A DNA stretch of 45,005 nt from Bacteroidales bacterium (GTDB lineage: Bacteria; Bacteroidota; Bacteroidia; Bacteroidales; VadinHA17): assembly GCA_030596125.1 (NCBI GenBank), contig JAUVKT010000012.1:1-45005 (forward strand), written 5' to 3'. A program made the translations under genes and the position numbers. The notes under the pieces are model-generated. The model saw only the letters and a program-made list of their open reading frames with translations. It was not told where the DNA came from and made no database searches. Below, in pieces: positions 1 to 45,005 of the stretch (its first letter is position 1; each line of letters opens with the position of its first letter).

Positions 1-196
1 GAAGTCTTATAATATATTGACCTCATTCGATAAATATGTTATTAACGAAAAGGGAACAGAAAAACCCTTTACCGGTAAATATACAGATCATAAGGAAGAT
101 GGAACATTTGTATGCAAACAGTGTGGATCAGCACTTTATAAATCTGACAGTAAATTCGATTCAAAATGTGGCTGGCCAAGTTTTGATGAGGTATGA
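1..196 (+). pseudogene. msrB: methionine sulfoxide reductase B domain, 5' cut by window edge, 3' half missing
   Basis: The frame starting at base 2 reads 64 codons of an MsrB domain and stops at TGA 194-196. It contains the typical start of the fold (NEKGTEKPFTGKY), the first zinc-binding pair CKQC and the segment CGWPSFDE. A complete MsrB goes on for about 55 more residues, which carry the second CxxC zinc pair and the catalytic cysteine near RxCxNS. None of that is present, and the next readable sequence is the start of MsrA in another frame. The protein as read cannot reduce methionine-R-sulfoxide. In many Bacteroidota MsrB and MsrA are one fused protein in this order, so this looks like a fusion gene with an out-of-frame internal deletion, or an assembly error. 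The N-terminus lies upstream of the window. Confidence 0.85.
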
Positions 197-671
197 AACT
201 GCCATACTTGCCGGAGGTTGTTTCTGGGGTGTGGAATATTATTTACAGAAGCGCGAAGGTGTAAAGTCAGTTATTTCGGGATATATCGGAGGGCATATAA
301 AAAATCCATCCTATAAAGAGGTGTGTACAGGTAAAACAGGCCATGCCGAAGCAGTAAAGGTTATTTATGATCCGGAAAAGATAAGTTATGAAGAGGTCGT
401 CAGGCTGTTTCTGGAAATTCATGATCCAACCCAGGTCGACAGGCAGGGTCCGGATGTGGGTCATCAATACAGGTCTGAAATTTTCTATATGAATAATTAC
501 CAGAAAGAGATAGCAGAAATGCTGCTTGATGTTCTTGCCGGGAAAGGCTTTATTATTACTACCAGGGTTACAATAGCTTCAGAATTTTACGAGGCTGAAG
601 ATTACCATCAGGATTACTACCTTAATAATGGTAAGATGCCCTATTGTCATGGGTATACGAAGAGGTTTTAG
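186..671 (+). CDS. msrA: peptide-methionine (S)-S-oxide reductase MsrA
   Basis: The enzyme reduces methionine-S-sulfoxide in proteins and free methionine, using thioredoxin as electron donor. From ATG 186 the product has 161 residues, a normal length for a lone MsrA domain. The catalytic motif GCFWG lies at residues 11-15 (Cys12), followed by the usual GYxGG, GKTGHAEAV, PTQVDRQGPDVG and YRSEIF segments, and it ends with YCHGY, which supplies the likely resolving cysteine. The frame stays open back to base 36, but the translation before residue 1 is MsrB sequence read out of frame, so it is not a real N-terminus. The ATG overlaps the last codons of the truncated msrB frame (GATGAGGTATGA) and has no clear ribosome binding site. 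Expression may depend on translational coupling or may be poor. The MsrA domain itself looks intact. Confidence 0.9.
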   Translation: MRYETAILAGGCFWGVEYYLQKREGVKSVISGYIGGHIKNPSYKEVCTGKTGHAEAVKVIYDPEKISYEEVVRLFLEIHDPTQVDRQGPDVGHQYRSEIFYMNNYQKEIAEMLLDVLAGKGFIITTRVTIASEFYEAEDYHQDYYLNNGKMPYCHGYTKRF

Positions 672-704
672 AAGAAGTCGGGGAACCTGGAACCTGAAAC
701 TATC

Positions 705-1451
705 TCATCTCTCCAGGAATCCTTGTTTTTTCAGTACCCCCAGTAAAATTTTTGAAAAGGTTTCGTTGTCTTCTTTTTTGTACCTTACATCTGTAAATAC
801 CTGGGCGAGAGTTGATGTCTTGTTTTCTGCAATAAATTGTTTTGAATCTTCACGTGACTCTTTATCTGCATAAATGCGGTCTATATCATTATTGCTAAAA
901 TGATGGTAGGTCTCATTATGAACAATGGCTTCCATGGGAAGACGGTCAACCTGTTCCGGATCTTCACCCGGCCAGCCAAGGGTTACTGTAGTGACCGGCA
1001 CCACACCTTCAGGGAGTTCAAGGATGTCAATTATTTTTTCGGCCATATAAATAGTTGTGCCGAGATAGCAAATTCCCAACCCTTTTGATTCTGCAGCAAT
1101 GCAAAGGGTTTGTGCTGCAAGAAGTGCATCGATTGCCCCGGTCATAAATGAGAGGAAATTATTGTAACCCGGAACAGCATCGCGTTGCCTGCACCATTTA
1201 TTAAACCTGTTATAATCTGCGCAAAAGGTTACAACTATTGGTGCATCTTTTACCATTGGTTGATTAAAATGTGCAGGAGACAACAGCTCTTTTTTGTTAT
1301 CATCCCTTGTAACAATTATGCTATAGACCTGCATATTGCCCGTAGTTGAGGTTCTGGATGCAGCCTCCAGCAACTCAGTCAGCAGGGCATCATTAACCTC
1401 TCTGTCACTGTATTTCCTTATTGTTTTTCTATTAATCAGGCTGGTTATCAT
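705..1451 (-). CDS. nitroreductase family FMN oxidoreductase (NfsA/FRP-like)
   Basis: This is a 248-residue flavin-dependent NAD(P)H oxidoreductase of the nitroreductase fold. The N-terminal FMN-binding signature RKTIRKY is at residues 8-14, a central segment reads SFMTGAIDALLAAQTL, and GLGICYLGT is at 124-132, as in the NfsA/FRP branch. The C-terminal extension of about 60 charged residues is also seen in that branch. Members reduce nitroaromatics, quinones or free flavin; the natural substrate here is unknown. The gene ends 34 bp from msrA, which converges on it, and lies 94 bp downstream of the Ldh-family gene on the same strand. A TAGATTTG -7 element just upstream suggests its own promoter. 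Confidence 0.85.
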   Translation of the reverse strand: MITSLINRKTIRKYSDREVNDALLTELLEAASRTSTTGNMQVYSIIVTRDDNKKELLSPAHFNQPMVKDAPIVVTFCADYNRFNKWCRQRDAVPGYNNFLSFMTGAIDALLAAQTLCIAAESKGLGICYLGTTIYMAEKIIDILELPEGVVPVTTVTLGWPGEDPEQVDRLPMEAIVHNETYHHFSNNDIDRIYADKESREDSKQFIAENKTSTLAQVFTDVRYKKEDNETFSKILLGVLKKQGFLER

Positions 1452-1482
1452 CGGTTCATTTTTAATTGTTGTGCAAAGTAAT

Positions 1483-1490
1483 CAAATCTA
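1483..1490 (-). promoter_or_regulatory. Bacteroidota-type -7 element for the nitroreductase gene
   Basis: On the minus strand these bases read TAGATTTG, an exact fit to TAnnTTTG. They lie 31 bp upstream of the start codon of the nitroreductase gene. No good -33 TTTG is seen at the usual 19-21 bp spacing, so this rests on the -7 motif alone. Confidence 0.4.
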
Positions 1491-1545
1491 ACATGTAATT
1501 ACAGGTGATAATTATCAGGTTGAGCAGTACTTTTATCAGGCTTTT

Positions 1546-2616
1546 CTAATCGAAGTCCACACCCAGTTCTTCGGTTACAGCTTTCAGGTCATCCCGTACG
1601 GCTGGTACGAGTGTAATGCCTTCTTTCATAATGCGTTCCTCGGCTTCCCTTTCAATATCACCGGGTATCAGCACTTTCTCCTCTCCTTCAACTGGTTTTG
1701 CAGAGCGGAAAATTTCGATCCATTCATCCATTCTTGCTTTAAATTCATCGGTTGTCATAAATGCATCTATTCTGATAGCTCCGAAAAAATGACCGGTGCC
1801 AAGTCCGACCTGACGATCTTTTGCAGGAAGATATGAGACCAGGGGAGATACAAAAGGGCCAAAGTTTGCCCCACTGAGAACTCCCGAAAGGATATCGACT
1901 ATTGAACTGAGGCAATAACCTTTATGGCTGCCATGTAGCCTGTCACTACCAAGAGGAAGAATCGCGCCTCCATGCTTGAGCATTGAAGGATCATCAGTTG
2001 GTTGCCCTGTCTTATCCTGAATAAATCCAAGAGGCAATTTTTCTCCTTTTTTTTCAGCAATAACAACCTTTCCACGTGCTATAGGTGTTGAGGCAAAGTC
2101 GGCTACATAAGGAGGTTGTTTATGAGCAGGCACAGCAAAAGATACGGGGTTTGTACCCAGCATTCTTTCGACAGAGAAGGTAGGTGCTACAGAAGGGTTG
2201 GCGTTTGTAAGGCAGATACCGATCATATCATGCTCAAGTGCCATCATTGCATAGTATCCGGCTATACCATAATGGTTGGAGTTTCGTGTTGCCACCCATC
2301 CTGTTCCGGTCTTCCCGGCTTTCACGATAGCAAGTTCCATCGATTTTTTAGCACTTACCATTCCAAATGCAAGATCGCCGTCAACTACAGCTGTGCCGGG
2401 TGTTTCGTGAACCACCCTGATATCAGGTCTGGCATTCATTCTCCCCTGTTTCCAGAAGGTGTGGTAATCTTTGATTCTTAGTATTCCATGTGAACTGAGG
2501 TTACGCAATTCGCCTTTCAGAAGAACGTCGGCAATGGTTTCTGCATCAACAGAACTGCATCCCATTTTTTCAAAAACTATTCTGGTAACATCAAAGAGAT
2601 AAGAGTATGAATACAT
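1546..2616 (-). CDS. Ldh-family malate/(S)-lactate/ureidoglycolate-type dehydrogenase
   Basis: This 356-residue protein belongs to the NAD(P)-dependent dehydrogenases of the Ldh_2/YlbC fold, which oxidise 2-hydroxy acids (malate, sulfolactate, ureidoglycolate) or reduce related oxo acids. Family landmarks are SSHG with the conserved histidine at residue 43, NSNHYGIAGYYA at 112-123, the nucleotide-binding GTNPV at 154-158, and GSHKGYCLSSIVDILSGVLSGA in the C-terminal third. The length is typical. The substrate cannot be told from sequence. The start is 31 bp downstream of the stop of the short-chain dehydrogenase gene, so the two are probably cotranscribed. A direct pathway link between them is not evident. 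Confidence 0.85.
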   Translation of the reverse strand: MYSYSYLFDVTRIVFEKMGCSSVDAETIADVLLKGELRNLSSHGILRIKDYHTFWKQGRMNARPDIRVVHETPGTAVVDGDLAFGMVSAKKSMELAIVKAGKTGTGWVATRNSNHYGIAGYYAMMALEHDMIGICLTNANPSVAPTFSVERMLGTNPVSFAVPAHKQPPYVADFASTPIARGKVVIAEKKGEKLPLGFIQDKTGQPTDDPSMLKHGGAILPLGSDRLHGSHKGYCLSSIVDILSGVLSGANFGPFVSPLVSYLPAKDRQVGLGTGHFFGAIRIDAFMTTDEFKARMDEWIEIFRSAKPVEGEEKVLIPGDIEREAEERIMKEGITLVPAVRDDLKAVTEELGVDFD

Positions 2617-2647
2617 GGTTTTTTATGTTTTAGGTTATTACTCGGAA

Positions 2648-3412
2648 TTATAAATCGTCTTTTCTGAAAACATTTGTTGCAGAAGCCTGTGCAACAGGCA
2701 TTATCACAAGATCATTAATATTTACATGATCAGGAAGGGTAGCGCAATAATAGATTACATTGGCTATATCTTCTCCGTAAAGAGGTTTGAGTCCGCTATA
2801 AGGTATGGCAGACTTCTCTTTATCACCCTTAAACCTCACAAGTGAAAATTCTGTGTCAACCATCCCGGGGGCTATATTTGTTACCTTGATATTATGGTTG
2901 AGAAGATCGATTCTCATTGATTTCGAAAGTGCATCCACGGCATGTTTAGTGGCGCAATAGACATTGCCGTTTTCATACACCTCCTTACCGGCGATTGATC
3001 CGATATTAATAATATGGCCTTTTTCTCTGGCTACCATATAAGGGGAAACAACTCTTGTAACATATAGAAGCCCTTTAATATTTGTGTCTATCATCCTGTC
3101 CCAGTCATCAACGTTACCACTGTTGATATGGTTAAGTCCGACCGCCAGACCGGCATTATTTACAAGGATATCAATCTCTTTCCATTCACCGGGAAGATTT
3201 CCAAGGTGATTCTTAACCTGCGACAGTTCCCTGACATCAAAGCACAGGGATAGTACCCTTACGCTTTTTGATGTTAACTCCTTTTTCAACTCATTAAGCC
3301 TCTCTTCCCTTCTTCCGGTAATGATCAGATCATAATTGTTTTCTGCAAATATTCTGGCAGTATTTAAACCAATACCGGAGGTTGCTCCGGTGACTAAAAC
3401 AATTTTGTTCAT
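2648..3412 (-). CDS. SDR-family NAD(P)-dependent oxidoreductase (YdfG-like)
   Basis: This is a classical short-chain dehydrogenase of 254 residues. The cofactor motif TGATSGIG is at residues 8-15, NNAG at 85-88, and the catalytic Ser139 and Tyr152-x3-Lys156 are all present. GRREERL after the second strand suggests NADP(H) preference. The overall sequence resembles YdfG, the NADP-dependent 3-hydroxy acid (serine/allo-threonine) dehydrogenase, but the substrate is not certain. The gene is divergent from ubiE and leads the Ldh-family gene. A perfect 14-bp palindrome lies 8 bases upstream of the start codon and could affect its transcription or translation. Confidence 0.88.
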   Translation of the reverse strand: MNKIVLVTGATSGIGLNTARIFAENNYDLIITGRREERLNELKKELTSKSVRVLSLCFDVRELSQVKNHLGNLPGEWKEIDILVNNAGLAVGLNHINSGNVDDWDRMIDTNIKGLLYVTRVVSPYMVAREKGHIINIGSIAGKEVYENGNVYCATKHAVDALSKSMRIDLLNHNIKVTNIAPGMVDTEFSLVRFKGDKEKSAIPYSGLKPLYGEDIANVIYYCATLPDHVNINDLVIMPVAQASATNVFRKDDL

Positions 3413-3419
3413 ACTTTTT

Positions 3420-3433
3420 TCAGATTAATCTGA
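3420..3433. promoter_or_regulatory. 14-bp perfect palindrome, possible operator
   Basis: TCAGATTAATCTGA is a perfect inverted repeat in the intergenic region between the divergent SDR and ubiE genes. It ends 8 bases before the SDR start codon. Such a site could bind a dimeric regulator. Position and symmetry are the only evidence. Confidence 0.35.
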
Positions 3434-3536
3434 TAACGTTTTTTTCGACCTTTAAAATAACAGTTTTTTTTCAATATCAGTGTATGAAAATAGTTGCCTA
3501 TGTAATCTGTGGTAAAACAATAATCAATTTAAATTC

Positions 3537-3544
3537 TATATTTG
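3537..3544 (+). promoter_or_regulatory. -7 promoter element for ubiE
   Basis: TATATTTG fits the Bacteroidota -7 motif TAnnTTTG exactly and lies 21 bp upstream of the ATG at 3566. It overlaps the upstream TTG at 3542, which makes that TTG an unlikely start. No strong -33 motif is visible. Confidence 0.5.
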
Positions 3545-3565
3545 CAGGTTCAAAAGACTTGGTAT

Positions 3566-4264
3566 ATGGCTAAAAAACAGGAAGTACGAAGTATGTTTGA
3601 CTCTATTGCCTGGAGATATGACTTTCTGAATCATTTTTTATCGTTTGGGATTGATTTTTTATGGAGAAGAAAGGCCATTAATGAGATAAGGAAGAGGATA
3701 GATCCTGTTAAGATTCTTGATATCGCAACTGGTACCTGCGATCTGGCCATTGCTGCTGTCAGATTAAACCCCGAATCAATATTCGGAATCGATATCTCAC
3801 AACAAATGCTCGAAGAGGGGAGAAGGAAGATCCATAAAAAGCATCTCGAAGATATGATCACCATTTCCCTGGCTGACTGTGAGGAGTTGCCATTTGAGGA
3901 AAAGCAGTTTGATGTTACAATGGTTGCTTTTGGGGTAAGAAATTTTGAGAGTCCTGAGAAGGGGTTATCGGAGATGTTCCGGGTATTAAGGGTGGGTGGA
4001 ATTGCTATGATCCTGGAGTTTTCCCGTCCTGAAAGTTTTCCGTTCAGGAGTGTTTATCATTTTTATTTCAAAAGGATATTGCCTCTGTTCGGAAAGTTGT
4101 TTTCAAAAGACGGTTCAGCGTATGGCTATCTTCCTGATTCGGTAAGTACGTTTCCTGAAAGTGACCAGTTTCTTGCTCTTATGAATAAAGCGGGATTTTC
4201 AAACCTGTTTCAAAGGCGGATGACAGGTGGAATAGCGACAATATATATAGGTCAGAGGAATTAA
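3566..4264 (+). CDS. ubiE: demethylmenaquinone methyltransferase UbiE/MenG
   Basis: The enzyme methylates demethylmenaquinone with S-adenosylmethionine in the last step of menaquinone synthesis. The product has 232 residues from ATG 3566. The UbiE entry signature VRSMFDSIAWRYDFLNHFLS is at the N-terminus, the SAM-binding loop DIATGTCDL is at 52-60, and FGVRNF and EFSRP follow in the usual places. The frame extends up to a TTG at 3542, but that codon lies inside a promoter -7 motif, so ATG 3566 is preferred. The next gene is porT. The order ubiE-porT-trmH-tamA/tamL is common in Bacteroidota, which supports the whole set. A menaquinone enzyme fits a respiring or facultative anaerobe. Confidence 0.95.
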   Translation: MAKKQEVRSMFDSIAWRYDFLNHFLSFGIDFLWRRKAINEIRKRIDPVKILDIATGTCDLAIAAVRLNPESIFGIDISQQMLEEGRRKIHKKHLEDMITISLADCEELPFEEKQFDVTMVAFGVRNFESPEKGLSEMFRVLRVGGIAMILEFSRPESFPFRSVYHFYFKRILPLFGKLFSKDGSAYGYLPDSVSTFPESDQFLALMNKAGFSNLFQRRMTGGIATIYIGQRN

Positions 4265-4301
4265 CCAGGTTAAATACAATATTCATAAGGGGATTAAGTT
4301 T

Positions 4302-4309
4302 TATATTTG
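4302..4309 (+). promoter_or_regulatory. -7 promoter element, possible porT promoter
   Basis: TATATTTG fits TAnnTTTG and lies 23 bp upstream of the TTG start of porT, in the short gap after ubiE. There is no matching -33 element, so it may be a chance match in AT-rich sequence. Confidence 0.35.
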
Positions 4310-4332
4310 AAATAGCTAAGAAACTGGTAAGG

Positions 4333-5049
4333 TTGAAAAAAAGGATTAATATATTTCTTATTGTGGCAGCTGCTTTTTTGATCAGCGCAACAGCTTCGGG
4401 ACAGAAAAAGAAGCCAATGAATAAGTCATGGTACGATGAGCAACCTCTCCATTTCGGATTCAGTATAGGCTTCAATACAATGGATTTTAGTATCACCAGG
4501 TCGCAGGATTATCTTGATATTGATTCACTCTATTCTGAAGTCAGTTTTCTTACACCAGGTATAAACATACAGGTGGTGATGGATCTCCGACCCGCAAAAC
4601 ACCTGGATATCAGGTTTCTTCCCGGAGTGTCATTTGGCCAGCGTAATGTTATGTTTTATAAAGATCAGGAAGTTGTTAATGACCAGCAGAGAGTCGAATC
4701 ATCTTTTCTTGAGTTTCCTTTATTGTTAAAATACAAGGGAATGCGATTAAATAACGTGAGACCCTATGTAGTAACCGGGCTTAATTTCAGACACGACCTT
4801 GCAGGAAGAAAGGAGTATGACGATGAGGAGCCTGTTTACCTGAGGCTTCACAGGTCTGACCTCTATTATGAAATGGGTGCAGGACTGGATATGTATCTTC
4901 CCTATTTTAAGCTGGCAATTGAATTGAAAATGTCGAATGGACTCAGAAATGTTCTTATTGATGATCCTGCTCCCGGCTACCCCCAGTATGTAAATGCCAT
5001 TGAGGTACTGAAATCAAGGATATGGGTTATAGCTTTTCATTTTGAATAG
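4333..5049 (+). CDS. porT: type IX secretion system outer-membrane barrel protein PorT
   Basis: The product has 238 residues, with a signal peptide (about residues 1-23, ending near ATASG) followed by alternating amphipathic strands typical of an outer-membrane beta-barrel; the last residue pair is FE after IWVIAFH. Length, predicted topology and position directly after ubiE, with a TrmH-type methyltransferase and a TamA-like gene next, match PorT/SprT, a component needed for type IX secretion in Porphyromonas and Flavobacterium. The start is TTG 4333, placed by the signal peptide MKKRINIF. Identification rests on gene order plus general barrel features, because PorT sequences vary widely. 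If correct, the genome should also hold porK, L, M, N, P, V and sov, none of which is in this window. Confidence 0.75.
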   Translation: MKKRINIFLIVAAAFLISATASGQKKKPMNKSWYDEQPLHFGFSIGFNTMDFSITRSQDYLDIDSLYSEVSFLTPGINIQVVMDLRPAKHLDIRFLPGVSFGQRNVMFYKDQEVVNDQQRVESSFLEFPLLLKYKGMRLNNVRPYVVTGLNFRHDLAGRKEYDDEEPVYLRLHRSDLYYEMGAGLDMYLPYFKLAIELKMSNGLRNVLIDDPAPGYPQYVNAIEVLKSRIWVIAFHFE

Positions 5050-5105
5050 CTTTTACTCAATTACAGTCTGTACTATAATAGTGTAAATCATTCCCGGATT
5101 TATTA

Positions 5106-5873
5106 TTAACCTGACCTTTTGAATTCACTTAATACCACTGCAACCGTTGAAGCTATATTTAATGAATCTAAACCGAAACCGCTGTTTCCGAATGATGGAA
5201 TGGTAATTTTCCTGCCAGCATATCTCAAAAGACCCGCAGGCAGACCGGCAGATTCATTTCCAAACAAAATCAATCCCTTACCAGTGGCAGAAGACTTATA
5301 GATTGAATCTCCATCCAGGGTAGTGGCAAAAACCGGAAGGCCCATTTCAGCAGCAACTGGTAAAAGTTTGTCAAGGTCGGTATAATAAATATCAACGTGC
5401 AGCAGCGCCCCCATAGTTGATTGAACTACCTTTGGATTGTATAGGTCAACACTATTTAATGAACAGACTATATTCTTTATCCCGAACCAGGCAGCAAGAC
5501 GTATAATGGTTCCAAGGTTCCCGGGATCCTGGATATAATCAAGTACTATACTCAGGCTCTCTTTCAGGCTTTCATGTTTAAGTTTATTTGACCGCATATG
5601 CACTATTGCCAGTGCTTTATTTGGAGTTTGAAGTGAACTGATTTTTTTTAATTCTGCAGAAGAGACTTCGATAACCTGTTCTGCCCGTTCAAGAAGGTAA
5701 TCAGGTAACTGTGATAACCATTCAGTTTCACCGGCAACCAAATTCACGCCGGCATTTAACTCAAGGAATTCTTTTACCAGTTTATCTCCCTCTATAATAA
5801 AAAGGCGATTCTTATCCCTGTACTTTTTTATCCTGAGTGAGTTTATCAGTTTAATCGTATTGCTGCTAATCAT
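5106..5873 (-). CDS. TrmH-family RNA 2'-O-methyltransferase (SPOUT)
   Basis: This 255-residue SpoU/TrmH-type methyltransferase methylates a ribose in tRNA or rRNA using SAM. The N-terminal third is a substrate-binding domain resembling ribosomal protein L30e. The catalytic SPOUT domain begins near residue 108, with motif 1 QDPGNLGTIIRLAAWFG at 115-131, motif 2 LFGNESAGL at 203-211, and motif 3 around DSLNIASTVAVVL at 236-248, which forms the knot. The target nucleotide is unknown. It is transcribed divergently from tamL and faces porT; this arrangement is common in the phylum. The start ATG gives the usual MISSNTIKLINSL beginning. Confidence 0.88.
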   Translation of the reverse strand: MISSNTIKLINSLRIKKYRDKNRLFIIEGDKLVKEFLELNAGVNLVAGETEWLSQLPDYLLERAEQVIEVSSAELKKISSLQTPNKALAIVHMRSNKLKHESLKESLSIVLDYIQDPGNLGTIIRLAAWFGIKNIVCSLNSVDLYNPKVVQSTMGALLHVDIYYTDLDKLLPVAAEMGLPVFATTLDGDSIYKSSATGKGLILFGNESAGLPAGLLRYAGRKITIPSFGNSGFGLDSLNIASTVAVVLSEFKRSG

Positions 5874-5919
5874 CTGAGGGGTGTTTGATGGTTATACTTA
5901 ATAGTGAACTATTATTTGA

Positions 5920-5927
5920 TATATTTG
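5920..5927 (+). promoter_or_regulatory. -7 promoter element for tamL
   Basis: TATATTTG matches TAnnTTTG exactly, 21 bp before the TTG start of the TamL gene. The same 8-mer stands at nearly the same distance before ubiE and porT. No clear -33 element was found. Confidence 0.45.
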
Positions 5928-5948
5928 CGATATTGATTATTACAAATT

Positions 5949-8285
5949 TTGAAATATTTTAAGTCAAATAAAAATATTAACTCAATTTACCTGGTTGTCG
6001 GGTTTGTTTTGTTGGCAATAATCAATTCTTGTAATCCTACTAAATATATATCTGATGAGGCTAGCCTTCTGGATAATAGTGATGTTAAGATTGATAATAA
6101 TAAGGTGAAAAAGAGTGATATTCAACCATATATAAAACAGACTCCTAATAAAAGGATATTTGGCACAAGGTTCCATCTTGGGTTATATAATCTGTCGAAT
6201 ATCAAGAAGGACAGATGGCCGCATGGCTGGCTCAGGAATATCGGAGAGGAACCTGTGGTTTTTGACCCTTTTGCAGCTTCAAAATCTGCCGAACAGATTG
6301 AGAATTATCTTTTCTCCAAGGGCTATTTCAATGTTGAGGCAAATGCAGAATTTTTTGTTAAGAAAAAGAAAGCAAATATTACATATGAGATTACCACCAA
6401 AGATCCCTATAAGATACGGAAAGTTAAATATAATCTGGCTGACACCACTATAGGAAAGATTATTTTTATGGATTCTATTAACTGTCTTGTTGAGAGTGAC
6501 CATATTTATGATGTGGATATGCTTCAGTCAGAAAGAATAAGGATAGAGAGACTAATAAAAGATATAGGATTCTATAGCTTCTCCCGTGATCATATCTATT
6601 TTAAGGTTGACAGTACGATTGGCAATAACCAGGTGGATATAGAGTATGAGGTCAGGATGCTGCCGGCCTATGGATACAATAACCGGATAGTAGAATCACC
6701 TCATCAGAGATATCGTGTCAGGGACGTATATATTTACACTGATTTTGACCCTAAAGGAGCCCTTGCCGGAGTAGGTGACTATTTGTCTGGTCTTGATACT
6801 ATTGCCTATAAGGATTATTTCTTTATTTCAGACAAGAGTGATCCTACCCTGAAACTGGATGTAATTATACAATCATTATATATAAAACCGTCAGATATCT
6901 TCCAGATAACAAATATGGAACGAACGCAGGCTCACCTGAACTCACTACGTACCTATCGCCTGGTAAATGTCAGATACCAGGAGGTTGCCCCATCCATTAA
7001 AAGTAAGTATGGAGAGTTATTTCTCGATTGTATTATTCAACTGACTCCTGTTTCACAACAATCTTATAGTATTGAACTTGAGGGTACAAATTCAGCCGGA
7101 AATCTGGGAGGTGCAGTGAATCTCATTTATAACCACAAGAATCTATTCAGGGGGGCTGAACAGCTAAATATAAAATTAAAGGGAGCTTATGAATCATTGT
7201 CTGAAAACATGTCAGGGTCGAGAAGTTTTCAGGAGTATGGTTTTGAGTCAAGTCTTACACTACCAAAGTTCCTTCTGCCATTCCTCGAAAAGGAGAGTTT
7301 TATAAAAAAATATAACCCGAAGTCTGTTATCCAGGCTGCATATAATTATCAAAAGATGCCTGTTTATACCCGAACAGTTGCAAATGCTACTTTTGGCTAT
7401 AACTGGAAATCGAACAGGTTTACTTCTCATAATGTTAACCCTTTGCAGTTTAATATCGTTAATCTGCCTTATATTGACCCGGAATTTGAGTTGAGAATCG
7501 ATACATCATCTTACCTTGCTTATAGTTACAAAGATATACTCATATTGGGTGGAAATTATATTTATACATTTAATAATCAGAATATTAAAAAATCGAAAGA
7601 TTATTGGTTTCTGAAGTTTAAGGGTGAATTGGCAGGTAACTTGCTGGCGTTGGGTTATGAGGCAGCCGGAGTTCAGAAAGACTCCTATTACCAGGTATTT
7701 GGCCAATCTTTTGCCCAGTATTTCAGGGGAGACATAGATGTGAGGTATTACAGAACTCTGAATGAATTTAGCTCGGTTGCATATCGTGGTTTTGCAGGTG
7801 TGGGAGTTCCTTATGGCAATTCGAAGGTTATTCCCTTTGAGAAGCAATATTTTGGAGGCGGGGCTAATGGTATACGCGCATGGCAGGTCAGGTCACTTGG
7901 TCCGGGATCGTATACCCGTGTAGATTCTTCTTTCTTTAACCAGACTGCCGATATAAAGCTGGAGTTAAACGCAGAGTACCGGTTTAAGCTTTTCTGGATA
8001 CTTGAGGGAGCTCTGTTTGCTGATGCAGGTAATATCTGGACAATTCACGAGGATACAGACCGACCGGGATCTCAGTTTGATTTTAACAGGTTTTATAAGG
8101 AGATAGCAATTGGAGGAGGAGTAGGGCTCCGGTTTGATCTGAAATTTTTAATTCTGCGAACTGATATGGGTATAAAGCTCCGTGACCCACAACTCCCGGA
8201 TTATCCGAAATGGATTCTGAGCCGCAGAAACCTTAACTGGGAAGACGACTTTACACTCAGTTTCAGTATAGGATATCCGTTTTAG
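5949..8285 (+). CDS. tamL: TamL-type outer-membrane lipoprotein, BamA/TamA superfamily
   Basis: The product has 778 residues. It begins with a lipoprotein signal peptide ending in IINSC (Cys28), so the mature N-terminus is lipid-anchored. POTRA-like repeats follow (roughly residues 45-330), then a 16-strand-type C-terminal barrel (about 370-778) with GGGANGIRAW near 636, GVGLRFDL in the last strands, and terminal FSIGYPF. In Bacteroidota the TamA homolog is a lipoprotein called TamL and works with TamB in outer-membrane biogenesis; it is essential in some species. The lipobox and the gene order after porT and trmH support TamL rather than BamA. The start is TTG 5949, 21 bp after a TATATTTG promoter element. 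TamB is not in the window. Confidence 0.85.
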   Translation: MKYFKSNKNINSIYLVVGFVLLAIINSCNPTKYISDEASLLDNSDVKIDNNKVKKSDIQPYIKQTPNKRIFGTRFHLGLYNLSNIKKDRWPHGWLRNIGEEPVVFDPFAASKSAEQIENYLFSKGYFNVEANAEFFVKKKKANITYEITTKDPYKIRKVKYNLADTTIGKIIFMDSINCLVESDHIYDVDMLQSERIRIERLIKDIGFYSFSRDHIYFKVDSTIGNNQVDIEYEVRMLPAYGYNNRIVESPHQRYRVRDVYIYTDFDPKGALAGVGDYLSGLDTIAYKDYFFISDKSDPTLKLDVIIQSLYIKPSDIFQITNMERTQAHLNSLRTYRLVNVRYQEVAPSIKSKYGELFLDCIIQLTPVSQQSYSIELEGTNSAGNLGGAVNLIYNHKNLFRGAEQLNIKLKGAYESLSENMSGSRSFQEYGFESSLTLPKFLLPFLEKESFIKKYNPKSVIQAAYNYQKMPVYTRTVANATFGYNWKSNRFTSHNVNPLQFNIVNLPYIDPEFELRIDTSSYLAYSYKDILILGGNYIYTFNNQNIKKSKDYWFLKFKGELAGNLLALGYEAAGVQKDSYYQVFGQSFAQYFRGDIDVRYYRTLNEFSSVAYRGFAGVGVPYGNSKVIPFEKQYFGGGANGIRAWQVRSLGPGSYTRVDSSFFNQTADIKLELNAEYRFKLFWILEGALFADAGNIWTIHEDTDRPGSQFDFNRFYKEIAIGGGVGLRFDLKFLILRTDMGIKLRDPQLPDYPKWILSRRNLNWEDDFTLSFSIGYPF

Positions 8286-8286
8286 G

Positions 8287-8307
8287 ATGTCAAATGTCAA
8301 ATGTCAA
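8287..8307 (+). repeat. three perfect tandem copies of a 7-bp unit
   Basis: ATGTCAA is repeated three times without error, starting two bases after the tamL stop. The unit length is not a multiple of three and the tract is intergenic. Slippage could change its copy number. Function unknown. Confidence 0.85.
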
Positions 8308-8419
8308 ATGTCAAAAGGGAGCCGAGCGTTAATAAATTATCCTGTGGATGATTTTAGCGAGGAGCCAGACTGCAGCGAAGGATTTAAAAAGGCAATAATA
8401 ACAAATAAACTCATTAAAG

Positions 8420-9874
8420 ATGGCAAATGTCGATTTTTCAGTGCGTGATAGTTTTGGGACTAAAGCAGGTGTTATAGCTGCGGCAGCAGGTTCTGCTATT
8501 GGGCTTGGTAATATCTGGAGGTTTCCCTATGTTGCCGGACAAAACGGTGGAGGAGCTTTTTTACTAATATACCTCGGTTTCATTCTTGTTATAGGTTTTC
8601 CTGTAATGTTGGCTGAACTATCAATTGGCCGCAGAGCTCAACGGAATGCTCTCGGTTCTTTTAAAAAGCTTGCTCCGGGTAAACCCTGGTACCTGGTTGG
8701 CCTGATGGGTGTTGTTGCTGCGTTTATGATTCTGGCATTTTACAATACAATTGCGGGATGGACCCTTGAGTATCTTGCCCAGGCAGTAGGTAACGGTTTT
8801 AACGGTAAATCATCAGATGAGTTGAAAAATTCCTTTGAGGCTTTCCAGTCAGGAACATTTCGTCCTGTCTTCTGGCAATTGATTTTTATTTTACTGACCG
8901 GTTATATTGTATTTCTGGGTGTAAAAAAAGGAATTGAGAAATATACTAAAATATTGATGCCGTTACTTGTGGTTTTGGTTGTAATTATCGCAATCAAGTC
9001 ATTAACCCTGCCGGGAGCAAGAGAGGGGTTGGTTTTTCTTTTTAAACCCGATTTTTCAAAGATATCATGGACTGTTATCCTTGATGCACTCGGTCAGGCT
9101 ACTTTCTCTTTGAGTATAGGGATGGGCACACTAATAACATACGGTTCGTATATTCAAAAGAATAATAACCTTGCCAATACTGTACTCAAGGTAACGGCTG
9201 CTGATACAGCTATTGCGGTTTTAGCCGGAATAATGATATTTCCTGCAGTATTTGCTTTTAATATTGATCCTGCAGAAGGTTTCGGGTTGGTATTTATTGT
9301 TCTGCCTGGCATTTTTGAGCAGATGGCGGGGGGGTATTTTTTCGGCATTCTATTTTTTATTTTACTTGCTATTGCAGCATTAACATCGACTGTATCTATT
9401 TTTGAGGTTATTGTAGCTTACTTCTCAGAAGAGTTGAATATGACAAGACACAGAGCCACTATAATCGGTTCAGTTGCTCTCGCCTTCGTAGGAGTGTTTG
9501 CAACACTATCTTTTGGTCCGCTTAGTGGTGCCCTGATATTCGATAAGACGATATTCGAATGGTTTGAGTATTTATCGGTCAATATTATGCTTCCCCTTGG
9601 AGCAATATTTCTTGTATTGTTTGTCGGATGGTATCTTGGCAGAAAAAATGTAGAAGATGAGCTTACAAGCGGAGGATCCCTTAAAGTTAAACTATTAGGA
9701 TTATTTATGATAGTTGTGAAATTTATTGCACCGATAGCTATTACCCTGGTGTTTATATACGGACTGGGCCTGATAGGGAAAAAAGATAAGAAGAAGTCTG
9801 AACCTGTTGCTGACGAACAGGCTTTTGCTAATAATACTTTTTTGCCTGGTAGAACAATTGAGTTGTTTACATGA
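8420..9874 (+). CDS. sodium-dependent transporter, NSS (SNF) family
   Basis: This 484-residue inner-membrane protein belongs to the neurotransmitter:sodium symporter family (LeuT fold), which drives uptake of amino acids or related compounds with sodium. The first membrane segment carries the sodium-site and substrate-site signature GSAIGLGNIWRFPYVAGQNG near residues 25-44. GMGTLITYGSY occurs in the unwound TM6 region near 231-241. About eleven or twelve hydrophobic segments are visible, as in short bacterial members. The tail after the last helix is charged (KKDKKKSE). The substrate cannot be named. It is followed 43 bp later by an AGCS-family sodium:amino-acid symporter, so the pair probably serves amino-acid uptake. 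Confidence 0.9.
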   Translation: MANVDFSVRDSFGTKAGVIAAAAGSAIGLGNIWRFPYVAGQNGGGAFLLIYLGFILVIGFPVMLAELSIGRRAQRNALGSFKKLAPGKPWYLVGLMGVVAAFMILAFYNTIAGWTLEYLAQAVGNGFNGKSSDELKNSFEAFQSGTFRPVFWQLIFILLTGYIVFLGVKKGIEKYTKILMPLLVVLVVIIAIKSLTLPGAREGLVFLFKPDFSKISWTVILDALGQATFSLSIGMGTLITYGSYIQKNNNLANTVLKVTAADTAIAVLAGIMIFPAVFAFNIDPAEGFGLVFIVLPGIFEQMAGGYFFGILFFILLAIAALTSTVSIFEVIVAYFSEELNMTRHRATIIGSVALAFVGVFATLSFGPLSGALIFDKTIFEWFEYLSVNIMLPLGAIFLVLFVGWYLGRKNVEDELTSGGSLKVKLLGLFMIVVKFIAPIAITLVFIYGLGLIGKKDKKKSEPVADEQAFANNTFLPGRTIELFT

Positions 9875-9917
9875 TTTTTTAACTGGTTAGTTTGTTAAAC
9901 CGTATTTCCTGAAGAAA

Positions 9918-11414
9918 ATGCTACTATCACCTCCTGATCCGCTGACAATATGTGACAGGATAAACCTTGCCTTCAAGCCGGTAGTTGATCTCCTTGATGT
10001 GATATTTTTCTGGGATCCTGTAAAGGCGGCAGGCATTGACATTGGGGCAGATGTACCTATTGTTGTATTATGGCTGCTGTTTGGAGGTCTCTATTTTACC
10101 TTCAGAATGAGGTTTATCAATATACGTGCATTCAGACATGCTTTTGGTCTGATCACAGGACGATATGATAAGCCCGGTAATGTTGGTGAGGTAAGTCATT
10201 TCCAGGCCCTTACCACTGCTCTTTCTGCAACAGTCGGACTCGGAAATATTACAGGTGTTGCTATAGCTATTACCATTGGCGGACCTGGCGCTACCTTTTG
10301 GATGATACTGGCCGGGTTTTTTGGTATGTCACTGAAATTTACGGAGTGCACACTTGGGATAAAGTACAGACATGTTGATGAAAACGGAAAGGTTTCAGGC
10401 GGACCGATGTACTATTTAAGTAAAGCATTATCTCTTAAGAAACTTGGAGGACTGGGTAAGGTGCTTGCTCTTTTTAGCGCCATTATGATGGTGCTGGCCT
10501 CATTTGGAGGGAGTAACATGCTACAGGCGAATCAGAGTTTTGCTCAGTTTGCAACAATTTTACCCGGAATAGAGGGGTATGGATTCTGGTTTGGTGTCGG
10601 ACTGTCTGTTTTGATAGCAATGGTAGTAGTTGGTGGGATTAAGGCTATCGCAAGAGTAACCGAAAAACTTGTCCCCTTTATGGCCGTTCTTTATATTGGT
10701 GCTGCACTTGTAATTATTGTAATGAATTTCAGCAGAGTTGATGATGTATTTATATTGATAATCAGAAGCGCTTTTCATCCTGTTGCAGTTGAGGGGGGAA
10801 TTATAGGAGTAATTATTACCGGGTTCAGGAGAGGCGCCTTCTCTAATGAGGCAGGTGTAGGCTCGGCTGCTGTTGCACATGCTGCTGCCCGGACAGACGA
10901 TCCGGTTAAGGAGGGTATTGTAGCAATGCTTGGGCCATTTATTGATACTATTATTATTTGTACAATGACAGCCCTTGTAATAATCTTCACCGGTTTTCAT
11001 TCCATTGACGGAACACTCGAGGGTACTGAACTTACATCTGCAGCTTTTGCTTCTGTCTTTCCATGGTTCCCTTACCTGCTTGTTGCTGTAATACTCTGTT
11101 TTGCATTTTCAACTATGATCTCCTGGTCATATTATGGTTTAAATGGGTTTAAATTTATTTTTGACAAAGGTCTCCGGAAACTTACCGGCAGCAACAGGTC
11201 TTCGGGATATATTTATTATTTTTTCTTTCTCTCATTTACAGTTATAGGAGCATCAAGCTCTCTTGATAATGTTATAGCTTTTTCAGATATGATGGTGTTA
11301 ACTCTGGCATTTCCTAATATTACCGGCCTGTTAATTCTTGCTCCTGAGATATGGAGCGATCTGAAGAATTATATGTCCCGACTCAGACAGGATGACATTA
11401 TCAAGTACAGGTAA
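9918..11414 (+). CDS. sodium:alanine/glycine symporter, AGCS family
   Basis: This 498-residue inner-membrane symporter takes up alanine, glycine or similar small amino acids with sodium. Landmarks are SATVGLGNITGVAIAITIGG near residue 106, the family signature GGPGATFWMILAGFFGMSLK directly after it, KFTECTLGIKYR, and FRRGAFSNEAGVGSAAVAHAAA near 303. The N-terminal FWDPVKAAGIDIGADVP region and about eleven membrane helices agree with the family. Length is normal. It follows the NSS-family transporter on the same strand and may be cotranscribed with it. Nearby peptide- and amino-acid-degrading genes fit such a role, but no direct link is shown. Confidence 0.92.
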   Translation: MLLSPPDPLTICDRINLAFKPVVDLLDVIFFWDPVKAAGIDIGADVPIVVLWLLFGGLYFTFRMRFINIRAFRHAFGLITGRYDKPGNVGEVSHFQALTTALSATVGLGNITGVAIAITIGGPGATFWMILAGFFGMSLKFTECTLGIKYRHVDENGKVSGGPMYYLSKALSLKKLGGLGKVLALFSAIMMVLASFGGSNMLQANQSFAQFATILPGIEGYGFWFGVGLSVLIAMVVVGGIKAIARVTEKLVPFMAVLYIGAALVIIVMNFSRVDDVFILIIRSAFHPVAVEGGIIGVIITGFRRGAFSNEAGVGSAAVAHAAARTDDPVKEGIVAMLGPFIDTIIICTMTALVIIFTGFHSIDGTLEGTELTSAAFASVFPWFPYLLVAVILCFAFSTMISWSYYGLNGFKFIFDKGLRKLTGSNRSSGYIYYFFFLSFTVIGASSSLDNVIAFSDMMVLTLAFPNITGLLILAPEIWSDLKNYMSRLRQDDIIKYR

Positions 11415-11461
11415 TTCCTCTTTTTTTATTAACTTGCATAGTCTCACTGTATAAAATTATT

Positions 11462-12394
11462 ATGTCTTTTAAGGCAAATACCCGGCGTTGGTTTGGTTAT
11501 TCCAGGAGAGAAAGAACCGGTTCGCTCGTGCTTGTAATAATTATATTGTTTGTTATGAGTTACCGGTTTGCAGACTATCACTTTCGTTCCGGGAAGATAG
11601 CCGGAACAGGCTCACAGGCAATTAGTGATGCTGTGGAGAGTGATACTATCTTCGAAGAAGACTTGTCAGGGTATGATGTTCCATCAGATATTACAACTTT
11701 TGATCCGAATACCGCTTCAGTTGAGATTCTTTTAAAGAATGGCCTTACCGGAAGACAGGCAACTACACTTATAAATTACAGGAAAAGTGGAGGCAGGTTT
11801 TATAAGGCTGAAGATTTCAGGAAGATCTATGGAATTGACCGGGAGTTACAGGATATACTTATTCCACATATTTTTATTGCACCGTCGGTTATCAGAGATA
11901 GTGATAACAGATATACAGGGAAACCTTACCGGCATGATAAAGACAGTGTCGTATCCGAACGAAAGGATAATGAATTTTATTATATAGAAAAAATTGAAAT
12001 TAATAGCGCTGACTCTTCTGAATTTGAGAGGATGCCGGGACTGGGTCCGGTTTTGTCAGCCAGGATCGTTAAATATCGAAATTTACTTGGAGGTTTTGTT
12101 ACAACAGACCAGCTTACACAGGTGTATGGTATCAATGATTCACTAATGATGCAAATTTCTGATTATGTAACCGTCGACCAGATGAATATTCGGCATCTTG
12201 ACCTTAACAGTGCAGAATACAGGGATTTGATAAGGCATCCATATATTAACAGGGCGCAGACTAAATCAATCCTGAGATACAGGGAGGTTACAGGGGAAAT
12301 AAATAACAGAGGCGAATTGGTGATAAATAATATTTTTACAGTGGAAGAGATTGAGAGACTGGCACCTTATATTGTAGTTGCTGATACTATATGA
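11462..12394 (+). CDS. membrane-anchored protein with three helix-hairpin-helix (ComEA-like) repeats
   Basis: The product has 310 residues. A basic N-terminus (RRWFGYSRRERTG) precedes a single membrane segment at about 20-34, then comes an acidic linker. Three ComEA-type helix-hairpin-helix units follow at about 80-125 (DPNTASVEIL...GLTGRQATTLINYR), 178-224 (NSADSSEFERMPGLGPVLSARIVKYR) and 245-290 (DLNSAEYRDLI). The first two end with the typical FYKAEDFRKIYGI / GFVTTDQLTQVYGI pattern. ComEA in other phyla binds incoming DNA during natural transformation, and similar domains occur in non-specific DNA-binding proteins. Whether this protein faces the periplasm and takes part in competence is not known. 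It stands alone upstream of the rpsU promoter. Confidence 0.75.
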   Translation: MSFKANTRRWFGYSRRERTGSLVLVIIILFVMSYRFADYHFRSGKIAGTGSQAISDAVESDTIFEEDLSGYDVPSDITTFDPNTASVEILLKNGLTGRQATTLINYRKSGGRFYKAEDFRKIYGIDRELQDILIPHIFIAPSVIRDSDNRYTGKPYRHDKDSVVSERKDNEFYYIEKIEINSADSSEFERMPGLGPVLSARIVKYRNLLGGFVTTDQLTQVYGINDSLMMQISDYVTVDQMNIRHLDLNSAEYRDLIRHPYINRAQTKSILRYREVTGEINNRGELVINNIFTVEEIERLAPYIVVADTI

Positions 12395-12542
12395 ACCGGG
12401 CATAGGAAAATAAATAATAAACAGGTTAAATGAAAGTTGCAAAAGTTGGTTATAATTCTTATTTTTAAAGAAGCAAGTAAATCAATAAAACAGGGTTAAT
12501 TATGGGAAAATGGGATAGCAGCTAAATTATTTATAGAAAAGT

Positions 12543-12573
12543 TTTGAAAAAAGGATAACACTTTCTAACTTTG
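12543..12573 (+). promoter_or_regulatory. consensus Bacteroidota promoter for rpsU-xerC-hpf
   Basis: A -33 TTTG (12543-12546), 19 bp spacing and a -7 TAACTTTG (12566-12573) fit the Bacteroidota promoter consensus TTTG-N19-TAnnTTTG. The -7 element ends 28 bp before the rpsU start codon. This is the best-formed promoter in the window, as expected for a highly expressed ribosomal gene. Confidence 0.8.
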
Positions 12574-12601
12574 CGGCTCATTTCTAAACAGAAGAAGAAT
12601 T

Positions 12602-12793
12602 ATGATAATCGTTCCGATTAAAGAAGGTGAAAATATTGAAAGGGCATTGAAAAAATTCAAGCGTAAGTTTGAGAAGACAGGTGTTGTTCGTGAATTAAGG
12701 ACACGTCAGGCTTTCATCAAGCCTTCTGTGCGTCGCAGAGAAGAGATTAAAAAAGCGATTTACGTACAACAATTACAACAGGAAGAGGAGTAA
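12602..12793 (+). CDS. rpsU: 30S ribosomal protein S21
   Basis: This 63-residue basic protein is a small-subunit component involved in mRNA engagement during initiation. The sequence MIIVPIKEGENIERALKKF, the RELRTRQAFIKPSVRRRE core and the lysine/glutamine-rich tail are typical of S21 in Bacteroidota. It is preceded by a consensus promoter and followed 48 bp later by xerC and then hpf, the usual order in this phylum. In Bacteroidota the 30S anti-Shine-Dalgarno is thought to be shielded by S18, S21 and others, which fits the scarcity of strong ribosome binding sites in this window. Confidence 0.97.
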   Translation: MIIVPIKEGENIERALKKFKRKFEKTGVVRELRTRQAFIKPSVRRREEIKKAIYVQQLQQEEE

Positions 12794-12841
12794 CATTCTC
12801 TTTGTTATTTATTCCCATTTAAACAGATCGGGGTTCCTTCT

Positions 12842-13735
12842 ATGGGTTATAAGGAATCATTTCTTGACTACTTGAAATTTGAGAAGCATTATTCTCAGCA
12901 TACTGTCCGTTCGTATAAGAACGATCTGGATCAGTTTTTTGTATTTATAGCATCTCACTGTGGATCTGAGGATCCGGAGAGTGTTATTTCATCTGATGTC
13001 AGATCGTGGATGGTATCCATGATTGACTCAGGGTATTCTACGACATCGGTTCACAGAAAGATTTCCGGATTAAGATCATTCTACAGATTTCTAAGAAGAG
13101 AGGGTTTTGTTACAACTGACCCTGTTGAAAAGGTTATATTGCCAAAAAGGAAAAAGCGGCTTCCTCTATTCGTTGAGGAGGAATCATTAAACAGGCTTCT
13201 CGACAGTTATGATTTTGGTGATGGTTTTAGTGGTAGAAGAGACCGTACCATTATTGAGATGTTATATCTTACCGGGATGAGGCGGGCTGAACTGGTTGGT
13301 TTGAGGGATGGTGATATTGACATTAAGGGTCTTACTGTAAAAGTTACCGGAAAGAGGAATAAGGAACGGATAATTCCGCTGTTAAGTGGTTTTTGTGATG
13401 ATATTACAATTTACCTTGAACAGAGAAGCGCCTCAGGAATAGCCAGGGAAGAGGATTGGTTTTTTGTAACAGACCGTGGTAACAAACTATATGACAAGTA
13501 TGTTTATAATGTAGTAAACAGGTACCTCGATATGGTGACAACCATTGAAAAAAAGAGTCCGCATATCCTGCGTCACACTTTTGCCACACATATGCTGAAC
13601 CATGGCGCTGACCTCAATTCAATAAAAGAGATCCTGGGGCATGCCAATCTTTCGGCTACCCAGATATATACGCATAATACTTTTGAGAAGTTAAAAGATG
13701 TATACAAACAGGCCCATCCAAGGGCTGCTAAATAA
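12842..13735 (+). CDS. xerC: tyrosine recombinase XerC/XerD
   Basis: This 297-residue site-specific recombinase resolves chromosome dimers at dif. The N-terminal SAM-like DNA-binding domain occupies about residues 1-90. The catalytic domain has Arg147 in TGMR, Lys171 in the beta-hairpin VTGKRNKER, His241-x-x-Arg244 in HILRH, His267 in LGHA and the nucleophile Tyr276 in IYTH. All catalytic residues are present. Its fixed position between rpsU and hpf shows it is the housekeeping enzyme, not a phage or integron integrase. Whether it should be called XerC or XerD cannot be decided from this sequence alone. Confidence 0.93.
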   Translation: MGYKESFLDYLKFEKHYSQHTVRSYKNDLDQFFVFIASHCGSEDPESVISSDVRSWMVSMIDSGYSTTSVHRKISGLRSFYRFLRREGFVTTDPVEKVILPKRKKRLPLFVEEESLNRLLDSYDFGDGFSGRRDRTIIEMLYLTGMRRAELVGLRDGDIDIKGLTVKVTGKRNKERIIPLLSGFCDDITIYLEQRSASGIAREEDWFFVTDRGNKLYDKYVYNVVNRYLDMVTTIEKKSPHILRHTFATHMLNHGADLNSIKEILGHANLSATQIYTHNTFEKLKDVYKQAHPRAAK

Positions 13736-13750
13736 TAAGGAGGAAAAAAT

Positions 13751-14047
13751 ATGAATATTCAGATCCATTCTGTAAAGTTTGACGCAGACAAGAAGTTGAT
13801 TGATTTTGTAACACAAAAAATTAACAAATTGAGCCAGTACAGCGATGATATAGTTAGTGCTGAAGTTTTTCTCAGGCTCGATAAGGATCAGGAGAAGGAA
13901 AATAAGCTTACAGAAGTCAAGCTGGAGTATCCCGGAGGACCTCTTTTTGCAAAGAAACAGAGCAGGAGTTTTGAAGAGGCTACAGATCTTGTTGCAGATG
14001 CCCTGAAGAAGCAGATTACAAGACAGAAAGAGAAGATGAGGAGGTAG
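13751..14047 (+). CDS. hpf: ribosome hibernation-promoting factor (short HPF/YfiA)
   Basis: This 98-residue member of the HPF/RaiA family binds the decoding centre of the 30S subunit in slow growth and stabilises idle ribosomes. It starts MNIQIHSVKFDADKKLIDFV and shows the beta-alpha-beta-beta-beta-alpha pattern. The C-terminal helix ends in RQKEKMRR. It is the short type, without the dimerisation domain of long HPF. The start has an unusually good ribosome binding site for this phylum (AAGGAGG at 13738-13744). It follows xerC by 15 bp, so rpsU, xerC and hpf are probably one transcript. Confidence 0.93.
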   Translation: MNIQIHSVKFDADKKLIDFVTQKINKLSQYSDDIVSAEVFLRLDKDQEKENKLTEVKLEYPGGPLFAKKQSRSFEEATDLVADALKKQITRQKEKMRR

Positions 14048-14080
14048 GTCTCTTTTTTTCCTGAAAATATTATCTTTTTA

Positions 14081-14112
14081 TTTGTTGATTAAAATTTATA
14101 TTAATACATTTG
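14081..14112 (+). promoter_or_regulatory. promoter for the tRNA-tuf transcription unit
   Basis: A -33 TTTG (14081-14084), 20 bp spacing and a -7 TACATTTG (14105-14112) fit the Bacteroidota consensus. The -7 element lies 51 bp upstream of the first tRNA. This likely drives the four tRNAs and tuf. Confidence 0.7.
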
Positions 14113-14163
14113 CAAACCGATTTTGGGGGTGAAAACCAGGGTCGAAAAGCGTTCTTTAAAATT

Positions 14164-14237
14164 GCCGATGTAGCTCAGTTGGTCAGAGCAGCTGATTTGT
14201 AATCAGCAGGTCGGGGGTTCGAATCCCTTCATCGGCT
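14164..14237 (+). tRNA. tRNA-Thr (anticodon TGT)
   Basis: A full cloverleaf can be drawn. The acceptor stem GCCGATG pairs with CATCGGC, the D arm is TAGCTCAG-TTGGTCAGAGCA, and the anticodon stem GCTGA/TCAGC encloses the loop TTTGTAA with anticodon TGT. The T arm is GGGGG-TTCGAAT-CCCTT, which uses a G-U pair. CCA is not encoded. First of four tRNAs ahead of tuf. Confidence 0.97.
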
Positions 14238-14282
14238 CTTGAGCGAATTTGTAAGTGTATTACTGTTAATGATATCTCAGTT

Positions 14283-14365
14283 GGGGAGATACCAAAGTGG
14301 CCCACTGGGGCAGACTGTAAATCTGCTGTCGCACGACTTCGCAGGTTCGAATCCTGCTCTCCCCA
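14283..14365 (+). tRNA. tRNA-Tyr (anticodon GTA)
   Basis: The acceptor stem GGGGAGA pairs with TCTCCCC, and discriminator A is present. The anticodon stem GCAGA/TCTGC encloses CTGTAAA with anticodon GTA. A long variable arm (TGTCGCACGACTTCGCA region) marks a class II tRNA, as expected for bacterial tRNA-Tyr. Length 83 nt. CCA is not encoded. Confidence 0.97.
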
Positions 14366-14435
14366 CTTTTTAACATAGACCAGGGTCGGCACTTATTATT
14401 GACGATGTAAAACCTGTCCTCTTTTGGAAAAATAA

Positions 14436-14508
14436 GCGGGAGTAGCTCAGTTGGTAGAGCATCAGCCTTCCAAGCTGAGGGTCGCGGATTCGAATTCCGT
14501 CTCCCGCT
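14436..14508 (+). tRNA. tRNA-Gly (anticodon TCC)
   Basis: The acceptor stem GCGGGAG pairs with CTCCCGC. The anticodon stem TCAGC/GCTGA encloses CTTCCAA with anticodon TCC. The T arm is GCGGA-TTCGAAT-TCCGT, with one G-U pair. Length 73 nt, CCA not encoded. Confidence 0.97.
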
Positions 14509-14517
14509 CAAATTTTG

Positions 14518-14589
<72 letters not shown>

Positions 14590-14641
14590 AAAAGATTTAT
14601 TAATGAAAATTGAATTTTAATATAAAAATACGTTAGGAGTT

Positions 14642-15829
14642 ATGGCTAAAGAAAAATTTGACAGGTCGAAACCGCACGTAAATATCGGTACCATTGGTCA
14701 CGTAGACCATGGTAAGACTACATTGACGGCTGCTATCACTATGGTACTTGCTAAAAACGGTCTTTCAGAGATCAGGGACTTTGACTCAATTGACAATGCA
14801 CCTGAAGAGAAAGAAAGGGGTATTACTATTAATACTGCTCACGTTGAGTACTCGACAGCAAATCGTCATTATGCACACGTTGACTGTCCTGGACACGCTG
14901 ACTATGTTAAAAACATGGTTACGGGTGCAGCTCAGATGGACGGTGCTATTCTTGTAGTTGCTGCAACAGACGGTCCGATGCCTCAGACTCGTGAGCATAT
15001 CCTGCTTGCACGTCAGGTGAATGTGCCTAAGATCGTTGTTTTCATGAACAAAGTTGACATGGTAGATGATGAAGAATTACTTGAACTCGTAGAAATGGAA
15101 ATTCGTGAACTTCTCGATTTTTACGAATTTGACGGTGATAAGACACCTATAATTCTTGGTTCTGCCCTTGGCGCGATGAATGGTGAGCAAAAATGGGAAG
15201 ATAAGGTAATGGAACTTATGGAGGTAGTTGATGAGTTTATTCCGATTCCTCCCCGTGATTTTGAGAAACCTTTCTTGTTACCCGTTGAGGATGTATTCTC
15301 TATTACTGGTCGTGGTACAGTTGCTACCGGAAGGATCGAAACTGGTATTGTTAATACTGGTGATGAGCTTATGATGGTTGGACTTGGTGCCAACAAGCGT
15401 AAGACTGTTTGTACTGGTGTTGAGATGTTCCGTAAAATACTTGATCGTGGTGAAGCCGGTGATAATGTTGGTCTTCTGCTTCGTGGTGTTGATAAGAATG
15501 AGATCAAAAGAGGTATGGTAATGGCAGCTCCTGGTTCTATCACTCCTCATACTAAGTTTAATGCCGAGGTTTACATACTTAAAAAAGAAGAGGGTGGACG
15601 TCATACTCCATTCCATAATAAGTATCGTCCTCAGTTTTATGTGAGAACACTTGATGTTACCGGTGAAATATCACTTCCTGAAGGAACTGAGATGGTAATG
15701 CCTGGTGATAGGGTGACTATATTGGTTGAGCTTATTACACCTGTAGCCATAAATACCGGTCTTCGTTTTGCTATCCGTGAAGGAGGCAGGACTGTTGGTG
15801 CCGGTCAGGTTACTGAGATTGTTGAGTAA
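14642..15829 (+). CDS. tuf: translation elongation factor EF-Tu
   Basis: This 395-residue GTPase delivers aminoacyl-tRNA to the ribosome. G1 GHVDHGKT is at residues 19-26, the switch I region [12 protein letters not shown] is near 59-70, DCPGH is at 81-85, NKVD is near 136-139, and the SAL-type G5 motif GSALGAMNG is near 173. Domains 2 and 3 are complete, with [13 protein letters not shown] and the C-terminal [19 protein letters not shown] ribosome binding site AGGAG lies just before the ATG. It is the translation factor gene placed after four tRNAs and before tRNA-Trp, secE and nusG, the usual Bacteroidota order. Kirromycin-site residues were not examined one by one. Confidence 0.98.
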
Positions 15830-15856
15830 GATTATAACTCTTATAAATGTCTTTAT

Positions 15857-15882
15857 GGACATCCTGGTTTTAAGGGATGTTC
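15857..15882 (+). other. hairpin between tuf and tRNA-Trp
   Basis: GGACATCC (15857-15864) pairs with GGATGTTC (15875-15882), giving 8 bp with one G-U pair and room for one more. There is no T-run after it, so it is not a plain intrinsic terminator. It may mark an RNA-processing site or weaken read-through ahead of tRNA-Trp and secE. Confidence 0.4.
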
Positions 15883-15892
15883 ATTACGATAT

Positions 15893-15965
15893 ACGGGTGT
15901 AGCTCAGTTGGTAGAGCACTGGTCTCCAAAACCAGGTGTCGGGAGTTCGAGCCTCTCCTCCCGTG
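15893..15965 (+). tRNA. tRNA-Trp (anticodon CCA)
   Basis: The anticodon stem CTGGT/ACCAG encloses CTCCAAA with anticodon CCA. The D arm and the T arm (GGGAG-TTCGAGC-CTCTC) are normal. The acceptor stem ACGGGTG pairs with CTCCCGT except for a T-T mismatch at positions 6 and 67. The discriminator is G and CCA is not encoded. The gene lies 16 bp before secE. Confidence 0.95.
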
Positions 15966-15981
15966 CTAATGTTTAAAAATA

Positions 15982-16176
15982 ATGGGAAAGATCAATAAGT
16001 ACTTCAAGGAATCGTATACAGAGTTGATGCATAAGGTTACCTGGCCTACATGGAGTGAACTGCAAAACAGCACAACAGTTGTAATGATAGCTTCACTGAT
16101 TGTTGCCCTGACCGTTTGGGTAATGGATTATGCATTCGATAATATTATGACGTTTGTTTATCAGATGTTATATTAA
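15982..16176 (+). CDS. secE: preprotein translocase subunit SecE
   Basis: This 64-residue short SecE, with a single membrane segment, clamps SecY in the Sec translocon. An N-terminal amphipathic helix (KINKYFKESYTELMHKVTWPTWSEL) carries the conserved TWPT motif, followed by one membrane helix at about residues 32-52. It lies between tRNA-Trp and nusG, its almost universal position. Short SecE of this kind is usual outside enterobacteria. Confidence 0.96.
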   Translation: MGKINKYFKESYTELMHKVTWPTWSELQNSTTVVMIASLIVALTVWVMDYAFDNIMTFVYQMLY

Positions 16177-16194
16177 AGAAAGATAAAAACCCAA

Positions 16195-16743
16195 ATGGGA
16201 GAGAGTGTAAAAAAGTGGTATGTGCTTCGCGCCATTGGAGGTAAGGAGAAAAAAGTTAAGGAATATATTGAGAGTGAGATAAACCGTCTCAATCTCCAGG
16301 AATATATTGCTCAGGTACTGATCCCTACCGAAAAGGTATATCAGATCAGGCAGGGCAAGAAAATCAACAAGGAGAGAAATTTTTTCCCCGGTTATATTCT
16401 TATTGAGGCTGTTCTGGTTGGTGAGATACCACATATTCTCAAAAGTATTCCTAATGTTATTGGTTTCCTGGGAACCCGGCAGGGAGATCCCGTTCCATTA
16501 AGAAAGGCTGAGATAAACAGGATACTTGGAAAGGTTGATGAACTGGCTGCCAGTGATGAGGAGATAAATATTCCATTTTTCGTTGGAGAGTCTGTAAAAG
16601 TTGTGGATGGTCCGTTTAACAGCTTTACGGGTATTATAGAAGAGGTAAATAACGAGAAGAAAAAGCTTAAAGTTATGGTTAAGATTTTTGGTCGTAAAAC
16701 ACCACTTGAACTAAGCTTTATGCAGGTTGAAAAAGATAGTTAG
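16195..16743 (+). CDS. nusG: transcription termination/antitermination factor NusG
   Basis: This 182-residue protein binds RNA polymerase through its NGN domain (about residues 1-110; [20 protein letters not shown] at the start, FFPGYILIE near 63) and contacts ribosome, Rho or S10 through the C-terminal KOW domain (about 128-182; [17 protein letters not shown]). NGN and KOW are both complete, so this is the housekeeping NusG. A specialised UpxY/LoaP-type antiterminator would not sit between secE and rplK. The start is 18 bp after the secE stop. Confidence 0.96.
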
Positions 16744-16762
16744 GATTTATTAATTAAAGATA

Positions 16763-16804
16763 TTGGTAGTTGCGACAATATAATGCTTCCTGAGTGACTA
16801 CCAA
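16763..16804 (+). promoter_or_regulatory. stem-loop leader before rplK, candidate L1 autoregulation site
   Basis: TTGGTAGT (16763-16770) pairs perfectly with ACTACCAA (16797-16804). The stem can go on by three more pairs (two G-U, one C-G), leaving a 20-nt loop. It ends 29 bp before the rplK start. In many bacteria L1 represses the rplK-rplA mRNA by binding its leader, so this is a plausible site, but no match to a known L1 motif was shown. Confidence 0.45.
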
Positions 16805-16833
16805 GCTCTCGCGTAAACTAAGCAAAGTAAATT

Positions 16834-17277
16834 ATGGCAAAAGAAGTTGCTGGTATTATTAAGCTACAGATTAGAGGCGGCACAGCTAATCCATCTCCAC
16901 CGGTGGGACCTGCATTAGGTGCTAAAGGTGTGAATATAATGGAATTCTGTAAGCAGTTTAATGCGAGGACCCAGGACAAAGCTGGAAAAGTTATACCGGT
17001 TATTATTACTGTTTATGCTAACAAGTCATTTGACTTTGTTATTAAAACACCCCCGGTAGCTGTTCAGCTTTTAGAGATGGCCAAAATCAAGAAGGGCTCA
17101 CCAGAGTCCAACAGAGAAAAGGTATCTTCGATTTCCTGGGATCAGGTCAGAAAAATTGCTGAAGATAAGATGGAGGATCTGAACTGTTTTACAGTTGAAT
17201 CCGCTATGAAAATGGTAGCAGGTACTGCCAGAAGTATGGGAATAACCATGAAAGGAGAATTCCCTGGTAGTAACTAA
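16834..17277 (+). CDS. rplK: 50S ribosomal protein L11
   Basis: This 147-residue protein is part of the GTPase-associated centre and binds 23S rRNA. The N-terminal domain contains [21 protein letters not shown], with the conserved proline-rich hinge. The C-terminal RNA-binding domain ends with [16 protein letters not shown]. The sequence is complete and of normal length. It is first of rplK-rplA-rplJ-rplL and is preceded by an 89-bp leader containing an inverted repeat. Confidence 0.98.
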
Positions 17278-17293
17278 AAATTGAAAGGACAAA

Positions 17294-17989
17294 ATGACTA
17301 AACTTACCAAAAATAAAAAGTTGGCTCTTGAAAAGTTTGAAAGAGGTAAACTTTATGGTTTGACCGAAGCTTGCGATTTGGTTAAGGAGATTACAACAAC
17401 CAAATTTGATGCTTCAGTTGATATGGATGTAAGGTTAGGTATTGATCCGAGAAAATCTAATCAGATGGTTCGTGGTGTTGTTTCACTTCCTCACGGTACA
17501 GGTAAAGAGACAAGGGTACTTGTTCTTTGTGCACCTGAAAAGGAGGATGAGGCAAAAGAGGCCGGAGCCGATCACGTTGGTCTTGATGACTATGTCGAAA
17601 AGATCAAAGGTGGCTGGACAGATATCGATGTGATCATAACTATGCCTTCCGTAATGGGTAAGGTCGGTCAGCTTGGTAGGATACTTGGTCCGAGAGGACT
17701 GATGCCTAATCCAAAAAGTGGTACGGTAACCATGGAGATTGGAAAGGCTGTTAAAGAAGTGAAGCAGGGTAAGATTGATTTCAAGGTTGATAAATTTGGG
17801 ATCATTCATGCCGCAATCGGAAAAGTTTCATTCACACCTCAACAGATTGCTGATAATGCAAGGGAATTTGTGTCAACAATCAATAAACTTAAACCACAGG
17901 CTGCAAAAGGTACTTATTTGGAAAGCATTTTCCTTTCAAGTACTATGAGCCACGGTATTAAGATTGACCCTAAGGGTCTGGAAGAATAA
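17294..17989 (+). CDS. rplA: 50S ribosomal protein L1
   Basis: This 231-residue protein forms the L1 stalk, which moves deacylated tRNA out of the E site. It often acts as translational repressor of the L11-L1 mRNA. The signature [10 protein letters not shown] lies near residue 136, after GRILGPRGL. The whole length aligns with bacterial L1. It follows rplK by 16 bp with a GAAAGGAC ribosome-binding-like stretch before ATG. Confidence 0.98.
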
Positions 17990-18006
17990 ATAATTAAGGA
18001 GGAAAA

Positions 18007-18531
18007 ATGAAACGTGAAGAGAAAATCACTATTATAGACAGCCTTGCTGAAACCCTGGACAAGTACAGCCACTTATATCTGACTGATACTGCTCAGCTGA
18101 ATGCTGCAGATACCTCTGCTCTGAGAAGAAAATGTTTCGAAAGCGAGATCCAGATGATCGTCGTAAAGAACACACTTTTGAAAAGAGCAATGGATAAATC
18201 TGATAAGGATTTTAAGGAACTCTATGGAGTTCTGAAAGGTTCTACGTCTATCATGTTTTCAAATACCGGAAATATTCCTGCAAAAATCATTAAGGAATTC
18301 CGCAGTAAACATGATAAGCCTGTTCTGAAAGGTGCTTTTGTTGAAGAGTCTGTTTACCTGGGTGATGATATGCTTGATACCCTTGTAGCAATTAAATCCA
18401 AGGATGAATTGCTCGGTGATATTATTGCATTACTGCAATCACCTGTTAAAAACGTACTTTCTGCACTGCAAACAGGTTCCAGCACCATACATGGTGTTTT
18501 AGAAACACTCTCAAACAGGGAGAATAATTAA
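18007..18531 (+). CDS. rplJ: 50S ribosomal protein L10
   Basis: This 174-residue protein anchors L7/L12 dimers to the ribosome. The N-terminal rRNA-binding domain (MKREEKITIIDSLAETLDKY ... LRRKCFES ... VVKNTLLKRA) and the C-terminal helix that binds L7/L12 are both present. It has a good ribosome binding site (AAGGAGG at 17997-18003). It is followed by rplL at 34 bp. Confidence 0.97.
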   Translation: MKREEKITIIDSLAETLDKYSHLYLTDTAQLNAADTSALRRKCFESEIQMIVVKNTLLKRAMDKSDKDFKELYGVLKGSTSIMFSNTGNIPAKIIKEFRSKHDKPVLKGAFVEESVYLGDDMLDTLVAIKSKDELLGDIIALLQSPVKNVLSALQTGSSTIHGVLETLSNRENN

Positions 18532-18565
18532 TAAGTAATTACCAAATTTAAAAATATAACGAAAA

Positions 18566-18943
18566 ATGGCAGATCTTAAAAAGTTAGCAGAAGAGCTAGT
18601 TAACTTAACTGTTAAAGATGTAAACGAATTAGCAAATATTCTTAAGGAAGAATATGGCATTGAGCCTGCTGCTGCAGCTGTTACTGTTGCCGGTCCTGCT
18701 GCAGGCGGTGATAGCGCTGCTACAGAAGAGAAGAGCGAATTTGACGTAATCCTGAATGCGGCTGGAGGTCAAAAGCTTCAAATAGTTAAACTTGTTAAAG
18801 AATTGACAGGTCTTGGGCTGAAAGAAGCTAAGGCAGTTGTCGATTCTGCACCAGCTCCAATAAAGGAAGGTATTTCCAGGGATGAAGCTGAAGCATTGAA
18901 AAAGCAATTAGAAGAAGCGGGAGCTGAAGTTGAACTTAAATAA
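18566..18943 (+). CDS. rplL: 50S ribosomal protein L7/L12
   Basis: This 125-residue stalk protein recruits and activates translational GTPases. It has the N-terminal dimerisation helices ([21 protein letters not shown]), an alanine- and glycine-rich hinge at about residues 35-53, and a C-terminal domain with [22 protein letters not shown] and [12 protein letters not shown]. All parts are typical. An intrinsic-terminator-like hairpin lies just downstream, before rpoB. Confidence 0.98.
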
Positions 18944-18968
18944 GTTTACCTCTTATATAAGGTTATCA

Positions 18969-19004
18969 GGTTTAGTTCCGATTCAATTGGGACTAAGCCT
19001 TTTT
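18969..19004 (+). terminator. attenuator-like terminator between rplL and rpoB
   Basis: GGTTTAGTTCC (18969-18979) pairs with GGGACTAAGCC (18989-18999) over 11 bp with two G-U pairs and a 9-nt loop, followed by TTTTT (19000-19004). It lies 25 bp after rplL and 37 bp before rpoB. In E. coli a partial terminator at the same place lets about a fifth of transcripts continue into rpoBC; here the same role is inferred from position. Confidence 0.75.
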
Positions 19005-19040
19005 ATCGTTTAATATTAAGTTCATTTAATTCCATCATAA

Positions 19041-22000
19041 ATGTCCTCAAATAAAAGTAATAGAATAAGTTTTGCTGCAATAAAGAATCAACTTGAATAT
19101 CCTGATTTTCTGGAGGTTCAGTTAAAATCTTTCAGAGAGTTTTTCCAGATGGGAACAACTCCGGCTAACAGAAAGCAAGAGGGACTGGCAAAAGTTTTTA
19201 CAGAAAACTTTCCTATAAGTGATACAAGAAATAATTTTATTCTTGAATTTATTGATTTTTTTATTGACCCTCCACGCTATACTATTGACGAGTGTATTGA
19301 ACGTGGTCTGACATACAGTGTGCCCCTGAAGGCAAAGCTGAAGCTTTATTGTACCGACCCCGAACATGAAGATTTTGATACCGTTATACAAAATGTATAT
19401 CTGGGTACAATTCCCTATTTGACAGATAAGGCAACCTTCGTTATTAACGGTGCTGAAAGGGTGGTTGTTTCACAGTTGCACAGATCCCCCGGTGTGTTTT
19501 TCGGGCAGAGTGTTCATGCCAACGGAACCAAACTTTACTCAGCAAGAATAATCCCCTTTAAGGGTTCATGGATCGAATTTGCTACCGACATTAACAATGT
19601 TATGTATGCGTATATCGATCGTAAGAAGAAACTTCCTGTTACAACACTGCTAAGGGCTATAGGATACGAAAGTGACAAGGAGATACTGGAGATATTTAAT
19701 CTTGCTGAAGAACAAAAAGTATCAAAAACAAATCTTAAAAAATTAGTTGGCCGCAAACTCGCTGCCAGGGTTCTTAAATCATGGTTTGAGGATTTCGTGG
19801 ATGAAGATACCGGTGAATTGGTGTCGATTGAAAGAAACGAGGTTGTGCTTGATAGGGAAACTGTCATCGAAAGCGAACATATCGATCTGATAGTGGATTC
19901 CGGAGCCAAAAATATCCTGTTGCATAAGGAAGACCAGAATGTATCAGATTATGCAATTATCTATAACACACTGCATAAAGACCCATGTAACTCAGAAGAA
20001 GAAGCTGTTCTCTATATCTATCGCCAGTTAAGAAATGCTGAACCACCTGATGTTGCAACAGCACGCGATGTGATTGATAAACTGTTCTTTTCTGATAAGC
20101 GTTATGACCTGGGTGAAGTAGGTCGCTACAGGATAAATAAGAAACTTGGTTTGAATACAGAGATGAATGTAAAAGTTCTGACCAAAGAAGATATTATCGA
20201 GATTATTAAATACCTCATCGAACTAATCAATTCAAAAACAGATATTGATGATATCGACCACCTTAGTAACAGAAGGGTGCGGACAGTAGGTGAGCAACTA
20301 TATAACCAGTTTGGAATCGGACTTGCCCGTATGGCACGAACCATAAGGGAAAGAATGAATGTCAGGGATAATGAAGTGTTTACCCCGGTTGATCTTATTA
20401 ACTCCAAAACACTTTCATCAGTAATTAACTCATTCTTTGGGACAAACCAGCTATCACAGTTTATGGATCAGACTAATCCGCTGGCTGAGATGACCCATAA
20501 GAGAAGAATGTCGGCACTCGGACCAGGGGGTCTGTCGCGTGAAAGGGCAGGTTTCGAGGTAAGGGATGTACACTATACTCATTACGGACGCCTTTGTCCG
20601 ATCGAGACTCCTGAAGGTCCGAATATCGGGCTTATTTCATCTCTCTGTGTATATTCCAAGATTAACACGCTTGGGTTTATTGAGACACCGTACAGGAAAG
20701 CTAAGGATGGTGTAGTTGATCTTACGAATGATGGTATAATCTGGCTTAGCGCTGAGGAAGAGGAGGATAAGATTATTGCTCAGGCAAATGCCCCCCTCGA
20801 TGAAAATGGTAAATTTGTAAATCCAAGGGTTAAATCAAGGTTTGAAGCCGATTATCCACATGAAGAGGCCGGTAAAGTCGACCTGATGGATGTGGCTCCT
20901 AACCAGATTGCCTCTATAGCTGCATCGCTTATTCCATTCCTGGAGCACGATGATGCTAACAGGGCACTTATGGGATCCAACATGATGCGTCAGGCTGTTC
21001 CCCTTATGAAACCTGAGGCTCCTATTGTTGGTACTGGCCTTGAAGGAAAGATGGTAAGGGACTCAAGAATACTGATCGTGGCTGAAGGTGACGGTGTTGT
21101 TGAGTTTGTTGATGCCGAAGAGATAATTATCAGATATTCAAGAAGCGACGAAGAGAAGTTTGTGAGCTTTGACGATGATATGAAAAGGTATAAGCTTCCC
21201 AAATATCTTAAGACAAACCAGAATACATGTGTTAACCTTATCCCTATTGTTAAAAAGGGTGATAAGGTGAAGAGAGGTGATGTCCTTACCGAAGGGTATG
21301 GTACCGAAAATGGTGAGCTGGCTCTTGGCCGTAACCTTAAGGTGGCATTTATGCCCTGGAAAGGATATAATTTTGAGGATGCAATCGTGATATCTGATAA
21401 GGTAGTTCAGGACGATATCTTTACTTCAATTCATATAGATGAGTACCAACTGGAGGTAAGGGATACCAAAAGAGGTATTGAGGAGCTTACGTCAGATATT
21501 CCTAATGTTAGTGAAGAGGCGACTAAGGATCTTGATGAAAACGGATTGATAAGGATTGGAGCTCATGTAAAACCAGGTGATATCCTGATCGGTAAGATTA
21601 CTCCTAAGGGAGAATCAGATCCTTCACCTGAAGAAAAACTTTTGCGGGCAATATTTGGCGATAAAGCGGGTGATGTTAAAGACGCTTCACTTAAGGCTGG
21701 TCCGTCACTGAATGGAGTAGTTATCAATAAGAAACTATTCTCCAGGTCAATTAAAGATCGTAAATCAAAGTCAGTTGAGAAACCTCTGCTCGAAAAAATT
21801 GATGCAGAGTTTGAAAAAAGTGCTGAAGATCTGAAGATGCGCCTGGTCGATAAACTCTTCATTCTTGTTAACGGAAAGACATCTCAAGGTGTAAAGGATT
21901 ATCTTAACGTAGATATAATTCCTAAGGGTACTAAATTTACCCTCAAGCAGTTACAAGAACTTGATTATCTGAACATTAATCCTAATAAATGGACTACAGA

Positions 22001-22850
22001 CAAGAAAAAGAATGATACCATATATCAGCTACTGCATAACTATCTTATTAAGTATAAGGAGACTGACGGTGTTTACAAAAGAAAGAAATACAATATCAGT
22101 ATTGGAGATGAATTACCAATAGGTATTATCCGTTTGGCTAAGGTTTATATTGCCAAGAAACGTAAAGTTAAGGTTGGAGATAAGATGGCGGGCAGGCACG
22201 GAAACAAGGGTATTGTCGCCAAGATTGTACGTGCTGAAGATATGCCATTTCTGGAGGATGGAACCCCGGTAGACATAGTTCTTAATCCACTTGGAGTGCC
22301 TTCCAGGATGAATCTCGGGCAGATTTATGAAACGGTTCTCGGATGGGCAGGTCAAAAACTTGGACTTAAGTTTGCCACCCCTATATTTGATGGCGCTTCA
22401 ATTGAAGAGATCACTGAATATACAGAAAAGGCTGAAGTACCCAGGTTCGGAAAGACTTATCTTTATGATGGCGGTACCGGTGAACGTTTTCATCAACCGG
22501 CAACAGTTGGTATAATTTACGTGCTTAAACTGGGCCACATGGTTGATGATAAGATGCATGCACGCTCTATTGGACCATATTCACTTATTACGCAACAACC
22601 ACTGGGAGGTAAAGCACAGTTTGGTGGTCAGCGTTTTGGTGAAATGGAAGTTTGGGCTCTCGAAGCATTCGGAGCTGCCCATCTGCTTCAGGAGATACTT
22701 ACAATAAAGTCTGATGACGTAATAGGAAGAGCTAAAGCTTATGAAGCGATAGTTAAGGGAGAACCAATGCCTCAGCCAGGCATACCTGAGTCACTTAACG
22801 TGTTGCTTCATGAACTGAGAGGTCTCGGTCTCAGCCTTAACCTTGATTAA
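19041..22850 (+). CDS. rpoB: DNA-directed RNA polymerase subunit beta
   Basis: This 1269-residue subunit forms one side of the catalytic cleft. The rifampicin region begins near residue 470 ([11 protein letters not shown], then [22 protein letters not shown]), and the residues equal to E. coli Asp516, His526 and Ser531 are the sensitive-type ones. The hybrid-binding and flap regions and the C-terminal clamp ([22 protein letters not shown]) are intact. The length is typical of Bacteroidota. It starts after the attenuator-like hairpin and is followed 48 bp later by rpoC. Confidence 0.99.
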
Positions 22851-22898
22851 TTCAGGGTTAAGTTTTTTTTTATTTTTTGATTTTAATACATATATCAT

Positions 22899-25800
22899 AT
22901 GTCATTCAGGAAAGATAGCAAAACCAGAACTAACTACTCAAAGATCACTATTGGCCTGGCTTCACCCGAGGAAATCCTCGATCGTTCAAGTGGAGAGGTA
23001 CTAAAACCTGAAACAATTAACTATCGTACATATAAACCCGAGCGCGATGGTTTGTTTTGTGAAAGGATCTTTGGACCGGTAAAGGACTATGAATGTCACT
23101 GTGGAAAATACAAGAGAATCAGATATAAGGGTATTGTGTGTGACCGATGTGGCGTTGAGGTAACAGAGAAAAAGGTTCGCCGGGAAAGGATGGGGCATAT
23201 TGCACTGGTTGTTCCCGTTGCACATATATGGTATTTCAAGTCACTCCCCAATAAAATTGGGTATTTACTTGGTTTACCTACCAAGAAACTGGATTCAATT
23301 ATCTATTATGAAAGATACGTGGTAATTAACCCGGGTATTAAAGCTGCCGATGGGATTCAGTACCTCGATTTTCTGACTGAGGAGGAGTACCTTGATATAA
23401 TTGAGACACTTCCAAAAGATAATCAGTATCTGGATGATGATCATCCGGATAAGTTTATCGCAGAGATGGGAGCACAGTCACTTCATATGCTTCTTAGCCG
23501 GCTTAAGCTTGATGAACTTTCATTCACACTCAGGCATAAAGCCAACACTGAAACTTCACAGCAGCGGAAAAATGAAGCTCTTAAGAGACTTCAGGTTGTT
23601 GAGGCATTCAGAGCATCAAAAAGTATAAACAAACCCGAATGGATGATAATTAAGGTGGTACCTGTGATACCCCCTGAACTTAGACCTCTTGTTCCGCTTG
23701 ACGGTGGAAGATTTGCCACCAGTGATCTTAACGATCTGTATAGGAGAGTTATTATCAGGAATAACCGTCTTAAGAGACTTATCGAAATAAAGGCTCCGGA
23801 AGTTATTCTGAGAAATGAAAAGCGAATGCTTCAGGAGTCTGTAGATTCATTATTTGATAATTCGCGAAAGGTAAATGCTGTTAAAACTGATGCCAACAGG
23901 CCACTTAAATCACTAAGTGACAGTCTTAAAGGAAAGCAGGGGCGATTCCGTCAGAATCTTCTTGGAAAAAGGGTTGACTACTCTGCACGTTCAGTAATCG
24001 TGGTTGGTCCTGAACTGAAGCTTCATGAGTGCGGTCTGCCAAAGGATATGGCTGCTGAACTTTATAAGCCTTTTGTTATACGGAAGCTTATCGAACGAGG
24101 AATTGTAAAAACAGTCAAATCGGCCAAAAAGATCGTCGACCGAAAGGATCCCGTTGTCTGGGATATCCTCGAAAATATACTTAAAGGCCATCCGGTACTT
24201 CTGAACCGTGCACCAACTTTACACAGGCTTGGTATTCAGTCGTTTCAGCCCATACTTATAGAGGGCAAGGCAATCCAGCTACACCCACTTGTCTGTACTG
24301 CTTTTAATGCTGACTTTGATGGTGACCAGATGGCAGTTCACCTGCCGCTTGGAAATGCTGCAGTGCTGGAAGCCCAGCTATTAATGCTGGCATCTCATAA
24401 TATCCTTAATCCTGCTAATGGAGCTCCTATTACCGTACCTTCACAGGATATGGTTCTCGGTCTTTATTATATGACAAAAGCGAGAAAATCAACAAAAGAG
24501 TTCCCGGTTAAGGGTGAAGGACTGAAATTCTACTCTCCGGAGGAAGCAAATATTGCGTACAATGAAGATAAAGTTGATCTTCATGCTCTTATTAATGTAA
24601 AAGTTGATGATATTGTTGATGGCAAGAAGGTAAATCATCTTATAGAAACTACTGTAGGCAGAGTCATGTTTAACGAGCATGTACCGGAAGAGGTTGAATT
24701 TATCAATGAACTGTTAACAAAGAAGTCGCTGCGTGATATTATTGGTAATATTCTTAAGAAATCGGGTACAGCTAAAACATCTGCTTTCCTTGATTCAATT
24801 AAGCATTTGGGATATACTATGGCATTCAGGGGCGGGCTGTCATTTAACCTTGACGATGTAATTATTCCGGAGGAGAAGACCACGCTTGTTAATGAAGGAT
24901 ACCAACAGGTAGAGGATGTACTTGCTAATTATAGTATGGGTTTTATTACAAATAATGAAAGATATAACCAGATAATTGATATCTGGACCCATATTAATGC
25001 ACGATTAACCCAGACATTGATGAAACAACTTTCGGGTGATAAACAGGGATTTAATTCTGTTTATATGATGCTCGATTCAGGTGCAAGGGGCTCAAAAGAG
25101 CAGATCAGGCAGCTTTCGGGAATGAGAGGCTTAATGGCTAAACCTCAGAAATCCGGTTCAACAGGTTCTGAAATTATCGAAAATCCGATTCTTTCAAACT
25201 TCAAAGAGGGGTTGTCGGTACTTGAGTATTTTATTTCCACACACGGAGCCCGTAAGGGTCTGGCCGATACAGCCCTGAAAACAGCCGATGCCGGATATCT
25301 TACCAGGAGACTTGTTGACGTGTCTCAGGATGTGATAATTACTGAACCTGACTGCGGAACATTGAGAGGATTGGTAGCGACAGCGATTAAGAAGAATGAA
25401 GATGTTGTTGAAACCCTTTATGAAAGGATACTTGGTCGTACTACTGTGCATGATGTTTACCATCCGCTTACAGGTGAACTGCTGGTTGAAGCAGGAGTGG
25501 AATTAACGGAGAAACTGGCTGCGAAGATAGAAGAGTCACCAATTGAGCAGGTTGAAATACGTTCGGTATTAACATGTGAATCAAATAAGGGTGTATGTAC
25601 TAAGTGTTATGGAAGAAACCTTGCAAACGGCCGCATGGTACAAAAAGGTGAAGCGGTTGGCGTTATTGCAGCACAGAGTATAGGAGAGCCCGGAACACAA
25701 CTTACGCTTCGTACATTTCACGTGGGGGGTACTGCTTCAAATATCACTGCTGAATCGAGCATTGTAGCACGCTATGATGGTGTGGCAGAGATCGATGAAC

Positions 25801-27206
25801 TGCGATCAGTAACCAAGAAAGATAATGAACTGGGTAAAATTGAAATTGTAATCGGAAGACTCGCTGAATTGAGAATAGTAGATAAAAATACGGGGATATC
25901 ACTTACTACCCATACTATTCCTTATGGCTCCAAGCTCTTGATTAAACCAGATAAAGAGGTGAAGAAAGGTGATCTGATTTGCGAGTGGGATCCATTTAAT
26001 GCAGTTATTATTTCAGAGATAGCAGGGGAGGTTTCATTCGAGAACCTTATTGAAGGGATAACATACCGTGAAGAGTCTGACGAACAGACAGGCTTTAAAG
26101 AGATGGTGATTACAGATACCAGGGATAAAACAAAGAATCCGGCAATTAAGATACTTGATAAAAAAGGGAATATTTCAAAAGGTTATAACCTTCCGGTTGG
26201 GGCACACCTGGTTAGTTCAAAAGGTAAGGTGGTCGAAGCCGGAGACATTCTGGTTAAAATACCAAGAGCTATAGGTAAATCCGGTGATATCACCGGCGGC
26301 CTGCCACGTGTAACAGAGCTTTTTGAGGCAAGAAACCCATCAAATCCTGCTGTAGTCTCTGAGATCGATGGAGAAGTTACTTTCGGCAAGATTAAACGTG
26401 GAAATAGGGAGATAATAATTAAATCAAAAACAGAAGAGACTAAAAAATATCTGGTATCACTGTCAAAGCAGATACTGGTTCAGGAAAATGATTATGTAAG
26501 AGCAGGGATTCCGCTTTCCGATGGTGCTATTACACCGGCTGACATTCTTGCAATAAAAGGACCTACTAAAGTCCAGGAGTATATTGTAAATGAGATACAG
26601 GAAGTATATCGTCTGCAGGGTGTTAAGATCAATGATAAGCATTTCGAGATCATAGTTCGTCAGATGATGCGTAAGGTTGAGATTAAAGACCCGGGTGATA
26701 CTAAATTCCTTGAAAAGCAGATTGTTGATAAGCTCCTTTTTATGAATGAAAACGATTGGATCTATGATAAGAAAGTGGTTCTTGATCCAGGTGATTCACA
26801 GACAATGAAGGCTGGTCAGATTGTATCAGCAAGAAAGCTTAGGGATGATAATTCACTTCTGAAAAGGAAAGATCTGAAAGTAATTGAAGCGCGGGAAGCA
26901 ATTCCGGCTACATCGAGTCAGGTATTACAGGGTATAACAAAAGCTGCACTGCAAACAAAAAGCTTCTTCTCTGCTGCCTCATTCCAGGAGACAACCAAGG
27001 TGCTAAATGAAGCTGCCATATCTGGTAAGGTAGACTATCTTCAAGGTCTGAAAGAGAATGTCATTGTTGGTCACCTGATACCTGCAGGAACAGGTGGCAA
27101 GGATTATAGAAATATCGTTGTTGGCTCAAGAGAAGAGTATGACTCCCTTGTTAGTGGTAGCTCTGCCGATAGTGAACTTGAAACGGTAGAAGAGGAAGAA
27201 AAATAA
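22899..27206 (+). CDS. rpoC: DNA-directed RNA polymerase subunit beta'
   Basis: This 1435-residue subunit carries the catalytic magnesium loop NADFDGDQM near residues 470-478. The N-terminal zinc ribbon (Cys66, Cys68, Cys81, Cys84) is present, and the second zinc site is around [13 protein letters not shown] near 900. The bridge helix and trigger loop ([19 protein letters not shown]) are intact, and the insertion between trigger-loop and C-terminal regions is of the usual size. The C-terminal tail is acidic. It is followed by a DUF3467 gene 11 bp later, probably in the same transcript. Confidence 0.99.
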
Positions 27207-27217
27207 ATTAATCGATT

Positions 27218-27538
27218 ATGGAGCAAAAAGAGAAGAATCCAAATCAGATCAATATCGAACTAAATGAAGATGTAGCCCAGGGAACCTATTCTAACCTTGC
27301 GGTGATTACCCATTCGGCATCAGAATTTGTAGTCGATTTTGTGCGAATTATGCCAGGGATTCCAAAAGCCCAGGTTAAATCAAGAATTATTTTGACTCCT
27401 GAACATGCCAAAAGGCTCCTTAATGCTCTTTCCGATAATATAAGTAAGTATGAAAAAGTACACGGACCTATTAAGGATGTACAGGGTTCCGGACCGGTAG
27501 TTCCAATGAATTTTGGAGGTCCTACTGCCCAGGCTTAA
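27218..27538 (+). CDS. DUF3467 domain-containing protein
   Basis: This 106-residue acidic-to-neutral small protein matches DUF3467: QINIELNEDVAQGTYSNLAVITHSASEFVVDFVRIMPG followed by AQVKSRIILTPEHAKRLLNAL. The function of the family is unknown; it is widespread in Bacteroidota, often directly after rpoC as here. It has no signal peptide or membrane segment. The 11-bp spacing and the terminator after it make it the last gene of the rpoBC transcript, so it is made together with RNA polymerase. A polymerase-related role is possible but untested. Confidence 0.85.
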   Translation: MEQKEKNPNQINIELNEDVAQGTYSNLAVITHSASEFVVDFVRIMPGIPKAQVKSRIILTPEHAKRLLNALSDNISKYEKVHGPIKDVQGSGPVVPMNFGGPTAQA

Positions 27539-27551
27539 TTTACAAAATGAC

Positions 27552-27579
27552 CCTGTCCTGTTATTGTGGCAGGTTTTTT
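27552..27579 (+). terminator. intrinsic terminator after the rpoBC-DUF3467 unit
   Basis: CCTGTC (27552-27557) pairs with GGCAGG (27568-27573) with one G-U pair, followed by TTTTTT at 27574-27579. It lies 14 bp after the DUF3467 stop and ends the long ribosomal/RNA polymerase unit. Confidence 0.7.
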
Positions 27580-27649
27580 GTTGTTTCTTGTTTTATACGG
27601 ACAGTTTTTTCAGTTTTACTTCAAGTCGGGTTGATAAATATTTCTTTCG

Positions 27650-27657
27650 TATCTTTG
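27650..27657 (+). promoter_or_regulatory. -7 promoter element for the 27680 lipoprotein gene
   Basis: TATCTTTG fits TAnnTTTG, 22 bp before the start codon. A TTG at 27631-27633 is only 16 bp upstream, shorter than the usual 19-21 bp, so the -33 part is doubtful. Confidence 0.5.
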
Positions 27658-27679
27658 CACTATATAATATTTACTCATC

Positions 27680-28069
27680 ATGAAAATAATATATAAAGCG
27701 CTTCTTGTTGCGATCTTTACTTTCCCGCTTCTTATTGGTTCATGCAAAAAGCAAACCAGGTGTGGATGTGATACTGACGTGCTGGATACTCTGGTAGATA
27801 CTCCTGTTATGATATATTATGATGAGGTGAATAAAAGTGCTCAGTTTTCCGCTTCATTTAATGCATACGCCAGTTACTATTTCTGCAATCCGACAGAGAT
27901 GATGCCTCAACTTACGAAATTTGAAAACGGAGCAGTGGTTTTGCTGAGCGGAAAGGTTTTCTATGAGTGCAATTATATGTACCAGGCCAGTAATTCATAC
28001 TATGGAAGTATGTACCAGGCCTATATGGTTACCGTAACAAGTATAAAAGAAGATCTTTACGGCAATTAA
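27680..28069 (+). CDS. hypothetical lipoprotein
   Basis: The product has 129 residues. The signal peptide MKIIYKALLVAIFTFPLLIGSC ends in a lipobox with Cys22 as the lipid-modified residue. KK after the cysteine gives no acidic surface-export signal. The mature part holds four further cysteines (CGCD near 28-30, YFCN and YECN), which could form disulfides or bind metal, and is rich in tyrosine near the C-terminus. I do not recognise the family. It stands alone with its own promoter element between two terminator or promoter regions, so no partner is suggested. Confidence 0.75.
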   Translation: MKIIYKALLVAIFTFPLLIGSCKKQTRCGCDTDVLDTLVDTPVMIYYDEVNKSAQFSASFNAYASYYFCNPTEMMPQLTKFENGAVVLLSGKVFYECNYMYQASNSYYGSMYQAYMVTVTSIKEDLYGN

Positions 28070-28160
28070 GCAGGCTAAGTACCTGTGTTATCTGCCTTTT
28101 ATCGATATCATAACATTTCATAACTAACTTATTTTGTATCTTTCGTCTTAAATTTGAGAG

Positions 28161-28952
28161 ATGAAAGGAAAATCTGTTTCAATAATCGGTGCAGGTAAAG
28201 TTGGATCAGCCCTGGCACACGCTTTTGCAGATGCCGGGCATAAGATCAACCTTATAGTCTCCTCAAAGGAAGAATCTGCATCTGCCCTCGCTGCCGCTTT
28301 TAACTGCAGGTGGAGTGTTGACCCGATTATTGACAGTGGGACCGATTTCGTGGTTGTTGCTGTTCCTGACTCAATTATATCATCATTACTGTCTGAATTA
28401 AGAGTATCAGGAGAAACAATAGTTTGTCATACTGCGGGGAGTATTGGGTTGGATGTATTTGAAGGAACACAGATTGATAACAGAGGAATTATTTATCCCT
28501 TACAGACATTTTCCATTAGCCGGAATCCTGAGATAAAAGAAATTCCAATTCTTATTGAATCTGACAAAAGTACCATATCTCATAAGATGATGGAACTGGC
28601 TGGCACTCTCTCTGACAAAGTATATGAGGTAGATGGCGACAGGAGGGGAATGATACATCTGGCGGCTGTCTTTGTATGTAATTTCGTAAATCATATGTAC
28701 AGAACAGGAGAAATGATTACTGATAAGATTAATCTGCCGTTTGAAATACTTGAGCCACTTATAAGAGAGACGATGAACAAAGCACAGGAAATAGGTCCTG
28801 AGAATGCCCAGACAGGCCCTGCTGCAAGAAATGACAGGATTACAATAGAAAAGCATTTGAATTTATTATCTTTCTCCCCTACGATGAAAGATATATATGA
28901 AGCAATAACCAATTCAATTATTAATCAAGGAAGTAAAAGTCTGAATGAGTAA
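28161..28952 (+). CDS. DUF2520 protein, NAD(P)-binding Rossmann fold, ProC-like
   Basis: This 263-residue protein has a nucleotide-binding start SIIGAGKVGSALAHAFADAG and a C-terminal helical DUF2520 domain. The fold is that of pyrroline-5-carboxylate and ketopantoate reductases; FVVVAVPDS and HTAGSIGLDVF are typical. Activity is unknown. It overlaps kdsC by 8 bp, and ubiA and maf follow without gaps, a set often found together in Bacteroidota. The resemblance to ProC does not make it a partner of the hydroxyproline dehydratase 8 kb away, because it belongs to another gene set. Confidence 0.85.
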   Translation: MKGKSVSIIGAGKVGSALAHAFADAGHKINLIVSSKEESASALAAAFNCRWSVDPIIDSGTDFVVVAVPDSIISSLLSELRVSGETIVCHTAGSIGLDVFEGTQIDNRGIIYPLQTFSISRNPEIKEIPILIESDKSTISHKMMELAGTLSDKVYEVDGDRRGMIHLAAVFVCNFVNHMYRTGEMITDKINLPFEILEPLIRETMNKAQEIGPENAQTGPAARNDRITIEKHLNLLSFSPTMKDIYEAITNSIINQGSKSLNE

Positions 28953-29466
28953 TTTCAAGGAAGATCTTCAAAAAATTAAGGTATTTGTATTTGATATTGA
29001 CGGAGTCCTGTCACAACAAACCATTACGTTGGATGAGAATGGGGGGCCAATGAGAACTATCAATCTCAGAGACGGATATGCACTTCAGCTTGCTGTAAGA
29101 AAGGGATATAAAATTGGTGTAATTTCCGGAGGAAATTCTGAAGCATTTAAAAAGCGTCTGAATATTTTAGGTATTGAGGATGTTTTTTTGAAGGTGTCAG
29201 ACAAAAAGCATGTATTTACTGAATTTTTAACTTTATCAGATATACACCCTGAGGAGGTACTCTATATGGGAGATGATATACCCGACTTTGAGGTTATGGA
29301 GATGGCTGGTGTAGCTGTTTGTCCTGCTGATGCAGATAGTGAAATTAAACAGATATCTAATTATATATCAGACAAAAACGGGGGTGAAGGTTGTGTTAGG
29401 GATGTGATTGAACAGGTACTGAGATTGCATGGCATGTGGATGAATGGGGACGCATTTAAGTGGTAA
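28945..29466 (+). CDS. kdsC: HAD-superfamily KdsC-like 3-deoxy-manno-octulosonate-8-phosphate phosphatase
   Basis: This 173-residue HAD phosphatase of the capless C0 type acts in Kdo synthesis for lipopolysaccharide. Motif I FDIDGVL contains Asp17 and Asp19, motif II is VISGG, a lysine follows in the third motif, and motif IV is YMGDDIPD. The length matches KdsC tetramers. Related phosphatases act on sialic-acid or KDN precursors, but no such genes are nearby. The start codon overlaps the end of the DUF2520 gene, and its stop is 2 bp before the start of the UbiA-family gene, so translation is likely coupled. Confidence 0.88.
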   Translation: MSNFKEDLQKIKVFVFDIDGVLSQQTITLDENGGPMRTINLRDGYALQLAVRKGYKIGVISGGNSEAFKKRLNILGIEDVFLKVSDKKHVFTEFLTLSDIHPEEVLYMGDDIPDFEVMEMAGVAVCPADADSEIKQISNYISDKNGGEGCVRDVIEQVLRLHGMWMNGDAFKW

Positions 29467-29468
29467 AT

Positions 29469-30452
29469 ATGAAAGCATTTTTTAAACTTATACGTTGGCA
29501 AAATCTCCTGATCATTGTATTTACAATGGTATTAATGAGATATGCAATAATTGAGCCCGTAGCCAATATGATTACGTTTGTACATATCTCAGATACAGGT
29601 GTTGAATCGCTTCAGCTTCAGTTAAAACTTATTGATTTCGTTATTCTTGTATTTGCCGTTGTTACTATTGCAGCAGGTGGTTACGTGATTAACGATTATT
29701 TTGATATTCGAACTGACCTGATAAATCGTGGAGACGTTCTGGTAGGGACCAAGGTGCCAAGGAGGCGGGCTATGATGTGGCACAATATTCTGAACCTGGC
29801 AGGTGTTGCCGCCGGGTTTTATGTCTCCTGGAGAATAGGCAATTTCTGGATAGGAACTATCTTTCTTATTGTCTCAGGGTTACTCTATTTCTACTCGTCA
29901 ACATATAAGCATCAGTTGTTGATTGGTAATATTATTGTATCATTACTTACTGCAACAGTTCCATTTATGGTTGCAGCTTTTGAAATACCTCCGATTTACA
30001 ACTATTATGCAGTTAACGCTATGGAGATGCCCGGGATCAACATCCTGTTGTACTGGGTGCTGGGGTTTTCTCTGTTCGCATTTATGACAAATCTTATCCG
30101 CGAAATAATTAAGGATATGGAAGATTTTGAGGGTGACAGGGCATATGGCAGCAGGTCACTGCCTGTTTATGCAGGACTTAAAATATCAAAAATAGTAGTG
30201 ATAACACTACTGGCCATTACAATTGTTATGCTGGTTCTGGTTTGGAATATGTATATTAATGACCTGCTGACAATAATATATATTGGAGTTGCAATTATTA
30301 TTCCAATGATTTTTACCGGGTTTGTAATTGCAAGGGCAGAAAATCAGAAAGATTTTAACAGGGGGAGTTTTAGTATGAAAATCGTAATGTTGACAGGAGT
30401 GTGCTATTCGATCCTGGTGTGGATAATAATTGAAAAGGGAGTATTGATATAG
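29469..30452 (+). CDS. UbiA-family prenyltransferase (geranylgeranylglycerol-phosphate type)
   Basis: This is an integral-membrane prenyltransferase of 327 residues from ATG 29469, with eight or nine membrane helices. The first aspartate motif NDYFDIRTD is at 75-83 and the second, DMEDFEGD, at 216-223; both bind the prenyl diphosphate through magnesium. Bacteroidota homologs are usually annotated as geranylgeranylglycerol-phosphate geranylgeranyltransferase, but MenA-like or other lipid acceptors are possible. The frame is open from a GTG at 29460, which overlaps kdsC. ATG is preferred because MKAFFKLIRWQNLL matches the family start. It is fourth-to-last in a tight set with kdsC and maf. Confidence 0.82.
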   Translation: MKAFFKLIRWQNLLIIVFTMVLMRYAIIEPVANMITFVHISDTGVESLQLQLKLIDFVILVFAVVTIAAGGYVINDYFDIRTDLINRGDVLVGTKVPRRRAMMWHNILNLAGVAAGFYVSWRIGNFWIGTIFLIVSGLLYFYSSTYKHQLLIGNIIVSLLTATVPFMVAAFEIPPIYNYYAVNAMEMPGINILLYWVLGFSLFAFMTNLIREIIKDMEDFEGDRAYGSRSLPVYAGLKISKIVVITLLAITIVMLVLVWNMYINDLLTIIYIGVAIIIPMIFTGFVIARAENQKDFNRGSFSMKIVMLTGVCYSILVWIIIEKGVLI

Positions 30453-30453
30453 G

Positions 30454-31050
30454 ATGTTAATTGATGACCTTAAAAGATGGCGTGTAATTCTGGCATCTGC
30501 TTCGCCTCGCAGAAGTGAACTGTTACGTAGTCTGGATATAGATTTTGAGATTCGGGTTGCGGATATAAATGAAAATTATCCTGATGATCTTCGGAGTGAG
30601 GAAATTGCCCTGTTTCTTGCTGAACGTAAAGCACAGGCAGTTTCTTCAGACATACAGGAGAATGAGCTTATAATCAGTGCTGATACAGTAGTAATCCGGG
30701 GTGATGAAATTTTAAATAAGCCATCGGGCAGGGAGGATGCAATAAGAATGCTCAGGCTGTTATCGGGAAACAGACACTCTGTTGTAACAGGTGTATGTTT
30801 TAATTCAATAATGGGTTTGCACTCTTTCTCTTCCATTACCCTGGTGAAGTTCAAAAGACTGGATGATAGTGAAATTTCTTATTATGTCGATAAATACAAG
30901 CCATTCGATAAAGCAGGTTCTTATGGTATACAGGAGTGGATTGGCTTTATAGGGGTAGAACATATAGAGGGATCATATTTTAATGTTATGGGATTACCTG
31001 TCCAGCATCTATACAGGGAGTTAGAGGATTATTTATCAAAAAATGGTTAG
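30454..31050 (+). CDS. maf: Maf-family nucleotide pyrophosphatase
   Basis: This 198-residue house-cleaning enzyme hydrolyses non-canonical dTTP/UTP-type nucleotides to monophosphates. The signature LASASPRRSELL is at residues 13-24, followed by SADTVV near 75, KPSGREDA, and the C-terminal KAGSYGIQEW. The start codon follows the UbiA-family stop by one base, so it is the last gene of the DUF2520-kdsC-ubiA-maf transcript. Maf proteins can affect septum formation when overproduced in Bacillus, but the enzymatic role is general. Confidence 0.93.
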   Translation: MLIDDLKRWRVILASASPRRSELLRSLDIDFEIRVADINENYPDDLRSEEIALFLAERKAQAVSSDIQENELIISADTVVIRGDEILNKPSGREDAIRMLRLLSGNRHSVVTGVCFNSIMGLHSFSSITLVKFKRLDDSEISYYVDKYKPFDKAGSYGIQEWIGFIGVEHIEGSYFNVMGLPVQHLYRELEDYLSKNG

Positions 31051-31123
31051 AGAACCCGGTGGGTTTATTTATCATTGTTTGAATATTGCTTTTAGATCTT
31101 ATTGATAACTTAATTACAGACTT

Positions 31124-33289
31124 ATGAAGAAATTTATATTACTGTTGTTTATCACGTTGCTTTTTATCAAGCCATCGGCTAAGGCCGATGAGGGGATGTG
31201 GATTCCTGTTCTGATCGAGCAGTTCAATATTAAATTGATGCAGGAGCAAGGGTTTAAGCTTACCTCGGCAGATATTTATAGTGTTAACCAGGCCTGCATG
31301 AAAGATGCTGTAATGATCTTTGGGAGGGGATGTACGGGAGAACTTATATCACCTGAGGGTTTACTTATTACAAATCACCATTGTGGTTATGGACGCATAC
31401 AGGCTCATTCAAGCCTTGAACATGATTATCTTACTGATGGTTTCTGGGCAATGTCAAAAGAGGAAGAGTTGTCAAATCCAGGCCTGTCGGTTACCTTTCT
31501 GAAGCAGATGGAGGATGTTACAGGGAAGGTACTGAAAGGTGTTAAAAAGAAAATGGCTGAAAAGGAGCGAAATGAAATTATTAATTCCAATATCAGCATG
31601 ATAACTGAAGAAGCCACCAGCGGTACGGGTTATACTGCCATGGTTAAACCTTTCTTTATGGGTAACCAGTATTTTCTTTTTGTTGATGAAACATTCAGGG
31701 ATGTCAGACTAGTAGGTGCTCCGCCATCATCAATCGGTAAATTTGGCGGTGAAACTGATAACTGGGTATGGCCACGTCATACAGGTGACTTTTCACTTTT
31801 CAGGATATATGCTGACAATAATAACAAACCGGCAGATTACTCAGAGGATAATGTTCCCTATAAGTCTGTCTATCATTTCCCTATATCATTAAAAGGTGTT
31901 TATGAGGGAGATTTTACAATGGTTTTTGGGTATCCGGGTAGTACAAATCAATATGTTCCTTCTTATCATATCGCAATGCTTATTGATTATGTATATCCTG
32001 ATCTTATAGCGGTAAGAACAAAGAAACTTGATATAGTTACAGCAGATATGAATGCTGACCCGAAAGTACGGATACAGTATTCTGCGAAAAAATCAGGGAT
32101 CGCTAACTCATGGAAAAGGTGGATCGGAGAGAAGACAGGTATGACCAAATTGGGTACTGTTCAGCAAAAGCAGGAGTTCGAGAAGGGTTTTACTGAGTGG
32201 GTTGAATCGAAAGGGAAAAGGAGAAAATTATATGGTGATATTCTTCCTCAGTACGAGGTGGTTTATGATGAATATAAGGTTTACAGGCTTGTAAACAGCT
32301 TTATTAATGAAATTGTTGGACGAAATAGTATAGAAGCAATCAATTTTGCAGGAGGCTTTAAGTCGCTAATCCGGGCAGTTGATAATGGCGAATCTGCTGA
32401 AGAAATTCAAAAAACACTGAATCTCCACAGGGAAAGATCGAAACGGTTTTTCAAAGATTATAATATGCCTACTGATAAGAAAATGTTTGTTGCCCTTATG
32501 GAGATGTATGGCAGTACCCTTGATGCCAGGTGGCAGGTGGATCTATATAAAAAACTAAATGAGAAGATTGATGGTGACTTTAGTGCACTTGCTGATGATC
32601 TCTATTCAAAAAGTATTTTTACCAATGAGAAAAGATTTAATGATTATGTCGATAATTTTGAAGTTTCAAAAATCACAAATATTAAAGATGATCCTTTGTA
32701 TATGTTTGCCGATGAGGTTAGTGCTTTTCTCAATAATGAAGTAATTCCGTTATACCGGCAACTTGGTGAGAAAATAGCACAGTTAGACAGGCGTTATATG
32801 ACAGCCCAGCTTGAATATGCGGGCGACAAAGTGTTATGGCCTGATGCCAATTTTACCTTAAGGGTTGGATATGGGAATATTGGCGGATATGATTCGAGGG
32901 ATGCAGTGTACTACACACATTATTCGACCTTAAAGGGGATTATGGAGAAGGATGACCCGGATAATTATGATTATAACGTACCTCAGAAGTTGAGAGAACT
33001 ATACAGGAGTAAAGATTATGGCAGGTATGCTCAGGAGGGTGAGATTCCTATCTGTTTTATAGCGAATAATCATACAACGGGAGGTAACTCGGGAAGCCCT
33101 GTAATTAATGGAGACGGGCACCTGATCGGAATAAATTTTGACAGGGCCTGGGAGGGTGTGATGAGTGACTTTATGTTTAACCCGAAGCAAAGCAGAAATA
33201 TAAGTCTTGATATCAGGTATGCACTGTTTATCATTGATAAAATGGCAGGAGCAGGATACCTCCTGGATGAAATGACAATAGTTGAATAA
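31124..33289 (+). CDS. dpp11: S46-family dipeptidyl peptidase, DPP11 type
   Basis: This 721-residue periplasmic exopeptidase removes dipeptides from the N-terminus of oligopeptides. A signal peptide spans residues 1-21 (ending SAKA). The chymotrypsin-like catalytic domain has the His in TNHHC at 85-86, the Asp in RHTGDFSLFR and the nucleophile Ser656 in GGNSGSP. DPP7 and DPP11 are told apart by one residue: Gly in DPP7, Arg in DPP11 (Arg673 of Porphyromonas). Here INFDRAWEG puts Arg at 674, 18 residues after the serine, as in DPP11. It should thus prefer Asp or Glu in the second position. The gene stands alone and ends 13 bp from the kinase gene on the other strand. Confidence 0.9.
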   Translation: MKKFILLLFITLLFIKPSAKADEGMWIPVLIEQFNIKLMQEQGFKLTSADIYSVNQACMKDAVMIFGRGCTGELISPEGLLITNHHCGYGRIQAHSSLEHDYLTDGFWAMSKEEELSNPGLSVTFLKQMEDVTGKVLKGVKKKMAEKERNEIINSNISMITEEATSGTGYTAMVKPFFMGNQYFLFVDETFRDVRLVGAPPSSIGKFGGETDNWVWPRHTGDFSLFRIYADNNNKPADYSEDNVPYKSVYHFPISLKGVYEGDFTMVFGYPGSTNQYVPSYHIAMLIDYVYPDLIAVRTKKLDIVTADMNADPKVRIQYSAKKSGIANSWKRWIGEKTGMTKLGTVQQKQEFEKGFTEWVESKGKRRKLYGDILPQYEVVYDEYKVYRLVNSFINEIVGRNSIEAINFAGGFKSLIRAVDNGESAEEIQKTLNLHRERSKRFFKDYNMPTDKKMFVALMEMYGSTLDARWQVDLYKKLNEKIDGDFSALADDLYSKSIFTNEKRFNDYVDNFEVSKITNIKDDPLYMFADEVSAFLNNEVIPLYRQLGEKIAQLDRRYMTAQLEYAGDKVLWPDANFTLRVGYGNIGGYDSRDAVYYTHYSTLKGIMEKDDPDNYDYNVPQKLRELYRSKDYGRYAQEGEIPICFIANNHTTGGNSGSPVINGDGHLIGINFDRAWEGVMSDFMFNPKQSRNISLDIRYALFIIDKMAGAGYLLDEMTIVE

Positions 33290-33302
33290 TTATTCTGGCG
33301 TA

Positions 33303-35363
33303 TTAATGTAATGGAGCCGGCAGTGTTATAGTGACAGTCGTTCCTTTATTTAGTTCACTTTCAAATTTCATAGTGCCTTTATTAATCTTTACGAGATCAT
33401 TACAGATTTGAAGGCCCAGACCTGTACCACGTTCATTATCAGTGCCGGGAGAACTGGAAATTATGTCATTATTAAAGAGTTTATCTATCTTATCCTGGTC
33501 AATCCCAATACCGTTGTCCTTGATAATCAGGTAGACTTTATCATCTTTTAATAATGATTCCTCAACAGTAACTGAGATATTTCCCTTCCTGGGGGTAAAT
33601 TTTATTGCATTGGTAAGAAGGTTTCTTATTATAATATTAATAAGATCCTTATCGCAAAGAACATGCGAATCACCTTTATGTGAATAGTTTAACTTAATAT
33701 CCTTGCGTTCACTGATTCCACGGAGCAGATTAAAATTCTCAAGTACTATATCGGTAAGATTATTAAGTTCCGGGGTATAATTGATTTTGTTCTGCTGCCC
33801 TTCACCCCAAAGTAATAAGTTGTCGATAAGGTTTGAGGCAAATTTTGCCTGTTGGGATAATGAATTTGTAACATCCTCAACTTTAAGATTTTTTTTGTCC
33901 TTAAGCAACTCTGTCATCATTGATAAATTAATAATTGGTGCTTTAAGGTCATGCGCGATTATTGAAAATATTCTGTTTTTAATAGATATAGTTCTCTCAA
34001 GTTCATGATTTTTCTTTTCTGTTTCGGATTTTTGTCTCTCCAGTTCTCCTTTTTGGTTGGTTAATTCTGCTGTGCGCTCAATAACAATTGACTCCAGGTT
34101 TTTATTCATATATTCAATCTCACTTATAAGCCTTTTTTCTTCGTTTACGGTTCTGTGCCAGCGTAACAACAGGTTTATTACCTGGGTCAGAATAAAAACT
34201 ATCAGGGCATATGGAAGAATGTAATTATCTGAAAAGACCTGTTTGGAATTTGCCAGCCCTATATCATTTATAACACCAGCAATAATAGCTAAGAATCCGA
34301 TAGCCAGGACAATATACTCTCCACCCTTACGAATTGCTTCAATAATACTCTTAATAGTGTAATAACCTATAACTATTACTGTTGCCGGCATGAACAGAAG
34401 CATTGTGTATGAGAAGACAGCAACATCAGTGATCAGTACTATTGCTATACAGAGTGAAAAAAGTACAGTTATCAGGATATTCAGAATATTTATAAATCTC
34501 TCCCTGTAAACAGTATTGAAATACCAGAGGCTGAATATAAGTGCAATATATGAACTGATATATTCTATCCTTATTAACCATGTCCAGTTGATGTTGCAAA
34601 ATGACAGGATCATATATGATCCGGTAACAAGATGTCTTAAAAATATTCCCAGGGTAAAGAGTGTAAAGTAGAGCCTGGACGGGTCCTCTCTGAACAGTAA
34701 GTAAAAAAGAAAGAAAAACAGTGCAAAAGCCAGAAGCATTCCGGCCGATATTGATATTGAAATTTCCTTTTTAGTGATTTTTGCCGACAATGCATCATAG
34801 TCTCCGATAGTAAGTGGCAGCCAGAAACCACCCCTGCGGTGATGAAAATTGGATACATTAAAGATTATTTCAATTGTATCACCAGTTTCAAACAGGGGAT
34901 AGATAAATGGACGGTACCCCGGTTTTGACACATCCGGTTTTTCACCTGCTATACCGTTACCGTTAATAAATTTGCCGTTTATATAAAGTCTGTATGATGA
35001 ATCAAAAACCGGTACCGACAATAGGAGATCGTCCCTGAAATGGTCAGGCAACAATATCTGAAGCCTGTATGTTGCATACCCTGTCGCTGTTATATCCGGA
35101 AGATCAGTATGGTAATCAGTCCAGTATGAAGGTACTTTAGCATACAAATCAGGTGCAGGGACATGATCTGAGACGAAGTCTGCCGGACGAAGATGTTTCT
35201 CCCAGTAAAATTCCCAGTCTCCTTTAAGGTCTATAACAGGATCTTTTTCAAAACCAGTAGTTCTAAGGTCAAGAATCCCCATTTCAATTCTTGTTTGACC
35301 TGCAGTACTAACAGATAAGTGTAATAAGATCGAACAGGTTAACAGAATGATTAACCATTTCAT
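33303..35363 (-). CDS. 7TMR-DISM sensor histidine kinase
   Basis: The product has 686 residues. After a signal segment (1-22) there is a periplasmic jelly-roll sensor domain of the 7TMR-DISMED2 type (about 40-190; GDWEFYW at 48-54). Seven membrane helices follow (about 205-400), then a coiled coil (415-465), a HisKA domain with the phospho-acceptor His471 in IAHDLKAP, and a HATPase domain with N-box NLLTNAIKF (581-589), G1 DNGIG (616-620) and G2 GTGLG (646-650). Carbohydrate binding is proposed for such sensor domains, but the signal is unknown. No response regulator is adjacent, so its partner lies elsewhere. A 9-bp tandem repeat array lies upstream of its promoter region. Confidence 0.92.
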   Translation of the reverse strand: MKWLIILLTCSILLHLSVSTAGQTRIEMGILDLRTTGFEKDPVIDLKGDWEFYWEKHLRPADFVSDHVPAPDLYAKVPSYWTDYHTDLPDITATGYATYRLQILLPDHFRDDLLLSVPVFDSSYRLYINGKFINGNGIAGEKPDVSKPGYRPFIYPLFETGDTIEIIFNVSNFHHRRGGFWLPLTIGDYDALSAKITKKEISISISAGMLLAFALFFFLFYLLFREDPSRLYFTLFTLGIFLRHLVTGSYMILSFCNINWTWLIRIEYISSYIALIFSLWYFNTVYRERFINILNILITVLFSLCIAIVLITDVAVFSYTMLLFMPATVIVIGYYTIKSIIEAIRKGGEYIVLAIGFLAIIAGVINDIGLANSKQVFSDNYILPYALIVFILTQVINLLLRWHRTVNEEKRLISEIEYMNKNLESIVIERTAELTNQKGELERQKSETEKKNHELERTISIKNRIFSIIAHDLKAPIINLSMMTELLKDKKNLKVEDVTNSLSQQAKFASNLIDNLLLWGEGQQNKINYTPELNNLTDIVLENFNLLRGISERKDIKLNYSHKGDSHVLCDKDLINIIIRNLLTNAIKFTPRKGNISVTVEESLLKDDKVYLIIKDNGIGIDQDKIDKLFNNDIISSSPGTDNERGTGLGLQICNDLVKINKGTMKFESELNKGTTVTITLPAPLH

Positions 35364-35406
35364 GCTTGTTTCATAATTTCCTTTTCCAATAAGAAGTTTT
35401 TCAACT

Positions 35407-35414
35407 CAAAAGTA
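35407..35414 (-). promoter_or_regulatory. -7 promoter element for the sensor kinase gene
   Basis: On the minus strand these bases read TACTTTTG, a match to TAnnTTTG, 43 bp upstream of the kinase start codon. No -33 element at normal spacing. The tandem repeat lies 46 bp farther upstream. Confidence 0.4.
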
Positions 35415-35460
35415 TTAAAAAGGTATCAAAAAAAAAACTGAAAAAGCAGGCGATAAATGT

Positions 35461-35541
35461 TGTAGAGGCTGTAGCGGCTGTAAAGGCTATAGAGGCTATA
35501 AAGGCTATAGAGGCTATAAAGGCTATAGAGGCTATAGAGGC
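35461..35541. repeat. nine tandem copies of a 9-bp unit
   Basis: The array reads TGTAGAGGC, TGTAGCGGC, TGTAAAGGC, then TATAGAGGC and TATAAAGGC alternating, ending with two TATAGAGGC. The consensus is TATARAGGC. The outer left copies are diverged (TGTA instead of TATA), and the central alternation implies duplication in 18-bp steps. On the plus strand the frame starting at 35393 stays open through it to a TAG at 35636, reading repeated Ala-Ile-Glu/Ala-Ile-Lys, but there is no ATG, GTG or TTG. It most likely is not coding. It lies between the kinase gene and the terminator of the 35641 gene. Confidence 0.95.
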
Positions 35542-35558
35542 AAAAGAGCAAATAAACA

Positions 35559-35588
35559 AAGCAGGGTATCTGAGAGATAACCCTGCTT
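35559..35588 (-). terminator. intrinsic terminator of the 35641-36129 gene
   Basis: AAGCAGGGT (35559-35567) pairs with ACCCTGCTT (35580-35588), then after a one-base bulge ATCT pairs with AGAT around a GAG loop. On the minus strand it is followed by TTTGTTTATTTG. It ends the leftward gene that stops at 35641 and shields the kinase gene from read-through. Confidence 0.8.
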
Positions 35589-35640
35589 CACAAAACCTAA
35601 AACTTGATCGTAGTAGAAACTACTCAGTTAATATATAGAG

Positions 35641-36129
35641 CTACTTAACTGCGAACACTTTTTCGTAATCTTTTACCAATTTTGGATAAAATACAGATAT
35701 CAGTTTAACACGTTCTAACTGGGTCTGTTCATTCTGTGTTAATAATTTTTGATGAAAATATTCAGACCTGTTTAATAAATTGTCTGAAGTTTCAAGTCCA
35801 TTATCAAGGTACTTTTTAGCGACCCTGTTAACACCGAATATTTGTCCGTTACAATCATACTGAACAGTAAGATCATCTGACTTAACAATGTATGTTGTAC
35901 ATTTTTTATCAGAATCATCAATACCAATCGTTACTGTCATATCTGAATTATCGTATGAGACTACGAAACTCTTAAGAGCTACACCATCGACGAATATTGG
36001 GTCGGCGGCTTTTTCAATAATATAGTTACCAAGGCAACTGTGTGTTTTCCCTTTTGCTACTGAAGCTTCTGAAAAACCTGCAAGGCTTAGGATAGAAGCG
36101 ATTGCAATTAAACTGATCATTCTTTTCAT
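35641..36129 (-). CDS. hypothetical exported protein
   Basis: The product has 162 residues and a signal peptide (about 1-23, MKRMISLIAIASILSLAGFS followed by EAS). The mature protein has three cysteines (near 32, 88 and 111), several short predicted strands, and a lysine- and leucine-rich C-terminal helix region. I do not recognise a family. It has a strong terminator after it and over 440 bp without genes before it, so it is a single-gene unit. A soluble periplasmic or secreted role is all that can be inferred. Confidence 0.75.
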   Translation of the reverse strand: MKRMISLIAIASILSLAGFSEASVAKGKTHSCLGNYIIEKAADPIFVDGVALKSFVVSYDNSDMTVTIGIDDSDKKCTTYIVKSDDLTVQYDCNGQIFGVNRVAKKYLDNGLETSDNLLNRSEYFHQKLLTQNEQTQLERVKLISVFYPKLVKDYEKVFAVK

Positions 36130-36573
36130 GACTGCTGATTTTTGTTATTAATTATTAATTACTAATTATTCACGATTTTGCTAAACTGTCCGGTTTATTG
36201 TGAATATTTTTTCTCATTTACTTTATAGACGTTCAATTATCATAGATGTTGCAAATAAATTCGTTAATAATTTGTTAATGCCTGTGAATTCTGACAATTT
36301 ACCGACAAACCGGTAGTTGCCGATGATAAAAACCAGTTATGCTCCTGTTCAGAAATTTTCTGTTGTATTTGTAACCTGTGATATCAAAAAAATATATAAC
36401 TTGCCTGTGAAAATTACGGATATGCTTCATAAGCTGACATACTGTTTTATGCTTAACAGGCTGGGACGACGTTTATATGAGTGCCGTATGTTCTACAGTT
36501 TGTAATTTTTATGCTTTCATGCCTGTATCAGGCAATTACTCCTTTGATTATTACACGTTTTGTTTCTCAATCC
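36130..36573. other. 444-bp AT-rich intergenic region between divergent genes
   Basis: This region lies between the exported protein gene (minus) and the glycyl-radical activase (plus). It contains runs such as TTATTAATTATTAATTACTAATTATT (36144-36170). No exact TAnnTTTG for either gene was found, and no RNA gene. A frame from 36317 to 36505 looks non-coding. It must hold the promoters of both flanking genes, possibly with regulator sites, because glycyl-radical genes are usually controlled by oxygen or substrate. Confidence 0.6.
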
Positions 36574-37371
36574 ATGAAAGGATTAATTTTTAATATTAAA
36601 AGATATGCAATACATGATGGTCCCGGTATAAGGGTTACCTTCTTTTTGAAGGGGTGTCCCCTTGATTGCCGGTGGTGTCATAATCCTGAGGGAATCTTAC
36701 CGGAAGTTGAAGAGGTTGTTCGTATCGACCATATAGGAGAAAAGGAATTCAGAATAAAAGAGACGGTTGGGAAAAGATACACCGTTGAAGACCTTCTCCT
36801 TGTCGCAAAAATGGACAGAGTCTTTATTGACGAGTCACAGGGGGGAGTAACCTTCTCGGGAGGAGAACCTTTAATGCAGTACCAGTTTCTGTTCGAGGCG
36901 TTAACCATGTTTAAAAAGGAAAGTATTCATACAGCTGTGGATACATCAGGTCAGGCCGGAAGAACGGTTCTTGAAAAGATTATTCCTGTTACTGATCTGT
37001 TTCTTTATGACATTAAGCATATGGATCCGGTCAGGCATAAAAAGTACACAGGAGTGTCAAATGAAAGGATCTTGTCTAATATTAAGTTCATTCTTGAAAT
37101 GAATAAAGAGGTTATATTACGAATACCTGTAATTCCCGGATATAACGATGATATTGAGCACCTTAATTCGATAATAAAGTTTTTGCATGATCAGGGTGGT
37201 GCTCTTCTTAGGATAGATTTATTATCATATCATAAGATTGGCTCCTCAAAATACCGGAAGTTTAACCTGGAGTATAAAATGGAAGGTGTTAAACAGCTTA
37301 CTGATGAGAGAATGAATGAAGTGAAGGCTATTTTTACCAATGAGGGGTTTAAAGTGAAGATTGGCGGTTAA
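36574..37371 (+). CDS. glycyl-radical enzyme activating protein (radical SAM)
   Basis: This radical SAM enzyme of 265 residues from ATG 36574 installs the glycyl radical on the enzyme encoded next. The start MKGLIFNIKRYAIHDGPGIR is the family N-terminus; the frame runs up to 36481, but the extra 31 residues do not fit the family. The 4Fe-4S motif CPLDCRWC (Cys28, Cys32, Cys35) and the SAM motif TFSGGEP are intact. The ferredoxin-like insertion with extra cysteine clusters found in many activases is absent, so it is of the short, PFL-activase type. The partner gene starts 21 bp downstream. The pair implies function under low oxygen. Confidence 0.92.
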   Translation: MKGLIFNIKRYAIHDGPGIRVTFFLKGCPLDCRWCHNPEGILPEVEEVVRIDHIGEKEFRIKETVGKRYTVEDLLLVAKMDRVFIDESQGGVTFSGGEPLMQYQFLFEALTMFKKESIHTAVDTSGQAGRTVLEKIIPVTDLFLYDIKHMDPVRHKKYTGVSNERILSNIKFILEMNKEVILRIPVIPGYNDDIEHLNSIIKFLHDQGGALLRIDLLSYHKIGSSKYRKFNLEYKMEGVKQLTDERMNEVKAIFTNEGFKVKIGG

Positions 37372-37392
37372 TTGAATGAAATATTTTGCTAT

Positions 37393-39756
37393 ATGAACCT
37401 GACTGACAGAGTTATAAAACTTAAAGAACAGAGTCTGAATGCTGTTGAAAGAATATCTGTTGAAAGAGCGGTTCTTGTAACAAGATTTTATAAGAGTAAT
37501 GAATCACAGGAGCTGTCCACCCCGGTGCGGAGAGCACGCGCTTTTGAGTATATTCTGGCCAATAAGGAGATTTGCATCAACGAAGGTGAACTAATTGTAG
37601 GGGAGAGAGGTCCCCGGCCCAAAGCAACTCCAACCTATCCTGAGATAAGTCTTCATTCGCTTAAGGATCTTGAAATTCTTGATACCCGGGAAAAGGTTTT
37701 CTTTAAAGTAGATGAGGAGTCTAAACGCATCTACAGGGATGAAATTATTCCCTATTGGGAAGGGAAGAGTAACAGGGATAAGATAATGTCATCAATGACA
37801 CCCGAATGGTTGAAGGCATATGGGGCAGGTGTTTTTACCGAGTTTCAGGAGCAAAGGGCTCCAGGGCATACTGTATTGGGATACAAAATGTTCAGGACCG
37901 GTTTTTTGGATCTGAAAAAGGAGATAAATGAGAGTATTAGTTCACTGGATTATTATTACGATCCATATGCCTATGATAAGCATGAAGAACTGAAAGCAAT
38001 GAGTATTGCATGTGATGCAATAATAAATTATGCCACAAGACATGCTGACAAGCTGGAGTTGCTTTCTGTCCGATGCAAGGATGAAAGGCGAAAAGCTGAA
38101 TTGAAGGAGATGGCTACTATCTGTCGAAGGGTTCCGGCTAATGCACCTGTAACATTTCATGAAATGTTACAACATTACTGGTTTATTCACCTTGGTGTTG
38201 TTATCGAACTGAATCCCTGGGATTCATTTAATCCCGGCAGGCTTGATCAGCATCTAAACCCGGTATATAAAAAAGATATTAAGGAGGGTCGCCTGACACA
38301 AAATGAAGCTTATGAACTGCTCGGCAGCTTCTGGGTTAAATTTAATAACCATCCGTCACCTCCTAAAATGGGTATTACTGCCCAGGAAAGTAATACGTAT
38401 ACCGACTTTTGTCTTATAAATCTTGGAGGGGTAAAAGCTGATGGCACTGATGCTGTAAATGAAATGTCGTATATGCTTCTTGATGTAATTATGGAGATGA
38501 GAATTTTGCAACCGGGGTCAATGGTACAGATCAGTAAAAAGAGCCCCGATAATTTTATCTTCAGAGCCCTTGATATTATAAAGACAGGATTTGGCCAACC
38601 CTCATGTTTTAATGCAGATGCGATTATCCAGGAACTGCTCCGTCAGGATAAATCGGTAGTGGATGCACGAAATGGTGGCGCTTCAGGGTGTGTTGAGTCC
38701 GGAGCTTTCGGTACAGAATGCTACTGGTTGTCGGGATACTTTAACCTTCCAAAAGTGCTCGAACTGACATTCTATAATGGCGTTGATCAGCGTACCGGTA
38801 AGCAGACAGGTTTGCAAACAGGTGATATATCAGACTTTACTGGTTTTGATGACCTGCTTGAAGCTTACAAGCAACAATTGAATTGGTTCATAGATATTAA
38901 GGTGAGGGGTAATAATGTGATTGAACGAATTTTTGCAAATAACCTGCCGGTGCCTTTCCTGTCACTCTTAATCGAAGATTGTATCACTAACGGGAAAGAT
39001 TATAATGATGGAGGTGCAAGGTACAATACAACTTATATTCAGGGAGTGGGTCTTGGATCAATTACAGATATGCTAAGTTCTATACGGTATAATATATACG
39101 ATGAAAAGAAATATTCATGGCAGGAGATGCTGGCTGCTATGCAAAGTAACTTTAAAGGTTATGACCAACTGCATTATGATATGATCTATAACTCTCCGAA
39201 ATTCGGGAATGATGATGAGTATGCCGACCAGCATGCGGTAACTGTTTTTGAAATGTTTTATGATGCAGTTAATGGCAGGCCAACGCCAAGAGGCGGGGTA
39301 CATCGTATCAATATGCTTCCAACAACTTCACATGTATATTTCGGAAGTGTAATTGGCGCTACTCCTGACGGGCGTATGGCGTATGTCCCCCTGTCAGAAG
39401 GCATATCGCCGTTCCAGGGTGTTGACAAACTCGGCCCGACAGCTGTAATTAAGTCAGTTTCAAGGATTGATCAATTGAAAACAGGGGGCACCCTGCTTAA
39501 TCAGAAATTTAGTCCGCAAATTTTTAAGGATGAGGAGAGTTACGAAAAACTGACAGCTCTTATACGAAGCTATTTTAAACTGGATGGACACCACATGCAG
39601 TTTAATGTTATAGATGCCGAAACTCTTCGGGATGCACAGAAACATCCTGAACTTTACCGTGATCTGATTGTGAGGGTAGCCGGATATAGTGATTATTTTA
39701 ACGACCTTGGTGAAGATCTGCAGAATGAGATTATCAGTCGTACAGCTCACGAATAG
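37393..39756 (+). CDS. hypD: glycyl-radical trans-4-hydroxy-L-proline dehydratase
   Basis: The product has 787 residues from ATG 37393 (a TTG at 37372 is less likely, since MNLTDRVIKLKEQSL matches the family start). The thiyl-radical Cys433 and Glu435 lie in GASGCVESG, and the glycyl-radical Gly764 in RVAGYSDY. Residues described for C. difficile HypD all occur here one position lower: His159, Asp277, Ser333, Asp338, Phe339 and Tyr449. This pattern differs from the glycerol/diol and choline enzymes, which have GCVEP. The expected reaction turns trans-4-hydroxy-L-proline into pyrroline-5-carboxylate and water. ProC, which would complete conversion to proline, is not adjacent. Its activase precedes it in the same transcript. 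Confidence 0.92.
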   Translation: MNLTDRVIKLKEQSLNAVERISVERAVLVTRFYKSNESQELSTPVRRARAFEYILANKEICINEGELIVGERGPRPKATPTYPEISLHSLKDLEILDTREKVFFKVDEESKRIYRDEIIPYWEGKSNRDKIMSSMTPEWLKAYGAGVFTEFQEQRAPGHTVLGYKMFRTGFLDLKKEINESISSLDYYYDPYAYDKHEELKAMSIACDAIINYATRHADKLELLSVRCKDERRKAELKEMATICRRVPANAPVTFHEMLQHYWFIHLGVVIELNPWDSFNPGRLDQHLNPVYKKDIKEGRLTQNEAYELLGSFWVKFNNHPSPPKMGITAQESNTYTDFCLINLGGVKADGTDAVNEMSYMLLDVIMEMRILQPGSMVQISKKSPDNFIFRALDIIKTGFGQPSCFNADAIIQELLRQDKSVVDARNGGASGCVESGAFGTECYWLSGYFNLPKVLELTFYNGVDQRTGKQTGLQTGDISDFTGFDDLLEAYKQQLNWFIDIKVRGNNVIERIFANNLPVPFLSLLIEDCITNGKDYNDGGARYNTTYIQGVGLGSITDMLSSIRYNIYDEKKYSWQEMLAAMQSNFKGYDQLHYDMIYNSPKFGNDDEYADQHAVTVFEMFYDAVNGRPTPRGGVHRINMLPTTSHVYFGSVIGATPDGRMAYVPLSEGISPFQGVDKLGPTAVIKSVSRIDQLKTGGTLLNQKFSPQIFKDEESYEKLTALIRSYFKLDGHHMQFNVIDAETLRDAQKHPELYRDLIVRVAGYSDYFNDLGEDLQNEIISRTAHE

Positions 39757-39877
39757 GTGGAGAATGTTTTCTGTAAAGCCTGTTACCTCGCTCTGACTGT
39801 TAAATAAATCAGCTGTTGTCAGAGATAAATATTATTTAAATACGATAATTTTTCTTATATTATAGTCGTGTCAAAAT

Positions 39878-39893
39878 TATTCCTGCAGGAATA
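39878..39893. promoter_or_regulatory. 16-bp perfect palindrome upstream of the cytidylate-kinase-like gene
   Basis: TATTCCTGCAGGAATA is a perfect inverted repeat in the gap between hypD and the next gene. It may be an operator. There is no T-run, so it is not a terminator of hypD. Confidence 0.35.
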
Positions 39894-39976
39894 TATTCTC
39901 ATCCGGTTTACCGGGATAGGCGGAAATTTACCCTGAAAAGGGGCTATTAAAAGTGGATTGGGAAAATATATTATAA

Positions 39977-40714
39977 ATGGAAAAAATCTTTAACTATTTC
40001 GATAATCGTTACCGGCAGAATCTTGTAAAAGGCGATGCCAATAAGTGTGGCCCGATTATAACATTGTCGCGCCAAACAGGTTGTGATGCGATTGCTGTTG
40101 CTAAAAAGGTGGTGCATTTGTTGAATAAGCAGCAGAAAACCGATAAGTGGCACTGGATTGATAAGGAGATACTTCTTAAGACTGCAAAGGAGTTAAAAAC
40201 CGGTACCCCACGGATAGAAAGGTATATAAAGGGAAAGGAGTTATCAGGTTTCTCGGAGATGATCATGTCAGTGTCGGGTGATTTTGTTAGTGATGAGTCA
40301 GTCAGAAAAAAAATACGGGAAGTGGTATTATCGATCTGTAATGATGGCTATGTGGTCCTTGTTGGCAGAGGGGGTGTCTCAATATCACGTGAAGTAAAGA
40401 GATCACTGCACATCAGGTTGGTAGCGCCTTTTTACTGGAGAGTTGAGAATATTATGAAAAAGCGAAAGATGAATATTGAGGATGCAGAGGAGTTTACTGT
40501 AGACACTGATGAAAAGAGACATAATCTTATACTTAATTTTCTTGAGAAGAAACCTCTCAATATTGACTATCTGTTTGATGCAACGATTAACCGGAGTTCT
40601 TTTTCAATCGATCAACTGGCCGAAATTGTGATAGAATCGTATAACAGGCGCTTAATCGCTGTTATGAGCAAAGATGGTTTACAAAAAAATAACCTTCTTT
40701 CAGCCTATGGCTAA
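39977..40714 (+). CDS. cytidylate kinase-like family protein
   Basis: The product has 245 residues and matches the cytidylate-kinase-like family (Cytidylate_kin2): IITLSRQTGCDAIAVAKKVVHLL at about 28-50, WIDKEIL, a central VVLVGRGG near 117-124, and a C-terminal region FDATINRSSFS. The true Cmk P-loop GPxGSGKS is replaced by RQTGCDA, so nucleotide binding is probable but CMP kinase activity is doubtful. Function of this branch is not established. It follows hypD by 220 bp with a palindrome between them; it may have its own promoter. The convergent malic enzyme gene ends 58 bp downstream. Confidence 0.8.
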   Translation: MEKIFNYFDNRYRQNLVKGDANKCGPIITLSRQTGCDAIAVAKKVVHLLNKQQKTDKWHWIDKEILLKTAKELKTGTPRIERYIKGKELSGFSEMIMSVSGDFVSDESVRKKIREVVLSICNDGYVVLVGRGGVSISREVKRSLHIRLVAPFYWRVENIMKKRKMNIEDAEEFTVDTDEKRHNLILNFLEKKPLNIDYLFDATINRSSFSIDQLAEIVIESYNRRLIAVMSKDGLQKNNLLSAYG

Positions 40715-40720
40715 AGAAAA

Positions 40721-40746
40721 GGGCGCTATCAAATCTGATAACACCC
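40721..40746 (-). terminator. intrinsic terminator of the malic enzyme gene
   Basis: On the minus strand GGGTGTTATC pairs with GATAGCGCCC over 10 bp with two G-U pairs and a 6-nt loop, followed by TTTTCTTTAG. On the plus strand the two wobble pairs become C-A mismatches, so it acts mainly leftward. It sits 26 bp after the malic enzyme stop and touches the end of the opposing gene. Confidence 0.75.
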
Positions 40747-40772
40747 CTATATATACAGTTTAAGGATTCTAT

Positions 40773-42098
40773 CTAATCGTCGTATTGAACAGGGTCAATT
40801 GCACACGATTCAATATCTTTAATGTGTTGTCTTACCCTGAGATCAAGCTCTTTTTCGTAATTGTCCCAATCTTTAATTATTCGTTTGGCAACACCTGCTT
40901 CAATTGCAGCCTTGGCAACTGCTATTGATATTTTCGAGATAAGTCGCAAATCAAGAGGCTTGGGTATAATATATTCTCTGCCAAATTCAAGTTTATCTAC
41001 TCCGTATGCATTTGCAACCTCAACAGGGACCGGTTCTTTAGCTAGTTCTGCAAGAGCGTATGCTGCAGCCAGTTTCATATTCTCTGTAATATCAGTAGCC
41101 ATAACGTCAAGAGCTCCTCTGAAGATGAACGGGAACCCGAGCACATTATTGATCTGGTTTGGATAATCGGACCTTCCTGTAGCAAAGATCAGGTCATCTC
41201 GTGTAGACATGGCATCCTCATAGGATATTTCCGGATCAGGGTTGGCCATTGCAAACACGATAGGATTAGGTGCCATCGAAGCCAGCATCTCCTTACTTAA
41301 CATGTTTGCCACAGACAGACCAAGGAACATGTCTGCATCAACACATGCTTCCTTTAGCGTATCAATATCCCGGTGTGTAACAAACTCCTGCTTATATTTA
41401 TTTAAGTCTGTACGTTTGCTGTTTATGGCACCCTTGCTGTCTATCATAACTATATTTTCCTTCTTTACACCAAGGCCAACGTATAACTTTGAGCATGATA
41501 TAGCACTTGCCCCGGCTCCGCTTACAACCAATTTTATTTCGTCAATCTTCTTTCCTGTGATTTCTAATGCGCTTAACAAACCTGCGCCGGAGATAATAGC
41601 TGTACCGTGCTGATCGTCATGGAATACTGGAATATCCAGCTCTTTCTTAAGACGCTCTTCAATCTCAAAGCATTCCGGAGCTTTTATATCCTCAAGATTA
41701 ATACCTCCAAAGGTTGGAGCAATCTGTTTACAGAAGAGAATTAATTTCTCCACATCCTTTTCATCTACTTCAATGTCAAAAACATCGACATCAGCAAATA
41801 CTTTAAACAATAAGCCTTTACCTTCCATGACAGGCTTGCCGGCAAGTGCTCCTATATCACCGAGACCTAATACTGCAGTACCGTTTGAAATTACTGCTAC
41901 CAGGTTTCCGCGGGCAGTATATTCAATAGCTGTATGAGGATCTTTTTCAATCTCAAGACAGGGATAAGCAACTCCGGGAGTATAGGCCATACTCAGGTCA
42001 AACTGGTTACTATAGGGTTTTGTCGGAATAACTTCGATTTTCCCTTTTCGCCCTGTACTGTGGTACTTAAGGGCATTTTCTTTTGTTACTTTTGGCAT
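40773..42098 (-). CDS. NAD(P)-dependent malic enzyme, short type
   Basis: The enzyme decarboxylates malate to pyruvate with reduction of NAD or NADP. The product has 441 residues. Conserved parts are SMAYTPGVAYPCLEI near 35, GLGDIGALAGKPVMEGK near 79, the metal-binding NLEDIKAPECFEIE and DDQHGTAI, and the cofactor-binding GAGASAI. Many Bacteroidota malic enzymes are about 760 residues with a C-terminal phosphotransacetylase-like domain; that domain is absent here. FkbM lies 36 bp upstream on the same strand and could be cotranscribed. A good terminator follows. Confidence 0.93.
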   Translation of the reverse strand: MPKVTKENALKYHSTGRKGKIEVIPTKPYSNQFDLSMAYTPGVAYPCLEIEKDPHTAIEYTARGNLVAVISNGTAVLGLGDIGALAGKPVMEGKGLLFKVFADVDVFDIEVDEKDVEKLILFCKQIAPTFGGINLEDIKAPECFEIEERLKKELDIPVFHDDQHGTAIISGAGLLSALEITGKKIDEIKLVVSGAGASAISCSKLYVGLGVKKENIVMIDSKGAINSKRTDLNKYKQEFVTHRDIDTLKEACVDADMFLGLSVANMLSKEMLASMAPNPIVFAMANPDPEISYEDAMSTRDDLIFATGRSDYPNQINNVLGFPFIFRGALDVMATDITENMKLAAAYALAELAKEPVPVEVANAYGVDKLEFGREYIIPKPLDLRLISKISIAVAKAAIEAGVAKRIIKDWDNYEKELDLRVRQHIKDIESCAIDPVQYDD

Positions 42099-42134
42099 GG
42101 TTTGAGTTTTATTCTGATTAATTTTTCGTGTAAA

Positions 42135-42887
42135 TTATGTGATGATCTTATCTATTTTGTTTTCAGGAACATATATAATATCACTATCGGGGTAGCTATT
42201 ATTCAAAAGTGGCTTTAATTTGTGGTCTGAAACAATATAACCTGAGTATCCAAATTTACAGAGAAATTTATCAATAATGTCATAGTTTGACTTGTTTAAT
42301 TCAATCTGGATAATTGGTTTGAATCTGGATATAATAGTTTCAAAACCCGGAATGATTTTGTCTTCATATCCCTCCACATCACACTTGATATAATCGAGTG
42401 AGTTAAGACCTCCAAACAAATCAGCCGGGGTTTTAATTTCTACATTATAAAGGGTGCCGGTATCTTTATTATTTTCTTTTTCAATTATTCTGGTTAAACC
42501 GTGCCTGAATTTTTGTTTCACAGGAATTCCCATTGTTGCACTTCCTTCCCTTTCGCCAAGCGCAAATGGGAGGATTTCAATATTTCTGAATTTTGCGGTG
42601 TTTCTAATAAGAATATTGCGATAAAGAGGTACAGGTTCAACACAAAAGACTTTTCCTGCCGGGCCGGTTTTCTCAGCGAATATAGAAGAGAAATAACCTA
42701 AATTGGCTCCAATATCAATAATTGTATCGCCCTTTTCTATCAGCCTTTTTACGAAATAATGGGTCTGGAACTTTCTGAATAACCGTAATATCCCCGTTCT
42801 GCGCAAAAACATGAATGTCCTGCTTACAACTCTGAGGTAGAATCTTTCTCCCAATATCAAAAATAAAATATTCCTTATCAGGTTCAT
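42135..42887 (-). CDS. FkbM-family SAM-dependent methyltransferase
   Basis: The product has 250 residues. The SAM-binding motif DIGANLGYFSSIFA starts at residue 58, and the FkbM hallmark YIKCDVEGYEDKIIPG lies near 160-175. N-terminal residues 1-45 are basic and hydrophobic and may associate with the membrane. The family O-methylates sugars, polyketides or other small molecules; in Bacteroidota it is frequent in polysaccharide loci, but none is visible here. The target is unknown. Its gene precedes malic enzyme on the same strand; a terminator at 42997-43015 separates it from the GroES-like gene upstream. Confidence 0.85.
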   Translation of the reverse strand: MNLIRNILFLILGERFYLRVVSRTFMFLRRTGILRLFRKFQTHYFVKRLIEKGDTIIDIGANLGYFSSIFAEKTGPAGKVFCVEPVPLYRNILIRNTAKFRNIEILPFALGEREGSATMGIPVKQKFRHGLTRIIEKENNKDTGTLYNVEIKTPADLFGGLNSLDYIKCDVEGYEDKIIPGFETIISRFKPIIQIELNKSNYDIIDKFLCKFGYSGYIVSDHKLKPLLNNSYPDSDIIYVPENKIDKIIT

Positions 42888-42979
42888 AGGTTAACAAAGG
42901 TTTCAGTGCAATCAGTTATTTTTTCTGTAAATCAGGACAACTAACAAAATTACTATTTTTAATATATATGTTAAAGGGA

Positions 42980-43015
42980 AAAAGGAAAAAAAGAAAGCCT
43001 GCCAGTGTGGCAGGC
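42980..43015 (-). terminator. intrinsic terminator of the GroES-thioredoxin cluster
   Basis: On the minus strand GCCTGCC (43015-43009) pairs with GGCAGGC (43003-42997) around a 5-nt loop, followed by TTTCTTTTTTTCC. It lies 73 bp after the GroES-like gene stop, so it ends the leftward unit that begins near 44523. Confidence 0.8.
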
Positions 43016-43088
43016 CATTCTGCGAATAGAATCGGCATTTTTAAAAGGTTTGTGTCGGCAAACCTAATTACAGCTAATCAGTATTGGG

Positions 43089-43373
43089 TCAGATCTTGTC
43101 AGTTTCTACCATCTTCCCAAGGATATCTGCATAAGGAATCATAAGGTAGTTTTTACCTTCAAATTCGATTTCAGTTCCTGAAAAGGCTTTGTAGAAAACA
43201 ATATCGCCTATACTGATTTCAGGTTTCTCAATACCACTTAAGGCAGCTACCTTAGCATATTGAGGCTTCTCTTTTGCAGTATCAGGTATAATGATACCGG
43301 AAACAGTTGTCTCCTCTTTTGCTTCTTCAAGCTCAAGAAGAACCTGTTCATTAATTGGCTGTAATTCTTTCAT
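43089..43373 (-). CDS. groES: GroES-like co-chaperone, without adjacent GroEL
   Basis: This 94-residue chaperonin-10 fold starts KELQPINEQVLLELEEAKEETTVSGIIIPD, with the mobile loop around residues 18-33 (TTVSGIIIPDTAKEK) that would contact GroEL. The roof segment and the C-terminal NYLMIPYADILGKM agree with the family. A normal groESL operon has groEL directly after groES; here a terminator and an FkbM gene follow, and the upstream neighbours are thioredoxin-like genes. It may be a second, specialised GroES or the only one with groEL elsewhere. The gene starts 1 bp after the thioredoxin stop, so it is cotranscribed with it. Confidence 0.88.
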   Translation of the reverse strand: MKELQPINEQVLLELEEAKEETTVSGIIIPDTAKEKPQYAKVAALSGIEKPEISIGDIVFYKAFSGTEIEFEGKNYLMIPYADILGKMVETDKI

Positions 43374-43374
43374 C

Positions 43375-43872
43375 TTAATTGTTTGTTTTAGTTTTTAATA
43401 ATACTTCATCTATTGCTTTTTTAAAGATTTCTTTTGTTGCTTCTTCTGTCTGACCAATACCACTGAATATCTGGGGCAGGCCCTCTTTTGGGCAAAGCAT
43501 AAATGTAGGAATACTCCTTATTCCGAATGCAGCTGCCAGTTCGCGTTCTTTAACGGTATTAATTTTATAAACATTTATCTTTCCTTCATACTCTATTGCC
43601 AGCTCTTCAAGTATCGGGCCTGCTATCTTACAAGGTTGACACCAATCTGCATAGAAGTCTATAATACAAGGTATATCTCCTTCAAACGACCACTCCTCAC
43701 TGTTCTTTTCATAGTTGAAAACAAGTTCAAGAAATTCAGCTTTTGTAAGGTGCTTTGCCACCTCAGATGAAGAACCTGTTCTCGACTCTTTTTCTGCGGC
43801 ATTGCTGTTTGCACATCCAAAAAATGTAGTGGTCATTAAAATCACCAAAAATGTTGTCATTATTTTTTTCAT
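43375..43872 (-). CDS. thioredoxin-fold lipoprotein
   Basis: The product has 165 residues from ATG 43872. A lipoprotein signal MKKIMTTFLVILMTTTFFGC puts lipid on Cys20, followed by a serine-rich linker and a thioredoxin domain (about 55-160). The active site WCQPC has Cys78 and Cys81; the cis-proline is in SIPTFM. The frame is open up to 43917, but the upstream 15 residues would spoil the signal peptide. It is likely a periplasmic thiol reductase or oxidase anchored to a membrane. It lies between the thioredoxin-glutaredoxin fusion and the GroES-like gene in one leftward unit. Confidence 0.88.
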   Translation of the reverse strand: MKKIMTTFLVILMTTTFFGCANSNAAEKESRTGSSSEVAKHLTKAEFLELVFNYEKNSEEWSFEGDIPCIIDFYADWCQPCKIAGPILEELAIEYEGKINVYKINTVKERELAAAFGIRSIPTFMLCPKEGLPQIFSGIGQTEEATKEIFKKAIDEVLLKTKTNN

Positions 43873-43935
43873 TCGATTAAATTTTTGCCATGAAAACTTA
43901 TTTTGTTTTGTTTTCATGAATTAGAAAAATCGGTA

Positions 43936-44523
43936 CTACCGGCCTATTTCAAGCAGATCGTCTATTCTCTTCTTGTCAAAACCTATTATTATCTGTCCGT
44001 TTATATTGGTTTGCGGGACACCCTGCTGTCCGCTGCGCTTCACCATCTCTTCGGCTGCTTTCTGATCAACAGAAACATCAATATCCCTGAACCTGATTTT
44101 TTGTTCTTTCAGATAGTTTTTGAGAGTTGTGCACCATGAACAGGCAGGGGTTGAATATACAGTTACTCTTTTTACCGGTTTGCCGTTGGCAGATTTAACA
44201 ACAGCATATCTTCCTGTAAAGGCGGAGTGATAAAAATCTTTCCCGTTACATCCTTTATAGATATTTATAAGCTTACCTGCCTGGAATTCAAGCAGGCTTG
44301 GAACTGTTTCAATTCCGTATTCCGGATGAATATCCCTGACACTATTTACATCGGCACTTACTATCAGATTTAGTTCCTTAAAATCTCCTTCAAGATCGGC
44401 AAGTCTGTTTTTTGCACAATCACTCTGTTCTGTTCCACTTTTATATAGTAACAAAAAAGCCCGGTTGTTATTGTTAACCAATTCTCTAAACTCTGATAAT
44501 GAATTGATGTTTCTGATTTCCAT
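43936..44523 (-). CDS. thioredoxin-like domain fused to a glutaredoxin domain
   Basis: The product has 195 residues from the ATG at 44523; the 14 upstream codons would add a tail not seen in the family. The first domain (about 1-100) has a thioredoxin fold with the cis-proline in ETVPS, but the CxxC site is replaced by SGTEQSDC, leaving one cysteine (Cys36). The second (about 118-195) is a glutaredoxin with Cys128-Ser-Trp-Cys131 and GVPQTNINGQIIIGFD. No signal peptide, so it is cytoplasmic. The degenerate first domain may be only a docking part. It leads the unit with the thioredoxin lipoprotein and the GroES-like gene. Confidence 0.82.
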   Translation of the reverse strand: MEIRNINSLSEFRELVNNNNRAFLLLYKSGTEQSDCAKNRLADLEGDFKELNLIVSADVNSVRDIHPEYGIETVPSLLEFQAGKLINIYKGCNGKDFYHSAFTGRYAVVKSANGKPVKRVTVYSTPACSWCTTLKNYLKEQKIRFRDIDVSVDQKAAEEMVKRSGQQGVPQTNINGQIIIGFDKKRIDDLLEIGR

Positions 44524-44586
44524 ATCTGATTTTAATATAAATATGCATATATATACATATATCATGCCATATGTGTTATCAGGTCT

Positions 44587-44618
44587 AAATTGTCAGAGTG
44601 GCTTGTAAAATTGTCAGA
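44587..44618. promoter_or_regulatory. two 11-bp direct repeats, 21 bp apart
   Basis: AAATTGTCAGA occurs at 44587-44597 and again at 44608-44618. The start-to-start distance of 21 bp equals two DNA turns, so a dimeric regulator could bind both on one face. They lie 64-95 bp upstream of the redox cluster. Confidence 0.45.
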
Positions 44619-44871
44619 TCAGGTTATTTATTGAATATAGTTTCTCCTGATAAACCTTCTGTACTTGCATTTGCCATCACAAATTAACGGATTGTAGTTG
44701 ATTACTATAAAAGATATTATTAAATTTGTTAATAAACAACGGTGAGTTGTGTTGGACATACCCCAATAGTTGAGTTGTACAAATATGACAAGTATGGCAA
44801 CTGGATTACAACTATTTTGTAACTCGATTCTGAAAAAATAAAAGAAATTCAAGAAAAAAAATTAAATAACT

Positions 44872-44888
44872 GGGCACAATATGTGCTC
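44872..44888. promoter_or_regulatory. inverted repeat in the promoter region of the last gene
   Basis: GGGCACA and TGTGCTC form a 7-bp inverted repeat (one G-U type pair) around ATA. It ends 16 bp before the TACCTTTG -7 element, so it covers the expected -33 position and could be an operator. Confidence 0.4.
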
Positions 44889-44904
44889 AAACCAAATTGC
44901 ATTG

Positions 44905-44912
44905 TACCTTTG
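44905..44912 (+). promoter_or_regulatory. -7 promoter element for the gene at 44936
   Basis: TACCTTTG is an exact TAnnTTTG match, 23 bp upstream of the ATG at 44936. Confidence 0.55.
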
Positions 44913-44935
44913 TGGAAATTATTAAATTCAAAAGG

Positions 44936-45005
44936 ATGAAAAAGAAAATCACGATTAAGGAAATTTTGAGACCTTTTGTACCTCAATTTGTATTGAACGG
45001 TTTGA
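44936..45005 (+). CDS. start of an unidentified gene, cut by window end
   Basis: From ATG 44936 the frame is open to the end of the window, giving 23 residues that begin MKKKITIKEILRPFVPQFV. A -7 element stands at a normal distance, and an AAAGGA stretch precedes the ATG, so a real start is likely. The fragment is basic and hydrophobic but has no signal peptide pattern yet. It is too short for a family assignment. Confidence 0.6.
   Translation, partial: MKKKITIKEILRPFVPQFVLNGL

Follow-up and report, generated by a model that had tools for sequence, protein, structure and literature searches.

In this study, we found that the fused gene msrBA at the left edge of the window, the 45,005-bp stretch of DNA that was analyzed and the entire contig C30 of a draft genome (G000; 165 contigs, 2.70 Mb, 96.3% complete), lacks 185 bp out of frame, with a truncated MsrB followed by a complete MsrA in a different frame. 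A fused MsrB-MsrA is normally a double enzyme that repairs oxidised methionine. We lean slightly towards a real and recent deletion that turned msrBA into a pseudogene.

Results

The MsrB remnant (positions 2–196, plus strand) consists of 64 codons followed by TGA (194–196) and matches positions 1–58 of the 116 of SelR (PF01641). Its last residues are CGWPSFDEV, which agrees with the original prediction that the MsrB frame ended after CGWPSFDE. The remnant retains the first zinc CxxC and CGWPSF, and has neither a second CxxC nor the catalytic RxCVN; the predicted loss of the second zinc pair and the catalytic cysteine was thus borne out, by the domain match as well as by the relatives. SelR requires the catalytic cysteine and two zinc CxxC pairs, of which the first CxxC alone is left, yet the fragment exceeds the Pfam cut-off. 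As was also predicted, MsrA (186–671, plus strand) is intact and has its own ATG (186–188), which starts 8 bases before the overlapping MsrB stop in another frame and was created or retained at the join. It covers all 153 positions of PMSR (PF01625), contains the GGCFWG motif with the catalytic GCFWG, and reaches 181.1 bits against TIGR00401 (cut-off 108.1). No clear ribosome-binding site was seen by eye before this ATG. The contig starts at residue 27 of a 310-aa relative, and the 5′ end of the gene is thereby cut too, with about 26 codons plus the leader unassembled.

The distance from GWPSF to GGCFWG is 228 bases in relatives and 43 in the window, which is thus 185 bases shorter on balance (2 mod 3) than each of the nine relatives measured. 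This first comparison covered nine of ten relatives, as L146 is without the exact motifs; L146 was added in a later comparison and also gave 185 bp, so the value holds for all 10 intact orthologues and corresponds to about 62 codons. The loss is out of frame, as had been proposed, and larger than the proposed ~165 bp or ~55 codons. At the join (185–191, plus strand), the sequence on the left agrees with GATGA on the MsrB side, and that on the right with AGG in the linker preceding MsrA. Judged by eye, the relatives support a sequence common to both sides of 1 nt (left GATGATGAGG, right GGCAGG), of 2 nt where the right side reads GGGAGG, or of no more than 4 nt where the left side reads GATGAGG; the GAGGT-like matches suggested originally were not recovered as a clear repeat. 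The longest word common to both flanks was 5–8 nt in nine relatives and none was located at the join, so that repeat-mediated assembly collapse was rejected. A hairpin at the join was rejected as well, with a DNA fold z-score of 0.28, no better than shuffles.

The missing half of the gene is absent elsewhere in the genome: a full MsrBA query with E up to 10 returned the two window pieces only, no second SelR or PMSR domain was found across the genome's contigs, and no duplicate of window positions 1–700 was found. The lack of another intact msrB in the genome fits the loss of MsrB that had been claimed. Overall, the original prediction stood with respect to the loss, the lost sites, MsrA and the lack of a second msrB, and failed on the size and the GAGGT repeat.

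The gene order after msrA is the same as in relatives (L144–L148), and the gene upstream of msrBA in relatives sits at the start of contig C153, which terminates shortly before the msrBA start would be reached. Downstream synteny together with this neighbour at the facing contig end indicates that this is the correct msrBA locus, and the same gene order supports orthology of the window gene with NF004042 (PRK05550). Against this model, the window pieces scored 87.8 and 236 bits and the frame 36–671 scored 239.5 bits, below the cut-off of 330, whereas intact orthologues reached 444.5 and 432.8 bits. No overlap was found between C153 and C30, the longest common word being 12 nt and away from the ends.

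Among the 116 further genomes of the family, 70 carried a full-length fused msrBA, with 71 matches listed, and the rest had separate genes, fusion pieces or no match. Since the family usually carries the two as one fused gene, with the same genes after it in relatives, the adjacency of MsrB and MsrA in the window is not due to chance. The deletion of the window was found in none of the matches listed from the 116 other genomes. At 143 loci surveyed, MsrB was full-length at 115, with none near MsrA at 25, and the other three were the window itself; L047 and L089, counted among the 115, were missed by the motif and are intact by eye. A truncated MsrB was thus not seen in relatives, and the break in G116 is different, with the last 56 residues alone. 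MsrA was found without a detected MsrB in 6 of 59 relatives (G020, G023, G029, G034, G038, and G058), which indicates that loss of MsrB is tolerable.

Among the 86 distinct fused sequences whose letters were available, departures at the four zinc cysteines, the MsrB catalytic cysteine and GCFWG were confined to two members of the nearby genus g2: G024, where a zinc cysteine of MsrBA is changed to serine (L053), and G014, with GCFRG in place of GCFWG (L146). The cysteine before GWPSF and the serine inside it also vary in other sequences. The window was grouped with g2 and g7 in the tree (100/99), with a branching order among them that MsrA did not resolve, and a tree of one neighbouring gene paired it with G006 (88/89) rather than with g2; msrBA of G006 is intact. 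The mean identity of the B part minus that of the A part was −0.10 for the window (9 pairs) and −0.11 for the relatives among themselves (30 pairs). The MsrB remnant is therefore as conserved as expected, which argues for a recent loss.

Other forms of the gene were observed in the family. In G105, G072, G082, G116, and G139, msrBA breaks off or starts within residues ~251–284 of the 310-aa query according to the match coordinates; the break in G072 is a contig end, and in G116 the last 56 residues start at base 10,998 of a contig, with other DNA before them. Insertions or chimeras might recur at this point. At L095, MsrB and MsrA lie in one frame, and a stop after 120 residues closes the MsrB frame ahead of MsrA.

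Other frame breaks were surveyed in these drafts. On C30, 33 places were compared with relatives and four were dropped, namely msrBA, a place entered twice, and two places on the opposite strand to the listed ORF; the 29 other genes were each in one frame. Four tRNA genes are clustered at 14164–14588 of the window, with a fifth at 15893–15965, and a 105-aa ORF (14266–14583, minus strand) is antisense to the cluster and probably no gene. In G000, 56 contigs (814 kb) were compared with 899 reference ORFs, giving 153 comparable places with two large out-of-frame losses, namely msrBA and a gene at C20:15829–16120 (L187), which we take from its sequence to be asparaginase-like. The latter has a net loss of 728 bp compared with G006, possibly with 3–5 nt common at the join, and lies in the interior of a 47.7-kb contig. 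The same two losses were found when the survey was repeated at 35% identity (177 places). The reverse survey in G006 covered 147 places; of three discordant queries, one was a tRNA cluster read as an ORF and the other two were large out-of-frame losses, one with a weak C-terminal match. Two rounds of the G000 survey retained best matches of at least 50% and at least 45% identity, respectively, one per place. No small frameshifts were found in the 153 places of G000 or the 147 of G006, and internal stops occurred in 4 of 231 and 2 of 151 best matches, respectively. Four further alignments were flagged as short: C20 36349–36603 and the C153 end, both intact on reading, C31 775–1782, and C53 7968–8885. 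Large out-of-frame losses therefore occur in these drafts at a background level of about 1%, through either decay or faulty joins.

Discussion

Considering all the above results, a real deletion of msrBA is the reading to which we incline, if only a little. The ancestral gene would have been a fused msrB-msrA of the bifunctional MsrB/A type, normal in the family, from which 185 bp may recently have been deleted out of frame by illegitimate recombination or slippage, with the ends joined at 1–4 nt of common sequence. If the join is real, MsrB activity would be lost, and MsrA could be translated from the ATG at 186, either by re-initiation after the overlapping stop or from an independent start. 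Intact relatives start with a hydrophobic, signal-like N-terminal stretch (by eye). An MsrA begun at 186 is without this apparent export signal and so probably stays in the cytoplasm, or would be present at a low level.

A nearly comparable degree of belief, somewhat short of an even chance, is given to an assembly or library artefact, in which ~185 bp of an intact msrBA went missing through a chimeric read, or because a stretch with poor coverage was bridged by a forced join of short overlap. The join lies 187 bp from the contig end, next to the unassembled stretch between C153 and C30, and this counts against a real deletion; by arithmetic, about 2.3% of random positions fall within 190 bp of one of the 330 contig ends. 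The further large out-of-frame loss found in C20 and the two found in G006, without any small frameshifts in 153 and 147 places, form a pattern that would fit faulty joins, although the C20 loss is mid-contig. On the other side, the 29 other genes of C30 are free of frame breaks, which speaks for a real deletion, and the missing half occurs nowhere else in the genome. The short flank words, none of them at the join, likewise count for a real deletion, being too short for ordinary k-mer collapse; for an artefact, a chimeric read across the join or a forced joining of the ends would probably be the minimum. The lesions of g2 at otherwise invariant sites (G024 and G014) also favor a real deletion, and since the tree does not place g2 as the sister of the window's genus, our estimate for a real deletion was lowered slightly.

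Draft metagenome bins mix strains, and a mixed population, with intact and deleted msrBA in different cells and the deleted form assembled, would account for a true join beside a broken assembly graph. However, no second allele occurs in the genome's contigs, and we consider this improbable. A functional split gene or a programmed frameshift yielding both enzymes has a negligible probability. Translational coupling through the overlapping stop and start is conceivable, but the catalytic half of MsrB is absent rather than shifted, so that no recoding can produce MsrB.

If the deletion is real, it might belong to a wider trend, in which the g1/g2/g7 clade repeatedly loses selection on the exported MsrBA, as at the zinc cysteine, at GCFWG and in the window. 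Here, MsrB would have been removed, and MsrA, supplied with a start codon, would have left the envelope for the cytoplasm, where it would be the cell's sole methionine sulfoxide reductase. We regard this proposal as speculative and rather unlikely.

Whether it stems from gene decay or from a fault of the draft assembly, the break in msrBA is ordinary and has little reach beyond the G000 genome. As a real deletion, it would illustrate on a small scale how a fused repair enzyme can lose one of its domains, with an open frame and a start codon left to the other; as an artefact, it would show that large out-of-frame gaps in draft genes need read checks before gene loss is claimed.

Spurious pseudogenes are known to arise from assembly errors (PMC11017572), and the window gene resembles such cases in being a broken gene in a draft assembly; as far as the accessible part of that article goes, it deals with frameshifts and with stops inside genes, chiefly those of isolate genomes, and not with large internal losses. 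With the bifunctional MsrB/A model (NF004042), the window gene has in common the order of MsrB followed by MsrA, its pieces matching positions 8–68 and 135–292 of 293, and it is unlike the model in lacking positions ~69–134 and shifting frame. Compared with the MsrA models TIGR00401 and PF01625, its MsrA domain is complete, but is preceded by an MsrB remnant. The accessible part of PMC8000184 names fusions in either order, MsrAB and MsrBA, and the MsrAB of Helicobacter pylori is described there, the domains of which are less active when separated. In this enzyme, MsrA and MsrB are likewise fused through a linker; in contrast to the window gene, the domain order is reversed and, on the same account, there is no deletion.
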